64,000 bases of DNA from Rudaea cellulosilytica DSM 22992 (GTDB lineage Bacteria; Pseudomonadota; Gammaproteobacteria; Xanthomonadales; Rhodanobacteraceae), in the NCBI RefSeq assembly GCF_000378125.1, contig NZ_KB899241.1, positions 533,652-597,651 of the forward strand, read 5' to 3'. This document shows, in pieces, positions 1 to 64,000 of this stretch (position 1 is the first letter of the stretch; the number at the start of each line of letters is the position of its first letter). The position numbers and the translations under genes were made by a program. The notes beneath the pieces are model-generated. The model saw nothing but the letters and a program-made list of their open reading frames with translations, was not told the DNA's origin and made no database searches.

Positions 1-1314
1 ACGTTTCCGCTTGCGCTCACCGCCGCCGTCATCACAGCGCTTGCCGCCACGCCGGCTTCAGCGGCCGGCGACAATGTCGAGGCGCGCGTCGCGCACGTGC
101 TCGCGACGACGCCGCTGATCGACGGCCACAACGATCTGCCCTGGGAAATCCGCACGCGCTTCAATGGTGACGTGGCAAAGATCGATCTCGCCGCGGACAC
201 GTCGAAGCTTCCCGCGCCGGCCGGCGAGGCGACGCTGATGACCGACATCCCGCGCCTGCGCGCCGGCCACGTCGGTGGCCAGTTCTGGTCGGTGTGGATT
301 CCGGTGTCGGTCAAAGGGCCCGAGGCCGTGCAGGTCACGCTCGAGCAGATCGATCTGGTCAAGCGAATGACGGCGCGCTGGCCGCGTGATTTCGCCATGG
401 CCTACACCGCCGCCGACATCCGCCGCATCCACAAGGAAGGCAAGATCGCCTCGCTGATCGGCGTCGAGGGCGGCCACCAGATCAACAATTCGCTCGCCAT
501 GCTGCGCGAGTACTACGACGCCGGCGTGCGTTACATGACGCTCACCCACTCGTCGAACACGGACTGGGGCGACTCGGCCACCGATGCGCCCGCGCACCAT
601 GGCCTCACACCGTTCGGCAAGGAAGTCGTGCGCGAGATGAATCGCCTCGGCATGCTCGTCGATCTTTCGCATGTTTCCGAGGAGACGATGCGCGCGGCGC
701 TCGATGTGTCGCTGGCGCCGGTGATTTTCTCGCACTCCTCAGCGCGCGCGCTCGACGACCATCCGCGCAACGTTTCCGACGACGTACTGCGCCGCGTCGC
801 CAAGAACGGCGGCGTGGTCATGGTGAACTTCGCGTTGTCGTACATTTCCGAGGCGCATCGGCACTGGGAGGCCGATCGCGGGGCCGAACAGATGCGCTAC
901 AACGCTCCGCCGTTCGGCGGTCTGTATATCGGCGATCCCGAACGCGCGAAGGCCGCGCTGGCCGAGTGGGACAAGGCGCATCCGGAGCCGAAGGTTACGC
1001 TCGCCGAAGTCGCCGATCACATCGAACACGTCGTCAAGATCGCCGGCGCCGATCACGTCGGCATCGGCTCGGATTTCGATGGCATGCCATCGGTGCCGCA
1101 GGGCCTCGAGGATGTCGGCAAATATCCGGCCCTGCTCGCCGAACTCGCGCACCGCGGCTGGAGCGATGCCGACCTCGGCAAACTCGCGGGCGGCAATTTG
1201 CTGCGCGCGATGGCCCAGGCCGAAGCGGTCGCGGCGAAGCTGCGCGCCGAGCGCGCGCCGTCGGCGGCCACGCTCGAACAACTCGACCGGCCGCCAGCGA
1301 AGTCCGCGCGCTAG
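1..1314 (+). CDS. Membrane dipeptidase, peptidase family M19, exported (5' end cut by window)
   Basis: The open frame runs in from the left edge, so the true start lies upstream. The first codons read as the end of a signal peptide (hydrophobic Ala/Leu/Val stretch, then TPASAAG), which suggests export. M19 enzymes are binuclear zinc dipeptidases that cleave dipeptides, including those with a D-residue at the C-terminus. Visible signatures are DGHNDLPW (first zinc ligands His and Asp), GVEGGHQ (bridging Glu), DLSHVS and FSHSSAR (His ligands) and GIGSDFDGM near the C-terminus (catalytic Asp region). 437 residues are visible, close to a full-length family member. It converges on the tetR gene on the opposite strand. 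The family is clear; the physiological substrate is not. Confidence 0.93.
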   Translation, partial: TFPLALTAAVITALAATPASAAGDNVEARVAHVLATTPLIDGHNDLPWEIRTRFNGDVAKIDLAADTSKLPAPAGEATLMTDIPRLRAGHVGGQFWSVWIPVSVKGPEAVQVTLEQIDLVKRMTARWPRDFAMAYTAADIRRIHKEGKIASLIGVEGGHQINNSLAMLREYYDAGVRYMTLTHSSNTDWGDSATDAPAHHGLTPFGKEVVREMNRLGMLVDLSHVSEETMRAALDVSLAPVIFSHSSARALDDHPRNVSDDVLRRVAKNGGVVMVNFALSYISEAHRHWEADRGAEQMRYNAPPFGGLYIGDPERAKAALAEWDKAHPEPKVTLAEVADHIEHVVKIAGADHVGIGSDFDGMPSVPQGLEDVGKYPALLAELAHRGWSDADLGKLAGGNLLRAMAQAEAVAAKLRAERAPSAATLEQLDRPPAKSAR

Positions 1315-1386
1315 CTCAGCGTTTTTCTGCGAGAGGGGAAGTGCGCCGCGGCGAATGCAGCCGCCGCGCAGGCGCAATCGCCGCGC

Positions 1387-2028
1387 TCAGCGCGGCGCGT
1401 AGGCGCGCAGGAAGAAATCGACCGTGGCGTTGAGGTGCTCGTCGATCTCGCGCGCGGTCGGCGGCTCGCCGCAGCCGAACTCCATGCGCGCATAGCATTC
1501 GCCCTTGAGCAGACAATAGAACTGCGTCGCGGCGCGATGCATGTCAGGGACGTCGAGCTTACCGACCTCGACTTCCGCGCGCAGGAACGACTCCAGCCCT
1601 TCCTGCACCTTGAGCGGGCCCGCCTGCCAGAACCGGTCGGCCAGCTTCGGTGCGGTGCGTGCATTGGCAATGATGGTGCGATGGATCGCGATCGCGTCCT
1701 CGCTCGTGATGAGATCGAAGAACGCGCGCGCGATGGCAAGCAATTGCTTGCGCAACGGTCCCTTGAGATCGGGACGGAACAGCTCTTCCGGCATCAGCGT
1801 GTCGCACTTGCTGCGCACGGCCTCGGCGAACAGCGTTTCCTTGTCGCGGTAGTGACTATAGACCGTGAGCTTGGATACGCCCGCCTTGTTGGCGATCGCA
1901 TCCATGCTGGTGCCCTCGAAGCCCTGCTTGACGAAAAGCTGCTTGGCCGCCTCGAGGATCGCGGCGCGCTTTTCCATATCTTTCGGGCGGCCGGGGCCGA
2001 CGGATTTGGTAACGGCTAATACGGACAT
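1387..2028 (-). CDS. TetR/AcrR family transcriptional regulator of the adjacent RND efflux operon
   Basis: 213 residues. After a basic N-terminus (SVGPGRPKD) there is a TetR helix-turn-helix at about residues 20-65, including GTSMDAIANKAGVSKLTVYS. The C-terminal ligand domain resembles those of efflux-linked AcrR/AefR-type repressors. It is divergently transcribed from the efflux adaptor at 2255, the usual arrangement for a repressor of a pump operon. A 15-bp near-palindrome sits in the shared upstream region at 2095-2109. Binding of the regulator to that site, and repression relieved by a pump substrate, are inference. A GC-rich dyad (1380-1396) overlaps the stop codon but has no T-tract. 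Confidence 0.9.
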   Translation of the reverse strand: MSVLAVTKSVGPGRPKDMEKRAAILEAAKQLFVKQGFEGTSMDAIANKAGVSKLTVYSHYRDKETLFAEAVRSKCDTLMPEELFRPDLKGPLRKQLLAIARAFFDLITSEDAIAIHRTIIANARTAPKLADRFWQAGPLKVQEGLESFLRAEVEVGKLDVPDMHRAATQFYCLLKGECYARMEFGCGEPPTAREIDEHLNATVDFFLRAYAPR

Positions 2029-2094
2029 GACATCGACATTGTTCGAGCTCGCTGGGGTGATGTCCAGATCTGCGGCGCTTTTGGCACATTAAAT

Positions 2095-2109
2095 ACTGGA
2101 CAGTTCAGT
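2095..2109. promoter_or_regulatory. Candidate TetR operator between tetR and the RND operon
   Basis: ACTGGACAGTTCAGT is a near-perfect 15-bp dyad (12 of 14 non-central bases symmetric, outer arms ACTG/CAGT). It lies in the only AT-rich part of the 226-bp divergent region, 66 bp from the tetR start and about 145 bp from the adaptor start. Size, symmetry and position fit a TetR-family site that could control both directions. No clear -35/-10 pair could be fixed nearby. Confidence 0.6.
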
Positions 2110-2254
2110 TTATTAATTGTAGGATAGCACAAAATCCGTTGTAAGAAACAAAAAACCGCTCGATTTTCCGCAACTTAACTTTTGCGCGATTCGTCCGGAT
2201 TCGCAATCTGCCCCGCAGCAATGTCATTCACCAGCCAGTACGGAATTTGACGCC

Positions 2255-3388
2255 ATGTCCGACGCTTTCCTTGTCAGCGCCTCCCTTCGAACTGCCGCTC
2301 GCGGCGCCGGCGCGGCTTTCACCCTGATCGGCGCCCTCATCCTCGCCGGTTGCGGCAGCCACGCGGCGGTTCCCGCGCCCCCGCGCAGCGCTATCGTTGC
2401 ACATCCACAGCTCGCCGATACGATCAACGCCGAGGTCTATTCCGGCGACGTGCGCGCGCGCTTCGAGAGCCAGCTCGGCTTCCGCGTCAACGGCAAGATC
2501 AAGACGCGCAAACTCGATGTCGGCAACCATGTCGAGGCGGGACAGGTGATCGCCGAGCTCGATCCCGCCGATCTGCAATTGCAAGCCGGCAGCGCCAGCG
2601 CGAACCTAGCAGCGGCCAAGGCCAACCGCGATCTCGCCCAGGCCGACTACGACCGTTATCGCAAGCTGCTCGACAAGAACTACGTCAGCCAGACCCAGGT
2701 CGATGCGCAGGCCAATGCGCTCAAAGCCGCGCAGGCGCAGGTGCAACAGGCGCAGGCCGCGCTCGCGGTCGCCGCCAACCAGACCGAATACACGAGCCTG
2801 CGCGCCGACCACGCCGGCGTGATCACCGCGCTCAACGCCGAGGCCGGCCAGGTCGTCGCTGCGGGCCAAAGCATTGCCACGCTCGCCCGGGACGGCGCCG
2901 TCGAAGTGGAAATCGCCGTGCCCGAGAACCGCATCGGCGCGTACAAAGTCGGCACGCCGTTTGCGATCGAATCCTGGGCCGACGCAGGCAAGCAGCTCGG
3001 CGGCCACCTGCGCGAAATCGGCGCGGAGGCCGATCGGGTCACGCGCACCTATCGCGTACGCGTCAGCTTCGACGATCCCAGTGCCGCGCCGCGTCTCGGC
3101 CAGACCGCACGCGTCTACTTCGCCGACGGCGCCAATGCCGGGCAGATCCTGATTCCGCTGTCCGCGCTGCATGAACTCGGCGGCAAGCCCGCTGTGTGGA
3201 TCGTCGATGCGAAGACGCGCCAGGTGAAGCTCGCGCCGGTCAACATCGCCGCCTACCGCGAGCAGGGCGTGACCTTGTCCGCGGGCACCGGCACGCAGGA
3301 CTGGATCGTCACCGCCGGCGTGCACAAACTGCGCGAAGGCGACACGATCGCGCCGGTCGATGCGCTCAATCGCCCGCTTGCGCTGTGA
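2255..3388 (+). CDS. RND efflux periplasmic adaptor (membrane fusion protein), lipoprotein
   Basis: 377 residues. The N-terminus has a hydrophobic segment ending in a lipobox (LILAGC, Cys near residue 33), so the protein is probably lipidated and anchored to the inner membrane. The rest follows the HlyD/AcrA plan: a biotinyl-lipoyl-like segment (GQVIAELDPADLQLQ), a long Ala/Gln-rich alpha-hairpin (about residues 115-175, with QTQVDAQANALKAAQAQVQ), the return lipoyl half (SLRADHAGVITALNAEAGQVV) and beta-barrel domains. It is the first gene of a four-gene run ending in the RND permease at 4299. It would bridge that permease to an outer-membrane channel, possibly the TolC encoded downstream. Confidence 0.93.
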   Translation: MSDAFLVSASLRTAARGAGAAFTLIGALILAGCGSHAAVPAPPRSAIVAHPQLADTINAEVYSGDVRARFESQLGFRVNGKIKTRKLDVGNHVEAGQVIAELDPADLQLQAGSASANLAAAKANRDLAQADYDRYRKLLDKNYVSQTQVDAQANALKAAQAQVQQAQAALAVAANQTEYTSLRADHAGVITALNAEAGQVVAAGQSIATLARDGAVEVEIAVPENRIGAYKVGTPFAIESWADAGKQLGGHLREIGAEADRVTRTYRVRVSFDDPSAAPRLGQTARVYFADGANAGQILIPLSALHELGGKPAVWIVDAKTRQVKLAPVNIAAYREQGVTLSAGTGTQDWIVTAGVHKLREGDTIAPVDALNRPLAL

Positions 3389-3400
3389 AGGGGACGCGCC

Positions 3401-3862
3401 ATGCTGGTTTCGGCCCTGGCTGCCTTCATCCATCATCTCGCGGCGTTCGCGATCGCGGCAGCACTGGTCGTCGAACTCGTCACGCTGCGCGGTGAGCTGA
3501 CCGTCGAACGCGCGCGCCGCCTGGTCAACGTGGACGCGGCCTACGGCATCGCCGCGGTGACGATCATCGTTGTCGGCATCGCGCGCGTGGTCTGGTTCGA
3601 GAAAGGCGCCGGCTACTACCTGCATGATGCGCCCTTCGTCGCCAAGATGATCCTGTTCGCCGCGATCGGCCTGCTTTCGATCCGCCCCACCATCACCTTC
3701 CTGTCGTGGCGTAGCGCGCTCGCGCAAAACCGCGTGCCCGCGCTTGCGGCGGATGCGCAGCGCCGGCTGCGCTCGATCGTGCATCTCGAACTCGTCCTGC
3801 TTGTGCTCGTGATCCTGTGTGCCGCGCTGATGGCCAAGGGCGTCGGCTTCTTCGGAGGATAA
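3401..3862 (+). CDS. DUF2214 family integral membrane protein
   Basis: 153 residues with four predicted hydrophobic segments (about 5-27, 45-66, 80-98 and 128-150) and short charged loops such as ELTVERARR. Overall composition and the opening SALAAFIHHLAAF match DUF2214 proteins, small membrane proteins without an established function. It starts 12 bp after the adaptor stop and ends just before the next small membrane gene, so it is very likely cotranscribed with the efflux genes. Whether it takes part in efflux is unknown. Confidence 0.8.
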   Translation: MLVSALAAFIHHLAAFAIAAALVVELVTLRGELTVERARRLVNVDAAYGIAAVTIIVVGIARVVWFEKGAGYYLHDAPFVAKMILFAAIGLLSIRPTITFLSWRSALAQNRVPALAADAQRRLRSIVHLELVLLVLVILCAALMAKGVGFFGG

Positions 3863-3864
3863 AA

Positions 3865-4302
3865 ATGATTCGTGATTCCGCAACCCCGGTCGCGGGGGCT
3901 TCGGGCGGCGTGCGTCTGCTGCTGCGCCTCGAGGGACTCGCCGTATTCCTTGTCGCACTCGCCCTGTACCGCCAGACCGAGTACGGCTGGGGCCTGTTCG
4001 CACTATGCTTCCTCGCCCCCGATCTGTCCTTCCTCGGCTATCTCGCCGGCGACCGTGTCGGCGCCATCGCCTACAACACGGCGCATTCGTATCTCGGCGC
4101 CGTCATCGCCCTCAGCGCGAGTGCCTACCTCGCTGCGCCGCCTTTGTTCGCCGCCGGCCTGATCTGGTGCGCGCACATCGGCTTCGACCGCGCGCTCGGC
4201 TACGGACTCAAGTACGCCGCCGGCTTCGGCCACACCCATCTCGGCCGCATCGGCCGTCGCGCCGGAACTACTTCGTCGCCCACCACGGACGCCGCTACAT
4301 GA
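3865..4302 (+). CDS. DUF4260 family integral membrane protein
   Basis: 145 residues. The ATG at 3865 is chosen because a GGAGG ribosome-binding site sits about 6 bp upstream (3854-3858). The protein is mostly hydrophobic with about four membrane segments. It carries motifs typical of DUF4260, including LFALCFLAPDLSFLGYLAG, YNTAHSYLGA and the C-terminal GFDRALGYGLKYAAGFGHTH. Its stop overlaps the RND permease start (ATGA at 4299-4302), so translation of the two is probably coupled. The function of DUF4260 is not established. Presence inside an RND operon suggests an accessory role, which is inference. Confidence 0.8.
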   Translation: MIRDSATPVAGASGGVRLLLRLEGLAVFLVALALYRQTEYGWGLFALCFLAPDLSFLGYLAGDRVGAIAYNTAHSYLGAVIALSASAYLAAPPLFAAGLIWCAHIGFDRALGYGLKYAAGFGHTHLGRIGRRAGTTSSPTTDAAT

Positions 4303-7300
4303 ATCGCTTTAATCTTTCCGAATGGTCGCTGCGCAACCAGCCGCTGTTGCGCTACTTCATCGTCCTGCTCGCCGCGCTCGGCATCTGGTCGTACATGGGC
4401 CTGGGTCAGTCCGAGGATCCGCCGTTCACCTTCAAGGTCATGGTCGTGCAGACGCAGTGGCCGGGCGCGACCGCGGCCGAGGTTACCGAGCAGGTCACCG
4501 AGAAAATCGAGAAGAAGCTGCAGGAGCTGCCGCAGGTCGATTATCTGCGCAGTTACTCACGCCCGGGCGAGTCGATGGTCTTCGTGGTGATGAAGGATTC
4601 GTTGCCCGCGGACACGGTGCCCGATTTCTTCTACCAGGTACGCAAGAAGATCGGTGACATCCGCTACACGCTGCCGCAGGGCGTGCTCGGCCCGTTCTTC
4701 AACGACGAGTTCGGCGACACCTTCGGCAACATCTATGCGCTCAGCGGCGAAGGCTATTCCGACGCGCAGCTGCGCGATTACGGTGAGCGCCTGAAGTTGG
4801 AATTGCTGCGCGTACCCGACGTGGCCAAGGTCCAGTTCGTCGGCCTGCAGGACGAGAAAGTCACGATTGAATTGTCCAACGCCAAGCTCGCCACGCTCGG
4901 GGTCACGTTCGACCAACTGCAGCAGACACTGGCCGCGCAGAACGCAATCACGCCCGCCGGCAGCTTCGAGACCGGCAGCGACCGCATCTATCTGCGTCCG
5001 AGCGGTGCATTCGATTCGGTCGATCAGATTCGCAATATTTCGATTCGCGCGAACGGCAATCTGTTCCGCCTCGGCGACATCGCCAACGTCACGCGTGGCT
5101 ACGCCGACCCGGCGAATCCGCGCATGCGTTTCATGGGCAAGAATGCACTCGGCCTCGCCGTGTCGATGCGCGCCGGCGGCGACATCATCCATCTCGGCAA
5201 GAACCTCGACGAGACGATCGCGCGCTTGCAGCAGACGCTGCCGATCGGCCTCGAGCTCGGGCGCGTCACCGACCAGCCGCGCGCGGTCGCGCGTTCGGTC
5301 AGCGAGTTTGTCGATACGCTGGCCATCGCGGTCGTGATCGTGCTGCTCGTCAGCTTCTTCTCGCTCGGCCTGCGCACCGGCCTCGTCGTCGCGCTGTCGA
5401 TCCCGCTCGTACTCGCGATGACTTTCGCGGCGATGAAGTATTTTGGCATCGACCTGCACAAAATCTCGCTCGGCGCGCTCGTGCTTGCGCTCGGCTTGCT
5501 CGTCGACGACGCGATCATCGCGGTCGAGATGATGGCGATCAAGATCGAGCAAGGCTACGACCGCATCCGCGCCGCGGCGTTCGCCTACACCTCGACCGCG
5601 TTCCCGATGCTGACCGGCACGCTGGTCACTGCGGCGGGCTTCCTGCCGATCGCAACGGCGAAGTCCGGCACCGGTGAATACACGCGCTCGATCTTCGAAG
5701 TCGTGACGATCGCGCTGCTGATCTCCTGGGTCGCGGCGGTGATGCTGATTCCGTATCTCGGCTACAAGCTGCTGCCGGAGCGCGACCAGGCGCCGCTGCC
5801 GGCGAACTCATGGCTGAACAAGCTGCCGCCGCGCCTGCGTCGCATCGTCACCGGCGAACATGCGCCGCATGCCGCCCACGATCCGTACGCGACGCCGTTC
5901 TACAAGACCTTCCGCGCGCTCGTCGACTGGTGTGTGAGCCGCCGCTGGCTGGTGATCGGTGCAACAGTTGGCGCATTCGTGTTGTCGATCGCCGGCTTCG
6001 GCCTCGTCCAGCAGCAGTTCTTTCCGGACTCCACCCGGCCCGAACTCATGGTCGACCTCAAGCTGACCGAAGGCGCCTCGCTCAACGCGACCCAGGAGCA
6101 GGTGAAGAAGCTCGAGGCGTGGCTGGCCAAGCGTCCGGAACTCGAAAACTACGTCAGTTTCGTCGGCAGCGGTGCACCGCGTTTCTACCTGCCGCTCGAT
6201 CAGCAGTTGCCGCAGGCGAGCTTCGCCGAACTCGTGCTGCTGACGCGCTCGCCCGCCGATCGCGAAAAGATCCGCGCTGACCTGATCGAATTGTTCGACA
6301 AGGATTTCTCCGAACTGCGCGCGCGCGTCGTGCGCCTCGAGAATGGCCCACCGGTCGGCTACCCGGTGCAGTTCCGCGTCTCCGGCGCGGATATCGCGAC
6401 GGTGCGCGGACTCGCGCGCAAGGTCGCCGACGTCATGCGCACGAATCCAACCCTGCGCAACGTCAACCTCGACTGGGAGGAGCCCTCCAAGGTGGTCAAG
6501 CTCGACATCGACCAGGAGCGCGCACGCGTGCTCGGCGTGTCCTCGCAGGACCTGGCCAACTTCCTGCAGAGCTCGTTGTCCGGCGTGCCGATCACCTACT
6601 ATCGCGAGCGCGATCAGCTCATCGAAGTCGACCTGCGCGGTCCGACCGACGAGCGCGCGCGCCTTTCCTTGCTCGAAAGCCTCTCCGTGCCGACGCCGTC
6701 GGGCAAAAGCGTGCCGCTCAAGCAGATCGCGACCGTGTCGTACGGCTTCGAGGAAGGCATCATCTGGCGCCGCAACCGCCTGCCGACCGTGACGATCCGC
6801 GGCGACATCTACGGTGACACCACGGCGCCGACCGTGACCGCGCAGGTGCTGCCGCAGCTCGACACGATCAAGGCGTCGATGCCGGCCGGATATTTGCTCG
6901 AGGTCGGCGGCGCGGTCGAGGAATCGGCCAAGGGCCAGAACTCGGTCAATGCCGGCATGCCGCTGTTCCTCATCGTCGTGCTGACCGTGCTGATGATCCA
7001 GCTGCGCAGCTTCTCGCGCGTGCTGCTCGTGTTCCTCACCGCGCCGCTCGGTCTGATCGGCGTGACCTTGTTCCTCGTCGTGTTCCGCGTGCCGTTCGGC
7101 TTCGTCGCGATGCTCGGTACGATCGCGCTGATGGGTATGATCATGCGTAACTCGGTCATCCTCGTCGACCAGATCGAGCAAGACATCGCGGCAGGACACG
7201 AACGCTGGACTGCGATCGTCGATGCGACGGTGCGCCGCTTCCGCCCGATCGTGCTGACCGCGCTCGCCGCAATCCTGGCGATGATCCCGCTGTCGCGCAG

Positions 7301-7484
7301 CGCGTTCTACGGGCCGATGGCGGTCGCGATCATGGGTGGTCTGCTCGTCGCAACGGCACTGACCCTGCTGTTCCTGCCCGCGCTGTACGCCGCCTGGTTC
7401 CGCGTGCGACGCGGCGAGCCTGTCGCGCATCCTGCCAACGATGCCGGCGCCGGAGTGACCATGGCCAGCGCAGGCAGTCATTGA
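4299..7484 (+). CDS. RND family multidrug efflux permease (AcrB-like, HAE1 type)
   Basis: 1061 residues, the normal size for an RND drug pump. The start at 4299 (MNRFNLSEWSLRNQPLLRYF) is family-typical, with membrane segment 1 following at once; upstream codons in this frame belong to the overlapping DUF4260 gene. The proton-relay Asp pair is visible in TM4 as LLVDDAIIAVE (D403, D404). Two large periplasmic domains flank TM7-TM12, and the C-terminal half has the expected duplicated fold (LMGMIMRNSVILVDQIE). As a proton antiporter it would pump hydrophobic compounds through the adaptor at 2255. No outer-membrane factor is in the operon itself; tolC lies 950 bp downstream. Confidence 0.95.
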   Translation: MNRFNLSEWSLRNQPLLRYFIVLLAALGIWSYMGLGQSEDPPFTFKVMVVQTQWPGATAAEVTEQVTEKIEKKLQELPQVDYLRSYSRPGESMVFVVMKDSLPADTVPDFFYQVRKKIGDIRYTLPQGVLGPFFNDEFGDTFGNIYALSGEGYSDAQLRDYGERLKLELLRVPDVAKVQFVGLQDEKVTIELSNAKLATLGVTFDQLQQTLAAQNAITPAGSFETGSDRIYLRPSGAFDSVDQIRNISIRANGNLFRLGDIANVTRGYADPANPRMRFMGKNALGLAVSMRAGGDIIHLGKNLDETIARLQQTLPIGLELGRVTDQPRAVARSVSEFVDTLAIAVVIVLLVSFFSLGLRTGLVVALSIPLVLAMTFAAMKYFGIDLHKISLGALVLALGLLVDDAIIAVEMMAIKIEQGYDRIRAAAFAYTSTAFPMLTGTLVTAAGFLPIATAKSGTGEYTRSIFEVVTIALLISWVAAVMLIPYLGYKLLPERDQAPLPANSWLNKLPPRLRRIVTGEHAPHAAHDPYATPFYKTFRALVDWCVSRRWLVIGATVGAFVLSIAGFGLVQQQFFPDSTRPELMVDLKLTEGASLNATQEQVKKLEAWLAKRPELENYVSFVGSGAPRFYLPLDQQLPQASFAELVLLTRSPADREKIRADLIELFDKDFSELRARVVRLENGPPVGYPVQFRVSGADIATVRGLARKVADVMRTNPTLRNVNLDWEEPSKVVKLDIDQERARVLGVSSQDLANFLQSSLSGVPITYYRERDQLIEVDLRGPTDERARLSLLESLSVPTPSGKSVPLKQIATVSYGFEEGIIWRRNRLPTVTIRGDIYGDTTAPTVTAQVLPQLDTIKASMPAGYLLEVGGAVEESAKGQNSVNAGMPLFLIVVLTVLMIQLRSFSRVLLVFLTAPLGLIGVTLFLVVFRVPFGFVAMLGTIALMGMIMRNSVILVDQIEQDIAAGHERWTAIVDATVRRFRPIVLTALAAILAMIPLSRSAFYGPMAVAIMGGLLVATALTLLFLPALYAAWFRVRRGEPVAHPANDAGAGVTMASAGSH

Positions 7485-7509
7485 ATTTCGTGATATGCGC
7501 CCAACCGTC

Positions 7510-7561
7510 TTGACGCAACAGTTACTGATCGGTAACATACGCGCCGTTACTGATCGGTAAC
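7510..7561 (+). promoter_or_regulatory. Strong promoter with two tandem 16-bp palindromic operators
   Basis: TTGACG (7510-7515), a 17-bp spacer and TAACAT (7533-7538) form a good sigma-70 promoter. The sequence GTTACTGATCGGTAAC occurs twice (7521-7536 and 7546-7561), 25 bp apart start to start. Each copy is symmetric at 14 of 16 positions. The first copy fills the spacer and overlaps -10; the second covers the expected transcription start. This is repressor architecture, by size most like a TetR-family site. It differs from the 2095 site, so the regulator is probably encoded elsewhere. The likely target is pcm-tolC. Confidence 0.6.
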
Positions 7562-7675
7562 ATCGTTTCGGATCAGCGGCTTTGGGTTCGCGTCAGCGAC
7601 GATGCCGGAACATGCACAAAGGTTTGAATGACTTCCGGCACTTAGGACGCCGCAGCGATCTGCGGCATCGTACGA

Positions 7676-7704
7676 TTGCCGGCGTTCAATCCAGCACTTA
7701 TGCT
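7676..7704 (+). promoter_or_regulatory. Second candidate sigma-70 promoter for pcm-tolC
   Basis: TTGCCG (7676-7681), exactly 17 bp, then TATGCT (7699-7704). The predicted start near 7711 gives a leader of about 26 nt before pcm. With the operator-bearing promoter 165 bp upstream, this would give pcm-tolC one regulated and one basal promoter. A GC-rich 7-bp stem (7649-7666) lies between them without a T-tract. Confidence 0.5.
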
Positions 7705-7736
7705 TTGATTCTTTTCAAAAAAGCCGGAAACCCATC

Positions 7737-8396
7737 ATGTCACTCAACGTCGAACTCGCGCGCAACAACATGATCGAACAGCAGGTGCGCCCCTGGGACG
7801 TGCTCGACGAGCGCGTGCTCGGCGCGCTCAGCGCGGTGCGGCGCGAGGACTTCGTGCCCGAGGCGCTGCAGAGCCTCGCCTTCACCGACATGCAGCTGCC
7901 GCTTGGCCATGGCGAGGTCATGCTCAAGCCCGTGCTCGAAGGACGCCTGCTGCAGGCAGCGGCGCCTTTGAGGAGCGAGAGCGTCCTCGAGATCGGCACC
8001 GGATCTGGCTTCCTCACCGCTTGTCTCGCCCATCTCGGCGGCAATGTCACCAGCGTGGAATTGCGCGCCGATTTCGTCGAGGCAGCGCGCGCGCGCCTAA
8101 AGGCCACCGACGCGCGCAACGTACACATCGAGCATGCCGACGCGGTCAACGATTATGACCCGCGCCAGCAATTCGACGTGATGATTGTCACTGGCGCGGT
8201 CGCCGTGCTTCCGCCACGCTGGCGCGAGTGGATCAAGCCAGGCGGTCGCCTCGTCGCGATTGCCGGCATCTCGCCGGTGCAGCAGGCCATCCTGTACACG
8301 CGCGACGGGGCCGGCGAGTGGAGCAGCGAGCCGCTGTTCGAGACCGACCTGCCCTATCTCGCCCATGCGGCGCCCGCGCCGCAATTCACGCTTTGA
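7737..8396 (+). CDS. pcm: Protein-L-isoaspartate O-methyltransferase
   Basis: 219 residues. It transfers a methyl group from S-adenosylmethionine to isoaspartyl residues in damaged proteins, in the cytoplasm. The SAM-binding motif I is clear (VLEIGTGSGFLTACL, about residues 81-95), followed by the acidic post-I position (TSVELRADF) and PPRWREWIKPGGRLVA. The N-terminal NMIEQQVRPWDVLD is family-typical. It lies 41 bp upstream of tolC. A pcm-tolC operon is known from Stenotrophomonas maltophilia, so the linkage here looks ancestral rather than chance. Confidence 0.93.
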   Translation: MSLNVELARNNMIEQQVRPWDVLDERVLGALSAVRREDFVPEALQSLAFTDMQLPLGHGEVMLKPVLEGRLLQAAAPLRSESVLEIGTGSGFLTACLAHLGGNVTSVELRADFVEAARARLKATDARNVHIEHADAVNDYDPRQQFDVMIVTGAVAVLPPRWREWIKPGGRLVAIAGISPVQQAILYTRDGAGEWSSEPLFETDLPYLAHAAPAPQFTL

Positions 8397-8437
8397 AACA
8401 CTGGACGCGGACATCCGATTCCCGAAGGAAATCCACA

Positions 8438-9880
8438 ATGCAAAAAAATAAACTTGTCCACAATGCCGCGCGCGATCGCATCAAGCTTGGCGTGCTGGCC
8501 GCGGCGCTCGCGGTCGCGGTCCTGTCTTCGCCGCTGCGCGCCGAGGACCTGACCCAAATCTACACGCAGGCGCGCGAAGCCGACCCGACGCTCGCCGCCG
8601 CGGACGCGAACCGGCTCGCCACCAAGGAAGGCTCGCCGCAGGCGCGCGCCGCGCTGTTGCCGCAGATCAACGGCAGCTATGGTTATTCCCGCAGCGACAC
8701 CGGCGGCAACAGCACCGCGCCGGAACTGGTTACTCAGAACGACGGCAGCTCGCAGTACGAAGTTCTCTCGAGCGGCAGCTACCTGCGCAATCGCTCGCGC
8801 CCTGCGGCGGTGCAACTGAACCAGGTGCTGTTCAACTGGGCCGACATCACGCGTCTGCGCGGTGCGAACGCGCTCTCCGAAGGCGCCGATTTCACCTACG
8901 ACGCAGCCTCGCAGGATCTGCTCGTGCGCACCGCGACGGCCTACTTCAACGTGCTCACTGCCGAGGACCAGCTCACCTTCAGCCAAGCAAACGAGAAGTC
9001 GCTGCAGAAGCAGCTCGATCAAGCCGACGAGCGCTTCAAGGTCGGCCTCTCGGCGATCACCGACGTGCACGTCGCGCGCGCGCAGCACGACTCTGCCGTG
9101 GCCGGGGTCATCGTCGCGCAGAACAACGTCGAGACGCAGCGTGAAGCGCTCGTGCAGATCATCGGCAAGAGCTTCGGTGACCTGAAGAAGCTGCGCGACC
9201 CGGTCCCGCTCGACAAGCCGGTGCCGGCAGAGATGCAGGCCTGGGTCGACCTCGCCAGCAAGCAGAATCCGTCGCTCGCATCGGCGCAGAAATCGGTGGA
9301 CTCGGCCGAATACGGCATCCAGACCGCGCGTTCCGGCCACTATCCGACGTTGAACGCGACGTTGCAGCGCCAAGTTACGCCGGGCTGGGGCAACTCGACT
9401 TATTTCGGCCCCAATGGCGCGAGCGAAGGCCCGCTGCACGGCAACAGCGTCACCGGCAACACCGCAATCGGCGTCACCCTGAGCATCCCGATCTTCTCCG
9501 GCGGCCTCATCTCCTCGCAGACGCGCCAAGCCGTCTATCAGCGCGACGCGGCGCAGGACCAGCTCGAAATCACCCGCCGCGGCGTTCTGGCGAACACACG
9601 TAACGCCTACCGTACGGTGATCTCCGGCATCAGCGAAGTCGAGGCAGCCAAGGCCGCCGTGGTTTCGGCGCAGAGCGCGGTCGACGCGACTCAGGCCGGT
9701 TTCGAAGTCGGCACCAAGACCATCCTCGACGTGCTCACCAGTCAGAGCCAGCTCGTCAGCGCGCAGAGCTCCTACTCGCAGGCACGCCACAATTTCGTGC
9801 TGAGTGGCCTGTTGCTCAAGCAGGCAGCCGGCTCGATCGCGGTGAAGGACCTCGACGCGGTCAACGCATTGCTGCAGTAA
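8438..9880 (+). CDS. tolC: TolC family outer-membrane efflux channel
   Basis: 480 residues. The start at 8438 opens a signal peptide (basic MQKNKLVHNAARDRIK, hydrophobic core, cleavage near PLRAED). Two OEP repeats follow, each with long coiled helices: DLTQIYTQAREADPTL at the N-terminus, then NQVLFNW, SAITDVHVARAQHDSAVAG and, in the second repeat, VGTKTILDVLTSQSQLVSAQSSY. TolC trimers form the outer-membrane duct for RND pumps and type I secretion. It is probably cotranscribed with pcm and could serve the RND pump upstream. A strong terminator follows at 9925. Confidence 0.95.
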   Translation: MQKNKLVHNAARDRIKLGVLAAALAVAVLSSPLRAEDLTQIYTQAREADPTLAAADANRLATKEGSPQARAALLPQINGSYGYSRSDTGGNSTAPELVTQNDGSSQYEVLSSGSYLRNRSRPAAVQLNQVLFNWADITRLRGANALSEGADFTYDAASQDLLVRTATAYFNVLTAEDQLTFSQANEKSLQKQLDQADERFKVGLSAITDVHVARAQHDSAVAGVIVAQNNVETQREALVQIIGKSFGDLKKLRDPVPLDKPVPAEMQAWVDLASKQNPSLASAQKSVDSAEYGIQTARSGHYPTLNATLQRQVTPGWGNSTYFGPNGASEGPLHGNSVTGNTAIGVTLSIPIFSGGLISSQTRQAVYQRDAAQDQLEITRRGVLANTRNAYRTVISGISEVEAAKAAVVSAQSAVDATQAGFEVGTKTILDVLTSQSQLVSAQSSYSQARHNFVLSGLLLKQAAGSIAVKDLDAVNALLQ

Positions 9881-9924
9881 CGATCGAACTCGCTGCCTCC
9901 GGCCCCGCCGGAGCTGGGTTGCGC

Positions 9925-9955
9925 AAGGGCACGGCAGACCGTGCCCTTATTTTTT
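9925..9955 (+). terminator. Intrinsic terminator of pcm-tolC
   Basis: A perfect 10-bp stem (AAGGGCACGG / CCGTGCCCTT, 9925-9934 and 9939-9948) with loop CAGA is followed by ATTTTTT. The last two codons and stop of waaA on the other strand (stop at 9947-9949) lie within it, so the two convergent transcripts meet here. Confidence 0.9.
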
Positions 9956-11233
9956 CGCTGCTTCGTCGTCGAGCGCCTTCTCCACGATCGCCAGCGTGCG
10001 CAGCACGCTGCCCTGCTCGCGCTCGAATGCCTGTTGTGCGGCTTCGCCAACGCGCTTGCGCAAAGCTCCGTCGGCGAACAGGCGCGTGATCGCGGCGCCG
10101 AGCTCATCGCCGTCGAGCACCTGCAGCGAAGCGCCGGCCGCGGTAAGGCTCTGGTTGATCTCGGCGAAATTGAACATGTACGGGCCAATCACGATCGGCA
10201 CGGCGAGCGCGGCCGCTTCGAGCACGTTGTGTCCGCCGATCGGCACGAGGCTGCCGCCGACGAAAGCGACGTCGGCCGCGGCGTAGTAGTTGAGCAGCTC
10301 GCCGAGCGTATCGACGACAAAGCATTGCGTATCGGATTTTGCCACGCCGTCCTCGCTGCGCGTGCGTGTGACGAAACCGAAACTGCGACAGGCCAATGCC
10401 ACCGGCTTGAAGCGCTCCGGATGGCGCGGCACGAGCAGCATCAGTGCATCGGGAAAGCGGCGCAGCACCTCGGCATGGGCCTTGAGCACGGGCAGTTCCT
10501 CGCCGTCGTGCGTGCTTGCCGCGATCCACACCGGACGGCGCGCGCCCCAGGAGTCGCGCATCGCCGCGGCCTCTTCGAGCAGGTGCTTGGGCACGGTCAT
10601 GTCGTATTTGAGGTTGCCGATCACGCCGAGATGCTCGGCCGGCGCACCGAGTTCGGCGAAGCGCGTTGCGTCGGTGGCCGACTGCGCGGCGATGTAACTG
10701 ACACCGGCCAGCGCTCGTTTCACCAACGGACGGATCGGCGAGTAACCGCGCAGGCTTTTCTCCGACAGGCGCGCGTTGGCGATGATCAGCGGAATGCCGC
10801 GCGCCTCGCACTCGAAGAACAGGTTCGGCCAGATCTCGGTTTCCATGATCAGCGCGACGCGCGGACGAACGCGGTCGAGGAAGCGTGCGATCGAGGTCGG
10901 CAGGTCGTAAGGCAGATAGAGGTTGACTACGCGATCGCCATAGACGCGGCGCACGCGCTCGGAGCCGGTCGGCGTCACCGTCGTGATCACGAACTTCATA
11001 TCCGCGTAACGCGCCATCAGTGCATCGATCAGCGGCAACGCGGCGTTGACCTCGCCCATCGACACGGCATGGATCCAGATGCTTTCCTTCAACTCGATCG
11101 TCGAATGACCGAAGCGCTCGCGCCAGCGGTCGAAGTATTCGCGGTAGCGCAGCCCGCGCACCGCGAGCCGGTACAGGATCGCCGGCGTCAGCAGGTACAT
11201 GGTCAGGGTGTAGAGAAAGCGGCGTAGCGGCAC
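9947..11233 (-). CDS. waaA: 3-deoxy-D-manno-octulosonic acid (Kdo) transferase
   Basis: 428 residues from a GTG at 11233; an ATG twelve codons in (11200) is the alternative. The GTG is preferred because family members begin with a short basic/hydrophobic segment (PLRRFLYTLTMYLL) that serves as membrane anchor. WaaA attaches Kdo to lipid IVA on the cytoplasmic face of the inner membrane. Typical motifs are WIHAVSMGEVNAALPL, TETEIWPNLF-like METEIWPNLFFEC (acceptor-side Glu), GNLKYD, WIAASTHDGEE and GGSLVPIGGHNVLEAAA (CMP-Kdo binding). It is divergent from an LpxL-type acyltransferase that acts in the same pathway. Confidence 0.95.
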   Translation of the reverse strand: MPLRRFLYTLTMYLLTPAILYRLAVRGLRYREYFDRWRERFGHSTIELKESIWIHAVSMGEVNAALPLIDALMARYADMKFVITTVTPTGSERVRRVYGDRVVNLYLPYDLPTSIARFLDRVRPRVALIMETEIWPNLFFECEARGIPLIIANARLSEKSLRGYSPIRPLVKRALAGVSYIAAQSATDATRFAELGAPAEHLGVIGNLKYDMTVPKHLLEEAAAMRDSWGARRPVWIAASTHDGEELPVLKAHAEVLRRFPDALMLLVPRHPERFKPVALACRSFGFVTRTRSEDGVAKSDTQCFVVDTLGELLNYYAAADVAFVGGSLVPIGGHNVLEAAALAVPIVIGPYMFNFAEINQSLTAAGASLQVLDGDELGAAITRLFADGALRKRVGEAAQQAFEREQGSVLRTLAIVEKALDDEAAKK

Positions 11234-11312
11234 GTGCGAAAGGCGGGATGAAGGATGGCGAAGTATAGCCGCGAGGCGGACGCAGCATGGATTCGGGCAG
11301 CGATGCTTCTCG

Positions 11313-11318
11313 TATACT
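11313..11318 (+). promoter_or_regulatory. -10 box immediately before the acyltransferase start
   Basis: TATACT ends 7 bp before the ATG at 11326, so transcription would begin at or next to the start codon, giving a leaderless mRNA. The -35 region is poor. A matching TATACT on the other strand (11267-11262) faces waaA, 29 bp from its GTG. Confidence 0.4.
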
Positions 11319-11325
11319 CCGGGCG

Positions 11326-12246
11326 ATGACGGCAGCGGAAAACCCACAACCCTCTCTGCGCTCCCCGCGCTACTGGCTCTCGTGGCTCGGCGTCGGCGTG
11401 ATGAAGCTCGTCGCACTGCTGCCGTACCGCACGCTGCATCTGCTCGGCCGTGGGCTCGGCTTGCTGACCCGGCAACTGCCCGGCGCACGCCGCCGCATCG
11501 CGCAGCGCAACCTCGAAATCTGCTTTCCCGAGCTCTCCGTGGGCGAACGCGAGCGCCTGCTGCGCGCCACGCTCGCCGATCTCGGCATGATGCTGGTCGA
11601 GTTCGCCTTCGCCTGGATGGGCAGCGACCGCGCGCTCGCGCGTTTGCCGTGCGCGATCGAGGGGCTCGAACATCTCGAAGCCTGCCGTGCGCGGGGCCGC
11701 GGCGTACTCCTCGTCGGCGCACATTTCTCGCACCTGGAGCTGTGCGCACGCCTGGTCTCGCAACGCATCCGCATCGCCGGCATGTACCGCGTGATGGACA
11801 ACCCCGTGTTCGAGCATGAAGTGCTGGGCGCGCGCCTGCATTACGCCGAGGCGATGTACACCAAGGACGAGCTGCTCGCGACGGTGAAGTACCTGCGCCG
11901 CGGCGGCACGCTCTGGTACGCGCCAGACCAGGACATGCGCGGCAAGGATTCGGTGTTCGTGCCGTTCTTCGGCATCGCTGCGGCGACAATCACAGCGACG
12001 CATCATCTCGCGCGCCTGTCCGGCGCCGCGGTGATTCCGTTCTTCCACCGCCGCCTGCCCGATGGCCGCGGCTACGCGCTGCGCCTCGAGGCACCGCTGA
12101 AGGATTTCCCGACCGCCGACGCTGTCGCCGACACCGCGCGCGTCAACGCGCAGATCGAGCGCATGGTGCGCGAGGCGCCGGCGCAATACCTCTGGGTGCA
12201 CAAGCGTTTCAAGTCGCGCCCGCCGGGAGAGCCGCCGCTGTACTGA
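11326..12246 (+). CDS. Lipid A biosynthesis acyltransferase (LpxL/HtrB type)
   Basis: 306 residues from ATG 11326. An in-frame ATG at 11287 lies upstream of the -10 box and is rejected. The enzyme adds a secondary acyl chain to Kdo-lipid A at the inner membrane. The catalytic HX4E motif is seen in GAHFSHLEL, and the N-terminus has the usual amphipathic/hydrophobic anchor (LSWLGVGVMKLVALLPYRTL). Other family blocks are RRRIAQRNLEICFPELS, MYRVMDNPVFE, YAPDQDMRGKDSVFVPFFG and the C-terminal PAQYLWVHKRFKSRPPGE. It is divergent from waaA with 92 bp between start codons. Which acyl chain and position it serves cannot be read from sequence. Confidence 0.93.
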   Translation: MTAAENPQPSLRSPRYWLSWLGVGVMKLVALLPYRTLHLLGRGLGLLTRQLPGARRRIAQRNLEICFPELSVGERERLLRATLADLGMMLVEFAFAWMGSDRALARLPCAIEGLEHLEACRARGRGVLLVGAHFSHLELCARLVSQRIRIAGMYRVMDNPVFEHEVLGARLHYAEAMYTKDELLATVKYLRRGGTLWYAPDQDMRGKDSVFVPFFGIAAATITATHHLARLSGAAVIPFFHRRLPDGRGYALRLEAPLKDFPTADAVADTARVNAQIERMVREAPAQYLWVHKRFKSRPPGEPPLY

Positions 12247-12368
12247 TCCTCGCCCCGGCGGTTTTCCGTCTTGCAGATGATGTGAAAATTGTTTGATGAT
12301 GCCTGTGCAAGCGGGCGCTGATCGTCCTGGGGTTTGGACTGCACGGGGCGCGACGGGAGACAGACGCG

Positions 12369-15110
12369 ATGACGTTCTTGTGGATGTTGGTGGGCGCCGT
12401 GCTCGGCGGCTGGCTCAGCTGGATCGTGTTCGACGAGTCGGTCGGCGCGGTCGGCATGGCCTTCGGCATCGTTTGCGGGCTGTTGTTCGGCCGCCTCGCC
12501 AAACTCGGCAAGCGCGTCGGCGCACTCGAGGCGCAACTCAAGGCGCTGGTTTCGGCGCCTGTCGTGCAGCGGCCGGAGGCACCAGTCGTCGTGGCCACAC
12601 CCTCGGCACAGGCGGCGCCGGTCGAAGCGGTCACACCGCCGTCCGCGGCCACGCCGGCACCCGCTGTTTTCGCCACGACCACCGCCATCGATCCCGGTAC
12701 GACAACGATCGACTTGCGCGAACCCGTAACCGCGGTTGAAGCTCAGCCGCCGCCACGCATCCCGACTCCACCGCGCGCCGATCCGCCCGCGCTCGCATGG
12801 ATCAAGCGCTGGCTGACCGAGGGCAATCCGCTGGTCAAGGTGGGCGTCGTCGTCGTGTTCTTCGGCGTCGCCTATTTGTTCAAGTACGCGGCCGACGCAG
12901 GCTGGCTGACCGTGCCGGTCGAGTTCCGCTTCCTCGGCGTCGCCGTCGCTGCGCTCGCCGCGCTCGCATTCGCCTGGCGCAAGCGCGAATCGCACCGTGC
13001 CTTCGCCCTGAGCCTGCAGGGCGGCGCGATCGGTGTGCTGATCCTGACCATCTTCGCCGCCTACCGGCTCTACGCTCTGCTGCCGCCGACGCTGACCTTC
13101 GCCCTGCTCGTCATCGTCGTCGCCGGCGCGGGACTGCTCGCGGTGCTGCAGGATTCGCTGGCGCTCGCCGTGCTTGCGATCGTCGGCGGCTTCCTCGCGC
13201 CGATCCTCGCCTCGAACAACAGCGGCAACCATGTCGCCCTGTTCTCGTACTACGCCGTGCTCAACGCGGCGATCTTCGGCATCGCCTGGATCAAGTCATG
13301 GCGCGCGCTCAATCTTGTCGGCTTCGTCTTCACCTTCGGTGTCGGCTCGGCCTGGGGCGCGCTCAAGTATCGGCCGGAATTGATCGCCTCGACCGAGCCA
13401 TTCCTGCTGCTGTTCTTTGCGTTCTACCTGTTGATCCCGGTGCTGCACGCGCGCTTGCACGCGCGGCAGGAAGGCGAGCCAGGATCGAATCGCCTGCAGG
13501 CTGTAGTCAGCGGCAGCCTCGTGTTCGGCACGCCACTGGTCGCATTCGCGTTGCAGACGGCGCTGCTCGAAGGCGCGCGTATGCCGCTCGCGTTCAGCGC
13601 ACTCGGCGCCGCAGCGATCTACGCCGCACTCGCCGCGCTCGAGCTGCGCCGCTGGCACGTGCAATTGCTCGGCGAATCGCATGCGCTGCTCGCGCTCGGC
13701 TTCGCCACGATCGCCGTGCCGCTCGCGCTGTCGGCGCAGGCGACCACGTGCACGTTCGCGCTCGAAGGCGCGGCGCTGGTCTGGCTCGGCTTGCGCCAGG
13801 CACGGCGCATCCCGCGCTGGATCGGCTACGCGTTGCAGGGCATGGCCGGCGCGATCGCCGGCGATCGTTTCGCCGCCGCCACGGACGCGCTGCCGATCCT
13901 CAACGGGACTTTCCTCGGCGCCGCGCTCCTCGCCCTCGCCGGGCTGGCCAGCGCACGCTTGCTGCAACGGCGCGATGCGCGTGCGCCTTTGACCCTGCTG
14001 TTCCTCGTCTGGGGCGGGTTCTGGTGGTACCTCGCCGGCGGCAACGAAATCGAACGCTTCGTCGCCCACGCACGGCACTGGGATGCGTGGCTCGCCTTTC
14101 TCGCTGTGACCGCGCTGATCTCCACCGAGGCTGCGCGGCGGCTTAGCTGGCGCGAACTGCTGGTTCCGCCGGCGGTCACGATCGCACTCGGACTGCCGTT
14201 CGTCGTCCTGACCATGCTCGACGAGCATGGCCCGCTCGAAGGCTGGCACCTCGCCGCCTGGGCACTATGGCTGGCCGCGGCCTGGCGCACGCTGCCGGCG
14301 CTCGCCACCGAACAATTGCGGGCCGCTCGCATCCTGAATTTTGTCTATTTGTGGATTTGTATACTTCTGCTTTCGCTCGAACTCGGCCATCTCGGCCACG
14401 ATCATCTGCACCTGCGCGCGATCTGGTTCGCTTTGACCCTGCTCGTCCCGTTCGCCGCTGCGTACCTGCTCGCGCTGCGCCGCTCGCCGCTCGTGCGCTG
14501 GCCGCTCGGCACCGAGGCCGACGCCCTGCGCACACCGCTGCTTGGCAGCCTCGCCGCGGCCATGGGCATCGCCTGGCTCACCGGCCTCGTGCAGGAAGGC
14601 GAGCCGACGCCGTTGCCGTATCTGCCCTTGCTCAATCCGCTCGAACTCGCGCAGATCGCCTGGCTCGTGCTGCTCGCACTGTGGTATCGCCAGGCGCAGA
14701 GCGAAGGCAAGGTCTGGTTCGACGCCGAACTGCGCGCGCGCGTGCTCGCGGCCGCCGGCCTCGTCCTGCTGACCACGATCACGCTGCGCTGCGTGCATTT
14801 CTTCGGCGGCGTGCCGTGGGACGCCGGCATGGCTTCCTCGCCGCTCGCGCAATCGGCGCTGTCTATCGTGTGGACGCTAGCCGGCATCGCCGCGATGCTC
14901 GCCGGCAAGCAGCGCGGTTCGCGCGCGGTCTGGTTCGGCGGCGCGGCGCTGATGGCGCTCGTGCTGGTCAAGCTCATGCTGATCGACCGCAACCATCTCA
15001 ACGACCTTTCTGCCATCCTGGGTGTGCTCGTGGTCGGCGTGCTGCTCGTCGCGGTCGGCTACTTCGCGCCGGTGCCCCCGAAGACGCTCGCGGCGGGAGA
15101 GAAGACATGA
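12369..15110 (+). CDS. DUF2339 family large polytopic membrane protein
   Basis: 913 residues. The N-terminus has a membrane segment and a short coiled region (LAKLGKRVGALEAQLKALV). A Pro/Ala/Thr-rich linker covers about residues 60-140. More than twenty hydrophobic segments make up the rest, with family blocks such as NPLVKVGVVVVFFGVAYLFKY and the C-terminal LMLIDRNHLNDLSAILGVLVVG. DUF2339 proteins have no established function. The stop overlaps the start of the DUF3999 gene (ATGA at 15107-15110), the usual pairing of these families, so they probably act together at the inner membrane. The 122-bp region upstream (12247-12368) shows no clear promoter or terminator. Confidence 0.88.
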   Translation: MTFLWMLVGAVLGGWLSWIVFDESVGAVGMAFGIVCGLLFGRLAKLGKRVGALEAQLKALVSAPVVQRPEAPVVVATPSAQAAPVEAVTPPSAATPAPAVFATTTAIDPGTTTIDLREPVTAVEAQPPPRIPTPPRADPPALAWIKRWLTEGNPLVKVGVVVVFFGVAYLFKYAADAGWLTVPVEFRFLGVAVAALAALAFAWRKRESHRAFALSLQGGAIGVLILTIFAAYRLYALLPPTLTFALLVIVVAGAGLLAVLQDSLALAVLAIVGGFLAPILASNNSGNHVALFSYYAVLNAAIFGIAWIKSWRALNLVGFVFTFGVGSAWGALKYRPELIASTEPFLLLFFAFYLLIPVLHARLHARQEGEPGSNRLQAVVSGSLVFGTPLVAFALQTALLEGARMPLAFSALGAAAIYAALAALELRRWHVQLLGESHALLALGFATIAVPLALSAQATTCTFALEGAALVWLGLRQARRIPRWIGYALQGMAGAIAGDRFAAATDALPILNGTFLGAALLALAGLASARLLQRRDARAPLTLLFLVWGGFWWYLAGGNEIERFVAHARHWDAWLAFLAVTALISTEAARRLSWRELLVPPAVTIALGLPFVVLTMLDEHGPLEGWHLAAWALWLAAAWRTLPALATEQLRAARILNFVYLWICILLLSLELGHLGHDHLHLRAIWFALTLLVPFAAAYLLALRRSPLVRWPLGTEADALRTPLLGSLAAAMGIAWLTGLVQEGEPTPLPYLPLLNPLELAQIAWLVLLALWYRQAQSEGKVWFDAELRARVLAAAGLVLLTTITLRCVHFFGGVPWDAGMASSPLAQSALSIVWTLAGIAAMLAGKQRGSRAVWFGGAALMALVLVKLMLIDRNHLNDLSAILGVLVVGVLLVAVGYFAPVPPKTLAAGEKT

Positions 15111-16495
15111 GGCGCATCGCCGGCTTGACCGCGGCTCTGCTCGCCATCGCTGCCGCCGCGCATGGCGACGAATCGAAACGCTACGCGTATTCCTGGCCGC
15201 TGACGCTGGCCGGCGATGGCGCCGCCCGGCAGGTAGAGCTACCGCTTGAGGTCTACCAGACGCTGACCGATGCTCAGCTGCGCGATCTCATCGTAATCGA
15301 CGAGCAGGGCAATGCCGTGCCGACTGCAGCGCGCACGGCCGACCCCGCGACCGCCGTTTCCGCGCGCACCGAACTGCCCTTGTTTGCGCTGCCCGCCGGC
15401 CTGCCGGCGAACCCGGCCGACGGCCCGCTCAACCTGCGCATCGAGCGCGACGCGGACGGGCGTCTGCGCAGCATCGGCGCCGATCTCGGCGCGGCGAATG
15501 CGAAGCCGGCGGCGGATTCGCAGGACTACCTGATCGACGCGAGCAAGCTCGATGCACCGATCGACCGCCTGCGCCTCGACTGGGACGAGGCAGCCGGTGC
15601 GGTCAACGCGCAATTCGCGCTCGGCGCCAGCGATGATCTGCAGAACTGGCGCAACCTGGTCGCCAGCGCGAACGTGCTCAGCCTCGCACAGGACGGCAAT
15701 CGCCTCGAACTGCACGAAATCGGCGCGGCCGGCGTGCATGCGAAATATCTGCGCCTGCGGCGCCTCGATCGCGGCGCCGCACTGCCGGGCCTGCGCCTCA
15801 GCGTCGTCACCTCGGCGCAGCGCAGCCCGACGCGCGCCGCGCGCGAGTGGCTCGCGCTCACGACCAAGGATCCGGCTGCCTCCGACGCGTCGACGCCGAC
15901 TGGCGTCGAGTATCGCTACACCCCGCCCGCCGCGTTGCCGGTCGAGGCGATCAAGCTCGATCTCGCCGCCGACAATTCGGTCGCGCGCGTCAGCATCGCC
16001 AGCCGCCGCAGCGGCACGCAGGCGTGGACGCCACGCGCCGAGCTCACGGCGTTTCGCCTGCAGCAGGGCGGCGACGCCGTCGTCAACGACGAAACGACGC
16101 TGACGGGCGCGGTGCGCGACAATGAATGGCGCGTGCAGTCGGCGACGCCGCTCAATCGCGCACCGACCTTGAATCTTGCATGGCGCCCCGACCGCTTCGT
16201 CTTTCTCGGCGATGCCCAGCACCGCTATCGACTCGTCGCCGGCAGCGCCACAGCGCGCCGCGCCGACTACCCGGTCGAAGTCGCGCTTACCCAGCTGCGC
16301 GCCAAGCTCGGCGCCGACTGGCAGCCGCCGCTCGCCGCGCTCGGCACGCGCGCAACGCTCGCTGGCGATGCCGCGCTGCAGATACCCGCATCGAAATACG
16401 ACTGGAAGACGTTCCTGCTCTGGGGAGTGCTAGTGGCCGCTGCTGCGGCGATAGGTTATCTCGCGTTGAGTCTTCTGCGCGGCCAGAAGACGTAG
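15107..16495 (+). CDS. DUF3999 family protein, exported with C-terminal membrane anchor
   Basis: 462 residues. A signal peptide (MRRIAGLTAALLAIAAAAHGDE) is followed by a large beta-rich extracytoplasmic region, and a single C-terminal membrane segment (about 437-456, LLWGVLVAAAAAIGYLALSL) ends in RGQKT. This topology and blocks such as YAYSWPLTLAGDGAARQVELP and YRYTPPAALPVEAIKLDLA match DUF3999. It overlaps DUF2339 by four bases and is translationally coupled to it. The function is unknown; a periplasmic partner for the DUF2339 membrane protein is inference. Confidence 0.87.
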   Translation: MRRIAGLTAALLAIAAAAHGDESKRYAYSWPLTLAGDGAARQVELPLEVYQTLTDAQLRDLIVIDEQGNAVPTAARTADPATAVSARTELPLFALPAGLPANPADGPLNLRIERDADGRLRSIGADLGAANAKPAADSQDYLIDASKLDAPIDRLRLDWDEAAGAVNAQFALGASDDLQNWRNLVASANVLSLAQDGNRLELHEIGAAGVHAKYLRLRRLDRGAALPGLRLSVVTSAQRSPTRAAREWLALTTKDPAASDASTPTGVEYRYTPPAALPVEAIKLDLAADNSVARVSIASRRSGTQAWTPRAELTAFRLQQGGDAVVNDETTLTGAVRDNEWRVQSATPLNRAPTLNLAWRPDRFVFLGDAQHRYRLVAGSATARRADYPVEVALTQLRAKLGADWQPPLAALGTRATLAGDAALQIPASKYDWKTFLLWGVLVAAAAAIGYLALSLLRGQKT

Positions 16496-16545
16496 ATACA
16501 CGATGGTTGCGATCATTCGCTCGTGGCGACGGTGGGAACCATCCA

Positions 16546-19071
16546 TCAGCGCGCGCGCGGCTTGGCACGCGCGGTCGGCGTCGCCGTCCACGGATCGTCG
16601 GGCCAGGGATGCTTGGGGTAGCGACCCTTGAGTTCCTTCTTCACCTCGGGATAGGTGCGCTCCCAGAATCCCTTCAGATCCTGGGTGACCTGGATCGGAC
16701 GTTGCGCCGGCGAGAGCAAATGCAGGGTCACGCCGACGCGGTCACGCGCGATGCGCGGGGTGTCGGCAAGGCCGAACAGTTCCTGCAGCTTGACCGCGAG
16801 CACCGGCGGCTTGCCCGGCTCGTAGTGCAACGTGCGCTCATTGCCGCTCGGCACGCGTATCGTTTCGGGGGCGTATTCGTCGAGCACGCGACGCTGCGCG
16901 TAGTCGAGCCTGCCCGCAAGCGCCTCACCGAGCGACTGCGCACTCAGCGAATCGAGTTTGGTCTTGCCGGCGAGCGCGGGCGCGAGCCAGTCGTCGAGCG
17001 TGGCGAGCAGCGTGACGTCAGACAAGTCCGGCAATTCCAGTTCGGGACAGGCTTCGCGCAGGAAGGCGACGCGCGAGCGCAGCGCACGCGCATGGTCGCT
17101 CCACGGCAACGAGTCGAGGCCGGTCTCGCGCACGGCGGCGAGCAATGCGGGCAGCGCATCGTCGGCCTTGGCCGGCACGCTGCGACGCTCGAGCACGAGC
17201 CCGGCGAAACGATATTCCTCGAACGCCTCGACGCTGCGCGTATCGCGATTCCAGCGCACGACGCGTTCGCGCTTGAGGCGATCGGCGAAATCACGTTCGA
17301 GCAGATCGGGATCGAATGGCGCCGCAGCGAGAACGAGGCTGTCGCGCTCGTCCATGCGCAGGTCGACGACGACGAGCCAGGGTTCGCCGTAGAGGGCCGA
17401 ATTCTGATGCAGGCTTGCGCCGCGACCGTTGCTCAGCGCATAGCGGCGTGGGTTGCTCGTGTCCTGGCGCGCGATGCGGTCGGGAAACGCGTGCGCGAGC
17501 ACGTCGCCGATGGCGGTAAGGCTCGTCGCCCGCACGGGTGCGGGATCGCGCACGCCGAAGCGCCGGCGCCACGCCTCGGCTGCCTGCGCGATCGTCGCGA
17601 GCAAGCCTGCATCGGCGCCGAGCTCGCGCGCGGCGCGGCCGCCTGCATTGCGGTACGCCACGTATGCGGCATGGCGCGCGCGGAAATCGTCGTTGCGTGC
17701 GCCTTCACCGCGCAGCGGATTGCGCGCCTCGATCAACGCGAGCAGATCGCAGGCCAGCGTGCGCTGGTCGCGTGGTGCGCGCAACACGGCCGCGGACAGG
17801 CGCGGCGTGGCGCCGCCCGCGAGCATCGCCCGACCGAGTTCGGTGAGGCTCGCGTCGGCGTTCGGCGATGTCGTCGCGCCGAGCAGGTGCAGCAGATCGC
17901 GCGCACTGGCGAGCGCACCGGGCGGCGGCGCATCGAACCAGCGCAGATCGCTCGCGCCCCAGGCGGCGAGTTCGAGGGCGAGACCGGAAAGCTCCACCTG
18001 CGCAATCTCGGCGCGGCGCGACGGCTCGAGGCGCCGGCTCTGTGGCCATAGCCGGTAGGCCACGCCCTCGGCGACGCGCCCGCCGCGGCCGGCGCGCTGG
18101 TCGGCCGAGGCCTGCGAGATGGTTATCGTTTCCAGGCGCGTGAAGCCCGAATTCGGATCGTAGTACGGCTCACGCGCAAGGCCCGTGTCGATCACCGCGC
18201 GGATGCCCGGCAGGGTAACGCTCGACTCGGCCACGTTGGTCGCAAGCACGATGCGCCGCGTGCCAGCGCGTGCGGGGGCGAGCGCGGCGTGCTGATCGGC
18301 GAGCGAGAGTTCGCCGTGCAGCGGCACCAGTGCGAGCTCCTGACCGTTCGGTGCGCTCAACGCAGCGAGCGCCTGCTGCGCGCGTTCGATCTCGCGCCGC
18401 CCGGGCAGGAAGACCAGCGCATCGCCCTCGGTCTCGGCCAGCGCCCGTTCGACGACGCGGCGCAGGTGGAACGGCCAGTCCTCGTTCTGCTTGGCCGGCG
18501 GATAGTCGATGCGCACCGGGAAGCTGCGCCCCACGCTGGTCAGACGCGGCGCGTCGAACCAGCGCGCGATGCGCTCACCGTCGAGTGTCGCCGACATGAT
18601 GACGAGGCGCAGGTCGGGGCGCAGCGAAGCCTGAACTTCGAGCGCGAGCGCGGCACCGAAATCGCCGTTGAGATGGCGCTCGTGGAATTCGTCGAACAGG
18701 ATCGCGCCGACCTCGGCGAGTTCCGGATCGCTCTGGATCATGCGCGTGAGGATGCCTTCGGTGACGACCTCGATGCGCGTGCGCGTCGAAACTTTCGTCT
18801 CGAAACGGATGCGATAGCCGACCGTCTCGCCGACGTCTTCGCCGAGCTGCGCGGCCATGAATTCGGCCGCGGCACGCGCCGCAATGCGACGCGGTTCGAG
18901 CATGACGATCTTGCGCCCGGCCAACCACGTCGCATCGAGCAGCGCGAGCGGCACCTGCGTCGTCTTGCCGGCGCCGGGCGGCGCTTCGAGCACGAGGCGC
19001 GGCTGCGCATCGAGCTGCGCGCGCAGCTCGGGCAGGATTTCCGCGATCGGGAATGTCGTGCTTTTCGCCAC
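16546..19071 (-). CDS. hrpB: ATP-dependent RNA helicase HrpB
   Basis: 841 residues from a GTG at 19071, chosen because the family begins about 30 residues before Walker A and because the codons further upstream lie inside uraD. DEAH-box motifs are in order: GAGKTTQ (residues 33-38, Walker A), DEFHERH (127 onwards, motif II), SATLDGERIARWF (motif III), and ATNVAESSVTLPGI and QRAGRGGR (motifs V and VI). The C-terminal HrpB-specific domain ends with YPKHPWPDDPWTA. HrpB is a conserved proteobacterial DExH helicase with an ill-defined RNA role. The start is 14 bp after the uraD stop on the same strand, so cotranscription is possible without a functional link. Confidence 0.95.
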   Translation of the reverse strand: MAKSTTFPIAEILPELRAQLDAQPRLVLEAPPGAGKTTQVPLALLDATWLAGRKIVMLEPRRIAARAAAEFMAAQLGEDVGETVGYRIRFETKVSTRTRIEVVTEGILTRMIQSDPELAEVGAILFDEFHERHLNGDFGAALALEVQASLRPDLRLVIMSATLDGERIARWFDAPRLTSVGRSFPVRIDYPPAKQNEDWPFHLRRVVERALAETEGDALVFLPGRREIERAQQALAALSAPNGQELALVPLHGELSLADQHAALAPARAGTRRIVLATNVAESSVTLPGIRAVIDTGLAREPYYDPNSGFTRLETITISQASADQRAGRGGRVAEGVAYRLWPQSRRLEPSRRAEIAQVELSGLALELAAWGASDLRWFDAPPPGALASARDLLHLLGATTSPNADASLTELGRAMLAGGATPRLSAAVLRAPRDQRTLACDLLALIEARNPLRGEGARNDDFRARHAAYVAYRNAGGRAARELGADAGLLATIAQAAEAWRRRFGVRDPAPVRATSLTAIGDVLAHAFPDRIARQDTSNPRRYALSNGRGASLHQNSALYGEPWLVVVDLRMDERDSLVLAAAPFDPDLLERDFADRLKRERVVRWNRDTRSVEAFEEYRFAGLVLERRSVPAKADDALPALLAAVRETGLDSLPWSDHARALRSRVAFLREACPELELPDLSDVTLLATLDDWLAPALAGKTKLDSLSAQSLGEALAGRLDYAQRRVLDEYAPETIRVPSGNERTLHYEPGKPPVLAVKLQELFGLADTPRIARDRVGVTLHLLSPAQRPIQVTQDLKGFWERTYPEVKKELKGRYPKHPWPDDPWTATPTARAKPRAR

Positions 19072-19084
19072 GCGAATGTCTGCG

Positions 19085-19594
19085 TCAGGCCGCAAGCAGC
19101 GACGCCAGGCGCAATCGCGCGATTTCGTGCACCTGATCCAGGCAGGTGGCGAATTCGCGCGCGGCATCGTCGCCCGCAGCACGGCCGCGCAGTTCGGCGA
19201 GGATGCCCGACTTGGTGTGATGGCGTACGGCGATGATGAACGGAAATCCGAACTTCTCGCGGTAGCGGCGATTGAGTTCGGCCAGCTCCACTTTCTCGGC
19301 CTCGCTCAGATTGACCAGGCCCGCACCTTTTTGCTCTTCGCTCGAATGCGCGGTCAGCGTGCCGCTCGCCGCTTCCTTGCCGGCCAGCTCGGGATGCGCA
19401 CGCAGCAACGCGAGCTGGCGTTCGCGCGCGGCCTGCGCCACGGCCTCGCGCAACGCCGCGATGAGCGCATCGACATCGGCGAACGGCGCGCGCACATGCG
19501 CGGCGGCGGCGATCCACGGCGAGTGCTCGTAGATGCCGGCCAGCGCCTCGGTGAATTCCGCGGCAGACAAGTGGTTGAGTTCGTTCAAATTCAT
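19085..19594 (-). CDS. uraD: 2-oxo-4-hydroxy-4-carboxy-5-ureidoimidazoline (OHCU) decarboxylase
   Basis: 169 residues. It converts OHCU to S-allantoin, the last step of the uricase pathway, in the cytoplasm. The catalytic histidine is H67 in RAHPELAGK. Other conserved blocks are NELNHLSAAEFTEALAGIYEHSPWIA at the N-terminus (first part shown by MNLNELNHL) and KFGFPFIIAVR. Downstream steps are encoded on the other strand (allantoicase 19827, ureidoglycolate lyase 20882) and at 21392 (PuuE). Uricase and HIU hydrolase are not in the window. Confidence 0.94.
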   Translation of the reverse strand: MNLNELNHLSAAEFTEALAGIYEHSPWIAAAAHVRAPFADVDALIAALREAVAQAARERQLALLRAHPELAGKEAASGTLTAHSSEEQKGAGLVNLSEAEKVELAELNRRYREKFGFPFIIAVRHHTKSGILAELRGRAAGDDAAREFATCLDQVHEIARLRLASLLAA

Positions 19595-19661
19595 CGTTGC
19601 GTGTATTGTGCCTGCCGATATCCGGGCATTTTGTTGGCGCCGCGGGTTTTCTACAATCGGT

Positions 19662-19798
19662 GGCACCTCGAAAAACCGTAGCGACGACAAGAATTTGTGC
19701 GACACCGGAGCGCAGGAACCGGAGCATACAAATAGTATGTGAGGATTCCGAGCACCGCCGGCGCGCAACATCGAGCGCAGTAGGTTTTTCGAAGTGCC
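19662..19798. repeat. 137-bp palindromic MITE-like repeat
   Basis: The ends are terminal inverted repeats GGCACCTCGAAAAACC (19662-19677) and GGTTTTTCGAAGTGCC (19783-19798), 15 of 16 bases matching. The interior is also largely self-complementary and meets at a central CATAC-aaata-GTATG hairpin near 19728-19742, so the unit folds into one long imperfect hairpin. It fills most of the uraD-allantoicase spacer and has no coding capacity. I found no other copy in the window and no obvious target-site duplication. It probably belongs to a dispersed genomic family. Confidence 0.65.
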
Positions 19799-19826
19799 CA
19801 GTTTCGAACCGAACAAGGAATGGGGT

Positions 19827-20885
19827 ATGGCAACGTCATCCAGCGAAAGCGCACCGATCGCGGCAGCCGCCGTCGAACTGCCCGACTGGGCGCGGCGCGC
19901 GACCAATCTGGCCAATCCGCGCATCGGCGCGGCAGCGATCGCGGCATCGGATGAGTTCTTCGCGCCGCTGGCGCGCATGCTCGATCCGGCTCCCGCCGTG
20001 TTCGTGCCGGGCAAATACGACGCCAACGGCAAATGGATGGACGGTTGGGAGACGCGGCGCAAGCGCAGCGCGGGCCATGACTGGGCGATCGTCAAGCTCG
20101 GCCGGCGCGGGCGCATCGCCGGCTTCGACATCGACACGAGCCATTTCACCGGCAACTACGCGCCGGCCATCTCTATTGAAGGCACGTTGATCGAGGGCAC
20201 GCTCGCGGGAAGCGACGATCCCGAAGCCCTGCAGCGCGTGACGTGGACGCCGGTGCTAGCCGCGACGTCGCTGAGCGGCAACAGCCACCATCTCGTCGAG
20301 GCGGCCAGCGACGGCGTCTTCTCGCATCTGCGCGTGCACATCTATCCCGACGGCGGCGTCGCGCGGCTGCGCGTATACGGTCACGTGGTCGGTGCATTCG
20401 ACACCGCCGATGCGAACGCGTTGCACGACCTGATCGCGCTCGAAAACGGCGGCCGCGCCGTGGCCTGGAACGACGCGCACTTCGGCGCTGCGGCGAACCT
20501 GCTGCTGCCCGGCCGCGGCCTCGACATGGGCGACGGTTGGGAAACGCGGCGCCGGCGCGAGCCGGGCAACGATTGGTGCCTGATCGCGCTGGGCGCGCCC
20601 GGCGTGGTCGAGAAGATCGACATCGACACCGCGCATTTCAAGGGCAACTATCCGGACCGCTGCTCGCTTCAGGCGGCGCATGTCGAGGGCGGCACCGATC
20701 AATCGCTGATCACGCAGAGCATGTTCTGGCCGGTGTTGTTGCCGGAGCAGAAGCTGTCGATGGATGCCGAGCACCACTTTGCGAAGGAGATCGCCGCGCT
20801 CGGGCCGATCACGCACGTGCGCCTCAACATCTTCCCCGACGGCGGCGTGTCGCGGCTGCGCCTGTGGGGGCGACTGGCCAAGTGA
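19827..20885 (+). CDS. alc: Allantoicase
   Basis: 352 residues from ATG 19827, with an AAGGA ribosome-binding site just upstream; a GTG at 19794 would start inside the palindromic repeat and is rejected. Allantoicase hydrolyses allantoate to ureidoglycolate and urea. The two-domain duplication of the family is visible. [20 protein letters not shown] and [19 protein letters not shown] in the first half recur as [20 protein letters not shown] and [19 protein letters not shown] in the second. The stop overlaps the GTG of allA (GTGA), so the two are translationally coupled. Confidence 0.95.
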
Positions 20886-21385
20886 GCACGCGCATCGCCA
20901 AGATCGAAGCGTTGACGCGCGATGCTTTCGCGCCGTTCGGCGACGTCATCGAGGCGAGCGATGCCGTGCGCCATTTCCCGATCAACGGCGGCACGACCGA
21001 GCGTTATCACGACCTGGCCAACGTCGAAGTCGATGCTGCGGGCCGCGCGATCGTCAGCATCTTCCGCGCGCAGCCGCGCATGCTGCCGTTCGCGATCACG
21101 ATGCTCGAGCGCCACCCGCTTGGCAGCCAGGCGTTCATGCCGCTGCACGCGCGGCCGTATCTCGTCGCCGTCGCACCGCGCGGAGAAACCTTCGGCGCGA
21201 ACGACGTGCGCGTGTTCCTCGCGCGCGGCGACCAGGGCGTCAACTACGCCGCGGGCGTCTGGCACCATCCACTGCTCGCGCTCGGCGCGATCTGCGATTT
21301 CCTCATCGTCGATCGCGCCGGGCCCGGCGCGAACTGCGACGAGCGCGATCTGCCCGAGCCGCTGACGATTCCGTCGCCAATGTAG
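20882..21385 (+). CDS. allA: Ureidoglycolate lyase (AllA type)
   Basis: 167 residues, starting at a GTG that overlaps the allantoicase stop. It splits ureidoglycolate into glyoxylate and urea, the next step after allantoicase. Family blocks are [17 protein letters not shown] near the start, [31 protein letters not shown] (cupin-type metal site region) and [16 protein letters not shown]. Pathway order and overlap with alc support the assignment. Confidence 0.93.
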
Positions 21386-21391
21386 CTGTAA

Positions 21392-22354
21392 CTATGCGGC
21401 GAACGGATGCGTCGCGATCCAGTGCCGCGCGATATCGACGCGACGGCAAACCCACACCTTGTCGTGCGCAAGCACGTAGTCGAGGAAGCGTTCGAGCGCG
21501 GCCACGCGCGCAGGCCGGCCGACCAGGCGCGCATGCAGGCCGATCGAGAGCATCTTCGGCGCGTCGAGGCCGTCCGGATCGCCTTCGCGATACAGGACGT
21601 CGAAGGCATCTTTCAGATAGTCGAAGAACTGCGTGCCCGAGTTGAAGCCTTGCTGTGCAGCGAAGCGCATGTCGTTCGTGTCGAGCGTGTACGGCACGAT
21701 CAGCTGTGGCACGCGCCCAGGTACACCGTCGCGCACGATGTCGACTTGCGCCCAGTAGGGCAAATCATCGGCGTAGGAATCGGCGTCATAGAGATAACCG
21801 CCCTGTTCTGCGACGAGACGCCGCGTGTTGGGCGAATCGCGCCCGGTGTACCAGCCGAACGGCGCGTGGCCGCAGAGTTCGGCGAGGATCGCCGTTGCCT
21901 GCGCAATGTGCGCGCGCTCGGTCGCCTCGTCGAGGTTCTGATAACTGATCCAGCGCAGGCCGTGGCTGGCGATCTCGTGGCCGAGTTCCTGGTACGCCGC
22001 GAGCAGCTCGGGCTTACGCCGCAAAGCCATCGCCGCGGCGAACACAGTCAGCGTCAGCTTGCGCGTGGCGAACGCGCGCAGCACACGCCATACACCCGCA
22101 CGCGAACCGTATTCGTAAAGCGATTCCATGCTCATATGTCGCGCCGGGAACGCCTGCGCGCCGATGATCTCCGACAGGAAGGTTTCCGACGCCGCATCGC
22201 CGTGCAGCACGCTGTTTTCTGCACCCTCTTCGTCGTTTAGCACGAACTGCAGCGCGAGGCGCGCGCCGCCCGGCCAGCGCGGATGCGGCGGCGTGCGCCC
22301 GTAGCCGATCAAGTCGCGCGGATAGGCAGAGTTGGGGTTGGCGGCAGCGTTCAT
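21392..22354 (-). CDS. puuE: Allantoinase PuuE (polysaccharide-deacetylase fold)
   Basis: 320 residues from ATG 22354. The family opens with YPRDLIGYGRTPPHPRWPGGARLALQFVLN, of which YPRDLIGYGRTPPHP is at residues 11-25 here. The NDEEGAENSVLHGD segment and LGHEIASHGLRWISYQ (deacetylase-fold motif) follow. PuuE opens allantoin to allantoate without needing the classic metal allantoinase, so with uraD, alc and allA it completes OHCU to glyoxylate. It converges on allA (6-bp gap) and is divergent from an aminopeptidase gene with only 19 bp between start codons. Confidence 0.93.
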   Translation of the reverse strand: MNAAANPNSAYPRDLIGYGRTPPHPRWPGGARLALQFVLNDEEGAENSVLHGDAASETFLSEIIGAQAFPARHMSMESLYEYGSRAGVWRVLRAFATRKLTLTVFAAAMALRRKPELLAAYQELGHEIASHGLRWISYQNLDEATERAHIAQATAILAELCGHAPFGWYTGRDSPNTRRLVAEQGGYLYDADSYADDLPYWAQVDIVRDGVPGRVPQLIVPYTLDTNDMRFAAQQGFNSGTQFFDYLKDAFDVLYREGDPDGLDAPKMLSIGLHARLVGRPARVAALERFLDYVLAHDKVWVCRRVDIARHWIATHPFAA

Positions 22355-22373
22355 TTCGCCGCATGATCGCACA

Positions 22374-23459
22374 ATGCGACCCCTGCTTCGTATCTTCACG
22401 ATGGCCATCCTCGCGACCCTGACTTCGGCCTGCTCGACTCTGCGCTACGTCGCCCATGTCGCGCATGGGCAGGCGCAGCTCGTGAGCGGACGCGAACCGA
22501 TCGCGAAAGTGATCGCCGACCCCGCGACCGACGCGAAACTCGCAGCGCGCCTGCGTATCGCGCAGGAAGCGCGTGGTTTCGCCTCGGCGCGTCTGCATCT
22601 GCCCGACAACCACAGCTATACGAGCTATGTCGATCTGAAGCGACCTTACGTGGTGTGGAACGTATTCGCCGCGCCGCGCTACTCGGTCGATCCGATCCTG
22701 CATTGTTTTCCGATCGCCGGCTGCGTGCCGTACCGCGGCTGGTTCGACGAGGCGCTCGCGAAAGCAGAGGCTGCGAAACTCGAGGCGCGCGGCGACGACG
22801 TCTACGTCGGCGGCGTGACGGCGTACTCGACGCTGGGCTGGTTCGCCGATCCGATCACCTCGACGATGCTGCGCTGGGACGACGACGAGTTGATCGGCAC
22901 GATCTTTCACGAACTCGCGCACCAGCAGCTCTACGTGAAGGACGACACGGCATTCAACGAATCCTTCGCGACGTTCGTCCAGGACGAGGGCCTGCGCGAG
23001 TGGCGCACGTCGCGTGGAGAAAGCGTGCACGAAGAGCGCGATCGCAATGCAGGCGACGAATTCGTGCAGCTCGTGCTCGATCTGCGCGAGCGCCTGCGCA
23101 AACTGTATGCAGGCGAGCTCAGCCAGGCCGCGATGGAGGCGGCCAAGCAGAACGAGATCGCGGAATTCCGCCGGCGCTACGCCGAGTGGCGCGATACGCA
23201 CTTCCCAGGCGACCATCGCTACGACGCGCTCGTCGCCAAACCGATCAACAACGCCACTCTGCTCCCGTTCGGCCTCTACGACGGTTGGACGCCGGCGTTC
23301 GCCGCACTGTTCGCGCAGTCGGCAGGTGACTGGAGCGCGTTCTACATACGTGTCGGCGAGCTGGCTCGCGTGGGCAAGGCTGCGCGCGAGGAACGGCTGC
23401 GAGCGCTGGCCGCGACGGCCGCCCAGCCGGTTCCGCCGTCTAGACGTCCAAATTCGTGA
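22374..23459 (+). CDS. Lipoprotein aminopeptidase, zinc metallopeptidase of the Aminopep (DUF2265) family
   Basis: 361 residues from ATG 22374. The N-terminus is a lipoprotein signal (ILATLTSAC, Cys at residue 20). The zinc-binding HEXXH motif is FHELAHQQLY (about residues 180-189), followed by FNESFATFVQDEG with the likely third-ligand Glu. The opening after the lipobox (STLRYVAHVAHGQAQLVSGR) and VWNVFAAPRYSVDP are typical of this family of predicted aminopeptidases. Lipidation places it at a membrane facing the periplasm. Its start is 19 bp from the puuE start on the other strand, so its promoter must lie at least partly inside puuE. Confidence 0.88.
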   Translation: MRPLLRIFTMAILATLTSACSTLRYVAHVAHGQAQLVSGREPIAKVIADPATDAKLAARLRIAQEARGFASARLHLPDNHSYTSYVDLKRPYVVWNVFAAPRYSVDPILHCFPIAGCVPYRGWFDEALAKAEAAKLEARGDDVYVGGVTAYSTLGWFADPITSTMLRWDDDELIGTIFHELAHQQLYVKDDTAFNESFATFVQDEGLREWRTSRGESVHEERDRNAGDEFVQLVLDLRERLRKLYAGELSQAAMEAAKQNEIAEFRRRYAEWRDTHFPGDHRYDALVAKPINNATLLPFGLYDGWTPAFAALFAQSAGDWSAFYIRVGELARVGKAAREERLRALAATAAQPVPPSRRPNS

Positions 23460-23487
23460 CGCTTGCAACGCAGAGAAGGGGGTCTGC

Positions 23488-23493
23488 TAGAAT
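23488..23493 (+). promoter_or_regulatory. -10 box of the leuA leader transcript
   Basis: TAGAAT ends 6 bp before the leader-peptide ATG at 23500, so the transcript probably begins at or next to that ATG. A TTGCAA at 23463-23468 is a possible -35 with a long 19-bp spacer. Confidence 0.5.
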
Positions 23494-23499
23494 CTGGCC

Positions 23500-23577
23500 A
23501 TGCGCACGCTGCCGCTATCGCCGCTCCTTCTTTGGCTCGACCTTACCCTCGGCCGGGATCCGCTACGCGTGCTTTGA
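23500..23577 (+). CDS. Leucine-rich leader peptide of leuA (attenuator peptide)
   Basis: A 25-residue reading frame starts directly after a good -10 box and ends in TGA 100 bp before leuA. Ten of 25 residues are leucine (positions 4, 6, 9, 10, 11, 13, 15, 17, 22 and 25), with a dense block LLLWLDLTL at 9-17. Rarely used leucine codons (CTT, CTA, CTC) are mixed in. This is the pattern expected of a peptide whose translation senses charged tRNA-Leu and sets expression of the first enzyme of leucine synthesis. Translation has not been shown. Composition, position and the overlapping inverted repeat all agree. Confidence 0.72.
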   Translation: MRTLPLSPLLLWLDLTLGRDPLRVL

Positions 23578-23631
23578 ACTCTCCCTGATCCCGGCCATCG
23601 ACCAGACCTTCACGGAAGGTCGGCAGGAGAG
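23551..23631 (+). promoter_or_regulatory. Candidate leuA attenuator RNA structures
   Basis: GGCCGGGATC (23551-23560, end of the leader peptide) is perfectly complementary to GATCCCGGCC (23587-23596). The latter can instead pair through CCGGCC with GGTCGG (23618-23623), which competes with a local hairpin GACCTT/AAGGTC (23605-23621). CTCTCC (23579-23584) also matches GGAGAG (23626-23631). Mutually exclusive pairings around a regulatory stop codon are the hallmark of attenuation. No clean terminator T-tract follows (only AATTTTCT at 23645-23652), so the off-state mechanism is uncertain. Confidence 0.5.
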
Positions 23632-23676
23632 ACGCGCGCCGTCGAATTTTCTCCCCGCAACATCCATGGCCGAATC

Positions 23677-25335
23677 ATGATTCCCAATCCGCATACCAAA
23701 TACCGCCCCTTTCCCACGGTCGACTTGCCCGACCGGCAATGGCCTTCGCGTCGCCTCACTGCCGCGCCGATCTGGCTTTCGACCGACCTGCGCGACGGTA
23801 ACCAGGCGCTGTTCGATCCGATGAACAAGGCGAAGAAGCTGCGCCTGTTCGACGAGCTCGTGCGCGTCGGCTTCAAGGAAATCGAACTCGGCTTCCCGGC
23901 CGCATCGCAGATCGACTTGGACGTGATCCGGCATCTGATCGAGAACGATCTGATTCCCGACGACGTCACGCCGATGGTACTGACCCAGGCGCGACCGGAA
24001 CTGATCGAGCGCACGATCGAGTCCGTGCGCGGCGCGAAACGCGCGATCGTCCACGTCTACAACGCGACCGCGCCGCTGTGGCGCCGCGTGGTGTTCAACA
24101 TGAGCGTCGAGGAGGTGCTCAAGCTCGTCGATACCCAGGTCACGCTGATCAAGCGCTTGACCGACGCGCGGCCCGGCACCGACTGGCGCCTGCAGTATTC
24201 GCCGGAAACGTTCTCGATGACCGAGCTCGAAGTCTCACTCGCCGCGTGTAATGCGGCGACGCGCGCGTGGGACGCGGGTCCCGACCGGCCGATCATCCAT
24301 AACCTGCCGACCACGGTCGAGGTGGCGACGCCGAATGTCTTCGCCGACCAGGTCGAATGGATGCACCGCCATCTCGAGCGGCGTGAGCACGTGGTGCTCT
24401 CGGTGCATTCGCACAACGACCGCGGCACCGGCGTCGCCTGCGCGGAACTGGCGATGCTGGCCGGTGCGCAGCGTGTCGAAGGCTGCCTGTTCGGCAACGG
24501 CGAACGCAGCGGCAACGTCGACATCGTCACGCTCGCGCTGAACCTGTACACCGAAGGCGTGCATCCCGGCCTCGACTTTTCCGACATCAACTCGACCGCG
24601 CGCATCGCCGAAGAATGCACGCAGCTGCCGATCCATCCGCGTCATCCCTACGTAGGCGATCTGGTCTTCACCTCGTTCTCGGGCTCGCACCAGGACGCGA
24701 TCAAGAAGGGTTTCGCCGCGCGCCGCGAAGGCGATTTCTGGGAAATGCCGTACCTGCCGATCGATCCTGCCGACGTCGGTCGCAGCTACGAGAGCATCGT
24801 TCGCGTGAACAGCCAGTCGGGCAAAGGCGGCATCGCCTACCTGCTCGAACGCGACCACGGCATCGTCCTGCCGCGGCGCATGCAGATCGAGTTCTCCTCG
24901 ATCGTGCAGCGGCACGCCGACGCGAGCGAAGCGGAGATCACCAGCCCGGAACTGTGGAAATTGTTCGAGCGCACCTATCTGACTTGCGCGAACGACACGA
25001 ACGGATTCGTCTACCGCGCGCACAACGCGCGCGCGACGGACGCGGGCCACGCGATCGATCTCGACGTCGCCGTCGACGGCCGACCGCACACGCTGCGTGG
25101 CCAGGGCGCCAGCGTGGTCGATGCGACGGCGCAGGCACTGCCGATGACGCTGCGCATCGACAGCCACGAACAGCTTGGCGCCACGAACGGCGACGCAGTC
25201 GTCATCGTCGAGGCCGCGCACGCGGATGCGCCAGGCGCGCGCTTCGGCGTCGGTCGCCATGTCGATCGCGACACGGCCGCCATTCTCGCCGTGCTCAACG
25301 CGGCCGCGCGGCTCGCGGCGAAGCCGGCGGCCTAG
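23677..25335 (+). CDS. leuA: 2-isopropylmalate synthase (long type)
   Basis: 552 residues. It condenses acetyl-CoA with 2-ketoisovalerate, the committed step of leucine synthesis. The catalytic-domain opening STDLRDGNQALFDPM has the conserved LRDGNQ (residues 38-43). Further blocks are GFKEIELGFPAASQ, SVHSHNDRGTGVACAE (metal-binding His pair) and EGCLFGNGERSGNVD. A linker leads to a C-terminal LeuA dimer/allosteric domain (about 430-552), where leucine feedback normally acts. No Shine-Dalgarno is evident. A four-codon frame (ATG at 23666) ends in a TGA overlapping the leuA ATG. Expression is probably set by the leader peptide upstream. Confidence 0.95.
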   Translation: MIPNPHTKYRPFPTVDLPDRQWPSRRLTAAPIWLSTDLRDGNQALFDPMNKAKKLRLFDELVRVGFKEIELGFPAASQIDLDVIRHLIENDLIPDDVTPMVLTQARPELIERTIESVRGAKRAIVHVYNATAPLWRRVVFNMSVEEVLKLVDTQVTLIKRLTDARPGTDWRLQYSPETFSMTELEVSLAACNAATRAWDAGPDRPIIHNLPTTVEVATPNVFADQVEWMHRHLERREHVVLSVHSHNDRGTGVACAELAMLAGAQRVEGCLFGNGERSGNVDIVTLALNLYTEGVHPGLDFSDINSTARIAEECTQLPIHPRHPYVGDLVFTSFSGSHQDAIKKGFAARREGDFWEMPYLPIDPADVGRSYESIVRVNSQSGKGGIAYLLERDHGIVLPRRMQIEFSSIVQRHADASEAEITSPELWKLFERTYLTCANDTNGFVYRAHNARATDAGHAIDLDVAVDGRPHTLRGQGASVVDATAQALPMTLRIDSHEQLGATNGDAVVIVEAAHADAPGARFGVGRHVDRDTAAILAVLNAAARLAAKPAA

Positions 25336-25346
25336 CGTGGGTCGGG

Positions 25347-25381
25347 TATCATCCCTGCCTTGCGATTCGTGCGAGGCAGGG
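25347..25381 (+). promoter_or_regulatory. -10 box and 5'-leader hairpin before the glycosyltransferase gene
   Basis: TATCAT (25347-25352) is directly followed by CCCTGCCT (25353-25360) and, after a 13-nt loop, AGGCAGGG (25374-25381), a perfect 8-bp stem ending 8 bp before the ATG at 25390. The only purine-rich candidate for ribosome binding lies in the right arm, so the fold would mask it. A three-codon frame (ATG 25382, stop TGA) overlaps the real start. Confidence 0.45.
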
Positions 25382-25389
25382 ATGGATCG

Positions 25390-26514
25390 ATGACCAAACT
25401 TCTCATCCTCAGCGTCAGTGCCGGCAACGGCCATGTGCGCGCCGCGCAGGCGCTCGAAGCGAGCGCGCGTGAGCTGCCCGAGGCACCCGAGGTCACTCAT
25501 CTCGACGCGATGGATTTCGTCGCCACGGGCTTCCGCAAGATGTACACCGACGGCTACATCCGCCTGATCAACGAGCACCCGGGCATCTGGGAACACCTGC
25601 ATCATCTGTCCGACACGACGCCGCATAGCGCCGCCTCGCAACGGCTGCGCCGCGGCGTCGAACGCCTGTCGAGCGGTGCGCTGCGGCGCGAGGTGCGCAA
25701 GCGCAAGCCTGACGCGGTGATCTGCACACATTTCCTGCCCGCCGAACTGCTCAAGCGCGAAGCCGAGCAAGGCCATCTGCACTGCCCGATCTGGCTGCAG
25801 GTGACCGACTACGATCTGCACAACATGTGGCTGGTGCCTGATATGGCCGGCTATTTCGCGGCGACCGACGAGGTCGCGTTTCGCATGCGCGCGCGCGGGC
25901 TGCGCGCGGAGCGCCTGCACGTCACCGGCATTCCGGTGATGCCGGCGTTCTCGCGGCCCGACGCGGCCGAACTCGATCGCGAGCGCTGCGCGCGCGAACT
26001 TGAGCTCGATCCGGCGCGGCGCGTGATCCTCATCGTCGCGGGCGGCGCCGGCGTCGGCAACCTGTCCTCGCTCGTACAACGCGTTCTTGGCCTCGCCGGC
26101 GATTTCCAGATCATCGCCGTCGCCGGGCGCAATGCCGAGGCGAAGCAGAAACTCGACGTGCTGGCCGCGCAGCAGCCGCAACGCCTGCTCGCAGTCGGCT
26201 TCACCGACAAGATGCACAAGCTCATGGCGGCCAGCGATCTCGTCGTGACCAAGCCCGGCGGCCTGACCGTCTCGGAATGCCTCGCGCTGGGCCGACCGAT
26301 GCTGCTGATCTCGCCGATCCCGGGACAGGAGGAGCACAACGCCGGCTATCTGATGGAGGAAGGCGCGGCCCGGCTCGCCTACGACACGTTCGGCGTCGAG
26401 TACAAGATCGCACGCCTGATGGCGGAACCTGCGACGCTCGCCGCGATGGCGATACGCAGTCGAGCGCTGGGTAAGCCACAAGCAGCGCAGGATGTGCTGC
26501 GGCTCGTGCTCTGA
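25390..26514 (+). CDS. Glycosyltransferase of the MurG/MGDG-synthase type (GT28)
   Basis: 374 residues. The N-terminus LLILSVSAGNGHVRAAQAL is the monogalactosyldiacylglycerol-synthase signature (GxGH-type loop for the lipid acceptor). The central block VTDYDLHNMWLVPDMAGYF and the C-terminal donor-binding segment TKPGGLTVSECLALGRPMLL are typical of MGDG synthase and UgtP-like enzymes. Members transfer a sugar from a nucleotide-sugar to diacylglycerol or a related membrane lipid at the cytoplasmic face of the inner membrane. The donor and acceptor here cannot be read from sequence. A possible leader hairpin precedes it. Confidence 0.87.
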   Translation: MTKLLILSVSAGNGHVRAAQALEASARELPEAPEVTHLDAMDFVATGFRKMYTDGYIRLINEHPGIWEHLHHLSDTTPHSAASQRLRRGVERLSSGALRREVRKRKPDAVICTHFLPAELLKREAEQGHLHCPIWLQVTDYDLHNMWLVPDMAGYFAATDEVAFRMRARGLRAERLHVTGIPVMPAFSRPDAAELDRERCARELELDPARRVILIVAGGAGVGNLSSLVQRVLGLAGDFQIIAVAGRNAEAKQKLDVLAAQQPQRLLAVGFTDKMHKLMAASDLVVTKPGGLTVSECLALGRPMLLISPIPGQEEHNAGYLMEEGAARLAYDTFGVEYKIARLMAEPATLAAMAIRSRALGKPQAAQDVLRLVL

Positions 26515-26537
26515 TCCCGCGAAGCTGGAATTTCGGA

Positions 26538-27047
26538 ATGATTGAATCTGTCGAATCGGGCACATCAACAAGCACTCGCCTCGGCTGGCCACGCACCCTC
26601 GCCTACATCGCCTGGGTGCTGCTGATGGCCTGCTTCTTCGCCGAAGTCGAAATCCAGATCGAAGGCGCTTCCGGCTGGGCAGCGAAGCTGCCGACCTGGC
26701 GCATCGAGTCGCACTGGCTGCTCGACATCTTCTGGGGCGGGCGACCGATGACGGGCTATCACGCCTGGGTGTTCAGTTTTATGGCGCTCGCCTTTTTTGC
26801 GCCGCTCGTATTTTTCGCGCAGTACACCTGGCGCGCGGCGGCGCAGGCACTGGCCGGCGTGATGCTGTTCTGGATGGTCGAGGATCTGGCCTGGTTCATG
26901 TTCAACCCGGCCTTCGGCTGGAGCCGGTTCGCGCCGGAATACGTGCCCTGGCACAAGCATTGGCTGCTTGGCGCTCCTGCCGACTATTGGCTCGGGATCG
27001 GCGGTGCGACGCTGATTTTCTTCATAATCAATCGAGGCCGAATGTGA
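26538..27047 (+). CDS. Integral membrane protein of unknown function
   Basis: 169 residues, not assigned to a named family. Four hydrophobic segments are seen (about 22-38, 74-96, 101-120 and 148-165). Between the last two lies a conserved-looking polar block rich in aromatic residues and histidine (VEDLAWFMFNPAFGWS, then VPWHKHWLLG). The acidic/aromatic/His pattern next to the membrane could hold a metal or lipid headgroup, which is only a guess. It starts 23 bp after the glycosyltransferase on the same strand and is probably cotranscribed with it, so a membrane-lipid role is possible. Confidence 0.75.
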   Translation: MIESVESGTSTSTRLGWPRTLAYIAWVLLMACFFAEVEIQIEGASGWAAKLPTWRIESHWLLDIFWGGRPMTGYHAWVFSFMALAFFAPLVFFAQYTWRAAAQALAGVMLFWMVEDLAWFMFNPAFGWSRFAPEYVPWHKHWLLGAPADYWLGIGGATLIFFIINRGRM

Positions 27048-27210
27048 CGTTTTGCCAAAATCACTGTTCAACGATGGGTTATACATTCTGGCGATAAGTC
27101 CAACGGCGATCGCATGAGCACCACGCCGCGACTTTGACCCCATTCGCGGCGTTCAAGGAAGCTCTTGAAGCTGCGTTTGGCGCTCCGCTTCAAAGCCCAA
27201 CTGGAAGCCA

Positions 27211-28035
27211 ATGACAAATCAGGCAACTTCGAACCCCGCCCCGATCTTCATAGGTGGCGCAGGCCGCTCAGGAACAACCTTGTTGCGGGTGATCCTTGAC
27301 GCACATCCGCGCATCGTCTGCGGTCCGGAATTGAAGGTCACGCCTCTGATCTGCCGTCTGTGGGCGGATTGTCAGTTCGGATATTTCTCCGCACTGCAGC
27401 AGCATCATCTGACCGAAGAGGACCTGGCTCGGAGTTTCCGCACCCTGCTGATGTCACTGCTGGAAAAGGACGGCATGGTGGCAGGGAAACCGCGCATCGC
27501 CGAAAAGTCTCCGGACAATGTCTTCTTCTTCCATCACCTGCATCGCTTGCTGCCCGACAGCCCGCTGATCCACGTCATCCGTGACGGCCGCGATGTCGTC
27601 TGCTCGTTGCGCGGGATGAACTGGAGGAATGCGAAAACCGGCGAGCTTATCGATTGCGCACGCGACGCCCGTGGGGCCGCCACGTACTGGGTACATGCCG
27701 TGCAGGCCGGTCGCGCAGCGCCTCGGCAGCAGCCGTCTCTGGCTTCGCGTTATTTCGAATTGCGCTATGAAAAGCTGATCAGCGCCCCCGAGCAGACGCT
27801 GCGACCTTTGTTTGAATTTCTCGGCGAGGCGTGGGATTCGCGCGTACTTCGCCACCATGAGCAACAACGAAATCTGGCCGGCGAGTCCAGTGCCGGCCAG
27901 GTCTCGCGGCCGATCAACGCAAGAGCGCTCGCGCGCTGGAAAACCGATCTGAGCGAGGCGGATAAGGACGTGGTCAAGGAAATCGCAGGCCCGCTGCTGC
28001 AGGAGCTGGGTTACGTGACCGATCAGAACTGGTAG
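27211..28035 (+). CDS. Sulfotransferase family protein (PAPS-dependent)
   Basis: 274 residues. The 5'-phosphosulfate-binding loop IFIGGAGRSGTTLLRVILD is near the N-terminus (residues 10-28), and the 3'-phosphate motif is in HVIRDGRDVVCSLRG (about 117-131). These define the PAPS-binding fold of the sulfotransferase superfamily. The acceptor is unknown. The gene follows the membrane protein at 26538 after a 163-bp gap (27048-27210) in which I see no clear site. Its codon use is somewhat less GC-rich than its neighbours, compatible with transfer. The 123 bp after it (28036-28158) hold no convincing terminator. Confidence 0.88.
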   Translation: MTNQATSNPAPIFIGGAGRSGTTLLRVILDAHPRIVCGPELKVTPLICRLWADCQFGYFSALQQHHLTEEDLARSFRTLLMSLLEKDGMVAGKPRIAEKSPDNVFFFHHLHRLLPDSPLIHVIRDGRDVVCSLRGMNWRNAKTGELIDCARDARGAATYWVHAVQAGRAAPRQQPSLASRYFELRYEKLISAPEQTLRPLFEFLGEAWDSRVLRHHEQQRNLAGESSAGQVSRPINARALARWKTDLSEADKDVVKEIAGPLLQELGYVTDQNW

Positions 28036-28158
28036 CCGCCATCGCGTCGGTGCATCCCGGTGGCGGAATCGAAAAGGACCGGCGGCACGGATGGAGCGAG
28101 GGCTCGCCCCCACTCCACCAACGCGACTTCAGGCCGAAATTTTTCGCATGCGGACCAA

Positions 28159-30243
28159 CTACCAGATCGTCACGCGCTTTTCCGGCGCCACGTACATCTT
28201 GTCGCCTTCCTTGACGCCGAACGCTTCGTAGAACGGCGCCTGGTTGGACAGCGTGCCGAGGACGCGATCGACCGGCAGCGAATGCGGATCTGATTTGATC
28301 AACTCGATCGCGAATTTGTCGCGCACCTTGGCCTGCCAGGCCTGCGCCCAGCCGATGTAGACGCGCTGGTCGCCGCTGAAGTCGTCGGGCGTCGGTGCGG
28401 GCTTGCCACCGAGCGAAATCTTGTACGCCTTGTACGCGATCGCGAGACCCGAATTGTCGGCGATGTTCTCGCCGAGCGTGAGCTCGCCATTCAAGTGGTA
28501 GCCCGGCACCGGTTCGAACGCGGCATACTGGGCGACGAGCGCCTTGGTCTTCGCCGCGAACTTCTCGTGGTCGGCGGCCGTCCACCAGTCGCGCAGGTTG
28601 CCGTCGCCGTCGTATTGCGCGCCCTGGTCGTCGAAGCCGTGGCTGATCTCGTGGCCGATCACCGCACCGATGCCGCCGTAGTTGACCGCGTCGTCGGCGT
28701 TGGCGTCGAAGAACGGCGGCTGCAGGATCGCGGCCGGGAACACGATCTCATTGAGCTCGGGGTTGTAGTAGGCATTGACCGTCTGCGGCGTCATGCCCCA
28801 TTCGGCGCGGTCCACGGGTTTGCCGAGCTTGTCGATGTTGCGCTGGTACTCGAACGCGTTGCCGCGCATGACATTGCCGACGAGATCGTCCTTCTTGATC
28901 TCGAGCGCGGAGTAGTCGCGCCACTTGTCCGGGTAACCGATCTTCGGCATGAACTTGGCGAGCTTTTCCTGTGCGGCCTTCTTCGTCTCGGGGCTCATCC
29001 AGTCGAGCGTGTCGATGCTCTGCTTGAACGCGGCGAGCAGGTTTTTGACCAGCTGGTCCATGCGCGCCTTCGACTCAGGCGGGAAATGCTTGGCCACATA
29101 GAGTTTGCCGACCGCCTCGCCGATGATGCCTTCGGTCAGGCCGACGCCGCGTTTCCAGCGCGGCTGGTCGGCGGGCACGCCACGCAATTCGGTGCCGTAG
29201 AAGGCAAAGCGCGCGTCGACGAAATCCTTGTTGAGGTACTTGGCGTAGTTACGCAGCAGCTGCCAGCGGAAATAAGTCTTCAGCGTCGCCAGCGGCGTCT
29301 TGGCGAGGATCTTGTCCATGCCCGTCATGTAGCTCGGCTGGCCGACGATGACATAGTCGGTCTTGCCCTCGATGCCGGCGGCGACGAGGAAGCTCTTCCA
29401 GTCGTAGCCCGGCGCGAGTTTGGCGAGGTCGCCGAACGTTTCCTTGTTGTAGCCCTTGATCGGATCGCGCAGCTGCACCTTGGTCCACTGCACGCGCGCC
29501 AGTTCGGTTTCGAACGCAAGCGTTGCCTTGGCGTTCGCCGCGGCGGCCTTGTCGCCGGACATCGTCAGCATCTTCTCGATGAACTTGGCGTAGGCCTCGC
29601 GGATCTGCTTGAGCTTGGCGTCGTTCTCGAGATAGTAGTCGCGGTCGGGCAAGCCGAGGCCGTCCTGCTGCAGGTCGACGACGTACTTGGTCGAGTCCTT
29701 GTTGTCCTGGTGGACGAAACCGCCGAACGGCGCGGTCGCGCCGATCTGCAGAAAGTGAGCGACGAGCGCCGGAATCTCCTTCTTGTCCTTCAGCGCGTCG
29801 ATGCGCGCGAATTCGGCCTCGAGCGGCTTGAGGCCGGCGGTTTCGAGCGCCGCCTCGTCCATGAAGCTCGCGTAGAGGTCGGCGATCTTCTGCTTGTCCT
29901 TGTCCGCGGTATCGGAGGTCTTCGCCGTTTCCTCGATGATCACGCGAATGTTCGCCTTGGCCTCGTCGTCGAGTTTGACGAAGGCGCCGCTCATCGGCTT
30001 GTCGTCGGGAATCTGGAAGGTATCGAGCCAGTGGCCGTTGACGTAGCGGTAGAAGTCGTCCTGCGCGCGCACGGCCGTGTCCATGTTGCCCTTGGTCACA
30101 CCCGAAGTCAGCGGCGGCGGCGTTGGTGCGGCGGCTGCCGGAGCCGGCGCTGGCGCTGGCGCCTTCCCGGCCGGCGGCGGAGTCGATTGCGAGCAAGCGG
30201 CAATGAAGCCGGCGCAGGCCAGCCAGACGAGGGTGCGTTTCAT
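28159..30243 (-). CDS. M13 family zinc metalloendopeptidase, lipoprotein (PepO/neprilysin type)
   Basis: 694 residues. A lipobox (FIAAC, Cys17) is followed by a Pro/Ala-rich linker (about 22-46) that would hold the catalytic part away from the membrane. The zinc site is complete: HEISH at 531-535 (VIGHEISHGFDDQGAQYDGD) and ENIAD at 592-596 with the third ligand Glu592. NAYYNPELNEIVFPAAILQPPFF is also typical (substrate groove NAYY). The protein ends in RVTIW where many members have CxxW, so the usual terminal cysteine is absent. M13 enzymes cleave peptides of limited size, here presumably in the periplasm. It seems monocistronic. Confidence 0.93.
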   Translation of the reverse strand: MKRTLVWLACAGFIAACSQSTPPPAGKAPAPAPAPAAAAPTPPPLTSGVTKGNMDTAVRAQDDFYRYVNGHWLDTFQIPDDKPMSGAFVKLDDEAKANIRVIIEETAKTSDTADKDKQKIADLYASFMDEAALETAGLKPLEAEFARIDALKDKKEIPALVAHFLQIGATAPFGGFVHQDNKDSTKYVVDLQQDGLGLPDRDYYLENDAKLKQIREAYAKFIEKMLTMSGDKAAAANAKATLAFETELARVQWTKVQLRDPIKGYNKETFGDLAKLAPGYDWKSFLVAAGIEGKTDYVIVGQPSYMTGMDKILAKTPLATLKTYFRWQLLRNYAKYLNKDFVDARFAFYGTELRGVPADQPRWKRGVGLTEGIIGEAVGKLYVAKHFPPESKARMDQLVKNLLAAFKQSIDTLDWMSPETKKAAQEKLAKFMPKIGYPDKWRDYSALEIKKDDLVGNVMRGNAFEYQRNIDKLGKPVDRAEWGMTPQTVNAYYNPELNEIVFPAAILQPPFFDANADDAVNYGGIGAVIGHEISHGFDDQGAQYDGDGNLRDWWTAADHEKFAAKTKALVAQYAAFEPVPGYHLNGELTLGENIADNSGLAIAYKAYKISLGGKPAPTPDDFSGDQRVYIGWAQAWQAKVRDKFAIELIKSDPHSLPVDRVLGTLSNQAPFYEAFGVKEGDKMYVAPEKRVTIW

Positions 30244-30501
30244 ACAAAGATCTCCGGGAAAAAATGCGATCGATCAGTCTATTCTGCGCATCGACACCGC
30301 GCATAGGCCAAAGGTAATCGCAGCGAGCCGAGCGGCTCTGGCCTTTGTTCTTCGGGCCCCCGTTTGCCGCGGCGAGGGCGTGCCGAAGCTGCAACTCGGT
30401 TTGCTCACCGGCAACCCTGCCGTCTGGATGCGGCAATCCCTGCCGACATGACGAGCGACAAGGCGCGGTGCTATGACCGGGAGCGCCGCGTCAGCGGCAA
30501 C
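30244..30501. other. Intergenic region between the M13 peptidase and speD
   Basis: 258 bp between the start of the M13 gene and the end of speD. It contains GC-rich dyads (for example GAGCCG/CGGCTC at 30325-30338) but no T-tract, no convincing promoter pair and no coding frame with family resemblance. Confidence 0.5.
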
Positions 30502-31317
30502 CTACGAGAGATTGCGCCCGTGGAACAACTCCTCGATCTCGCGCTTGAGCAACGACTCGATGCGCAACCGCTCCTTGAACGACAGATCCTTGGCATGCGC
30601 CTCGAACAGATAGGTCTCGAGATCGAACTCTTTCACGTGCATCTTCGTGTGGAAGATGTTTTCCTGATACACGTTGACATCGAACATCTCGTACTTGTTG
30701 CGGATGTGCTTGGCCAGGTATTCCTGGATCGAGTTGATGCGGTGGTCGATATAGTGCTTCTTGCCCTTCACGTCGCGGGTGAAGCCGCGCACGCGGTAGT
30801 CCATCGTCACGATGTCCGACTCGAAGCTGTCGATCAGGTAGTTCAACGCCTTCAGCGGCGAAATGACGCCGCAAGTGGCCACGTCGATATCGGCGCGGAA
30901 CGTCGCGATGCCGTTGTGCGGGTGCGTCTCCGGATACGTGTGCACCGTGATGTGGCTCTTGTCGAGATGCGCAACGGCGCTGGCATCGTGATGCTCATGG
31001 ACAGCGTCGGAGATCAGCTCGCGGCCCGCATCGCGCTTGTCGATGATCGGCTGTTCCGAGATCAGGATCGTGACCGAGGCGCCCTGCGGATCGTAGTCCT
31101 GGCGCGCGATGTTGAGGATGTTCGCGCCGATGATGTCGGCCACGTCGCTGAGGATCTTGGTCAGGCGGTCGGAGTCGTACTGCTCGTCGATGTACTCGAT
31201 GTAGCGGTCGCGCTGCTCGGGCGTCACCGCATAGCAGATGTCGTAGATGTTGAAGCTGAGCGCCTTGGTCAGATTGTTGAAGCCCTGCAGCTTCAGACGC
31301 GGGATGGGCTTGACCAT
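30502..31317 (-). CDS. speD: S-adenosylmethionine decarboxylase proenzyme
   Basis: 271 residues, the E. coli-type proenzyme. SpeD decarboxylates SAM to supply the aminopropyl group for spermidine. The self-cleavage site is visible at DKSH (Lys120-Ser121), where Ser121 becomes the pyruvoyl group, followed by [14 protein letters not shown]. The ATG at 31317 ([20 protein letters not shown]) matches the family N-terminus; the frame stays open far upstream, but that part is repetitive and not homologous. It is divergent from clp, an order seen in Xanthomonadaceae. A CATAAT box (31371-31366) may be the -10, with the 41-bp repeats just upstream. Confidence 0.95.
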
Positions 31318-31373
31318 GGTGGAATTCCTCGGAGAACGTGCCGCAGACGCGGTGAAGGGGGGCGAATTATGGG

Positions 31374-31515
31374 CCAAGATGATTGCGGACGGAACCGTGG
31401 AAGCAACATGGACCAAATCGATGACGGAGGAAACCTCCTGGCAAGCGACATGAACCGAGTCGATGACGGCGAAACTTCCTGACAGACGATATGTGCCAAG
31501 ATGATTGCAGAGAAG
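31374..31515. repeat. Degenerate tandem repeats of about 41 bp between speD and clp
   Basis: Four units start at 31374, 31413, 31455 and 31496 (spacing 39, 42 and 41 bp). The best-conserved core is CCAAATCGATGACGG in unit 2, CCGAGTCGATGACGG in unit 3 and CCAAGATGATTGC in units 1 and 4. Units 2 and 3 also share AAACCTCCTG/AAACTTCCTG and GACATG/GATATG. The last unit is incomplete. The array sits immediately upstream of the presumed speD -10. The rest of the 462-bp spacer (31318-31373, 31516-31779) holds no gene. Confidence 0.6.
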
Positions 31516-31680
31516 CGGCGAAGTTGGCACGGGCTGGGTCGGCGCTGCGTTTGTAGACGGCAATTCGTCCTTGCATGGACCGGGGCGATATCGATCGGGA
31601 AAAATCGTGAACTGTGCGGCACCCCTTCGCCCGAGGCGCAAATTTTTCCGCGGTGATACGTTTAACGGCTTTTTTTCGTC

Positions 31681-31686
31681 TAAGAT
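31681..31686 (+). promoter_or_regulatory. Candidate -10 box for clp
   Basis: TAAGAT follows a T-rich tract (31671-31677) and lies about 94 bp before the clp GTG. No good -35 is present at the right distance, which would suit an activated promoter. Evidence is limited to this box. Confidence 0.35.
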
Positions 31687-31779
31687 GCGAAAACGTCGAT
31701 CCGGGAGCCCTGCCGAACGCCGTGCGGCTCGGAGGTATGGTCGGCGATACGTGAGCAACCCTATAGAACGAGGTCGAGC

Positions 31780-32478
31780 GTGCCCCAGCCTTTGCGTTAC
31801 ACCCTGCAAAAAACCGTAGCGCGCGTGCAAACACCACCCGCTTTGGTTCTGGACCAGGCAGCCCTGAACCGCTTCCTGGAAGACTGCCATCTGCGCCATT
31901 ACCCGCGCAAGACGGTCATCATCCGTCCGGGCGATTCGGCGAACATTCTCTATTTCATCATCGACGGCTCGGTCACCGTTTCTTCGGAAGACGAGGAAGG
32001 TCGCGAGCTGATCCTGGCCTACATCAACGCCGGCGAATTCATCGGCGAGATGGGCCTGTTCGTGGAGACACCCCAACGCGAAGTCACCGTGCGCACGCGC
32101 ACGCCCTGCGACCTCGCCGAGATCAGCTACGAGCGCCTGTTCCAGCTCGCCGAGGGCCCGCTGCGCGAGGACCTGCCGAAAATCCTGTTCGCGATCGGCA
32201 CCCAGCTCACCAACCGCGTGCTCAACACCTCGCGCAAGGTCAGCCGCCTCGCCTTCATGGACGTGACCAACCGCGTCGCCAAGACCCTGATCGACCTGAC
32301 TGCCGAGCCGGACGCCTTGTCGCATCCGAGAGGTATGCAGATCCGCATTTCGCGTCAGGAAATCAGCCGCATCGTCGGCTGTTCGCGCGAAATGGTCGGG
32401 CGTGTGCTCAAGCAACTCGAAAGTCAGGGCATGATATCGGTGTCGGGCAAGAACATGGTGGTGTTCGACTCGCGCTGA
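31780..32478 (+). CDS. clp: Clp, CRP/FNR-family global regulator
   Basis: 232 residues from a GTG. A cyclic-nucleotide-binding beta-roll (about 30-140, with FRPGDS-like [19 protein letters not shown] and [13 protein letters not shown]) is followed by a long dimerisation helix and a CRP-type helix-turn-helix ([24 protein letters not shown]). It matches the Xanthomonas CAP-like protein Clp throughout, including [19 protein letters not shown] and [12 protein letters not shown]. In Xanthomonas Clp is a virulence and exoenzyme activator antagonised by cyclic di-GMP. That ligand is assumed here, not shown. The divergent speD neighbour is also conserved in the group. Confidence 0.93.
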
Positions 32479-32520
32479 ACGCTTTCAGCCGCCGCTCCCT
32501 GCCCGCGCGGGAGCGGCGAT

Positions 32521-33537
32521 CTAGCGATTGCGATTGCGTTTAGCCACCAAGGCCACCGGTAAGGCAGTCGCTCCCGCATAGATCATGTACACATCCGACC
32601 GTGCGTAGTGCGAGCCCGGCCGCAGCGCCGGCTGACGCACGAAACCGACGCTTTCGTACAGCTTCAGCGCCGGGCCCAACTTCGAGTTCGATTCGAGAAA
32701 CAGCAGCTTGCCCTTGCGGCGGCGGAATTCCGCTATCACCGCATCGAGCAGCAGGCGTCCGGCACCCTTGCCGCGCCAGCCAGCCTCGACGCCCATTTTG
32801 GACACCTCGTACTCGCCGACTGCAGCGTCCTTGAGCAGCGCGACCGTGCCGATTACCTCGCCGTCCACGCGCGCGTAAAGAATCGCCCCGCCGGGTTCGA
32901 GCACGTGTTTTTCCGGCTGGCACAGCACGTCGCGATCGATCGGCTCCAGCGACCAGTAGCGCTCCAGCCATTGCGCATTGATGCGATGAAAATGTTCGCG
33001 CAGCGCCGGTTCGAACGGCGTGATTTCGACATCGGCTGCGGCGAGGCGCGCATGCCGCGCGAGGATGTCCTGCAGCACCCGTTCGCTGGACAGTTCCTTT
33101 TCCAGCGCGGCCATCGCCGTCGACAGGTCGCCGGCGTGGCGCGCGAGCAACGCATTCGTCGCGCGCCGGATCGCGGTCCAGATCGGCCCCATGTCGGCGA
33201 GGCGACGCTCCGCCTCGAGTGGCAGGTCGAGCAGGCTGCGCCGCGCGTCGGCGCGGTCGGACTTGCGCACGAGCCAGCCCTCGCGTACCAGGCGTGTCGC
33301 AAGCTGGCTCACTGCGGAATGCGTCTGCCCGATCGCTTGCGCAATCTGGGTCACCGTACCAGGACCCCTCACCTGCACGTAACGCAGCACCGGAAACCAG
33401 TGCGCATCGAATTCGATTCCGGTTGCGCGATAGGCGGCGTTCGCGATCCGATAGCAATGCTCCGACAGCGCCTTGAAGCGGCTGCCGAGCGCGAGTTCAC
33501 CCTGACTTTGCAGGAACATGAGGCAATCCGTAAGCAT
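32521..33537 (-). CDS. MarR-GNAT fusion: winged-helix regulator with acetyltransferase domain
   Basis: 338 residues. The N-terminal half (about 10-150) is a MarR winged helix, with recognition region TVTQIAQAIGQTHSAVSQLATRLVREGWLVRKSDRADARRS, abbreviated by AQAIGQTHSAVSQL. The C-terminal half (about 170-320) is a GNAT domain with acetyl-CoA motif A, MGVEAGWRGKGAGRLLLDA, and LYESVGFV (motif B). Such fusions are known as a regulator subtype, but their acetyl substrates are not. The start is Met at 33537 (Met at 33519 is possible). A perfect 8-bp-arm palindrome lies directly upstream, so autoregulation is likely. Confidence 0.88.
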   Translation of the reverse strand: MLTDCLMFLQSQGELALGSRFKALSEHCYRIANAAYRATGIEFDAHWFPVLRYVQVRGPGTVTQIAQAIGQTHSAVSQLATRLVREGWLVRKSDRADARRSLLDLPLEAERRLADMGPIWTAIRRATNALLARHAGDLSTAMAALEKELSSERVLQDILARHARLAAADVEITPFEPALREHFHRINAQWLERYWSLEPIDRDVLCQPEKHVLEPGGAILYARVDGEVIGTVALLKDAAVGEYEVSKMGVEAGWRGKGAGRLLLDAVIAEFRRRKGKLLFLESNSKLGPALKLYESVGFVRQPALRPGSHYARSDVYMIYAGATALPVALVAKRNRNR

Positions 33538-33538
33538 T

Positions 33539-33556
33539 TACGTTAGTGCTAACGTA
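33539..33556 (-). promoter_or_regulatory. Palindromic operator at the MarR-GNAT start
   Basis: TACGTTAG and CTAACGTA (33539-33546 and 33549-33556) are perfect 8-bp arms around a 2-bp centre, 18 bp in total. The site lies 1 bp from the start codon and overlaps an AT-rich TATATA stretch (33555-33560) that may be the -10. A bound dimer would block transcription initiation. MarR proteins usually bind such 16-20 bp dyads at their own promoter. Confidence 0.6.
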
Positions 33557-33603
33557 TATATTTTCGGACGCAATTGCAAGTCGGCCTCGCAACCGAGAGG
33601 CGC

Positions 33604-34548
33604 TCAGGCGCCCTGCTGCACGCGGCCGTTATCGCGGATGCGGCGCCAATAGCCGAGCAGGCGCGAGGACAACGAGGCCGAAGGTTCCGCGGCAGCCGAT
33701 TCTTCGACCGCATGGCGCGCGGCGAGCAGCGGTGCTGCGCGGATGCGCCGGTAGTGGTCGACCGCCGACTGCAGGCTGCGGCGCAGCAGCTCGCGCGACA
33801 GCGGCTTCGGCAGGAACCGGTAGATCTGGCCCTGGTTGATCAGCTCGATCAGGCCGTAGCTGTCGCCGAGCGGCGACACTGCGATCGTCAGCGTGCCCGG
33901 GCTGTAGCGTTTGAGCGTCTTCAGCGCGCCGATCACGTCGTCGCTGCGGTGGCGCAGGCCGGCAATGACAACGGCGATCTCCTGCTCGCTCAGCACCGCG
34001 AGAGCGCCTTCCAGCGTCGGTGCGTACTCCACTGCGCAACGCGTGCAGGCGAGCTCGCGCACGAGCGCGAACGTCGCCGGGTCTTCGTCCATGGTCAGCA
34101 GCCGGATGTCGTTCGCATCCGGCAGCGAAGCGGATGCCGCGACCGGCGCCAGCACAGGAGCGGCGAGTTCCCGCCGCGCGACCTGCACGGCCTGCTCGAC
34201 CGCCTCGGCCAGGCGCTGAGCCTGCCAGGGCTTCTCGATGAAACGGAAAATCTCGCCCTCGTTGACCGAGGCGACAATCGCCTGCATGTCGGAATAGCCG
34301 GTCAGCAGAAGGCGCATCGTCGCCGGCGAGATCTCGCGCACCCGGCTGAGCAGTTCGGCGCCGAGCATGCCCGGCATGCGCTGGTCGCTGACCACCGCGT
34401 GGACGCTGCGGCCGCGCACGATGTCGAGCGCCTCGCTACCCGAGCCCGCGGTCAACACCTCGTAGCGCCCGCGGAACTGCATACGCAGCGAACGCAGGAT
34501 GCGCTCCTCGTCGTCGACGAACAGCACGGTGGCGCGCTCGGCGTTCAC
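33604..34548 (-). CDS. Response regulator with one active and one degenerate receiver domain
   Basis: 314 residues. The first receiver (about 7-125) is intact: DDEE at 12-15, phospho-acceptor D55 in VVSDQRMPGM, Thr in LLTGYSD and K106 in FIEKPWQ. A second receiver-like domain (about 148-265) follows after an Ala-rich linker. It keeps the fold pattern and a late Lys (RFLPKPLS) but has Gly where the acceptor Asp should be (VVIAGLRHRSDD), so it is probably not phosphorylated. No DNA-binding or enzymatic output domain is seen. The start overlaps the stop of the kinase gene by 4 bp, so this is its cognate regulator. Confidence 0.88.
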   Translation of the reverse strand: MNAERATVLFVDDEERILRSLRMQFRGRYEVLTAGSGSEALDIVRGRSVHAVVSDQRMPGMLGAELLSRVREISPATMRLLLTGYSDMQAIVASVNEGEIFRFIEKPWQAQRLAEAVEQAVQVARRELAAPVLAPVAASASLPDANDIRLLTMDEDPATFALVRELACTRCAVEYAPTLEGALAVLSEQEIAVVIAGLRHRSDDVIGALKTLKRYSPGTLTIAVSPLGDSYGLIELINQGQIYRFLPKPLSRELLRRSLQSAVDHYRRIRAAPLLAARHAVEESAAAEPSASLSSRLLGYWRRIRDNGRVQQGA

Positions 34549-35912
34549 GCCGCGTCCTGTGTACTGCCGCGGATCGGCAGGGCGACGAAAAAGCGTGTGC
34601 CGATGCCGGGCTTGGATACGGCGCGGATGCGGCCGCGATGCTGTTCGATGATCTGATAACAGATCGACAGGCCCAGCCCGGTACCCTGCCCGACCGGCTT
34701 GGTCGTGAAGAACGGATCGAAGATGCGCGCGAGATGCTCGGCCGGAATCCCCGCACCATTGTCCTCGACTGCGATCATCAGGTATTGGCCGACTGCATGC
34801 GTGCGCACGCTGATGCGGCCTTGCTCGTGGGCGATCGCCTGTGCGGCGTTCGTGATCAGGTTGAGCAGCACCTGATTGATCTGCGCCGGTGAGCAGACGA
34901 TCTCGGGCACCGTGCCGAACTGGCGCACGACCTCGATGTTCTTCTTGCGCAGCAAGTTGCCGCCGATCTTCAGTGCGCCGTCGACGAGCTGATGCACATC
35001 GACGCGTGCGACCTGCGCCTGGTCGAGGCGGCTGAAGTCCTTGAGACTGCCGACGAGCTCGGAGATCTGGCCGATGCCGAATGCGCTATCGTCGAGCAGG
35101 CCGCCAAGGTCGTCCAGTGCAGCGAGATCGAACCTCCCGCGCTGTGCTTCGAGTTCCTGCAGGTGCGCGGCGAGTTGCGCCTCATCGCCGCCGTCGGCGA
35201 AGAAATCGACAACCTGCTGGTAGGCGCCGATCAGGCCGCGCATGTCGACCAGCGCTTCCTTGGTCATCTCGACGTTGTTGCGCACGTAGCCGAGCGGTGT
35301 ATTGATCTCGTGCGCAATGCCCGCGACCATCTGACCGAGCGAGGCCATCTTCTCCGACTGCACAAGCTGCGCCTGCGACGACCTCAGCTGACGGTTGGCC
35401 TTCTCCAACTCCTGCGAATGTGCGGCCATGCGCCGGTCCATCGCAGCGAGCACGTCGAGCACCTTGCCCATGCCGGTGTAGCGGCCGTCCGCGTCGACGA
35501 CGATGAAGTCCTCCATGATCGGTTGGCGGATGCGCGCGGCGATCGTACGGCTCGCATCCTCGATCGCGGACTCCGCGGCGATGACCAGCGGCTGCGCATG
35601 CATGATGCTGGTGATCGCACGGCGGCCGTACAGTTCGCGCCCGAACGGCTTGATGTAGACGCGCTGCATCAGCTCGTAGCGGCTGACGCTGCCGACCGGT
35701 CTGCCGTCATCGACGACCGGCAACGACAGCCACGCTGCGCTGGCTGCGTCGAGAAAGCGCTCGCCGACCGCGAGCACCGGGGTCGTCGACGCGAGCGGCT
35801 CCAGCCATTCTGCCAACGCGGCGACACACAACTCCGCCTCGGCCGCCACCGGGTTGGCGGAAGCAACGGGAGCGGACGGCAACACCGCGACGGGCTGTAC
35901 TGCGGAATTCAT
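34545..35912 (-). CDS. Cytoplasmic sensor histidine kinase with N-terminal CBS-like domains
   Basis: 455 residues from ATG 35912; a TTG at 35993 is the upstream alternative. There is no membrane segment. The N-terminal region (about 28-160) has two CBS-like halves ([20 protein letters not shown] and [20 protein letters not shown]). A coiled segment leads to HisKA with phospho-acceptor H201 ([17 protein letters not shown]). The ATPase domain has NLITNAAQA (N box), EDNGAGIP (G1), FDPFFTTK (F box) and GQGTGLGLS (G2). CBS pairs often bind adenosyl ligands, so an intracellular signal is likely but unidentified. It is cotranscribed with the regulator at 34548. Confidence 0.88.
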
Positions 35913-36020
35913 CGGCTGGATCGGAATGCCGGACGGATTGCGCAGCACGCAGCGCAAACCTGTCCCCTGTGGGCGCACACCATCGCAGATCAATATGGAT
36001 GCGGTATGACAGTCGCGTGA

Positions 36021-36040
36021 CCTTTGCGCCGAGGCAAAGG
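36021..36040 (-). other. Stem-loop in the spacer between trpC and the histidine kinase gene
   Basis: CCTTTGC (36021-36027) and GCAAAGG (36034-36040) form a 7-bp stem with a 6-nt loop, about 110 bp upstream of the kinase ATG. There is no T-tract on either strand. The rest of the 289-bp spacer (35913-36201) shows no gene. It could be a trpC 3'-end structure or a leader element. Confidence 0.35.
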
Positions 36041-36201
36041 CAACGCGCGTCGAAAATCACGCGACGGCTCAGGCAATCTCCGGGTCACCGCCCGCGGGCG
36101 GCCCGCCCGACTTCACCACTCGACGATGGCGAGGCGCTGGCGCAGGCGCAGGCGCAGCGACAGTTTCGCAATCAGTGTGGGGGAATTCTTTGCTTCCTGG
36201 C

Positions 36202-36993
36202 TCACTTCGAGAACAGGCGCCGCAGTTCTGCGCCGGGATCCTCTGCGCGCATGAAAGTCTCGCCGACGAGGAACGCGTGCACGTCGGCGCCGCGCATCCT
36301 CGCAACGTCTTCGCGCGTGACGATGCCACTTTCGGTAACGAGCAGCCGCTGCGCTGGCACGCGCGAGCGCAGCTCCAACGTGGTGTCGAGTGTTGTCGCG
36401 AACGTGCGCAGATTGCGGTTGTTGATGCCGATCAGGCGTGCTGGGGTCGCCAGCGCGCGCTCGAGCTCCTCACCGTCGTGCACTTCGACGAGCACGTCCA
36501 TGCCGAGCTCAGCGGCAAGCTCGGAGAGTTCGACCAGGGCTGCGTCGCCAAGCGCGGCGACTATCAGCAGGATGCAGTCCGCACCGAGCACACGCGCTTC
36601 GTAGACCTGGTAGGGATCGATCGTGAAATCCTTGCGCAGTACGGGCAGCGAGCACGCGCTGCGCGCCTCTTGCAGGTAGGCGTCGGCGCCCTGAAAAAAA
36701 TCGACATCGGTCAGCACCGACAGGCAGGCGGCACCACCGGCCTCGTAGCTGCGTGCGATCTCGGCAGGACGGAAGTCGGGACGCATCACGCCCTTCGACG
36801 GACTCGCCTTCTTCACTTCGGCGATCACGCCGGCTTGCCCGGTCGCAATCTTCGCCTCGATCGCCGCAACGAAGCCGCGCACCGGCGGCGCATCGTCCAC
36901 CCGTGCAGACAAATCGCGCAACGATACGCGTGCACTACGCTCGCGAATCTCCTCAGCCTTGCGCGCGAGGATCGTTTTCAGGATATCGCTCAT
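36202..36993 (-). CDS. trpC: Indole-3-glycerol phosphate synthase
   Basis: 263 residues, monofunctional (no TrpF domain). It closes the indole ring from CdRP in tryptophan synthesis. The TIM-barrel active-site motifs are [16 protein letters not shown] (catalytic Lys and the conserved SPS), [35 protein letters not shown] (catalytic Lys), [23 protein letters not shown] and VTESGI. The start overlaps the stop of the ABM-domain gene by 4 bp. It is the last clear trp gene of the cluster; trpB, trpA and trpF are not in the window. Confidence 0.96.
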
Positions 36994-37334
36994 CCGTGCT
37001 GCGGACCGCCGTAGGCGCGCTCGACCTTGGCCACGCGTACCTCGAAATGCTCGTACCACTCGCGCTTGCCGCGCTCGCGTGTCGCCGCATGCTCGGCGTG
37101 GTTGCGCCAGGCGCGGATGTTTTCCTCGCTGTCGAAATAGGCGACGGTGATACCGAAGCCTTGCGCATCGCGCGCGGACTCGGCACCGAGAAACCCCGCT
37201 TGCTTCTGCACGAGTTCGAACATCGCGTCGGCCGCCGCGGCGTAGTCCGCCTCGCCGTGGCCGTTGCGCCGCGAGGAGAAGATCACCGCGTAGTACGGCG
37301 GCTGCGGCAGCCGCGCGAATCCCAATCCACTCAT
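36990..37334 (-). CDS. Antibiotic-biosynthesis-monooxygenase (ABM) domain protein in the trp operon
   Basis: 114 residues. The ferredoxin-like ABM fold shows in [11 protein letters not shown] (first strand), a helix with [16 protein letters not shown], and [17 protein letters not shown], the typical W-x-x-x-x-H block. ABM proteins include small heme-degrading and quinol-oxidising enzymes as well as many of unknown role. The gene overlaps trpD by 4 bp at its start and trpC by 4 bp at its end, so it is fully embedded in the operon and translationally coupled. A role connected to anthranilate or indole intermediates is conceivable but unsupported. Confidence 0.85.
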
Positions 37335-38383
37335 GTCTGCGCTTCCTTCAGGCGCCGTGTCGTGGCGACGAACTCATCGAGCTTGGCGCGCGCCGCGCCG
37401 CTTTCGAGAGTCGCCATCGCCGTCTCGATGCCGGACGCGATCGAACCGATCGCGCCGGAGGCGTACAAGGCCGCGCCCGCATTGAGCGCAACGATGTCGC
37501 GCGCGGCACCCGCGCGGTTATCCAGCGCCTCGAGCACGCGCGCCTTCGACTGCTCGGGATTCTCCACGCGCAACACTGCGCTGTCGACCACGCTCAGGCC
37601 GTACTGCGCCGGCTGGATCTCGTATTCTTCGACCGCTCCGTCACGCAGCTCACCGATCAGGGTCGGCCCCGCGAGCGAAATCTCGTCCATGCCGTCACGC
37701 CCCCAGACGACGAGCGCATTGCCTGCGCCGAGTCGTTGCAGCACGCGCACCTGGATGCCGACAAGATCGGGATGGAACACGCCCATGAGGATGTGCGAGG
37801 CGCCGGCCGGGTTGGTCAGCGGCCCGAGGATATTGAACAGCGTGCGCACGCCCATTTCCTTGCGTACCGCGCCGACGTTCTTCATCGCCGGATGATGGTT
37901 CGGCGCATACATGAAGCCGATACCGGTTTGCTCGAGACACTGCGCGACCTGCGCCGGCGCGAGATCAATCGCCGCCCCAAACGCTTCGAGCACGTCGGCG
38001 CTGCCGGACTTCGACGAAGCGCTGCGATTGCCATGCTTGGCCACGCGCGCACCGGCCGCGGCGACGACGAACATCGACGCGGTAGAGATGTTGAACGTGT
38101 TCGAGCCATCACCACCCGTGCCGACGATGTCGACAAGATGGCGATTCGCCTCGGCATCCTGCGCCAGCGGCACCTTCGCCGCCATCTCGCGCATCACGCG
38201 TGCGGCCGCGGCGATCTCGCCGACGGTTTCCTTCTTCACGCGCAGGCCGGCGAGGATCGCGGCCGTCATCGTCGGCGATACCTCGCCACGCATGATCTGG
38301 CCCATCAGGTCGATCATCTCATCGTGAAAAATCTCGCGATGCTCGATCGTGCGCTGCAGCGCCTGTTGCGGGGTGATCGACAT
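37331..38383 (-). CDS. trpD: Anthranilate phosphoribosyltransferase
   Basis: 350 residues. It transfers phosphoribose from PRPP to anthranilate. Diagnostic motifs are [18 protein letters not shown] (PRPP-binding GTGGD loop), [19 protein letters not shown] (the KHGN...SS.SGSAD signature) and [37 protein letters not shown], of which [11 protein letters not shown] is the anthranilate-side motif. It starts 3 bp after trpG and ends overlapping the ABM gene. The anthranilate synthase subunits are separate genes here (trpE and trpG), not fused to trpD. Confidence 0.96.
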
Positions 38384-38386
38384 CGC

Positions 38387-38980
38387 TTACGCCGCCAGTT
38401 TCGGCGCATGCAGGAAATTGCGCAGCTGATCGTGCCCGTGCTGAGTCATGATCGACTCGGGGTGGAACTGCACACCCTCGATCGGCAGTGTCCTGTGACG
38501 CAGGCCCATGATCTCGTCGATGCTGCCGTCGGCGTGCTGCGTCCACGCGGTGATTTCAAGGCAGGCCGGCAAAGTATCCTTTTCCACAATGAGAGAATGA
38601 TACCGTGTCGCCTCGAACGGATTCGGCAGGCCGGCGAACACGCCGACATTCTTGTGGTGAATCGGCGAGGTTTTGCCGTGCATGATCGTGCGCGCGCGCA
38701 CCACTCTGCCACCGAATGCCTGCCCGATCGCCTGGTGGCCGAGGCAGACACCGAGGATCGGCACCTGGCCGCCGAGCTTCTCGATCACGGCAAGCGACAC
38801 GCCGGCCTCGTTCGGTGTGCACGGACCGGGCGAGATCACGATCTTCTCCGGCGCCAGCTTGCCGATATCCGCAACGCTCAGCTCGTCGTTGCGCACTACG
38901 CGCACGTCCTCACCGAGCTCGCCCAGATACTGAACGAGGTTGTAGGTGAAGCTGTCGTAATTGTCGATCATCAGAATCAT
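38387..38980 (-). CDS. trpG: Anthranilate synthase component II (glutamine amidotransferase)
   Basis: 197 residues from ATG 38980 ([20 protein letters not shown]). It releases ammonia from glutamine for TrpE. The class I amidotransferase triad is visible: Cys79 in [10 protein letters not shown], and His and Glu in VQFHPES near the C-terminus. The [11 protein letters not shown] oxyanion-side motif is present. The same subunit may also serve p-aminobenzoate synthesis in related bacteria. It lies 91 bp downstream of trpE, in a gap where I see no terminator. Confidence 0.96.
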
Positions 38981-39071
38981 CGTGTGGGCCCTTGCTACGG
39001 CGAACGAATGGCAGCGCCATTGCCGCGCATGCACATCTTAGCGGTTTGTCGGACTTGCAGCGACGGATCGG

Positions 39072-40547
39072 CTACAGCCCACCCACCGCCTGTGCCACTG
39101 CACGGAACAGTGCGCGGCATTTGTTCATCGTTTCCTTCCACTCGAGCTCGGGCACCGAATCGGCGACGACGCCGCCCGCGGCCTGCACGTGCAGTTGGCC
39201 GTCCTGCACGATCGCGGTGCGGATCGCGATGGCAAGGTCGGCCTCGTCGTGCCAGTTCCAGTAGCCGATCGCACCGCCATAGACGCCGCGCTTGACCGTT
39301 TCGAGTTCAGCAATCACTTCCATCGCGCGCACCTTCGGCGCGCCGGTCAGCGTGCCTGCCGGAAACGTCGCGCGGAACACGTCCATGAAACTCAGTCCGG
39401 CTTTCAGCTTGCCGACGACTTCGGAGACGATGTGCATGACGTGCGAGTAGCGTTCGACGACCATGTTCGCGGTGAGCTCGACCGTGCCGGTTTCGGCGAT
39501 GCGACCGACGTCGTTGCGTCCGAGGTCGATCAGCATGAGGTGCTCAGCGCGTTCCTTCGGGTCGGCAAGCAGCTCCGCTTCCATCGCCGCGTCATCCTCG
39601 GGCGTGTGCCCGCGCCGGCGCGTGCCGGCGATCGGGCGCAGCACGACCTGTTCGCCCTGCGCGCGCACGAGAATTTCCGGCGAGGAGCCGATGATTTGCT
39701 CGCTGCCGAGATCGATGAAATACATGTACGGCGACGGATTCAACGCGCGCAGTGCGCGGTAGACGTCGAGCGGACGCGAACGGAACGGCACGCTGAGGCG
39801 CTGGCTGATCTGCACCTGGAACACATCGCCCGCATAGACGTATTCCTTGGCCTTTTCCACCGCGGCAAGGTAGTCGTCCTTCGGAAAACTCGAAACGAAA
39901 TGCGACTCGTCGATCGCCTTCGGATCGACGATGTCGGGATAAGCCGCGCTGGTCGAGCGCAGCCGATGCACGAGCGAGTCGAGCCGGCGCTGCGCGCGCG
40001 CGTAGGCGCGCGGCTCGGCCGGATCGGCATTGACGATGAGATAGAGCTTGCCCTTCAAATTGTCGAAAACGGCGAGCTCTTCGGCGAGCATGAGGCAGAT
40101 GTCGGGCATGCCGAGCTGGTCCGGCTTCGCGTCGGCCTTGACCTTGTGCTCGATGTAGCTTGCGCATTCGTAGCCGAAATAACCGACCAGGCCGCCGGCG
40201 AATTTCGGCAGACCCTCGATGCGTGGCACCTTGTACTGTGCTTTGATCTGCGCGATTTCGGCGAGCGGATCGGCGACCTCGCGCTCCTCGATCGTCTCGC
40301 CTTCCTCGCTGATCGTCAGGCGATGGCCGTAGACGCGGATCACGCGGCGTGCCGGCAGGCCGATGATCGAATAGCGTCCCCAGCGCGCGCCGCCCTCGAC
40401 CGATTCGAACAGATAGGCATACGGCCCATCGGCGAGTTTGAGGTAGACCGACAGCGGCGTGTCGAGATCGGACAACACCTCGCGCACGAGCGGAATGCGG
40501 TTGTAGCCCTGCGCGGCGAGTGCGGCGAATTCTGCGGGAGAGATCAC
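39072..40547 (-). CDS. trpE: Anthranilate synthase component I
   Basis: 491 residues. It converts chorismate plus ammonia to anthranilate. The N-terminal half contains the feedback pocket (LVREVLSDLDTPLSVYLKLA, and ARWGRYSIIG). The chorismate-binding half carries VQISQRLSVPF, NPSPYMYFIDLG, SSPEILVR, RPIAGTRRRG, DLGRNDVGR, PAGTLTGAPKVRAME and GGAIGYW. Tryptophan feedback inhibition is usual for the family. I looked for a Trp-rich leader peptide upstream and found none. A plausible promoter is at 40606-40577. Confidence 0.96.
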   Translation of the reverse strand: MISPAEFAALAAQGYNRIPLVREVLSDLDTPLSVYLKLADGPYAYLFESVEGGARWGRYSIIGLPARRVIRVYGHRLTISEEGETIEEREVADPLAEIAQIKAQYKVPRIEGLPKFAGGLVGYFGYECASYIEHKVKADAKPDQLGMPDICLMLAEELAVFDNLKGKLYLIVNADPAEPRAYARAQRRLDSLVHRLRSTSAAYPDIVDPKAIDESHFVSSFPKDDYLAAVEKAKEYVYAGDVFQVQISQRLSVPFRSRPLDVYRALRALNPSPYMYFIDLGSEQIIGSSPEILVRAQGEQVVLRPIAGTRRRGHTPEDDAAMEAELLADPKERAEHLMLIDLGRNDVGRIAETGTVELTANMVVERYSHVMHIVSEVVGKLKAGLSFMDVFRATFPAGTLTGAPKVRAMEVIAELETVKRGVYGGAIGYWNWHDEADLAIAIRTAIVQDGQLHVQAAGGVVADSVPELEWKETMNKCRALFRAVAQAVGGL

Positions 40548-40576
40548 GGGTCAGAACGGCAACGAAAGGGCTGCCG

Positions 40577-40606
40577 AAGATAGCAAGCTATGCTGCTTTG
40601 CGCCAA
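40577..40606 (-). promoter_or_regulatory. Candidate trpE promoter
   Basis: On the minus strand, TTGGCG (40606-40601), an 18-bp spacer and TATCTT (40582-40577) precede trpE by about 30 bp. ATAGC/GCTAT (40580-40591), a short dyad, overlaps the -10. No trp-type attenuator hairpin with T-tract follows. Confidence 0.4.
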
Positions 40607-40627
40607 TCACCCGGCACAAGGACGCCG

Positions 40628-40650
40628 GCGCAGGCACGACGGGCCTGCGC
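40628..40650 (-). other. GC-rich stem-loop between the Sel1-type gene and trpE
   Basis: GCGCAGGC (40628-40635) and GCCTGCGC (40643-40650) are perfect 8-bp arms around a 7-nt loop, starting 14 bp after the stop of the upstream Sel1-type gene. Position suits a transcription stop or 3'-end structure, but there is no T-tract. Confidence 0.4.
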
Positions 40651-40663
40651 GTTCATCGAGGCA

Positions 40664-41407
40664 TCACTTGCCCTCGGGCGCGTCGAGCGGTTCTTGCGAA
40701 GCGTTCTTCAGCGCGTCGGCGGACACTTTCAGCGGCGTCACCGCACCGACCCGGACATGCCCGGTGATCTTTCCGATCAGCTCGTCGCGGGTATCGCCTT
40801 GGTGGCGGTAGTAACGGAAACCAGATTCGCCGAGCGAACCGTTGCTGGACGCGCCGGTTTCGTACACGGTGAGGTTGCCGACGTAGCCCAGGTGCGAACC
40901 GGTGGCGCCGCGCGCCTCCATCTCGTACCGCCGCACTGCACGCGGCAGGCTCGCCGCATCACCATATTTCTCGTCGAGTTGCTTGAACAATTCGCCCGCC
41001 TGGCGCTTTTCGCTCTCGTTGAGGCTGGCATAGGCGACCTGCAGGGCGCGTACAGCGAGATCGTCCTGCGCCTCCGCCGCTATGCCGAGCCAGGCGACGC
41101 CGCGCACGCGATCAACTGGAATGCCGATGCCGTTGTAGTACATGAGCCCAGCGTTATATTGCGCGATCTTGTTCGCCCAGAATCCGGCCAGCTCGTACAT
41201 GCGCAGCGCGGTGACATAGCTCTTCTTCGACAGATAGAACTGCGCCTTGTACTGGAAGTACTTGCCCGGAAAGAAGTTGCCGGGTGGGTCGTTGCTCGCG
41301 AACGCCGCCGAATCCATGCCGTAGTCGTGCATGGCGAAGGCCGGCGCCGCCGCACCGCACAACAATGCAACGATGAACAAACCCAAACTTGCCTTGATCC
41401 TGCGCAT
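40664..41407 (-). CDS. Exported Sel1/TPR-repeat-like protein of unknown function
   Basis: 247 residues from ATG 41407, which opens a signal peptide (MRRIKASLGLFIVALLCG, cleavage near AFAMHD). The middle contains a Sel1/TPR-like helical repeat region (KKSYVTALRMYELAGFWANK, QYNAGLMYYNGIG, VRGVAWLGIAAEAQ). The C-terminus is beta-rich with no recognised family. Sel1 proteins are usually adaptors. It lies 88 bp downstream of the pdsS kinase on the same strand and upstream of trpE. A connection to the PdsRS system is possible. Confidence 0.78.
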   Translation of the reverse strand: MRRIKASLGLFIVALLCGAAAPAFAMHDYGMDSAAFASNDPPGNFFPGKYFQYKAQFYLSKKSYVTALRMYELAGFWANKIAQYNAGLMYYNGIGIPVDRVRGVAWLGIAAEAQDDLAVRALQVAYASLNESEKRQAGELFKQLDEKYGDAASLPRAVRRYEMEARGATGSHLGYVGNLTVYETGASSNGSLGESGFRYYRHQGDTRDELIGKITGHVRVGAVTPLKVSADALKNASQEPLDAPEGK

Positions 41408-41495
41408 ACGAGTCGCCCGGGAGTCTTTGCCTGGGACTGGACGTGACAGCGCCGATATTCGTCGCAACTCCATGTCAGTTCAAGTCCTCGACTGG

Positions 41496-43559
41496 TCAAC
41501 CGGCGAGCGAACGCCGTGGCATGCCATGCAGTTCCAGCGAGAACACGACGCCTGTGCCGTCCGGCAGATTGCGCGCCGTCGCCACGCCGCGATGCAGCTC
41601 GGCAATCAGGCGCACGATCGACAGACCGAGGCCGAGATGCGGCGGCTCGGCAGGCGCGCCGTTGACCACAGTGGCCTTCTGCGCCGTGGACGGGCGCACG
41701 CTGACAAGCGATTCGAACAGGCGATCGGCCATGCCGACGGGCAAAGGCGGCCCCTGGTTGGCGACGCTGACGATCGCGCCATCGCCATTCGCGCGCAGGG
41801 CGATGCGGATCCAGCCATTCTCGGCGGTGAAGCTGCGCGCATTGTCGATGAGCTTGTCGAGCGCCTGCGCGATCAGCTCCGGCGCGCCGTGCATGAGTAG
41901 CGGCGACGCAGGCAGATCGGCCTCGACGCGGCGCGGCGCGAGCAGCGGCCGATAGGCATCGACGCAGCCGCGCACGACCGCGGTGAGGTCGAACTCCTCC
42001 GCGTCGACGCCGTGGATCGCACGCTCCATGCGGCTCGCTTCGCTCATCGCGCGCACGATCGCGCCGAGGCGCTCGGCGCCGCTGCGTGCGCGTACGAGGT
42101 AAGTGCGCGCATCGGTCGACACCGACTGCTGGTCGAGATTGTCGAGTGAGGATTTGACGATTGCGAGCGGCGTCTGAAGCTCATGCGAGAGCTTGGAGGC
42201 GAGGGTACGCAGATAGTCGGTGTACACGCTCACCTCGTCGAGCAGATGGGCGAAGCTGCGCGCCAGATCGCCGAGCTCGTCCTTCGCTCCCAGCAGCGGC
42301 AGCGGAACCTGCCGTTCGCCGCCACGTTCCACCCTGCCGCTCGCATGCTTGGCGCGTTCGACCGCGTCGCGCAGGCGGCGGATGCGCACGCCGAGCACGC
42401 CGGCGAAGGCGAACAGCACGGCCCCCGCGAACAGCAGCGCACCGAGGCTTGCGCCGATCAGGATCAGCAGCGCACGGTTGGTCAACAACGGCAGCGCATC
42501 GCCGGATTGTTCGAGCAGCAACGCGCCGCGCACTTCGTTGTTGTCCTTCAACGGCACCGCGGCGGCAAGCACGACGCTGCTGCCCTGATTAGGCGCCGGA
42601 TGCCACGCGGTCGCGGCAACGCCGGACAGCGCCTGCCAGATCTCGGGCGAGGACAGGCGCGGCAGGTTGGTCGCGAAATCCTGTGCCCGCGTCATGTCGG
42701 GCGCGATCAGGCTGCGGTAGATCAGATTCTCGAACCAGCGCCGCAGCGCCGGCGTCGACGATTTCGAAGGCAGCGCCGCAAGCTGACCCGACTCGGCGAC
42801 GACCCAGCCTTCGGCGCTGAGCACGCGCACGCGCATACCGTCCGGCGCGAACTGGGCGAGATCGGAGGACAAGTCGGGCGAACGCAACAACAGCGGGCGC
42901 AATTCGATGTGCGCGTTGTTCGGTGCGTCGGCATCGAACTCGTTGAGCGTGAGCGAGTCGGGCATCTGCGCGCGCGGCAGACGCAGTTCGACGCGATAGC
43001 CGTCGCTGTCCTCCTGCCAATAGCCGCCAAGCACCTGCGGCAGCGTGTTGCCTTCGCCGTCGAGCACACGCGCCTCGAACGTTCCCGGCGCCGCATTCGC
43101 GATCAGATAGCGGCGCAAGTCGTTGTCGTGAGCCAGACTCAGGGTCAGGTGGTCGTGCAGCAGCGCATTGTCGTCGCTTGCGTCCGTGCGCGTCGCGTCG
43201 CGTACCTGTGCAAGCAAATAAAGGTAGTCATCGTCCGCGCAAAGCAGGAGTTTGGCTTTCTGCGCGTCGTCGGCGGGGCCGATGTTCTGCGCGTACGGCA
43301 TCAACGCGTTCCAGTCGTCGGCGTAACCGTCGATGCGCATGCCGCGCGCGCAGGGATGCACGTAGAACGCCTGCCCGGCCGGCGGCAGCACGGTCTTCAG
43401 CGCCGCGAGGCTGCGCGCGAGCGCCTTCGCCGACGCCGTCAGTGTCTGTTCCTGGCCTTGGCGCAGCAACTCTTCCATCTGCCGCACGATCAGCCAGCCC
43501 GCCAGCGGCAGGGCCAGCGTGGACAGGGCGAGGAGAAGAAGTTTGAAGCGGAGCGACAT
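41496..43559 (-). CDS. pdsS: Sensor histidine kinase of the proteobacterial dedicated sortase system type (PdsS)
   Basis: 687 residues. An N-terminal membrane segment (LLLLALSTLALPLAGWLIV) and a second near 368-390 flank a large periplasmic sensor. That sensor opens with a CBM9-like block (ARGMRIDGYADDWNALM, LLCADDDYLYLLAQVRD). HAMP and HisKA follow (TLASKLSHELQTPLAIVKSSL, phospho-acceptor His), then a HATPase with LDKLIDNARSFT (N box) and PHLGLGLSIVRLIAE (G box). Length and layout match the kinase that is normally encoded beside a sortase and its target. No sortase or LPxTG-like target is present in this window. It follows pdsR on the same strand after a 59-bp gap containing a stem-loop. Confidence 0.85.
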   Translation of the reverse strand: MSLRFKLLLLALSTLALPLAGWLIVRQMEELLRQGQEQTLTASAKALARSLAALKTVLPPAGQAFYVHPCARGMRIDGYADDWNALMPYAQNIGPADDAQKAKLLLCADDDYLYLLAQVRDATRTDASDDNALLHDHLTLSLAHDNDLRRYLIANAAPGTFEARVLDGEGNTLPQVLGGYWQEDSDGYRVELRLPRAQMPDSLTLNEFDADAPNNAHIELRPLLLRSPDLSSDLAQFAPDGMRVRVLSAEGWVVAESGQLAALPSKSSTPALRRWFENLIYRSLIAPDMTRAQDFATNLPRLSSPEIWQALSGVAATAWHPAPNQGSSVVLAAAVPLKDNNEVRGALLLEQSGDALPLLTNRALLILIGASLGALLFAGAVLFAFAGVLGVRIRRLRDAVERAKHASGRVERGGERQVPLPLLGAKDELGDLARSFAHLLDEVSVYTDYLRTLASKLSHELQTPLAIVKSSLDNLDQQSVSTDARTYLVRARSGAERLGAIVRAMSEASRMERAIHGVDAEEFDLTAVVRGCVDAYRPLLAPRRVEADLPASPLLMHGAPELIAQALDKLIDNARSFTAENGWIRIALRANGDGAIVSVANQGPPLPVGMADRLFESLVSVRPSTAQKATVVNGAPAEPPHLGLGLSIVRLIAELHRGVATARNLPDGTGVVFSLELHGMPRRSLAG

Positions 43560-43582
43560 GGGTCAAGGCGCCGGCGCAGTTG

Positions 43583-43611
43583 CTTTCCTCCTCCCGCCGG
43601 GAGAAGGAAAG
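43583..43611. repeat. Intercistronic stem-loop between pdsR and pdsS
   Basis: Arms CTTTCCTCCTCCC (43583-43595) and GGGAGAAGGAAAG (43599-43611) surround a 3-nt loop. On the minus strand, the transcribed one, the single mismatch becomes a G-U pair, giving a fully paired 13-bp stem. It has no T-tract. Similar C/T-rich hairpins recur between genes in Xanthomonadales genomes, so this may be one of a dispersed family. Confidence 0.55.
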
Positions 43612-43618
43612 AACAGCT

Positions 43619-44308
43619 TCACGGCCGCCACCGATATCCGGCACCGTGCACGGTCTCGATCGAATCGAATGCCTCGTCGATCGCGAGGAACTTCTTGCGG
43701 ATGCGCTTGATATGCGAAGTGATCGTCGCATCGTCGACGACGACCTGCGCCTCGCGCATGAGCTGGTCCCGATTTTTCACGTGCCCCGGGAAGCGCACGA
43801 GCGTGTGGATCATCCAGAACTCGGTCACGGTCAGCGGCACCTCGTGATTGTTCCAGGTGACGCGCATGCGCTCGGCTTCGAGCTTGAGCGGGCCATGCTC
43901 GACCACGGTCTCCTTCGACGCGGGCTTGTTCAAGGCATCGATGCGGCGAAAGAGCGCGCTGATGCGCGCGGCGAGATGATGCAGGCTGACGTCCTTGGTC
44001 AAATAGTCGTCGGCGCCGAGGCGCAGGCCCGAAATCACATCGAAATCCGAATCGCGCGCGGTCAGGAACAGAATCGGCAGCGTCGGCGACTGCGCACGCA
44101 ACTCGCGGCACAGCTCGAAGCCGCCTTCGGGTTCGTCGCCGAGGCCGACGTCGATGATGACGAGTTCGGGCAGCCGCTGCGCGAATGCGCGGCTCGCATC
44201 GGGCCGCGTGGAATAGCCGTGCGTGGTGTAGCCGAAACGATTGAGCGCCTCGACGTAGTTGGCGCGGATCGCGGGTTCGTCTTCGACGATGGCGATATTG
44301 CGGCCCAT
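43619..44308 (-). CDS. pdsR: OmpR-family response regulator of the PdsRS system
   Basis: 229 residues. The receiver domain (1-120) has acidic pocket EDE at 9-11, phospho-acceptor D53 in LVIIDVGLGDE, and FLTARDSDFDVISGLRLGADDYLTKD with the switch Thr and conserved Lys. The C-terminal winged helix (about 135-229) has NHEVPLTVTEFWMIHTLVR and IRKKFLAIDEAFDSIETVHGAGYRW, of which TVHGAGYRW is the OmpR-type end. The sequence closely follows the regulators annotated as part of the proteobacterial dedicated sortase system. pdsS follows downstream. Confidence 0.88.
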   Translation of the reverse strand: MGRNIAIVEDEPAIRANYVEALNRFGYTTHGYSTRPDASRAFAQRLPELVIIDVGLGDEPEGGFELCRELRAQSPTLPILFLTARDSDFDVISGLRLGADDYLTKDVSLHHLAARISALFRRIDALNKPASKETVVEHGPLKLEAERMRVTWNNHEVPLTVTEFWMIHTLVRFPGHVKNRDQLMREAQVVVDDATITSHIKRIRKKFLAIDEAFDSIETVHGAGYRWRP

Positions 44309-44495
44309 GCGGTCGGTCCTGCGTGATGAGGTGTGCGCAGCTTACGGGCCAGTCCTGCACGCAGCAATGGCTGCAGCGCATTTGTCATCGTTGCGCCAGA
44401 TTTGGCCTCGCCGTCGCCGCAAACGGCGCCGCAGGCGTTCAGGCTCGTCGCCGAATCTATGCTCGCGCCAAGCGGGCGCCCCATGAAGAACATCG

Positions 44496-44609
44496 ATGAA
44501 AGCCGATCGCCCCAACCCCAATCTCGAGCTGAACCAAGCCGAGCCGTTCCGCGTCGCCTTCGCCCTGTGCGCGCTCGTGCTCGGAGCCCTCGCCGCGCTG
44601 CAATTCTGA
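44496..44609 (+). CDS. Small single-pass membrane protein, 37 residues
   Basis: ATG 44496 to TGA 44607-44609. A polar N-terminal stretch (MKADRPNPNLELNQAEPF, residues 1-18) is followed by one hydrophobic helix (RVAFALCALVLGALAALQF, 19-37) that runs to the last residue. This tail-anchored layout is typical of bacterial small proteins that automated calling misses. A TATGCT box at 44458-44463 could be its -10. I recognise no family. The overlapping frame starting at 44483 is Arg/Ser/Pro-rich and looks spurious. The flanks (44309-44495 and 44610-44778) hold no other gene. Confidence 0.45.
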   Translation: MKADRPNPNLELNQAEPFRVAFALCALVLGALAALQF

Positions 44610-44712
44610 GTTTCCGCGCCGCGCCGAAGCGTCCCACTCCTGAATACCTTGTTCCGGCGCGGCTTTCTTGACCTTGGCTGCATGCGGTCGTCCGCGATGG
44701 CGAAAAATCGAA

Positions 44713-44748
44713 GCGGCCAGCCCTGGCCGCACTCTTCAATATTAGAAT
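44713..44748 (+). promoter_or_regulatory. Palindrome and -10 box upstream of purU
   Basis: GCGGCCAG (44713-44720) and CTGGCCGC (44723-44730) are perfect 8-bp arms with a 2-bp centre. They overlap the place where a -35 should be for the TAGAAT box at 44743-44748, 30 bp before purU. This could be an operator; no regulator can be named. Confidence 0.4.
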
Positions 44749-44778
44749 GCCCGGCCCGCCCCCTAAGTGCGTTCGCCG

Positions 44779-45630
44779 ATGCGTCACGACTACATCCTCA
44801 CCCTGTCCTGCCCGGACCGCACCGGCATCGTCTACCGCGTCAGCGCGCTATTGTTCGAGTCGGCTTGCAACATCCTCGACGCGCAGCAGTTCGGCGACGA
44901 GGAAACCGAGCGCTTCTTCCTGCGCATTCATTTCGATGTGCCGGCCAGCCTCGACATCGCCACGCTTGAAAGCCGAGTCGCCGCGCTCGCGCACGAGTTC
45001 GCGATGGATTGGAAAATTCACGATGCGCGCAAGCGCGCGCGCCTGCTGCTGCTCGTGAGCAAGCACGGCCACTGCCTCAACGATCTGCTGTTTCGCGTGC
45101 GCAGCGGCCAGTTGCCGGTCGACATCGCGGCGGTGGCCTCCAATCACGAGGACTTCGCCGAGCTCGCCGCATCGCATCGCGTGCCGTTTCGCCACCTGCC
45201 GGTCAGCAGCGCGACGCGCGATGCGCAGGAAGCCTCCATCGTCGAACTCGTCGACAAGCAGCACGTCGATCTCGTCGTGCTCGCGCGCTATATGCAGATT
45301 CTTTCGCCGCGGCTATGCGCAACGCTTGCCGGGCGCGCGATCAACATCCACCACAGCTTCCTGCCGAGCTTCAAGGGCGCCAAGCCTTACCACCAGGCGC
45401 ATCAGCGCGGGGTGAAGGTCATCGGTGCGACGGCGCACTACGTCACGAGCGATCTCGACGAGGGTCCGATCATCGAGCAGGATGTCGCCCGCGTCGACCA
45501 CGGCGCGACGCCGCGCGATCTCGTGCGCATCGGCAGCGACGTCGAATCGCTCGTCCTCGCGCGCGCGGTGCGCTGGCACGTGGAGCATCGCGTGCTGTTG
45601 AACGGGCATCGCACGGTCGTGTTTCGCTGA
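44779..45630 (+). CDS. purU: Formyltetrahydrofolate deformylase
   Basis: 283 residues; a GTG at 44767 is an alternative start. PurU hydrolyses 10-formyl-THF to formate and THF, balancing one-carbon units with purine synthesis. An N-terminal ACT domain (YILTLSCPDRTGIVYRVSALLFE) precedes a formyltransferase-fold domain. The catalytic Asn, His and Asp are seen in AINIHHSFLPSFKGAKPYHQ and in VTSDLDEGPIIEQDV. It converges on rpe with a 16-bp gap. A palindrome and -10 box lie upstream. Confidence 0.95.
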   Translation: MRHDYILTLSCPDRTGIVYRVSALLFESACNILDAQQFGDEETERFFLRIHFDVPASLDIATLESRVAALAHEFAMDWKIHDARKRARLLLLVSKHGHCLNDLLFRVRSGQLPVDIAAVASNHEDFAELAASHRVPFRHLPVSSATRDAQEASIVELVDKQHVDLVVLARYMQILSPRLCATLAGRAINIHHSFLPSFKGAKPYHQAHQRGVKVIGATAHYVTSDLDEGPIIEQDVARVDHGATPRDLVRIGSDVESLVLARAVRWHVEHRVLLNGHRTVVFR

Positions 45631-45646
45631 GCGGACTGGCGCGAGA

Positions 45647-46312
45647 TCAACCTATCGCGGCGAACATCTTGGCGACGATCTCGCGGTAATCCTTGTGGCC
45701 GAAGATCGCCGAACCAGCGACGAAGGTGTCGGCACCAGCCTTGGCGATTTCGGCGATGTTGTCGGCCTTGACGCCGCCGTCGATCTCGAGGCGGATCGCG
45801 CGGCCGCTGCGGTCGATGCGCTCGCGCACTTCGCGCAGCTTGCTCAGCGCGGACGGAATGAAACTCTGCCCACCGAAGCCGGGATTGACGCTCATCAGCA
45901 GGATCAGATCGATCTTGTCCATTACGTAGTCGAGATACGCCAGCGGTGTCGCCGGATTGAAGACGAGACCCGCGCTGCAGCCGCTGTCGTGAATCAGGCC
46001 GATCGTGCGGTCGATGTGCTCGCTCGCCTCGGGATGGAAGCTGATATTGGTCGCGCCGGCCTTGGCGAAGTCGGGCACGATGCGATCGACCGGCTTGACC
46101 ATCAGGTGCACGTCGATCGGCGCGGTCACGCCGTGCTTGCGCAGCGCCTCGCAGATCAGCGGGCCGATCGTCAAATTCGGCACGTAATGGTTGTCCATGA
46201 CGTCGAAGTGCACCCACTGCGCACCGGCGGCAAGCACGTTGTCGACTTCCTCGCCGAGCTTGGCGAAGTTCGCGGACAGGATTGAAGGCGCGATGACGGG
46301 GGACTGTTTCAT
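45647..46312 (-). CDS. rpe: Ribulose-phosphate 3-epimerase
   Basis: 221 residues from ATG 46312. It interconverts ribulose 5-phosphate and xylulose 5-phosphate in the pentose phosphate pathway. The TIM-barrel metal and catalytic residues are in [35 protein letters not shown] (His and the catalytic Asp), [25 protein letters not shown] and RLEIDGGVK (second catalytic Asp). The frame is open upstream to 46441, but the family start is clear. It is 88 bp downstream of djlA on the same strand. Confidence 0.96.
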
Positions 46313-46400
46313 CGGAGTGCTCTCGCGATGCGGAATAGACAGTTTACATGCGCGCCTCGGCGATTCGCTTGGCGCTCCAAAGGTGTGACAAAACGCCGCT

Positions 46401-47210
46401 CTAGCGTCTGCGTTCTGCCTGAATCTGCTCGTAAGCTGCATTGATGTCGCGCGCGCGCTCCTCGGCGCGGCGTTTCAATTCGTCGGGCACGTTGCCGAGC
46501 TTGTCCGGATGGTGCTGGCTCATGAGCTTGCGATAGGCGCGCTTGATCTCGGCATCGCTTGCCTTGCGGTCGAGGCCGAGTACGGCATACGGATCTTTGA
46601 TCCGCGTGGAATTCGCATTGCCGCCGCGCGCGCGATCGCCGCGATGCGCGTTGACGTATTCCTCCCAGTTGTCCGGCGCGACGTAGGCGTAGCCTTTCAT
46701 CACCGCGATGCCGATCAGCTGGCGCTCGTCGACACCGAGCGCGGCGCAGAGCTTGCGCACGATGACGAGCTTGGCCGGCGCGAGCGGGCCGTCGGCGCAG
46801 ACGATGTCGAGCAGCAGGTCGATCAGGATGAAGGCGCGGTCGCGGTGTCCGTGCGTCCACGCGCGCAGCTGCACGATCGCGTTCGTCGTCGAATAGCCCG
46901 GCTGCTTGCCTGCGTTGAACTGGTCGACCGCGACGTTGCGCAATTCGGAGGAGAGCTGCAGGCGCGCCATGAGCTGCTCGGTCGCGGCGATCTCGGCCTC
47001 GGACACGCGTCCGTCCGACTTCGCGATCGCCCCGGCAAGGCCGAACAACGGCGCGACGAAGGACAACGGTGCGGCATCGATCGTGCCCCCGAAGCTGCTC
47101 ACGCTGCGGTCGAAGATGTGTCCGAGCACGACGCAGACGACGATCGCGAGCGGGTTGTGGAACACGCCGACGCCGATCGCGAAGCCGATCAGCTTGCCCC
47201 AGATGTTCAT
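46401..47210 (-). CDS. djlA: Membrane-anchored co-chaperone DjlA
   Basis: 269 residues. A single N-terminal membrane segment (about 5-31, [24 protein letters not shown]) is followed by a TerB-like helical domain (about 50-175, [16 protein letters not shown] and [11 protein letters not shown]). The C-terminal J domain (205-268, [20 protein letters not shown]) has the HPD tripeptide at 234-236. DjlA stimulates DnaK at the inner membrane. On the minus strand a TAGAAT box at 47307-47302 may be its -10, giving a leader of about 85 nt. It is divergent from purC. Confidence 0.94.
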
Positions 47211-47340
47211 GCGTGCAGCCGCGGGCCGATGCGCATCGGCGCCGGCGCGGCGCCGGAAAAGGAGAGAATCATCGATCGTCGCGGAACCCTGTCGAACGCG
47301 AATTCTAGCCGAACCCTGCGATGCACGATGAACGGACGGT

Positions 47341-47346
47341 TACAAT
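47341..47346 (+). promoter_or_regulatory. -10 box of purC
   Basis: TACAAT at 47341-47346 would start transcription near 47353. Because it overlaps the in-frame ATG at 47345, that ATG cannot be the start, and the GTG at 47381 is used. The -35 region is poor. Confidence 0.5.
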
Positions 47347-47380
47347 GCGCACCCCGCCCCGCCTGCCTTTCGAGGTCGCC

Positions 47381-48277
47381 GTGCCCACCACGCTCCTGCA
47401 ATCCGACCTGCCCGGTCTCGATCTGATCCATCGCGGCAAGGTGCGCGACGTCTACGCGTTGTCGCCGCGCGAACTGCTGATCGTCGCGAGCGATCGCCTC
47501 TCGGCGTTCGACGTGATCCTGCCCGACCCGATTCCGGGCAAGGGCGAAATGCTCTGCCAGATCTCGAATTTCTGGTTCGCGAAGACCGCGCACCTCGTGC
47601 CGAACCATCTGACCGGCAAGGATGTCGCCTCGGTACTGCCCGCCGGCGTCGATGCGCGTTTGTATGCCAAGCGCAGCGTAGTCACAAAGCGCCTCAAGCC
47701 GGTACCGGTCGAGGCGATCGCGCGCGGCTATCTGATCGGCTCGGGTTGGAAGGACTATCAGGCCACCGGCTCGCTCTGTGGCATCAAACTTCCGAGCGGA
47801 CTGCGTCAGGCCGAGAAGCTGCCCACTCCGATCTTCACGCCTTCGACCAAGGCCGCGATCGGCGACCACGACGAGAACATCGGCTTCGACCAGGTCGTCG
47901 CCTCGATCGGCGGCGACCTCGCCGAGCAGGTTCGCGACGCCACTTTGAAAATTTATACTTTTGCAGCAGAGTTCGCCGCGACGCGAGGTATCCTGATCGC
48001 CGATACCAAGTTCGAGTTCGGCACCGACGAAGACGGCAAGCTCTACGTCATGGACGAGATGCTGACGCCGGACTCTTCGCGCTTCTGGCCCGCCGACGAG
48101 TACCGCGTCGGCATCAGTCCGCCAAGCTACGACAAGCAGTTCGTGCGCGACTATCTCGAGACGCTGGATTGGAATAAGACCGCACCGGGTCCGAAGCTGC
48201 CGCGCGAAGTGATCGACGGCACCGCGGCGAAATACGCCGAAGCTTTGAAACGTCTGGCCGGCATCGAACTGGATTGA
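47381..48277 (+). CDS. purC: Phosphoribosylaminoimidazole-succinocarboxamide (SAICAR) synthase
   Basis: 298 residues from a GTG at 47381, preceded by a GAGGT ribosome-binding site. The Xanthomonadales PurC start [20 protein letters not shown] follows directly. It joins aspartate to CAIR in purine synthesis. Motifs are [11 protein letters not shown] (ATP-binding loop), [28 protein letters not shown] (substrate motif) and IADTKFEFG. The yeast-like longer form is used. An ATG at 47345 overlaps the -10 box and is excluded. I see no convincing terminator after it. Confidence 0.95.
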
Positions 48278-48364
48278 AGCTCTTGATCCCTACCCCACCG
48301 GGACAAGCCGAGAAAAACGGCGCCACGCTTGTCGCCGGCAAATCGATGTGATATTTGTATACCC

Positions 48365-48448
48365 ATGACCTCCACCCGCCACAGCTATTACTTTTGGTAT
48401 TACGGCATTCCCAAGCCGCTGGCGGAGGAAGGGGCGCGATCGATCTGA
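48365..48448 (+). CDS. Aromatic-amino-acid-rich leader peptide of aroG
   Basis: A 27-residue frame begins 1 bp after a TATACC box (48358-48363) and ends 109 bp before aroG. Residues 8-13 are Tyr-Tyr-Phe-Trp-Tyr-Tyr (codons 48386-48403), all three products of the pathway that aroG opens. An intrinsic terminator follows at 48474. Its left arm CCGCCGG can alternatively pair with CTGGCGG (48419-48425) inside the leader frame, an antiterminator option. This is the classical ribosome-stalling attenuator layout. Translation is inferred, not shown. Confidence 0.8.
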   Translation: MTSTRHSYYFWYYGIPKPLAEEGARSI

Positions 48449-48473
48449 AGATCCGCAAACAAGACCCTCGAAG

Positions 48474-48500
48474 ACCGCCGGCCACCCCGGCGGTTTTTTT
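48474..48500 (+). terminator. Attenuator terminator upstream of aroG
   Basis: CCGCCGG (48475-48481), loop CCACC and CCGGCGG (48487-48493) form a perfect GC stem followed by seven T's. It stands 57 bp before the aroG ATG and 26 bp after the leader-peptide stop, so most transcripts would end here unless the alternative pairing with 48419-48425 forms. Confidence 0.85.
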
Positions 48501-48557
48501 ATGGCCGCCGGGAAGTCCACAGAACCCAACCCCCGATGACCCTCCCAGGAAACCGCC

Positions 48558-49637
48558 ATGACCACCCACCACACCGACGACCTGCGCATAGCCGAACTGC
48601 GCGAACTTTCCACGCCCGCCCAGGTGATTGCCGAATTCCCGCTCGACGATGCGGCCGAGGACACCGTGGCGAAATCGCGCGCGGCGGTGCACGCCATCCT
48701 CGACGGCACGGACGACCGCCTCGTCGTCGTCGTCGGGCCCTGCTCGATTCATGACACGACGGCCGCGATCGAATACGCCCAGCGCCTGGTCAAGGAGCGC
48801 GCGCGTCTCGCGGGCGAGCTCGAAGTCGTCATGCGTGTCTATTTTGAAAAACCGCGCACCACGGTCGGTTGGAAGGGCCTAATCAACGATCCCGACCTCG
48901 ACGGCAGCTTCCACATCGACAAGGGTTTGCGCCTCGCGCGCGGATTGCTGCGCGACATCAACGCGCTCGGCCTGCCGGCCGGTTGCGAGTTCCTCGACAT
49001 GATCACGCCGCAGTACATCGCCGATCTGGTCGCTTGGGGCGCGATCGGCGCGCGCACGACCGAGAGCCAGGTGCATCGCGAACTCGCATCCGGCCTGTCC
49101 TGCCCGGTCGGCTTCAAGAACGGCACCGACGGCAACGTGAAAATTGCGGTCGACGCGGTGCTCTCGGCAGCAAGCCCGCATCATTTCATGGCAGTGACGA
49201 AGGAAGGCCGCACCGCGATCGCGGCGACGCGCGGCAACCGCGACTGCCACGTCATCCTGCGCGGCGGCAAGACGCCGAACTATGACGCGGCGAGTGTCGA
49301 CGCGGCATCTGCGGCGATCGCCAAGGCCGGCCTCAATGACCGCGTCATGATCGACGCGAGCCACGCCAATTCGTCGAAGAATCCGGAGAACCAACCGACG
49401 GTGATCGACGACATCGCCGGCCAAGTCGAAGCCGGCGAAACGCGCATCCTCGGCGCGATGATCGAAAGCCATCTCGTCGGCGGTCGCCAGGATCTCGTCG
49501 AAGGCCAGCCGCTGAAGTACGGCCAGAGCATTACCGACGGCTGCATCGACTGGGAAACGACCGTGCGCACGCTCGATCGCCTCGCCCAGGCCGTACGCGC
49601 GCGCCGCATGCGGGCGGAGGTCAAGTCGGCGGCCTGA
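48558..49637 (+). CDS. aroG: 3-deoxy-7-phosphoheptulonate (DAHP) synthase, class I AroG type
   Basis: 359 residues, with AGGAAA ribosome binding upstream. It condenses PEP and erythrose 4-phosphate, the entry step to all aromatic amino acids. Class I motifs are LVVVVGPCSIHD, MRVYFEKPRTTVGWKGLINDP (first part MRVYFEKPRTTVGWKG), SCPVGFKNGTDG, HVILRGGKTPNY, MIDASHANSSKNP and MIESHLVGGRQ. Enzymes of this type are usually inhibited by one aromatic amino acid; which one cannot be read here. The aromatic leader peptide and terminator upstream suggest added control by attenuation. Confidence 0.96.
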   Translation: MTTHHTDDLRIAELRELSTPAQVIAEFPLDDAAEDTVAKSRAAVHAILDGTDDRLVVVVGPCSIHDTTAAIEYAQRLVKERARLAGELEVVMRVYFEKPRTTVGWKGLINDPDLDGSFHIDKGLRLARGLLRDINALGLPAGCEFLDMITPQYIADLVAWGAIGARTTESQVHRELASGLSCPVGFKNGTDGNVKIAVDAVLSAASPHHFMAVTKEGRTAIAATRGNRDCHVILRGGKTPNYDAASVDAASAAIAKAGLNDRVMIDASHANSSKNPENQPTVIDDIAGQVEAGETRILGAMIESHLVGGRQDLVEGQPLKYGQSITDGCIDWETTVRTLDRLAQAVRARRMRAEVKSAA

Positions 49638-49641
49638 GGTG

Positions 49642-49647
49642 TAACAT
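49642..49647 (+). promoter_or_regulatory. -10 box just before ogt
   Basis: TAACAT ends 8 bp before the ATG at 49656 and lies 5 bp after the aroG stop, implying a separate and possibly leaderless ogt transcript. No good -35 is apparent. Confidence 0.4.
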
Positions 49648-49655
49648 TGTCGATC

Positions 49656-50156
49656 ATGTCGACGGTGTACTACGACTATCTGCAAACGCCGATCGGCCGC
49701 CTCATGCTCGCGGCCGACGGACGCGGCCTGCGCCATGTCGATTTCGAGAATGGCAAGTATCCGGCCACGATCGGCGAGGATTGGGAGCGCGGGCCCGGTG
49801 CGCTGCACGAGGCACGCACGCAGCTCAAGGCGTATTTCGCCGGCAAGCTCACCGCGTTCGATCTGCCGCTCGCGCCGCAGGGCACCGATTTCCAGCAGCA
49901 GGTCTGGCTTGCTTTGCTCGAAATTCCCTACGGCACGACGACGAGTTACGGCGAGATCGCGCGCGCGCTCGGCGATGCCAACGCCACGCGCGCGGTCGGC
50001 GCGGCGAACGGGCGCAACCCGCTGCCGATAATCGTGCCCTGCCATCGCGTGATCGGCGCCAACGGCAGCCTGACCGGCTTCGGCGGCGGCCTGCCGACCA
50101 AGCGCTGGCTGCTCGAGCACGAGCAGCGCCATAGCGCATTCACCCTGACGCCGTAA
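49656..50156 (+). CDS. ogt: Methylated-DNA-[protein]-cysteine S-methyltransferase
   Basis: 166 residues from ATG 49656; a TTG at 49647 overlaps the -10 box and is rejected. It removes alkyl groups from O6-guanine in a suicide reaction. The acceptor Cys129 is in PIIVPCHRVIG, after the helix-turn-helix FQQQVWLALLEIPYGTTTSYGEIA (first part FQQQVWLALLEIPYG) and the arginine-finger region ATRAVGAANGRNP. There is no Ada-type N-terminal domain. It follows aroG closely on the same strand. Confidence 0.95.
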   Translation: MSTVYYDYLQTPIGRLMLAADGRGLRHVDFENGKYPATIGEDWERGPGALHEARTQLKAYFAGKLTAFDLPLAPQGTDFQQQVWLALLEIPYGTTTSYGEIARALGDANATRAVGAANGRNPLPIIVPCHRVIGANGSLTGFGGGLPTKRWLLEHEQRHSAFTLTP

Positions 50157-50221
50157 ACAAGCTGACCGCGACGCGTGGTATTGCCCACCACGCCATCACC
50201 GACGATGCCGGCCCAAAGCGC

Positions 50222-50548
50222 ATGAATCGCCCCCTTGTATCGCTGACACTCTGTTTGCTGGTCGCGCAGCTGTCTGCGTGTACCGCATACGAGGCTTATC
50301 GCAAATGCGGCTTCGCCGGCTGCCCGGGCGACAAGGAGATCGCTGCGCAGATCGAAGCCGCACTGCGCGCGACGCCGGGAATCAGCTTCTGGGACATCCA
50401 GGTGCAGTCGCTGGATCACGTCGTCTATCTGTACGGCCTTGTCGACACCAATCCAGAACGCGCACACGTCGAAGAAGTCGCGTCACGCGTCTCCGGTGGC
50501 CTGAAAATCGTCGATTCAATCGCCGTGCGCGCCAGCATCGGTCGCTGA
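50222..50548 (+). CDS. BON-domain lipoprotein
   Basis: 108 residues. The lipoprotein signal ends in VAQLSAC (Cys20). A single BON domain follows (about 39-107, KEIAAQIEAALRATPGISFWDIQVQSL, first part shown by KEIAAQIEAALRA, and VYLYGLVDTNPERAHVEEVA). BON domains bind phospholipid or other envelope ligands in periplasmic proteins such as OsmY. Two cysteines (29 and 34) lie between the anchor and the domain. The target is unknown. Confidence 0.85.
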   Translation: MNRPLVSLTLCLLVAQLSACTAYEAYRKCGFAGCPGDKEIAAQIEAALRATPGISFWDIQVQSLDHVVYLYGLVDTNPERAHVEEVASRVSGGLKIVDSIAVRASIGR

Positions 50549-50589
50549 AGCGCCGCGCGTGCACGCGACCGATTGGGTTTGGTTCAAGC

Positions 50590-51633
50590 CTAGCGCGTGC
50601 TTCGCAGCGCCATCGAGGTACTGTTCGCCCGAATTGGCCCCGTCGAACCGCGAATCTTGATTTCGTAGGAAATGCGTACCGTCTGTGCCGCTTCGGGCTC
50701 GCGGATCGACAACAGCACCTGCTCGGTGGCGATGCGGCCCATTTCGCGGCAGGGCTGGTGCACCGTGGTCAGCCCGGGCCATACCTGCGCCGACGCCGGC
50801 GTATCGTCGAAGCCGCAGATCGACAGATCGCGCGGAATCGAGAATCCGCGCTCGAACGCCTCGTGCATTGCGCCGCAGGCCGAATCGTCGTTGGCGGCGA
50901 AGATCGCGGTCGGCGGATCGCGCAGGTCGAGCAGTTGCCTTGCCGCGGCAATGCCTGAGTCGAACGTGAAATCCCCGTCGACGACGAGGCTTTCGTCGTA
51001 GGCCATGCCCGCCTTGCGCAAGCCGTCGCGGTAACCCGCCAGTCGCCACGCGCGCGCGCCGTGACCCGCGCGCCCGGCGATGTGGCCGATGCGGCGATGG
51101 CCGAGTGCGGCGAGATGTTCGACCATCTCGGCCGCCGCCCTGCGCTCGTCGAGGCCGACGCCGATGCGTGCGTGCGCGGAACGTGCCGAAATCGCCGAGT
51201 AGCGGATATTCAAATCGTCGAGACGGCGCAATATCTTGAGGTCGTCGCCGATCGGCGGCGCGAGCACGAGTGCATCGGGCCGGAACTGGGCGACGAATTC
51301 CTCGACCGCCGCCACCGCATCGGCGGACAGGTCGAGCGGGCGCAGCATCGCGTTGTAGTGCGTGTTCTCGCAGGCCTGCAGCACGCCGACTATGAGTTCC
51401 ATGACGTAGCTCGAGCCCGCGTGCGGATTGTCGAACAGCAGCGCGACGAGATACGAGCGGTTGCCGGCCAGGCTGCGCGCGGACGGATTGGGCCGGTAGC
51501 TGAGTTCGCGCGCCGCCGCTTCGACGCGGGTGCGCGCCTTCTCGCTCACGTTCGGCTCGCGGTTGAATACGCGCGAGACGGTCTTGGTGGAAACGCCGGC
51601 CTTCAGCGCAACGTCTTCGATTCGGGCTGGCAT
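50590..51633 (-). CDS. LacI family repressor of the halogenase/TonB-receptor locus
   Basis: 347 residues. The N-terminal LacI helix-turn-helix is complete (RIEDVALKAGVSTKTVSRVF, residues 4-23), with the hinge helix NPSARSLAGNRS. A periplasmic-binding-protein-like ligand domain follows (VALLFDNPHAGSSYVMEL, AIFAANDDSACGAMHEA, ICGFDDTPASAQVWPGLTTV). The gene follows the halogenase-like gene on the same strand. An operator-like site (51663-51676) sits just upstream and two more lie at 53337-53379. It probably represses the whole locus until a beta-glucoside-derived sugar binds; the inducer is inference. Confidence 0.92.
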   Translation of the reverse strand: MPARIEDVALKAGVSTKTVSRVFNREPNVSEKARTRVEAAARELSYRPNPSARSLAGNRSYLVALLFDNPHAGSSYVMELIVGVLQACENTHYNAMLRPLDLSADAVAAVEEFVAQFRPDALVLAPPIGDDLKILRRLDDLNIRYSAISARSAHARIGVGLDERRAAAEMVEHLAALGHRRIGHIAGRAGHGARAWRLAGYRDGLRKAGMAYDESLVVDGDFTFDSGIAAARQLLDLRDPPTAIFAANDDSACGAMHEAFERGFSIPRDLSICGFDDTPASAQVWPGLTTVHQPCREMGRIATEQVLLSIREPEAAQTVRISYEIKIRGSTGPIRANSTSMALRSTR

Positions 51634-51662
51634 GCAGCGTTTCCCGGCAGTCCTGGGTTGAG

Positions 51663-51676
51663 TGATAGCGCTGTCA
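51663..51676. promoter_or_regulatory. LacI-type operator upstream of lacI
   Basis: TGATAGCGCTGTCA is an imperfect palindrome with one asymmetric pair. It shares the AGCGCT core and TGA/TCA flanks with the two sites at 53337-53379. It lies 29 bp before the lacI start and overlaps the stop codon of the halogenase gene, so autoregulation is likely. Confidence 0.65.
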
Positions 51677-53239
51677 TCCTACCGCAAGAGCGCCGCGTTC
51701 CGCGCAGATCGCCTCGACCAGCGCGCGATGGTCAGGCAGGTCGTTCACCGCATGCGTGCCGAGCACGCGGATCATCTCGAACTCGCGCCGCGCGGCGTCG
51801 ACTTGCGTGTACGCGGCGCGCGCGGATTCGAGATCGGTGCGGAACTCCATGCCGTAGAGGATGTACTGCCAGCTCGCCGGCAGGAACATCTCGATATCGC
51901 TGAGGAAGTCGAGGCGGTGCGGCGGCCGGCAGCGCCACATCGCGAGGCGGTCCTTGAGCGTGTCGGGTACGCTCGCCGGGTCGGCGTTGTCGATCCAGAA
52001 CGTCGAGTCGCGGCGTTGGCTCAGGCAATAATGCATCTTGATGAAGTCGAAGATGCGCTCGTAGCGCGCGGACATCGATTCGTTGAACAGCTTCGCCACG
52101 CGCGTCATCTCGCCGTCGCGCGGAAACAGGTGTGCGATCAGGTAGGCGGCGATCTCGATCAGGCCGATGCCGGTCGATTCGAGCGGCTCGACGAAGCCGG
52201 CGGAGAGCCCGACCGCGACGCAGTTCTGCACCCATTGCAGCGGACGATGGCCTGCTTCGAACTTGAGCACGCGCGCGCTCAATCCTTGCGCCGCCGGGCC
52301 GATGTAGTCGCGCAGCACCTGCTCCGCGCGCGCATCGTCGGTGTGGCGCGTCGAGTAGACATAGCCGACACCGCGGCGCGCGTGCAGGCCGATGTCCCAG
52401 GTCCAGCCCGCTTCGTGTGCGGTCGAGATCGTGTATGAGGGAATCGGTGCATCGGCACGCGCATACGGCACCTGGATCGCGACCGCGCGGTCGACGAACA
52501 GCGTGTCCTTGGCGCTGCGGAACGACGAGCCGAGCGCGCGACCGATCAGCGCAGCACGGAAGCCGGTGCAGTCGACGTACAGATCCGCTTCGAGCGCGCC
52601 GGCTTCGCGCGTGTGCACGCGCGCGATCGCGCCATGTTCGTCGAGGTCGACATTCTCGACCGTCGCGATCGTATGCTGTACGCCGAGATTGCGCCCGTGT
52701 TCGGCAAGCAACTTGGCGAACTGCACCGCGTCGAAGTGATAGGCATAGTTGAGCCGACCCTGATACGGCGCATCGCCGCGTTTCTTCGGCGCGCGCGAGG
52801 CGTCGGCGACGCGCTGCTGCAAGGTCACGCTTTCGGCGAACGACGCGCCCGGTGCGGCCGCGCCGAGCAGCCAGTACGGCAACAATTCGGGCGCGTCGCC
52901 GCGCTGGCTCGGCAGGCTGAATGGATGGAAGTAGTCGCGGCGCGCGCCGGCAAGCGCAGCCGGCGCACGCACCCAATCGACGAAGCGGATACCCTGCTTG
53001 AACGTCGCCGTCGCGCCGCGCAGGAAGCGCGTCTCGTCGAGGCCGATCGCAGACAAAGTCCCGCGGATCGACGGAAACGTGCCCTCGCCGACACCGAGGA
53101 TACCGATGTCGGCCGATTCGACCAGACTCACGCGCACGCCCTGCGGATGCGCCGCGTTGAGCACGCGCGCGAGGTAGCAGGCGCTCAGCCAGCCGGCCGT
53201 GCCGCCACCGACCACAAGGATATTGCGCAATGCCGACAT
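51674..53239 (-). CDS. FAD-dependent tryptophan-halogenase-like protein
   Basis: 521 residues. The FAD-binding GGGTAGWLSA is at 11-20 and the halogenase GVGEGTFPSI block at 50-58. Lys81 (TFKQGIRF) matches the catalytic lysine of PrnA, and the active-site Glu is conserved as E354 in EPLESTGIGLIEI. The diagnostic WxWxIP motif is altered: residues 278-284 read GWTWDIG, with Gly in place of Pro. Homologues next to TonB receptors are common in Xanthomonadales and Caulobacter, but their substrates are mostly unproven. No flavin reductase gene is nearby. It is divergent from the TonB receptor across a double operator. Confidence 0.88.
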   Translation of the reverse strand: MSALRNILVVGGGTAGWLSACYLARVLNAAHPQGVRVSLVESADIGILGVGEGTFPSIRGTLSAIGLDETRFLRGATATFKQGIRFVDWVRAPAALAGARRDYFHPFSLPSQRGDAPELLPYWLLGAAAPGASFAESVTLQQRVADASRAPKKRGDAPYQGRLNYAYHFDAVQFAKLLAEHGRNLGVQHTIATVENVDLDEHGAIARVHTREAGALEADLYVDCTGFRAALIGRALGSSFRSAKDTLFVDRAVAIQVPYARADAPIPSYTISTAHEAGWTWDIGLHARRGVGYVYSTRHTDDARAEQVLRDYIGPAAQGLSARVLKFEAGHRPLQWVQNCVAVGLSAGFVEPLESTGIGLIEIAAYLIAHLFPRDGEMTRVAKLFNESMSARYERIFDFIKMHYCLSQRRDSTFWIDNADPASVPDTLKDRLAMWRCRPPHRLDFLSDIEMFLPASWQYILYGMEFRTDLESARAAYTQVDAARREFEMIRVLGTHAVNDLPDHRALVEAICAERGALAVG

Positions 53240-53336
53240 GTCTCTCCTCCCATTGTCTTTCTTTGTGCGGGCAAGCCGCGCCTGCCCGCCGCCGCGGGCG
53301 CGGCTTCCACCCTTTTCTTGAAGTTTAGATTACGCC

Positions 53337-53379
53337 AATTGTCAGCGCTGTCAATTTCTGATTGACAGCGCTGACAATT
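53337..53379. promoter_or_regulatory. Double LacI-type operator between the halogenase and TonB-receptor genes
   Basis: AATTGTCAGCGCTGTCAAT (53337-53355) and ATTGACAGCGCTGACAATT (53361-53379) are exact reverse complements separated by TTCTG. Each is itself a near-palindrome centred on AGCGCT, the usual LacI-family symmetry. The second copy contains the TTGACA of the receptor promoter. Bound repressor would block both divergent genes, and the paired sites allow cooperative binding. Confidence 0.85.
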
Positions 53380-53390
53380 TACAGTATTCC
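53362..53390 (+). promoter_or_regulatory. Promoter of the TonB-dependent receptor gene
   Basis: A consensus TTGACA (53362-53367), a 17-bp spacer and TATTCC (53385-53390). The -35 is inside the right-hand operator. The predicted leader is about 67 nt and contains GGAGGG (53451-53456) before the ATG. Confidence 0.6.
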
Positions 53391-53463
53391 TAGCCTCGCC
53401 CCGTATCAGACCGGCACAGAAGCCGGCCGGCTGGCACCGCCAAATCCTTAGGAGGGAGACCCA

Positions 53464-55965
53464 ATGAATCACCGTTCGAACGCGCCGCGCGCGTCCGCGT
53501 CCAACGCCACGCAGATGCTTCTCACCACCCTGCGCGACACCCGAATTTTGCCCGGCAGAACCGCACTCTGCTGTGCGATCGTGGCCGTACTCGCCGCCGG
53601 CTACGCTCATGCCGCGACCGACAATGCCGTCGACGGCGCAGGCGATCCGAAGGCAGCGAATACGCAGTCGCTCGAAGAAGTGAAAGTGACCGCGACCAAA
53701 CGCTCGACCTCGCTGCAGAAGACTCCACTCGCGGTCACCGCGATCGGCGCCGACACGCTCGAGAAGGAACGCGTAAACACCGTTACCGACATCGTCAAGC
53801 TCGTGCCCGGCTTCGCCGCGACCACGCAGGGCGACCACGGCGTCGTCACCCTGACCCTGCGTGGCATCGGCAACGATTCGGCCAAAACCGAGTACGCCGA
53901 CCCCGAAGTCGCGCTGTTCGTCGACGGCATCTACACGCCGCGCGCGGAAGCCGCGGCCGGCCTGCTGCTCGACCTGCAATCGGCGGAAGTGCTGCGCGGT
54001 CCGCAGGGCACGCTGTGGGGGCGCAACTCGACTGTCGGCGCAGTCAACTTCCAGACCGCCAAGCCCGAACTCGGCAATTTCTATGGCTATGCGCAGTTCG
54101 AGGCCGGCGACTACGCGCACCTCGGCCTGCGCGCAGCGGTCAACGTGCCGGTGAGCGAGACGTTCGCGTTCCGCGTCGCCGTCGCGCAGCAGCAGCACGA
54201 CGGCTACGTCGACTACCAGAATCCGGTCGGCCAGTTGCCGTCGGTCGCCTCCCAGCAGGCCGCCTACCTCGCCGCGGGCGGCACCGCCGCCACGTTCAAG
54301 GCGATCGATCCGAACATCTACGTAACCGGCGGACCGAAGTACAACTCGCAGAATCAGAGCGCCGCACGTGTGTCGGCGTTGTGGGTGCCGAACGACAAGC
54401 TGACCTGGAACCTGTCGCTCGAATACTTCCGTGACCGCGGCACGCCGAGCGCGAACCTGATGCAGAACCCGCGCGCCGGCCAGGATTTCTGGTCGATCCT
54501 CGCCGACACCGCGCCGGCGCTGAGCCGGACCAACTACGCGCTGCGCTCGCGCGTCGACTACGCGATCAACGACGCGATGGAGTTCAGCTACATCGCCGGT
54601 TACTCGCGCTTCAACGGCTCGAGCAGCTACGACCAGGACGGCGGCGTGCTCGTGCCGACCAGCTTCGCCAGCGGCGCGAACTACCAGAACGACCGCACCA
54701 ATTGGTCGAAGTACGAATCGTGGAGCCACGAGTTCGACCTGAAGTCCGTCGGCGACAACACGATCGACTGGATCCTCGGCCTCTACTACGCGGCCGAAGA
54801 CAACGGCATCCGCTTCGACATCCCGATCTTCAACGGCACGCCCCAGGGCACGGTCGGCTGGCAGGGTTCGTTCATCCAGCCGAAGGAACTGGTCGACTCG
54901 TGGGCCGGTTTCGGCCAGGCGACCTGGCACCTCAGCGATGCCACGCGCCTGACCTTCGGCGCGCGCTTCACCCACGACGAGAAGAAGAACGAAGGCGGCC
55001 GCAACTACGGCTGGGCCTACGACGCGACCGTGCCGCAGGTGCCGATCTATCCGGGCCTCGATCCGGCCTCGCCGGGCTCGGGCTTCAACGTCAGCGCGAA
55101 GAACGATGGCAAATACAGCGCGGACAAGCCGACCTGGCTGCTCAAGGTCGACCACGATCTGTCGAGTGACGCGCTGGTCTACGCGAGCGTGTCGACCGGC
55201 TACAAGTCCGGCGGCCTGCAGGACGGCGGCGTGCCGTACAAGGGCGAGTCGCTGATCAACTACGAGGCCGGCATCAAGCTCAGTTTCCTCGACCATCACC
55301 TGACCTGGAACAGCGCGATCTATCACGAAGATTTCAAGGACTTCCAGCTCGCCGCACCGATCACTTTTATCGACGGCAGCCACGGCCTCGGCTTCTCCAA
55401 CGTGAAAGGCACGACCAAGGTCAGCGGCATCGAATCGGAAATCGCCGCGCGCCTCGGCGACGTCGACCGCTTCAACCTCGTGTTCTCGGCGATCCCGCAG
55501 AAGAAGCTCGGCACGCTGCTCTATGCCGGCAGCAACGACTACGGCGGCTTGCCGGCCTGTCCGCCCGCGTCGGGCATCGGCAACTGCATGGATGTGAGCG
55601 GCCACGAACTCGCGCATGCGCCCGACTTCGCTTTCAACGCGATCTACGAGCACGACTTCATCCTGTCGAACGGCGCACGCCTGACACCGCGATTCTCCGG
55701 CCACTACGAATCGTCGAGCTGGCTGTCGCCGTTCAACTTCGGCGCGGGCGACCAGCAGAAGGCTTATTTCCGCGGTGATCTCTCGCTGCGCTACACCTCG
55801 GCGGACGACAAGTGGTACGCCGGCGCCTACGTGAGCAACTTCACCGACGTGAAGGTGCGCACGAGCGATGCGGGCCGCACCGTGGCACCGAACGGCTCGT
55901 TCATCTACACCTCGCAGTACCTGCCGCCACGCACTTTCGGCGTCAACTTGGGCTTCAACTTCTAG
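53464..55965 (+). CDS. TonB-dependent outer-membrane receptor
   Basis: 833 residues with a long N-terminal export segment (hydrophobic core about 33-50, cleavage near AHAATD). The TonB box is LEEVKVTAT (70-78). A plug domain follows (PLAVTAIGADTLEK, LTLRGIGNDSAKTEYADPEVALFVDGIY, abbreviated VALFVDGIY, and EVLRGPQGTLWGRNSTVGAV). A 22-strand barrel ends with aromatic Phe (RTFGVNLGFNF). Receptors of this type import oligosaccharides or related compounds in Xanthomonadales. With the GH1 glucosidase downstream and the LacI operators upstream, the cargo is probably a beta-glucoside or its aglycone. Confidence 0.94.
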   Translation: MNHRSNAPRASASNATQMLLTTLRDTRILPGRTALCCAIVAVLAAGYAHAATDNAVDGAGDPKAANTQSLEEVKVTATKRSTSLQKTPLAVTAIGADTLEKERVNTVTDIVKLVPGFAATTQGDHGVVTLTLRGIGNDSAKTEYADPEVALFVDGIYTPRAEAAAGLLLDLQSAEVLRGPQGTLWGRNSTVGAVNFQTAKPELGNFYGYAQFEAGDYAHLGLRAAVNVPVSETFAFRVAVAQQQHDGYVDYQNPVGQLPSVASQQAAYLAAGGTAATFKAIDPNIYVTGGPKYNSQNQSAARVSALWVPNDKLTWNLSLEYFRDRGTPSANLMQNPRAGQDFWSILADTAPALSRTNYALRSRVDYAINDAMEFSYIAGYSRFNGSSSYDQDGGVLVPTSFASGANYQNDRTNWSKYESWSHEFDLKSVGDNTIDWILGLYYAAEDNGIRFDIPIFNGTPQGTVGWQGSFIQPKELVDSWAGFGQATWHLSDATRLTFGARFTHDEKKNEGGRNYGWAYDATVPQVPIYPGLDPASPGSGFNVSAKNDGKYSADKPTWLLKVDHDLSSDALVYASVSTGYKSGGLQDGGVPYKGESLINYEAGIKLSFLDHHLTWNSAIYHEDFKDFQLAAPITFIDGSHGLGFSNVKGTTKVSGIESEIAARLGDVDRFNLVFSAIPQKKLGTLLYAGSNDYGGLPACPPASGIGNCMDVSGHELAHAPDFAFNAIYEHDFILSNGARLTPRFSGHYESSSWLSPFNFGAGDQQKAYFRGDLSLRYTSADDKWYAGAYVSNFTDVKVRTSDAGRTVAPNGSFIYTSQYLPPRTFGVNLGFNF

Positions 55966-55985
55966 GGAAGCGGTTGCGTCCCAGC

Positions 55986-56027
55986 GTGCCGGACCCGGGC
56001 CGTTCTCCATCGGGTCCGGCACTTTTT
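55986..56027 (+). terminator. Intrinsic terminator of the TonB-receptor gene
   Basis: A perfect 12-bp stem (GTGCCGGACCCG at 55986-55997, CGGGTCCGGCAC at 56011-56022) with a 13-nt loop is followed by TTTTT. It separates the receptor from the glucosidase, which has its own TATAAA box at 56054-56059. Confidence 0.9.
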
Positions 56028-56058
56028 CGCCGCTTCACCGCGGACAGACAAAGTATAA

Positions 56059-57615
<1,557 letters not shown>

Positions 57616-57624
57616 ACGCAATCG

Positions 57625-58977
57625 CTAGCGGTTGCGCCGCCGCGGCTGGGTCAACTCCGCGTCGCCGTACTGTCCGGAGAGCGTTCCGTGCAGCGAGAAA
57701 TCGCGCAGCATCTGGAAATATCCCGGCGCGTAGCGAGTCGAGATTCGCTCGCCCTTCGCGTCGACATCGAACAGGGTCATGCCGTGCTCGGCGTTGCGGT
57801 AATAGGCGATCGTGCAATCGCTGCCGCGCGCGATCAGCGAGTTGAGTCGCTTGCGCGTTTCGCGGCTCGGCGCTTCGTAGTCCTCTCCGCCGAGCACCCA
57901 CAGCTGTGGCGTGCGCAGCGAGCGCAGCACGGGCATCGGGTCGTAATTCCACGGGATGTGCCAGTCGAATTGCGGCGCCATCGCGCGCAGTTCGGCCTCG
58001 GTCTTCGACAGGAAGATGTGGGTGTAGTCGCCACGCAGATCCTTGTACCAGCGTGCGGCAGCATGGCGCTTGCGCAGTCGGTCCAGTTCGGCGAAACCAC
58101 TGTTGAATCCGCTCGCGACGACGTTTTCCACCGCACTTGCGACGCTCAGCGCATCGCGGATTTCGCTGCGCGAATAACCTTTCTCGCTGAGCTGCAGCTC
58201 GACCGATTGCTGATCTTCGTCGATCACGTTCACCGCCAGGCCGAAGCAGACGATGACGAAGTCGACCGCAGTCCTGGTCGCGGCGAGCGGCGCCACCCAA
58301 CCGCCCTGGCTGCCGCCCTGGAATCCGATACGTCCCAGCCGGGCACCTGCCAGCGACTTGGCTGCCGCGACCGCGGCCACGGCATCGTCGGCGAGGACGG
58401 AATAGTCCTGAGTGTAGGTTCCGCCCGAACTGCCCGTGCCGCGTTTGTCGTAGACGAAGGCGCCGATTCCCTCAGCGGGCAGCATGCGTTGCAGCGAGTA
58501 CGATTCGAGCGCGGAGCTGGGCTCGGAACCGTGGATCAGCACGACGATCGTGACCTTGCCTTCGCCCGGTGGCATGACCAGCCTGCCGGACAAGGCCGTG
58601 CCCTGGCTTTCGAAGTGGATCTCGCGGGTCGCGAACTCGCGCTTCTTGCCCGACACTGCGCCAAAGCGCAGCGTGCCCGTGTCGCAGCCGGCGAACGATA
58701 CGACGATGCCGTCCGCCGTCTCGCTCCATCCGCGCGTGCTCGTCCAGCTGGCGTCGCCCTGGCGGCGCAGCGCTCCGGTCGTGCCGTCGAATTTCCTCCA
58801 GCGCAACGTATTGTCTGAGGAAGGCGCGATGTCCAGGTCCGAGCCGTCGTCGAGCCGATAGTTGCCGACGAGGCAGTCGGCGGGCGACGCGGCCAGGGCG
58901 GGCAGGGACAAAATGGCGAGCAGCGTCACGAACAGGAGCTGCGTAAGCGAAACAGCAGTGCTGGTGAATCGTGGCAT
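57625..58977 (-). CDS. Exported alpha/beta hydrolase
   Basis: 450 residues from ATG 58977 with a signal peptide (LLFVTLLAILSLPALAASPADC). A beta-rich N-terminal part (about 30-150) precedes an alpha/beta-hydrolase domain. That domain has an oxyanion segment VVLIHGSEPSS, nucleophile Ser in GFQGGSQGGWVAP, an acidic residue in LWVLGGEDYEAPS and a late His in NAEHGMTL. It resembles the exported peptidase/esterase-like hydrolases of Xanthomonadales and other proteobacteria. The substrate is unknown. It starts 17 bp after the DUF3830 gene on the same strand and converges on the glucosidase gene (9-bp gap). Confidence 0.87.
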   Translation of the reverse strand: MPRFTSTAVSLTQLLFVTLLAILSLPALAASPADCLVGNYRLDDGSDLDIAPSSDNTLRWRKFDGTTGALRRQGDASWTSTRGWSETADGIVVSFAGCDTGTLRFGAVSGKKREFATREIHFESQGTALSGRLVMPPGEGKVTIVVLIHGSEPSSALESYSLQRMLPAEGIGAFVYDKRGTGSSGGTYTQDYSVLADDAVAAVAAAKSLAGARLGRIGFQGGSQGGWVAPLAATRTAVDFVIVCFGLAVNVIDEDQQSVELQLSEKGYSRSEIRDALSVASAVENVVASGFNSGFAELDRLRKRHAAARWYKDLRGDYTHIFLSKTEAELRAMAPQFDWHIPWNYDPMPVLRSLRTPQLWVLGGEDYEAPSRETRKRLNSLIARGSDCTIAYYRNAEHGMTLFDVDAKGERISTRYAPGYFQMLRDFSLHGTLSGQYGDAELTQPRRRNR

Positions 58978-58994
58978 GACGGCGAAATCCTGCT

Positions 58995-59423
58995 TCAGCA
59001 AAAGGGTTCGAATTCGATGCGCAGCATGCCGGCGCCATTCTCGAGGATGGCGCGGCCGGCCTGCGCGAGTTCGTCGAGGCGATCGACAATGGTCAGCACG
59101 GGATTGCCGCGCAGTGGACCTGCGGCACAGGCGAATCGCGTCTGGCCGTAGGCGACGAGCAGTTCGGGCTCGCTGTCCTGGCCAGCGTAGAGCAGAATCT
59201 GGCCCGGTCGCGGCTGTGCGATGGCATCCTCCTCGGGCAAGCGTGATTCGACCGGCCACGCGGCACGCAGCGGCGACCAGACGGCCTCACCGCTCCAGCG
59301 CGCGTGCAGGACAGGGCCCGCATACGGCAGCAACTTAGCCAGCGCAATCCAGCTGGAGGACTCCACGGGCGATGCGAGGCTTGCTCGAAAGGTCGAAGTA
59401 CCGATCGATACGATTGCGTTCAC
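58995..59423 (-). CDS. DUF3830 family protein (cyclophilin-like fold)
   Basis: 142 residues from a GTG at 59423; no ATG fits, and a longer frame to 59732 would run into the AraC gene. Family blocks are clear in the second half: VLHARWSGEAVWSPL, PRPGQILLYAGQDSEPELLVAYG and FACAAGPLRGNPVLTIVD. DUF3830 proteins adopt a cyclophilin-like fold and usually sit in catabolic or amidase clusters without a proven reaction. It is probably cotranscribed with the hydrolase at 58977 and is divergent from the AraC regulator; the 175-bp spacer (59424-59598) would hold the promoters. Confidence 0.75.
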   Translation of the reverse strand: MNAIVSIGTSTFRASLASPVESSSWIALAKLLPYAGPVLHARWSGEAVWSPLRAAWPVESRLPEEDAIAQPRPGQILLYAGQDSEPELLVAYGQTRFACAAGPLRGNPVLTIVDRLDELAQAGRAILENGAGMLRIEFEPFC

Positions 59424-59598
59424 TGCGATTCCACTGAGCGGCGAGCTGCCATACCTCGGCACAGTATCGATGCGACTGGCGCGCGTCTTGGACGAATTCA
59501 AGGGAACCCAGGACGAATGGCCCTTGATTCCACGACCGCTTGGCGGAAGATGCAGCGATAGAACCGCAGTCGGTTTCCCTGAGGACGCTGCAAAAAAA

Positions 59599-60366
59599 AT
59601 GTCCGTGCTGCACCAATTCAGCGGCGCCTGCGTGCGCCGCGTCATCGATCCGAGCCGCGCCGTAGTCGCAGAGCACGCGCACGAGTGGCCGATGATTTCG
59701 CTGTACGTCATGGGCGGATACCGCAACGTCACCGAGCGCGGCGAGCACGAGATCGCCGGCCCCTCGATGGTGTTCTACGGTTCGCAAGTGGCGCACCGCA
59801 ATGTTGTGGGCGAGATGGGGTTCGAGCAGATCGAGATCGAGTTCGATCCACAATGGCTCGGCACTTCTGCGCTACCGGCGAAGGAACTGCTGTTGCGCGT
59901 CGGCGGCGCTTGCGGCGCACAAGCCCGCGCGATCGCCGGCGCTTGCGTGACGCGACTCGCGGAGGCCGATCTGCGCAATTCGATCCGGCGGCTGTTCTCG
60001 ATCGCGCTGCGCGAACCCGGCACGCGCAGCTCCGCATGGGCCGGCGATGTCACCGCGCGTCTGCGCGCCGATCCGGGCCGGCGCATCGGCGAGCTCGCGC
60101 GTGAGGTCGGCCGCAGCCCCGCCTGGATCGGGCCAGCGTATCGACAGTCGAGCGGCGAAGGCCTGCAGCAGGCCGCGGCGAGATTTCGCGTCGAACGCGC
60201 GGCCCGGCTACTGCGCGAATCCGACTTGGGTTTTGCCGACATCGCCGCGGAGGCGGGGTTCTGCGATCAAAGCCACATGAACCGGACCTTGCGCCGACTG
60301 CTCGGACGCTCGCCGACGGCGATACGCGCGGACCGGGAAGCCTTCCGCGACGCGCGCCAAGCTTGA
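59599..60366 (+). CDS. AraC family transcriptional regulator
   Basis: 255 residues from ATG 59599. The N-terminal half is a cupin-like sensor (HAHEWPMISLYVMGGYRNVT, SMVFYGSQVAHRNVVGEMGF). The C-terminal half has the two AraC helix-turn-helices (RRIGELAREVGRSPAWIGPA and FADIAAEAGFCDQSHMNRTL, then RLLGRSPTAIR). It is divergent from the DUF3830-hydrolase pair and is the natural candidate for their regulator. The upstream frame is open to 59221 but overlaps DUF3830 and lacks family similarity. It converges on the DUF711 gene. Confidence 0.9.
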   Translation: MSVLHQFSGACVRRVIDPSRAVVAEHAHEWPMISLYVMGGYRNVTERGEHEIAGPSMVFYGSQVAHRNVVGEMGFEQIEIEFDPQWLGTSALPAKELLLRVGGACGAQARAIAGACVTRLAEADLRNSIRRLFSIALREPGTRSSAWAGDVTARLRADPGRRIGELAREVGRSPAWIGPAYRQSSGEGLQQAAARFRVERAARLLRESDLGFADIAAEAGFCDQSHMNRTLRRLLGRSPTAIRADREAFRDARQA

Positions 60367-60390
60367 GCAGAAAGGTCCCGTTGCGAACAG

Positions 60391-61638
60391 CTATCGATCG
60401 CGCGGCAATGCCTGCAGCGTCGTATTGAAGAGATACTGACTTTCAAACTCCGTGCGATTGCCGGCCTTCTTGCCCGGGATAGGCAGCAATCGTGCGGTGA
60501 GCGGCTTGTGCCACTTCCAAGCGAGCGAGGCGACGTCGCCAAAAATACGCGCAAGTTGTTCCTCGCTGATGTCGCCGGGCAGCGGCACGGTGTCGAGTCC
60601 GGTACCGCAGACGGAAGAGTACGCCAGCAGCGAGTCGATGCCGTAACCGTTCTCGGCCCAGCGATCGGACAAGCGTTTGTCTTCCAGCACGGGCACCATG
60701 AGTCCCGAGTAGCCGACTTGCTTGACCGGCACGGCCTTCACCGCCGAGGTGATCGCTAATGCTGCGGTCAGCGTGCCGCTCGAGCCGAAGCGCGCGCCGC
60801 TCCAGGTTTCCATAGCCGCGCCGATCGACACGTCGCCGAGTGGCGCTGGCGTCGGGTCAACGCCCATGAATGTCCAGCCTCGCGCTTTCGCCACCTGCTC
60901 GCCGATCGCTTCGGCGACGCGTGCGTGTGTCGCCAACGCGTTGGTGAGTTCCTTCACCGATGCGTCGAAATCACCATGCGTCCGCGCAAATACCTCTCGC
61001 ACGACGCTCGCTCCTTCGAAACCGAACGAGAGTTGCTTGCCGGCACCGGTGTGATATGCGCCGGGATAGAACGGGCCGTATGGCGACAGCATGGCGGTTG
61101 CGGCGAAATTGAAATTGCCCTGTCCGTGGGGGCTGTCGGCGAGAGCGTGCACGAGCGCAGCGCTCGCGCGGATGGTCTTCCAATGGATGCCGTTGGTGGC
61201 CGCGATGATCGCGCTGGCGTTGGTGTGCGTCTGCGTAGCGAGTGCGGAGGCCAGCAGGTGCATCGCACGCGTGTCGTCGGTATCGTGCAGCATCGCTGGC
61301 CCTACGTTCAGCGCGAGACCTTGCTCGCCGGCGAGCGCATCTAGCCTTTTCAGCAGCGCGAGCGCATCGTCGTCCGACAGTCCATCGATCAATTCGCCGA
61401 CCGGTTGGGTGACGAGGCGCTGCGTCTGCACCACATAGCCGCGCTTGGCGAATGCCGCTTTGACATCGTCGAGAACCGCTTTGGCGTCGGTGAAATTGCG
61501 TGCGTAATTCGCGCGCTCGATGCGTACGAACGCGGTGATCGCACGCACGTTCGGCAGCGTTGTTTGTGTCGCGTCGAGCGCAAACGCCGCAAGGGGCAAC
61601 AGCCACAGCAGAACACAAAAACCGAGTCGTCGCAGCAC
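60391..61638 (-). CDS. DUF711 (UPF0210-like) family protein with a signal peptide
   Basis: 415 residues. Unlike typical UPF0210/DUF711 proteins, which are cytosolic, it begins with a clear signal peptide (MLRRLGFCVLLWLLPLAAFA). Family-like blocks are VRAITAFVRIERANY, NVGPAMLHDTDDTRAMHLL, SPYGPFYPGAYHTGAGKQLSFGFEGA (first part SPYGPFYPGAYHTG) and YSSVCGTGLDTVPLPGDIS. The biochemical role of the family is unsettled. The 203-bp region upstream (61639-61841) is AT-rich and holds no gene I can support. Confidence 0.82.
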   Translation of the reverse strand: MLRRLGFCVLLWLLPLAAFALDATQTTLPNVRAITAFVRIERANYARNFTDAKAVLDDVKAAFAKRGYVVQTQRLVTQPVGELIDGLSDDDALALLKRLDALAGEQGLALNVGPAMLHDTDDTRAMHLLASALATQTHTNASAIIAATNGIHWKTIRASAALVHALADSPHGQGNFNFAATAMLSPYGPFYPGAYHTGAGKQLSFGFEGASVVREVFARTHGDFDASVKELTNALATHARVAEAIGEQVAKARGWTFMGVDPTPAPLGDVSIGAAMETWSGARFGSSGTLTAALAITSAVKAVPVKQVGYSGLMVPVLEDKRLSDRWAENGYGIDSLLAYSSVCGTGLDTVPLPGDISEEQLARIFGDVASLAWKWHKPLTARLLPIPGKKAGNRTEFESQYLFNTTLQALPRDR

Positions 61639-61841
61639 GGCTTTCCCCCGATCGTGATCAGTGCGAGAAAGACTGTAGCATGCGTCGCGTCGATCAATGC
61701 AATGACCGAAGTGGCTTGCTTATTGTACTCCATGCTCATGAGCATCGAAGCTGCGCTTGGGCTGATGCGCTTGCTCTTCGCGAGGCCAATCGAAAAATGA
61801 GCATGTGATCAAGCGTCAGCATGCGCCGAATTTTCTATGAA

Positions 61842-62294
61842 TCAACCCGCTTGCCGATTGGCGAAATCTAGCTTTTCCTTCGCAGCACTACCCGATTGAT
61901 CACGCAGGGAATGGGCGCTCTGCTCGCACAGATTCTTCGCGTCGGCTGACAGCATCCGGCACTTTTCCAGAGCGACCGAGAGATCGCCATCGGCTCTCGC
62001 GAGAGCGACAGCATAGTCGGCCTTGGCTTGTTCCTTGTACTGGTTCAGCGCCGCCTTGCTGACCCCGCGATTCGCATCCGCGTTCGCGTCCGCGCGCTTT
62101 GTACTCGCTTCGCTCCGTGCTTTTGCCAAATCGCGATTGGCGGCATCGATCGCCGGCTGTGCAGCTTGGGCGGCCTTCGCCGCATCCTCCGCGTGATCGC
62201 GAGCTACATTGTCCACATCACTCTGGGTGGACTTGCCGCAACCCGCAAGAGCGATGACCATTCCTGCGACCAATATTCTGGATGTCATATTCAT
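61842..62294 (-). CDS. Ala-rich coiled-coil lipoprotein of unknown function
   Basis: 150 residues. The lipobox VIALAGC puts the lipidated Cys at 19. The mature part is rich in Ala, Asp, Lys and Gln with heptad-like spacing (EDAAKAAQAAQPAIDAANRD, AALNQYKEQAKADYAVALA), so a long helical coiled coil is expected. A Cys pair appears at about 111 and 122 (EKCRMLSADAKNLCEQ). I recognise no specific family. It follows the ferritin-like gene on the same strand (63-bp gap). Confidence 0.78.
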   Translation of the reverse strand: MNMTSRILVAGMVIALAGCGKSTQSDVDNVARDHAEDAAKAAQAAQPAIDAANRDLAKARSEASTKRADANADANRGVSKAALNQYKEQAKADYAVALARADGDLSVALEKCRMLSADAKNLCEQSAHSLRDQSGSAAKEKLDFANRQAG

Positions 62295-62357
62295 AGAAAA
62301 CTCCTCTCAAGGATGAAAACCCCAATCGTCTGGAAGCCGGCGCAAAATCGTTGCGGC

Positions 62358-62948
62358 CTACAATTTGGCGCGAGACGCCCTCAATTTTTCACTCGGCGGC
62401 TCGCCCTTTTTGCCAAGTTGTTGCAGCATCGTACTCAGATCTTCGGCGTGCTCTTCTTCGGATGCCAGGATGGTCTCTAGCATGCGTCGTGTAGTCGGAT
62501 CATCGTTGCCGAGATACTGGATGATCTCGCGGTAGGTATCGATCGCGATGCGCTCGGCGACGAGGTCTTCTTCGATCATCTGCACGAGATCGCTGCCCTC
62601 GCTATATTCGGAATGTGCGCGCGAGCTCAGTCCGTCCGGTGAAAGATCAGGAGCGCCTCCGAGCTGCACGATGCGTGTAGCGATCTGATCGGCATGCCCT
62701 TGTTCCTCGTTCGCATGCTCGAGGAACTCCGCTGCGATGCTTTTGGCGTGGATGCCCGAGGCCATGTAGTAATGGCGTTTGTAGCGCAGCACACAAACGA
62801 TCTCGGTTGCGAGAGTCTCGTTGAGCACCTTCAGCACGGTCGCCCGGTCCGCAGAATACCCTTCGGTGACTGCGCCCGCTTCCATGTGCATGCGGGCGCG
62901 TTTGCGGATCGTCTCGACATCGGTGAAAGACGCGTTCTTGGCAGACAT
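62358..62948 (-). CDS. Ferritin-like domain protein (bacterioferritin/Dps-type four-helix bundle)
   Basis: 196 residues from ATG 62948, with AAGGAG ribosome binding upstream. Two helix pairs carry the E...ExxH iron-ligand pattern: ETLATEIVCVLRYKRHYYMA and LEHANEEQGHADQIATRIVQ in the first, VAERIAIDTYREIIQYLG and ILASEEEHAEDLSTMLQQLG in the second. This is the di-iron ferritin-like fold. It probably handles iron or oxidative stress, but ferroxidase storage versus another role cannot be decided. Confidence 0.88.
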   Translation of the reverse strand: MSAKNASFTDVETIRKRARMHMEAGAVTEGYSADRATVLKVLNETLATEIVCVLRYKRHYYMASGIHAKSIAAEFLEHANEEQGHADQIATRIVQLGGAPDLSPDGLSSRAHSEYSEGSDLVQMIEEDLVAERIAIDTYREIIQYLGNDDPTTRRMLETILASEEEHAEDLSTMLQQLGKKGEPPSEKLRASRAKL

Positions 62949-63085
62949 CAATGGGTTCTCCTTCAACGTGAGATGGAAATACCGCACCCGGAAGGGTGTA
63001 AGAATTCGGCGACAGTGATTTTTGAAATGGCCAACGCGAGCCAATTGATCGCCTTGATCGTCACGTCGCTAAATCGGAAGGCATC

Positions 63086-63520
63086 CTAGGACGATTTTTC
63101 AACATATTTCTTCAGACCGCCCAGCATCGCTGTCCAATTTTTCTCCGATTCTTCGCGTGCCTTCTCATCGGGATTGTTGTCTTGAGAAAGAGATACCTCG
63201 GTTTCGTTGCCGCTGCCTGAAAGATCGATCTTGATGGTGTGATAGTTCTCTGGTCTTTCCGCTTTCCCGGACAATGGACTGAAATGGGTGTACTGAAGCG
63301 TCTGCTCGGGTTCGATTTCGAGGATGACACCTTTGTCCTCGTATTTTTTGCCGTTCATTTCACCCGTCCACGTGATCCGGCTTCCCCTACTCCAGTCCGA
63401 TTCGACGATGGCGCCAAACATGTATTGTTTGATCGCATCGGCTTTGACAAGCGCCTCCCAAACCTTATCTCTTGGCGCTTCAATCGATGTCGTAGATTTG
63501 GCTATCAAGTTGTTGCTCAT
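63086..63520 (-). CDS. SRPBCC/AHSA1 domain protein
   Basis: 144 residues. The START-like fold shows in TTSIEAPRDKVWEALVKADA (first strand and helix), FGAIVESDWSRGSRITWTGE, GVILEIEPEQTLQYTHFSPL and the C-terminal helix EESEKNWTAMLGGLKKYVEK. AHSA1 proteins bind hydrophobic ligands or act in stress responses, without a fixed reaction. It is in a run of small minus-strand genes with lower GC than the rest of the window. Confidence 0.85.
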   Translation of the reverse strand: MSNNLIAKSTTSIEAPRDKVWEALVKADAIKQYMFGAIVESDWSRGSRITWTGEMNGKKYEDKGVILEIEPEQTLQYTHFSPLSGKAERPENYHTIKIDLSGSGNETEVSLSQDNNPDEKAREESEKNWTAMLGGLKKYVEKSS

Positions 63521-63640
63521 GACCTTCTCCTATCGAGGACGGGGCATGGTCGCCTTGTGCCGACGAGTCATTAGCCGTTTGCATCATTGGACTCGGTTCC
63601 ACGGCTTCGCTTCTGAAATTTACGCCAGCCTGTCGTGAAT

Positions 63641-63832
63641 CTAGCCGTGCTCAGCCATATCAGCAGATCGCCACGAGCGCACCCGATCGACCGCGTAGCC
63701 GGAGTAGCGGGATCGAAAAATATGTTCGGTATAGGTGCCGTTCAACGCGACTTCGCGGCCCTCCAGCAGGAATTCGACCGGCTCGCCTTCCTGCGGCAGA
63801 CCGACAGCATCTTTCACAGATTGCGTGTCCAT
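63641..63832 (-). CDS. Small hypothetical protein, 63 residues
   Basis: ATG 63832 (MDTQSVKDAVGLPQEGEPVE). An upstream Met at 63913 is possible. The sequence is charged with a beta-rich pattern (FLLEGREVALNGTYTEHIFR, then YSGYAVDRVRSWRSAD) and no membrane segment. I recognise no family. It is the first of the small minus-strand genes at the right edge; 63914-64000 shows nothing further. Confidence 0.55.
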   Translation of the reverse strand: MDTQSVKDAVGLPQEGEPVEFLLEGREVALNGTYTEHIFRSRYSGYAVDRVRSWRSADMAEHG

Positions 63833-64000
63833 GTTTTCTCCCGCAACGCTGAGCGCGTGAGCAAGATGGGATGGAAAGTTCGGCGCCTCAACCCGGCGTC
63901 TCACATACAGCATGCACGCATGGGCTTGCGCGTCTCTGTCTGCTATCGCACAAAGGACGTGCGATCGAGTATCGACAGAGCGAATGCGTGCGAATGGGAT

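Follow-up and report, generated by a model that had tools for sequence, protein, structure and literature searches.

The sequence upstream of aroG, which encodes a type I DAHP synthase, very likely forms a ribosome-mediated transcription attenuator, as judged from the leader and its relatives. More specifically, we propose that one leaderless ORF jointly reads the charging of tRNA-Tyr, tRNA-Phe, and tRNA-Trp, so that a shortage of any of them would turn aroG on, and that this switch was inherited along with one clade of AroG, which spans the Xanthomonadales, the Burkholderiales, and several groups of alphaproteobacteria; most of the Oxalobacteraceae seen have no Trp codon in the leader. We consider this fuller proposal to have an even chance of being right.

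A putative attenuator upstream of aroG

The features of the region are listed below. (The window is the whole 64-kb stretch of DNA that was analyzed.)

48329-48334, + strand: -35-like box TTGTCG, read off the sequence, with T's that are conserved in relatives
48349-48357, + strand: extended -10-like box TGA-TATTTG (hexamer at 48352-48357, 17 nt past the -35-like box)
48363-48366, + strand: start of transcription as predicted from the positions of the boxes, no more than 2 nt from the leader ATG
48365-48448, + strand: leader ORF, translated as MTSTRHSYYFWYYGIPKPLAEEGARSI and then a stop; kept in relatives
48376-48381, + strand: region 1, CCGCCA, which pairs with the TGGCGG of region 2 in the predicted fold of 48370-48500
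48386-48403, + strand: control codons TAT TAC TTT TGG TAT TAC (Tyr Tyr Phe Trp Tyr Tyr)
48404-48418, + strand: 15-nt spacer between the last aromatic codon and region 2
48419-48425, + strand: region 2, CTGGCGG, the competitor of the terminator
48430-48468, + strand: inner stem of the antiterminator in the predicted fold (AGGG at 48430-48433 with CCCU at 48465-48468; GAUC at 48438-48441 with GAUC at 48450-48453)
48474-48481, + strand: region 3, ACCGCCGG, left arm of the terminator
48487-48494, + strand: region 4, CCGGCGGT, right arm of the terminator (with the T run, 48487-48500)
48494-48500, + strand: seven T's after the terminator stem
48558-49637, + strand: aroG, type I DAHP synthase by NCBIfam and Pfam (PF00793), the gene that would be regulated

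The leader ORF runs from an ATG at 48365-48367 through 27 codons to a TGA at 48446-48448. A preliminary description of this DNA had reported the 27-codon frame, the six successive aromatic codons, a GC-rich hairpin with seven T's, and CTGGCGG as an alternative pairing partner; all four lie where it placed them, to the base. The run of six aromatic residues is unique among the six frames of the window, in which the only other run of at least four is a single run of four. Similarly, when the window was divided into 400-base tiles (step 200, both strands), the tile of this leader was the only one that contained an aromatic-rich mini-ORF with a terminator. The terminator is laid out as ACCGCCGG-CCACC-CCGGCGGT followed by the seven T's (48474-48500). 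A strict pattern scan called no terminator at the locus, presumably because the stem runs into the T tract.

Region 1, which the preliminary description did not list and which we add here, sits directly 5' of the aromatic codons. With its predicted pairing to region 2, a complete set of 1:2, 2:3, and 3:4 pairings can be drawn. The RNA of 48370-48500 is predicted to fold with 1:2 and 3:4 at -51.2 kcal/mol (z = -3.18; 1 of 200 shuffles was as low), and for the longer RNA of 48353-48510, z is -2.31, which 3 of 200 shuffles matched. For 48413-48481, in which region 1 is hidden and region 4 is not yet made, the predicted fold consists of 2:3 and the inner stem, with the stop codon of the leader in the loop of the inner stem; the energy of this fold is unremarkable (25 of 200 shuffles as low).

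These parts would work together as follows. Transcription would begin on or next to the leader ATG, with a ribosome trailing the polymerase across the leader. If tRNA charged with Tyr, Phe, or Trp were scarce, the ribosome would stall on 48386-48403 and separate region 1 from region 2. Region 2 would then pair with region 3 before region 4 is made, the terminator would not form, and aroG would be transcribed. The 15-nt spacer would hold region 2 clear of a ribosome that is stalled at the last aromatic codon, given the size of the ribosome's footprint. If aromatic amino acids were plentiful, the ribosome would move on, 1:2 and 3:4 would form, and transcription would end at 48494-48500. In view of its recurrence in many related bacteria, the switch very probably serves to activate the pathway when aromatic amino acids are scarce. 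The parts, their conservation, the covariation of the terminator, and the mutual exclusion of the predicted folds are observed in the sequences; from these we infer where the transcript starts, that ribosomes stall, and that Tyr, Phe, and Trp each matter.

The putatively regulated gene and other aromatic genes

The product of aroG scores 525 bits against NCBIfam TIGR00034 (aroFGH), well above the cut-off of 173, and 546.7 against the AroG-only model, which is under that model's cut-off of 568. AGGA lies upstream of the gene, at 48547-48550. The preliminary description wrote of "this DAHP synthase", but it has company: the window's genome also encodes a type II DAHP synthase, which lacks such a leader. 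Type II enzymes were found in 190 of the 194 genomes of the family that were searched, and type I AroG in 91 of 197. Thus, the leader cannot be explained by there being a single DAHP synthase. We also considered whether the type II gene carries the same switch, and rejected this, as none of 31 type II loci that we read had the leader and terminator. (In 30 of these 31 loci, L240-L270, and in a separate reading also in the remaining one, L246, an ORF of about 20-50 amino acids, MPxWTLIWYVLL-like and resembling a membrane peptide, lies before the type II gene (PF01474); no terminator follows it.) In the window's genus (g1), 5 of 16 genomes have type I AroG and 10 of the remaining 11 have the type II gene; several of these assemblies are incomplete. 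The window also contains trpE (39096-40469, minus strand), about 8 kb from aroG. No similar aromatic leader was found in the 400 nt before the likely starts of the genome's trpE and of its pheA (prephenate dehydratase).

Conservation of the leader and terminator

We examined 239 places upstream of relatives of aroG: 91 from the window's family, 6 from a sister family, 80 from named loci, and 62 from other members of the phylum. In the family, 91 genomes had a match and each contributed a single place (one of them also had a partial second match, which we omitted). The sample is not random, as the phylum and named-locus searches favored the best matches and some genomes are represented twice (for example, L022 and L031). 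A place was considered positive if some 8 residues of a mini-ORF included 4 or more aromatic ones and a terminator followed. By this test, 182 of the 238 places with enough sequence were positive (176 distinct leader-terminator sequences). For comparison, dinucleotide shuffles gave 4 positives in 2380, and stretches from elsewhere in the named loci gave 7 in 1980. The positives comprise 90 of 91 places in the family (the exception is L179), 6 of 6 in the sister family, 54 of 80 named loci, and 32 of 62 from the rest of the phylum. A terminator was present in 182 of the 194 rows that have an aromatic mini-ORF. The preliminary description had made its reading depend, in advance, on conservation of the leader peptide and of the competing stems in relatives; the peptide and the predicted stems are both conserved.

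The named rows without a leader include relatives from the Enterobacterales, Vibrionaceae, Methylophilaceae, and Rhodocyclales. There were 26 misses among the named loci, but in three of these (L044, L067, and L091) an aromatic leader can be recognized by eye. We set aside the Trp-rich mini-ORFs of L071, L086, and L230 as upstream coding sequence that is read out of frame.

On a quick tree of 132 AroG proteins, with L044, L067, and L091 labeled by eye, the presence of the leader requires 8 changes, versus 22.4 for shuffled labels, and 107 of the 108 rows with leaders fall within a fork of 113 rows (SH-aLRT 93). Judging from this clustering, the switch apparently accompanies a single clade of aroG. 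The alphaproteobacterial genes are nested in the tree, which suggests that they may have been transferred. Two AroG proteins that are labeled as Anaerolineae (L107) and Melainabacteria (L090) lie among the proteobacterial ones and might come from misbinned contigs; L107 carries an aromatic mini-ORF.

Conservation of the predicted competing stems

Covariation was assessed with an alignment (A2) of 67 dereplicated sequences and 500 shuffles as the null. In the terminator, 94.6% of cells were paired and 45 cells were changed on both sides; three of five measures were reached by none of the 500 shuffles and the other two by 5 of 500. In the 2:3 stem, 86.7% of cells were paired, but the observed values were reached by 12 to 78 of 500 shuffles (31 of 500 for the score), or by 145 to 290 of 500 if only the 30 nearer sequences were used. 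Because the five core pairs (GGCGG:CCGCC) barely vary, covariation of 2:3 is uninformative either way. The preliminary description had proposed looking for an aromatic block with compensatory changes in both hairpins. We see such changes in the terminator but not in the alternative stem, where the core leaves almost no variation to assess.

Other evidence does support the 2:3 stem. The GGCGG core is present in 172 of the 182 rows, of which 166, 3, and 3 have it in each of the three reading frames of the leader (10 rows are without it). As the core appears in all three frames, it is the RNA that is kept and not the peptide. Also, in folds with the upstream part masked, as for a stalled ribosome (with its edge assumed to be 9 nt beyond the aromatic block), region 3 pairs with the upstream leader with a probability above 0.5 in all 68 of 68 representatives, versus 14% of controls in which the upstream part was shuffled. 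The spacer between the block and region 2 is 7-20 nt long in 181 of 182 rows and 8-12 nt long in 149, as measured from an automatically placed edge of the block. The 1:2 pairing has no support on the alignment, as region 1 shifts in position among the sequences. We also compared the strength of each helix to shuffled segments: for 2:3, 60% of the 182 rows exceed the 95% null and 3% exceed the 99% null, and for 1:2, the corresponding proportions are 34% and 9%. This test is weak, and the short length and high GC content of the segments are the probable reason.

A predicted leaderless transcript

In 58 dereplicated sequences from Xanthomonadales, aligned on the leader ATG, T occupies position -36 in 84% and position -35 in 71%. 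The boxes of the Xanthomonadales rows are TTG-like (at -36) and TATnnn (near -13), with a spacing of 17 nt, and the alphaproteobacterial rows have TGACAA-like and CTATAT-like boxes at similar positions. Across 112 dereplicated rows, the best -10-like match begins at -14 to -12 of the leader ATG in 57, while about 15 would be expected from shuffles. Many betaproteobacterial rows have, by eye, TATAAA or TATAGT about 30-45 nt upstream. A motif like Shine-Dalgarno precedes the leader in just 1 of the 112 rows, versus 101 of 112 for the start of the aroG match. From the positions of the boxes and the missing Shine-Dalgarno motif, we infer that the leader mRNA is leaderless or nearly so in the Xanthomonadales and alphaproteobacterial rows. 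We had also considered whether a C just before the leader ATG (at -1) marks leaderless starts, but it is indecisive, as 33 of 38 betaproteobacterial rows have it too. A strict pattern scan called no sigma-70 promoter at the locus. The preliminary description had placed a -10-like box just before the leader frame, and had said that a start downstream of that frame would refute its reading; the conserved pair of boxes lies upstream of the leader, consistent with a start that is not downstream of it. Together with the conservation of the peptide and the stems, this favors the attenuator that was first suggested.

Which amino acids are sensed?

Codons for all three aromatic amino acids are present together in the aromatic block of the leader in 104 of 104 rows from Xanthomonadales (Rhodanobacteraceae and Xanthomonadaceae), 35 of 35 rows from alphaproteobacteria, 19 of 30 rows from other betaproteobacteria (10 of the 30 lack Trp), and 1 of 13 rows from Oxalobacteraceae. 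(The 12 Oxalobacteraceae leaders without Trp are L040, L042, L043, L045, L048, L051, L061-L063, L084, L096, and L131.) In columns that are anchored on Trp, the Trp codon is constant and the adjoining positions alternate between Phe and Tyr. Aromatic residues make up 24.7% of the leaders versus 4.1% of AroG, and TTT accounts for 80% of the Phe codons in leaders versus 11% in the aroG genes that we examined. Whether each of Tyr, Phe, and Trp alone would relieve the attenuator we regard as evenly poised, because the codons tell us which shortages could stall ribosomes and not which ones do, and because the one relative that has been measured reportedly answers to one of its two amino acids.

The same attenuator might operate with just one amino acid that matters (Phe or Tyr, whichever has its tRNA emptied first) and with the other aromatic codons as passengers. 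We consider this possible but less likely than not. It would fit with the report that aroR of Corynebacterium glutamicum, which has Phe-Tyr-Phe, answers to limitation of Phe and not of Tyr (according to the accessible text of PMC11802643), and with the absence of Trp from the Oxalobacteraceae and other betaproteobacterial rows counted above, but it does not account for TGG being present in all 139 of 139 rows from Xanthomonadales and alphaproteobacteria, beside codons that alternate between Phe and Tyr. A different kind of sensing, as for TnaC, in which the cue is a free aromatic compound instead of an empty tRNA and the nascent peptide itself arrests the ribosome, seems very unlikely to us: YPxPLAE-like residues are conserved after the aromatic block within the Xanthomonadales, but this stretch differs in the alphaproteobacterial, Burkholderia, and Oxalobacteraceae rows that we inspected, and it partly encodes the frame-independent RNA element.

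The terminated RNA of about 135 nt, or the peptide, might also act in trans, as is reported for rnTrpL and peTrpL of Sinorhizobium meliloti. The general layout is alike, as the leader ORF here is also predicted to sit at the 5' end, and such a role would be compatible with attenuation; we think that it is unlikely. Alternatively, a chance aromatic mini-ORF could lie beside a terminator of purC, with aroG unregulated. A terminator after purC would indeed fall here, and the strict promoter scan was empty, yet a coincidence would not be conserved across groups of proteobacteria when the control rates are so low, nor would it explain the conserved pair of boxes between purC and the leader, so we give this explanation almost no weight.

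Searches with a covariance model

We built a covariance model (R1) from the aroG leaders. In the window's genome, R1 has one strong match, at aroG (E = 6e-34); the other 15 rows have E of at least 8e-4 and are mostly the terminator end alone, with two full-length matches at E = 0.11 and 0.51. Across 299 genomes from the phylum, R1 has 35 full-length matches with E < 1e-8, of which 34 precede type I DAHP synthase genes (many are members of the model) and one precedes pheS, as judged from position or by reading the gene. The weaker rows are mostly terminators: among 20 that we fetched, 6 preceded a DAHP synthase gene, 3 preceded pheS or a pheA-like gene, and 11 preceded neither, so we rejected R1 as a finder beyond aroG. 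In one family of bacteria (f6), leaders of the form MQSRNFFAFYFWFSVPGGREARL lie before DAHP synthase genes, including second copies. (Loci L311-L315 and L324, from one family of the same class as the window, have aromatic leaders with a distinct end, VPGGREARL-like in several of them, before DAHP synthase genes that are in some cases second copies.)

No Rfam 15 family reached its cut-off in the window. In a relaxed scan, Phe_leader (RF01859) scored 16.9 bits, below its cut-off of 55, and it reached the cut-off at 0 of 7 loci with DAHP synthase leaders. Of three phe-type loci, Phe_leader matched two and did not match the pheA-like locus L317. R1 also matches the two Rfam Phe_leader loci, before pheS and pheA genes (one with E = 3.8e-6). 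Because two of the three phe loci are Phe_leader loci, this is a modest control.

Comparison to known attenuators

In E. coli, there is one DAHP synthase isozyme for each end product. These isozymes are under separate regulators, among which the accessible part of a review names TyrR and TrpR (PMC11802643). A single block of codons could replace such regulators and act as an OR gate for three amino acids within one RNA. The element is compact, it is widespread in the groups that we sampled, and it has no Rfam match at the cut-off where this was checked. As there are natural variants with and without Trp, the amino acid that is sensed can be tested directly. The element would also help with annotating a small gene and could aid the engineering of aromatic amino acid production.

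Our literature search, which reached subscription papers only in part, turned up no description of the proteobacterial element or of a three-way aromatic sensor. The nearest described system is aroR of C. glutamicum. The aroR-aroF attenuator is said to be the subject of Neshat et al. in 2014. It is also treated in PMC4046766, as far as its accessible text goes. In the accessible text of these sources, aroR encodes a Phe-Tyr-Phe leader before aroF and reportedly responds to Phe and not to Tyr (PMC11802643), or to Phe "and probably also" Tyr (PMC11525245). Like the aroG leader, it has aromatic codons and precedes the gene for a DAHP synthase, with ribosome-mediated attenuation (proposed, for aroG) at the entry to the pathway; unlike the aroG leader, it is actinobacterial, and Trp goes unmentioned in those parts of the sources. 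The likeness is by description. The uORFC-13-1 motif, from Acholeplasma and environmental sequences, is also a candidate uORF with a terminator before a DAHP synthase gene (aroF), but it has at least one Phe codon and is presented, in the part of the paper that was available, as a candidate (PMC8632094). The attenuator RNA of S. meliloti trpL begins at the leader ATG, according to the available portions of PMC7298713 and PMC10117765; a leaderless start would be common to both systems, although it is only predicted for aroG, and trpL has Trp codons and controls trpE(G).

The enterobacterial Phe_leader (RF01859), which precedes pheA and pheST, has in common with the aroG leader a run of aromatic codons, a GC-rich terminator, and alternative stems (predicted ones, for aroG). 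Its leaders (which we take to be pheL for pheA and pheM for pheST) are dominated by Phe and lie before pheA or pheS, and the aroG leader is below the family's cut-off. Leaders that respond to several amino acids are not new as such: those of the thr and ilv operons read two or three amino acids each, as we propose here, but these are the branched-chain amino acids or Thr and Ile and not the aromatic ones. Thus, the aroG element would belong to a known class of mechanism, while lying outside of Phe_leader, covering three aromatic amino acids, and probably having a leaderless start.
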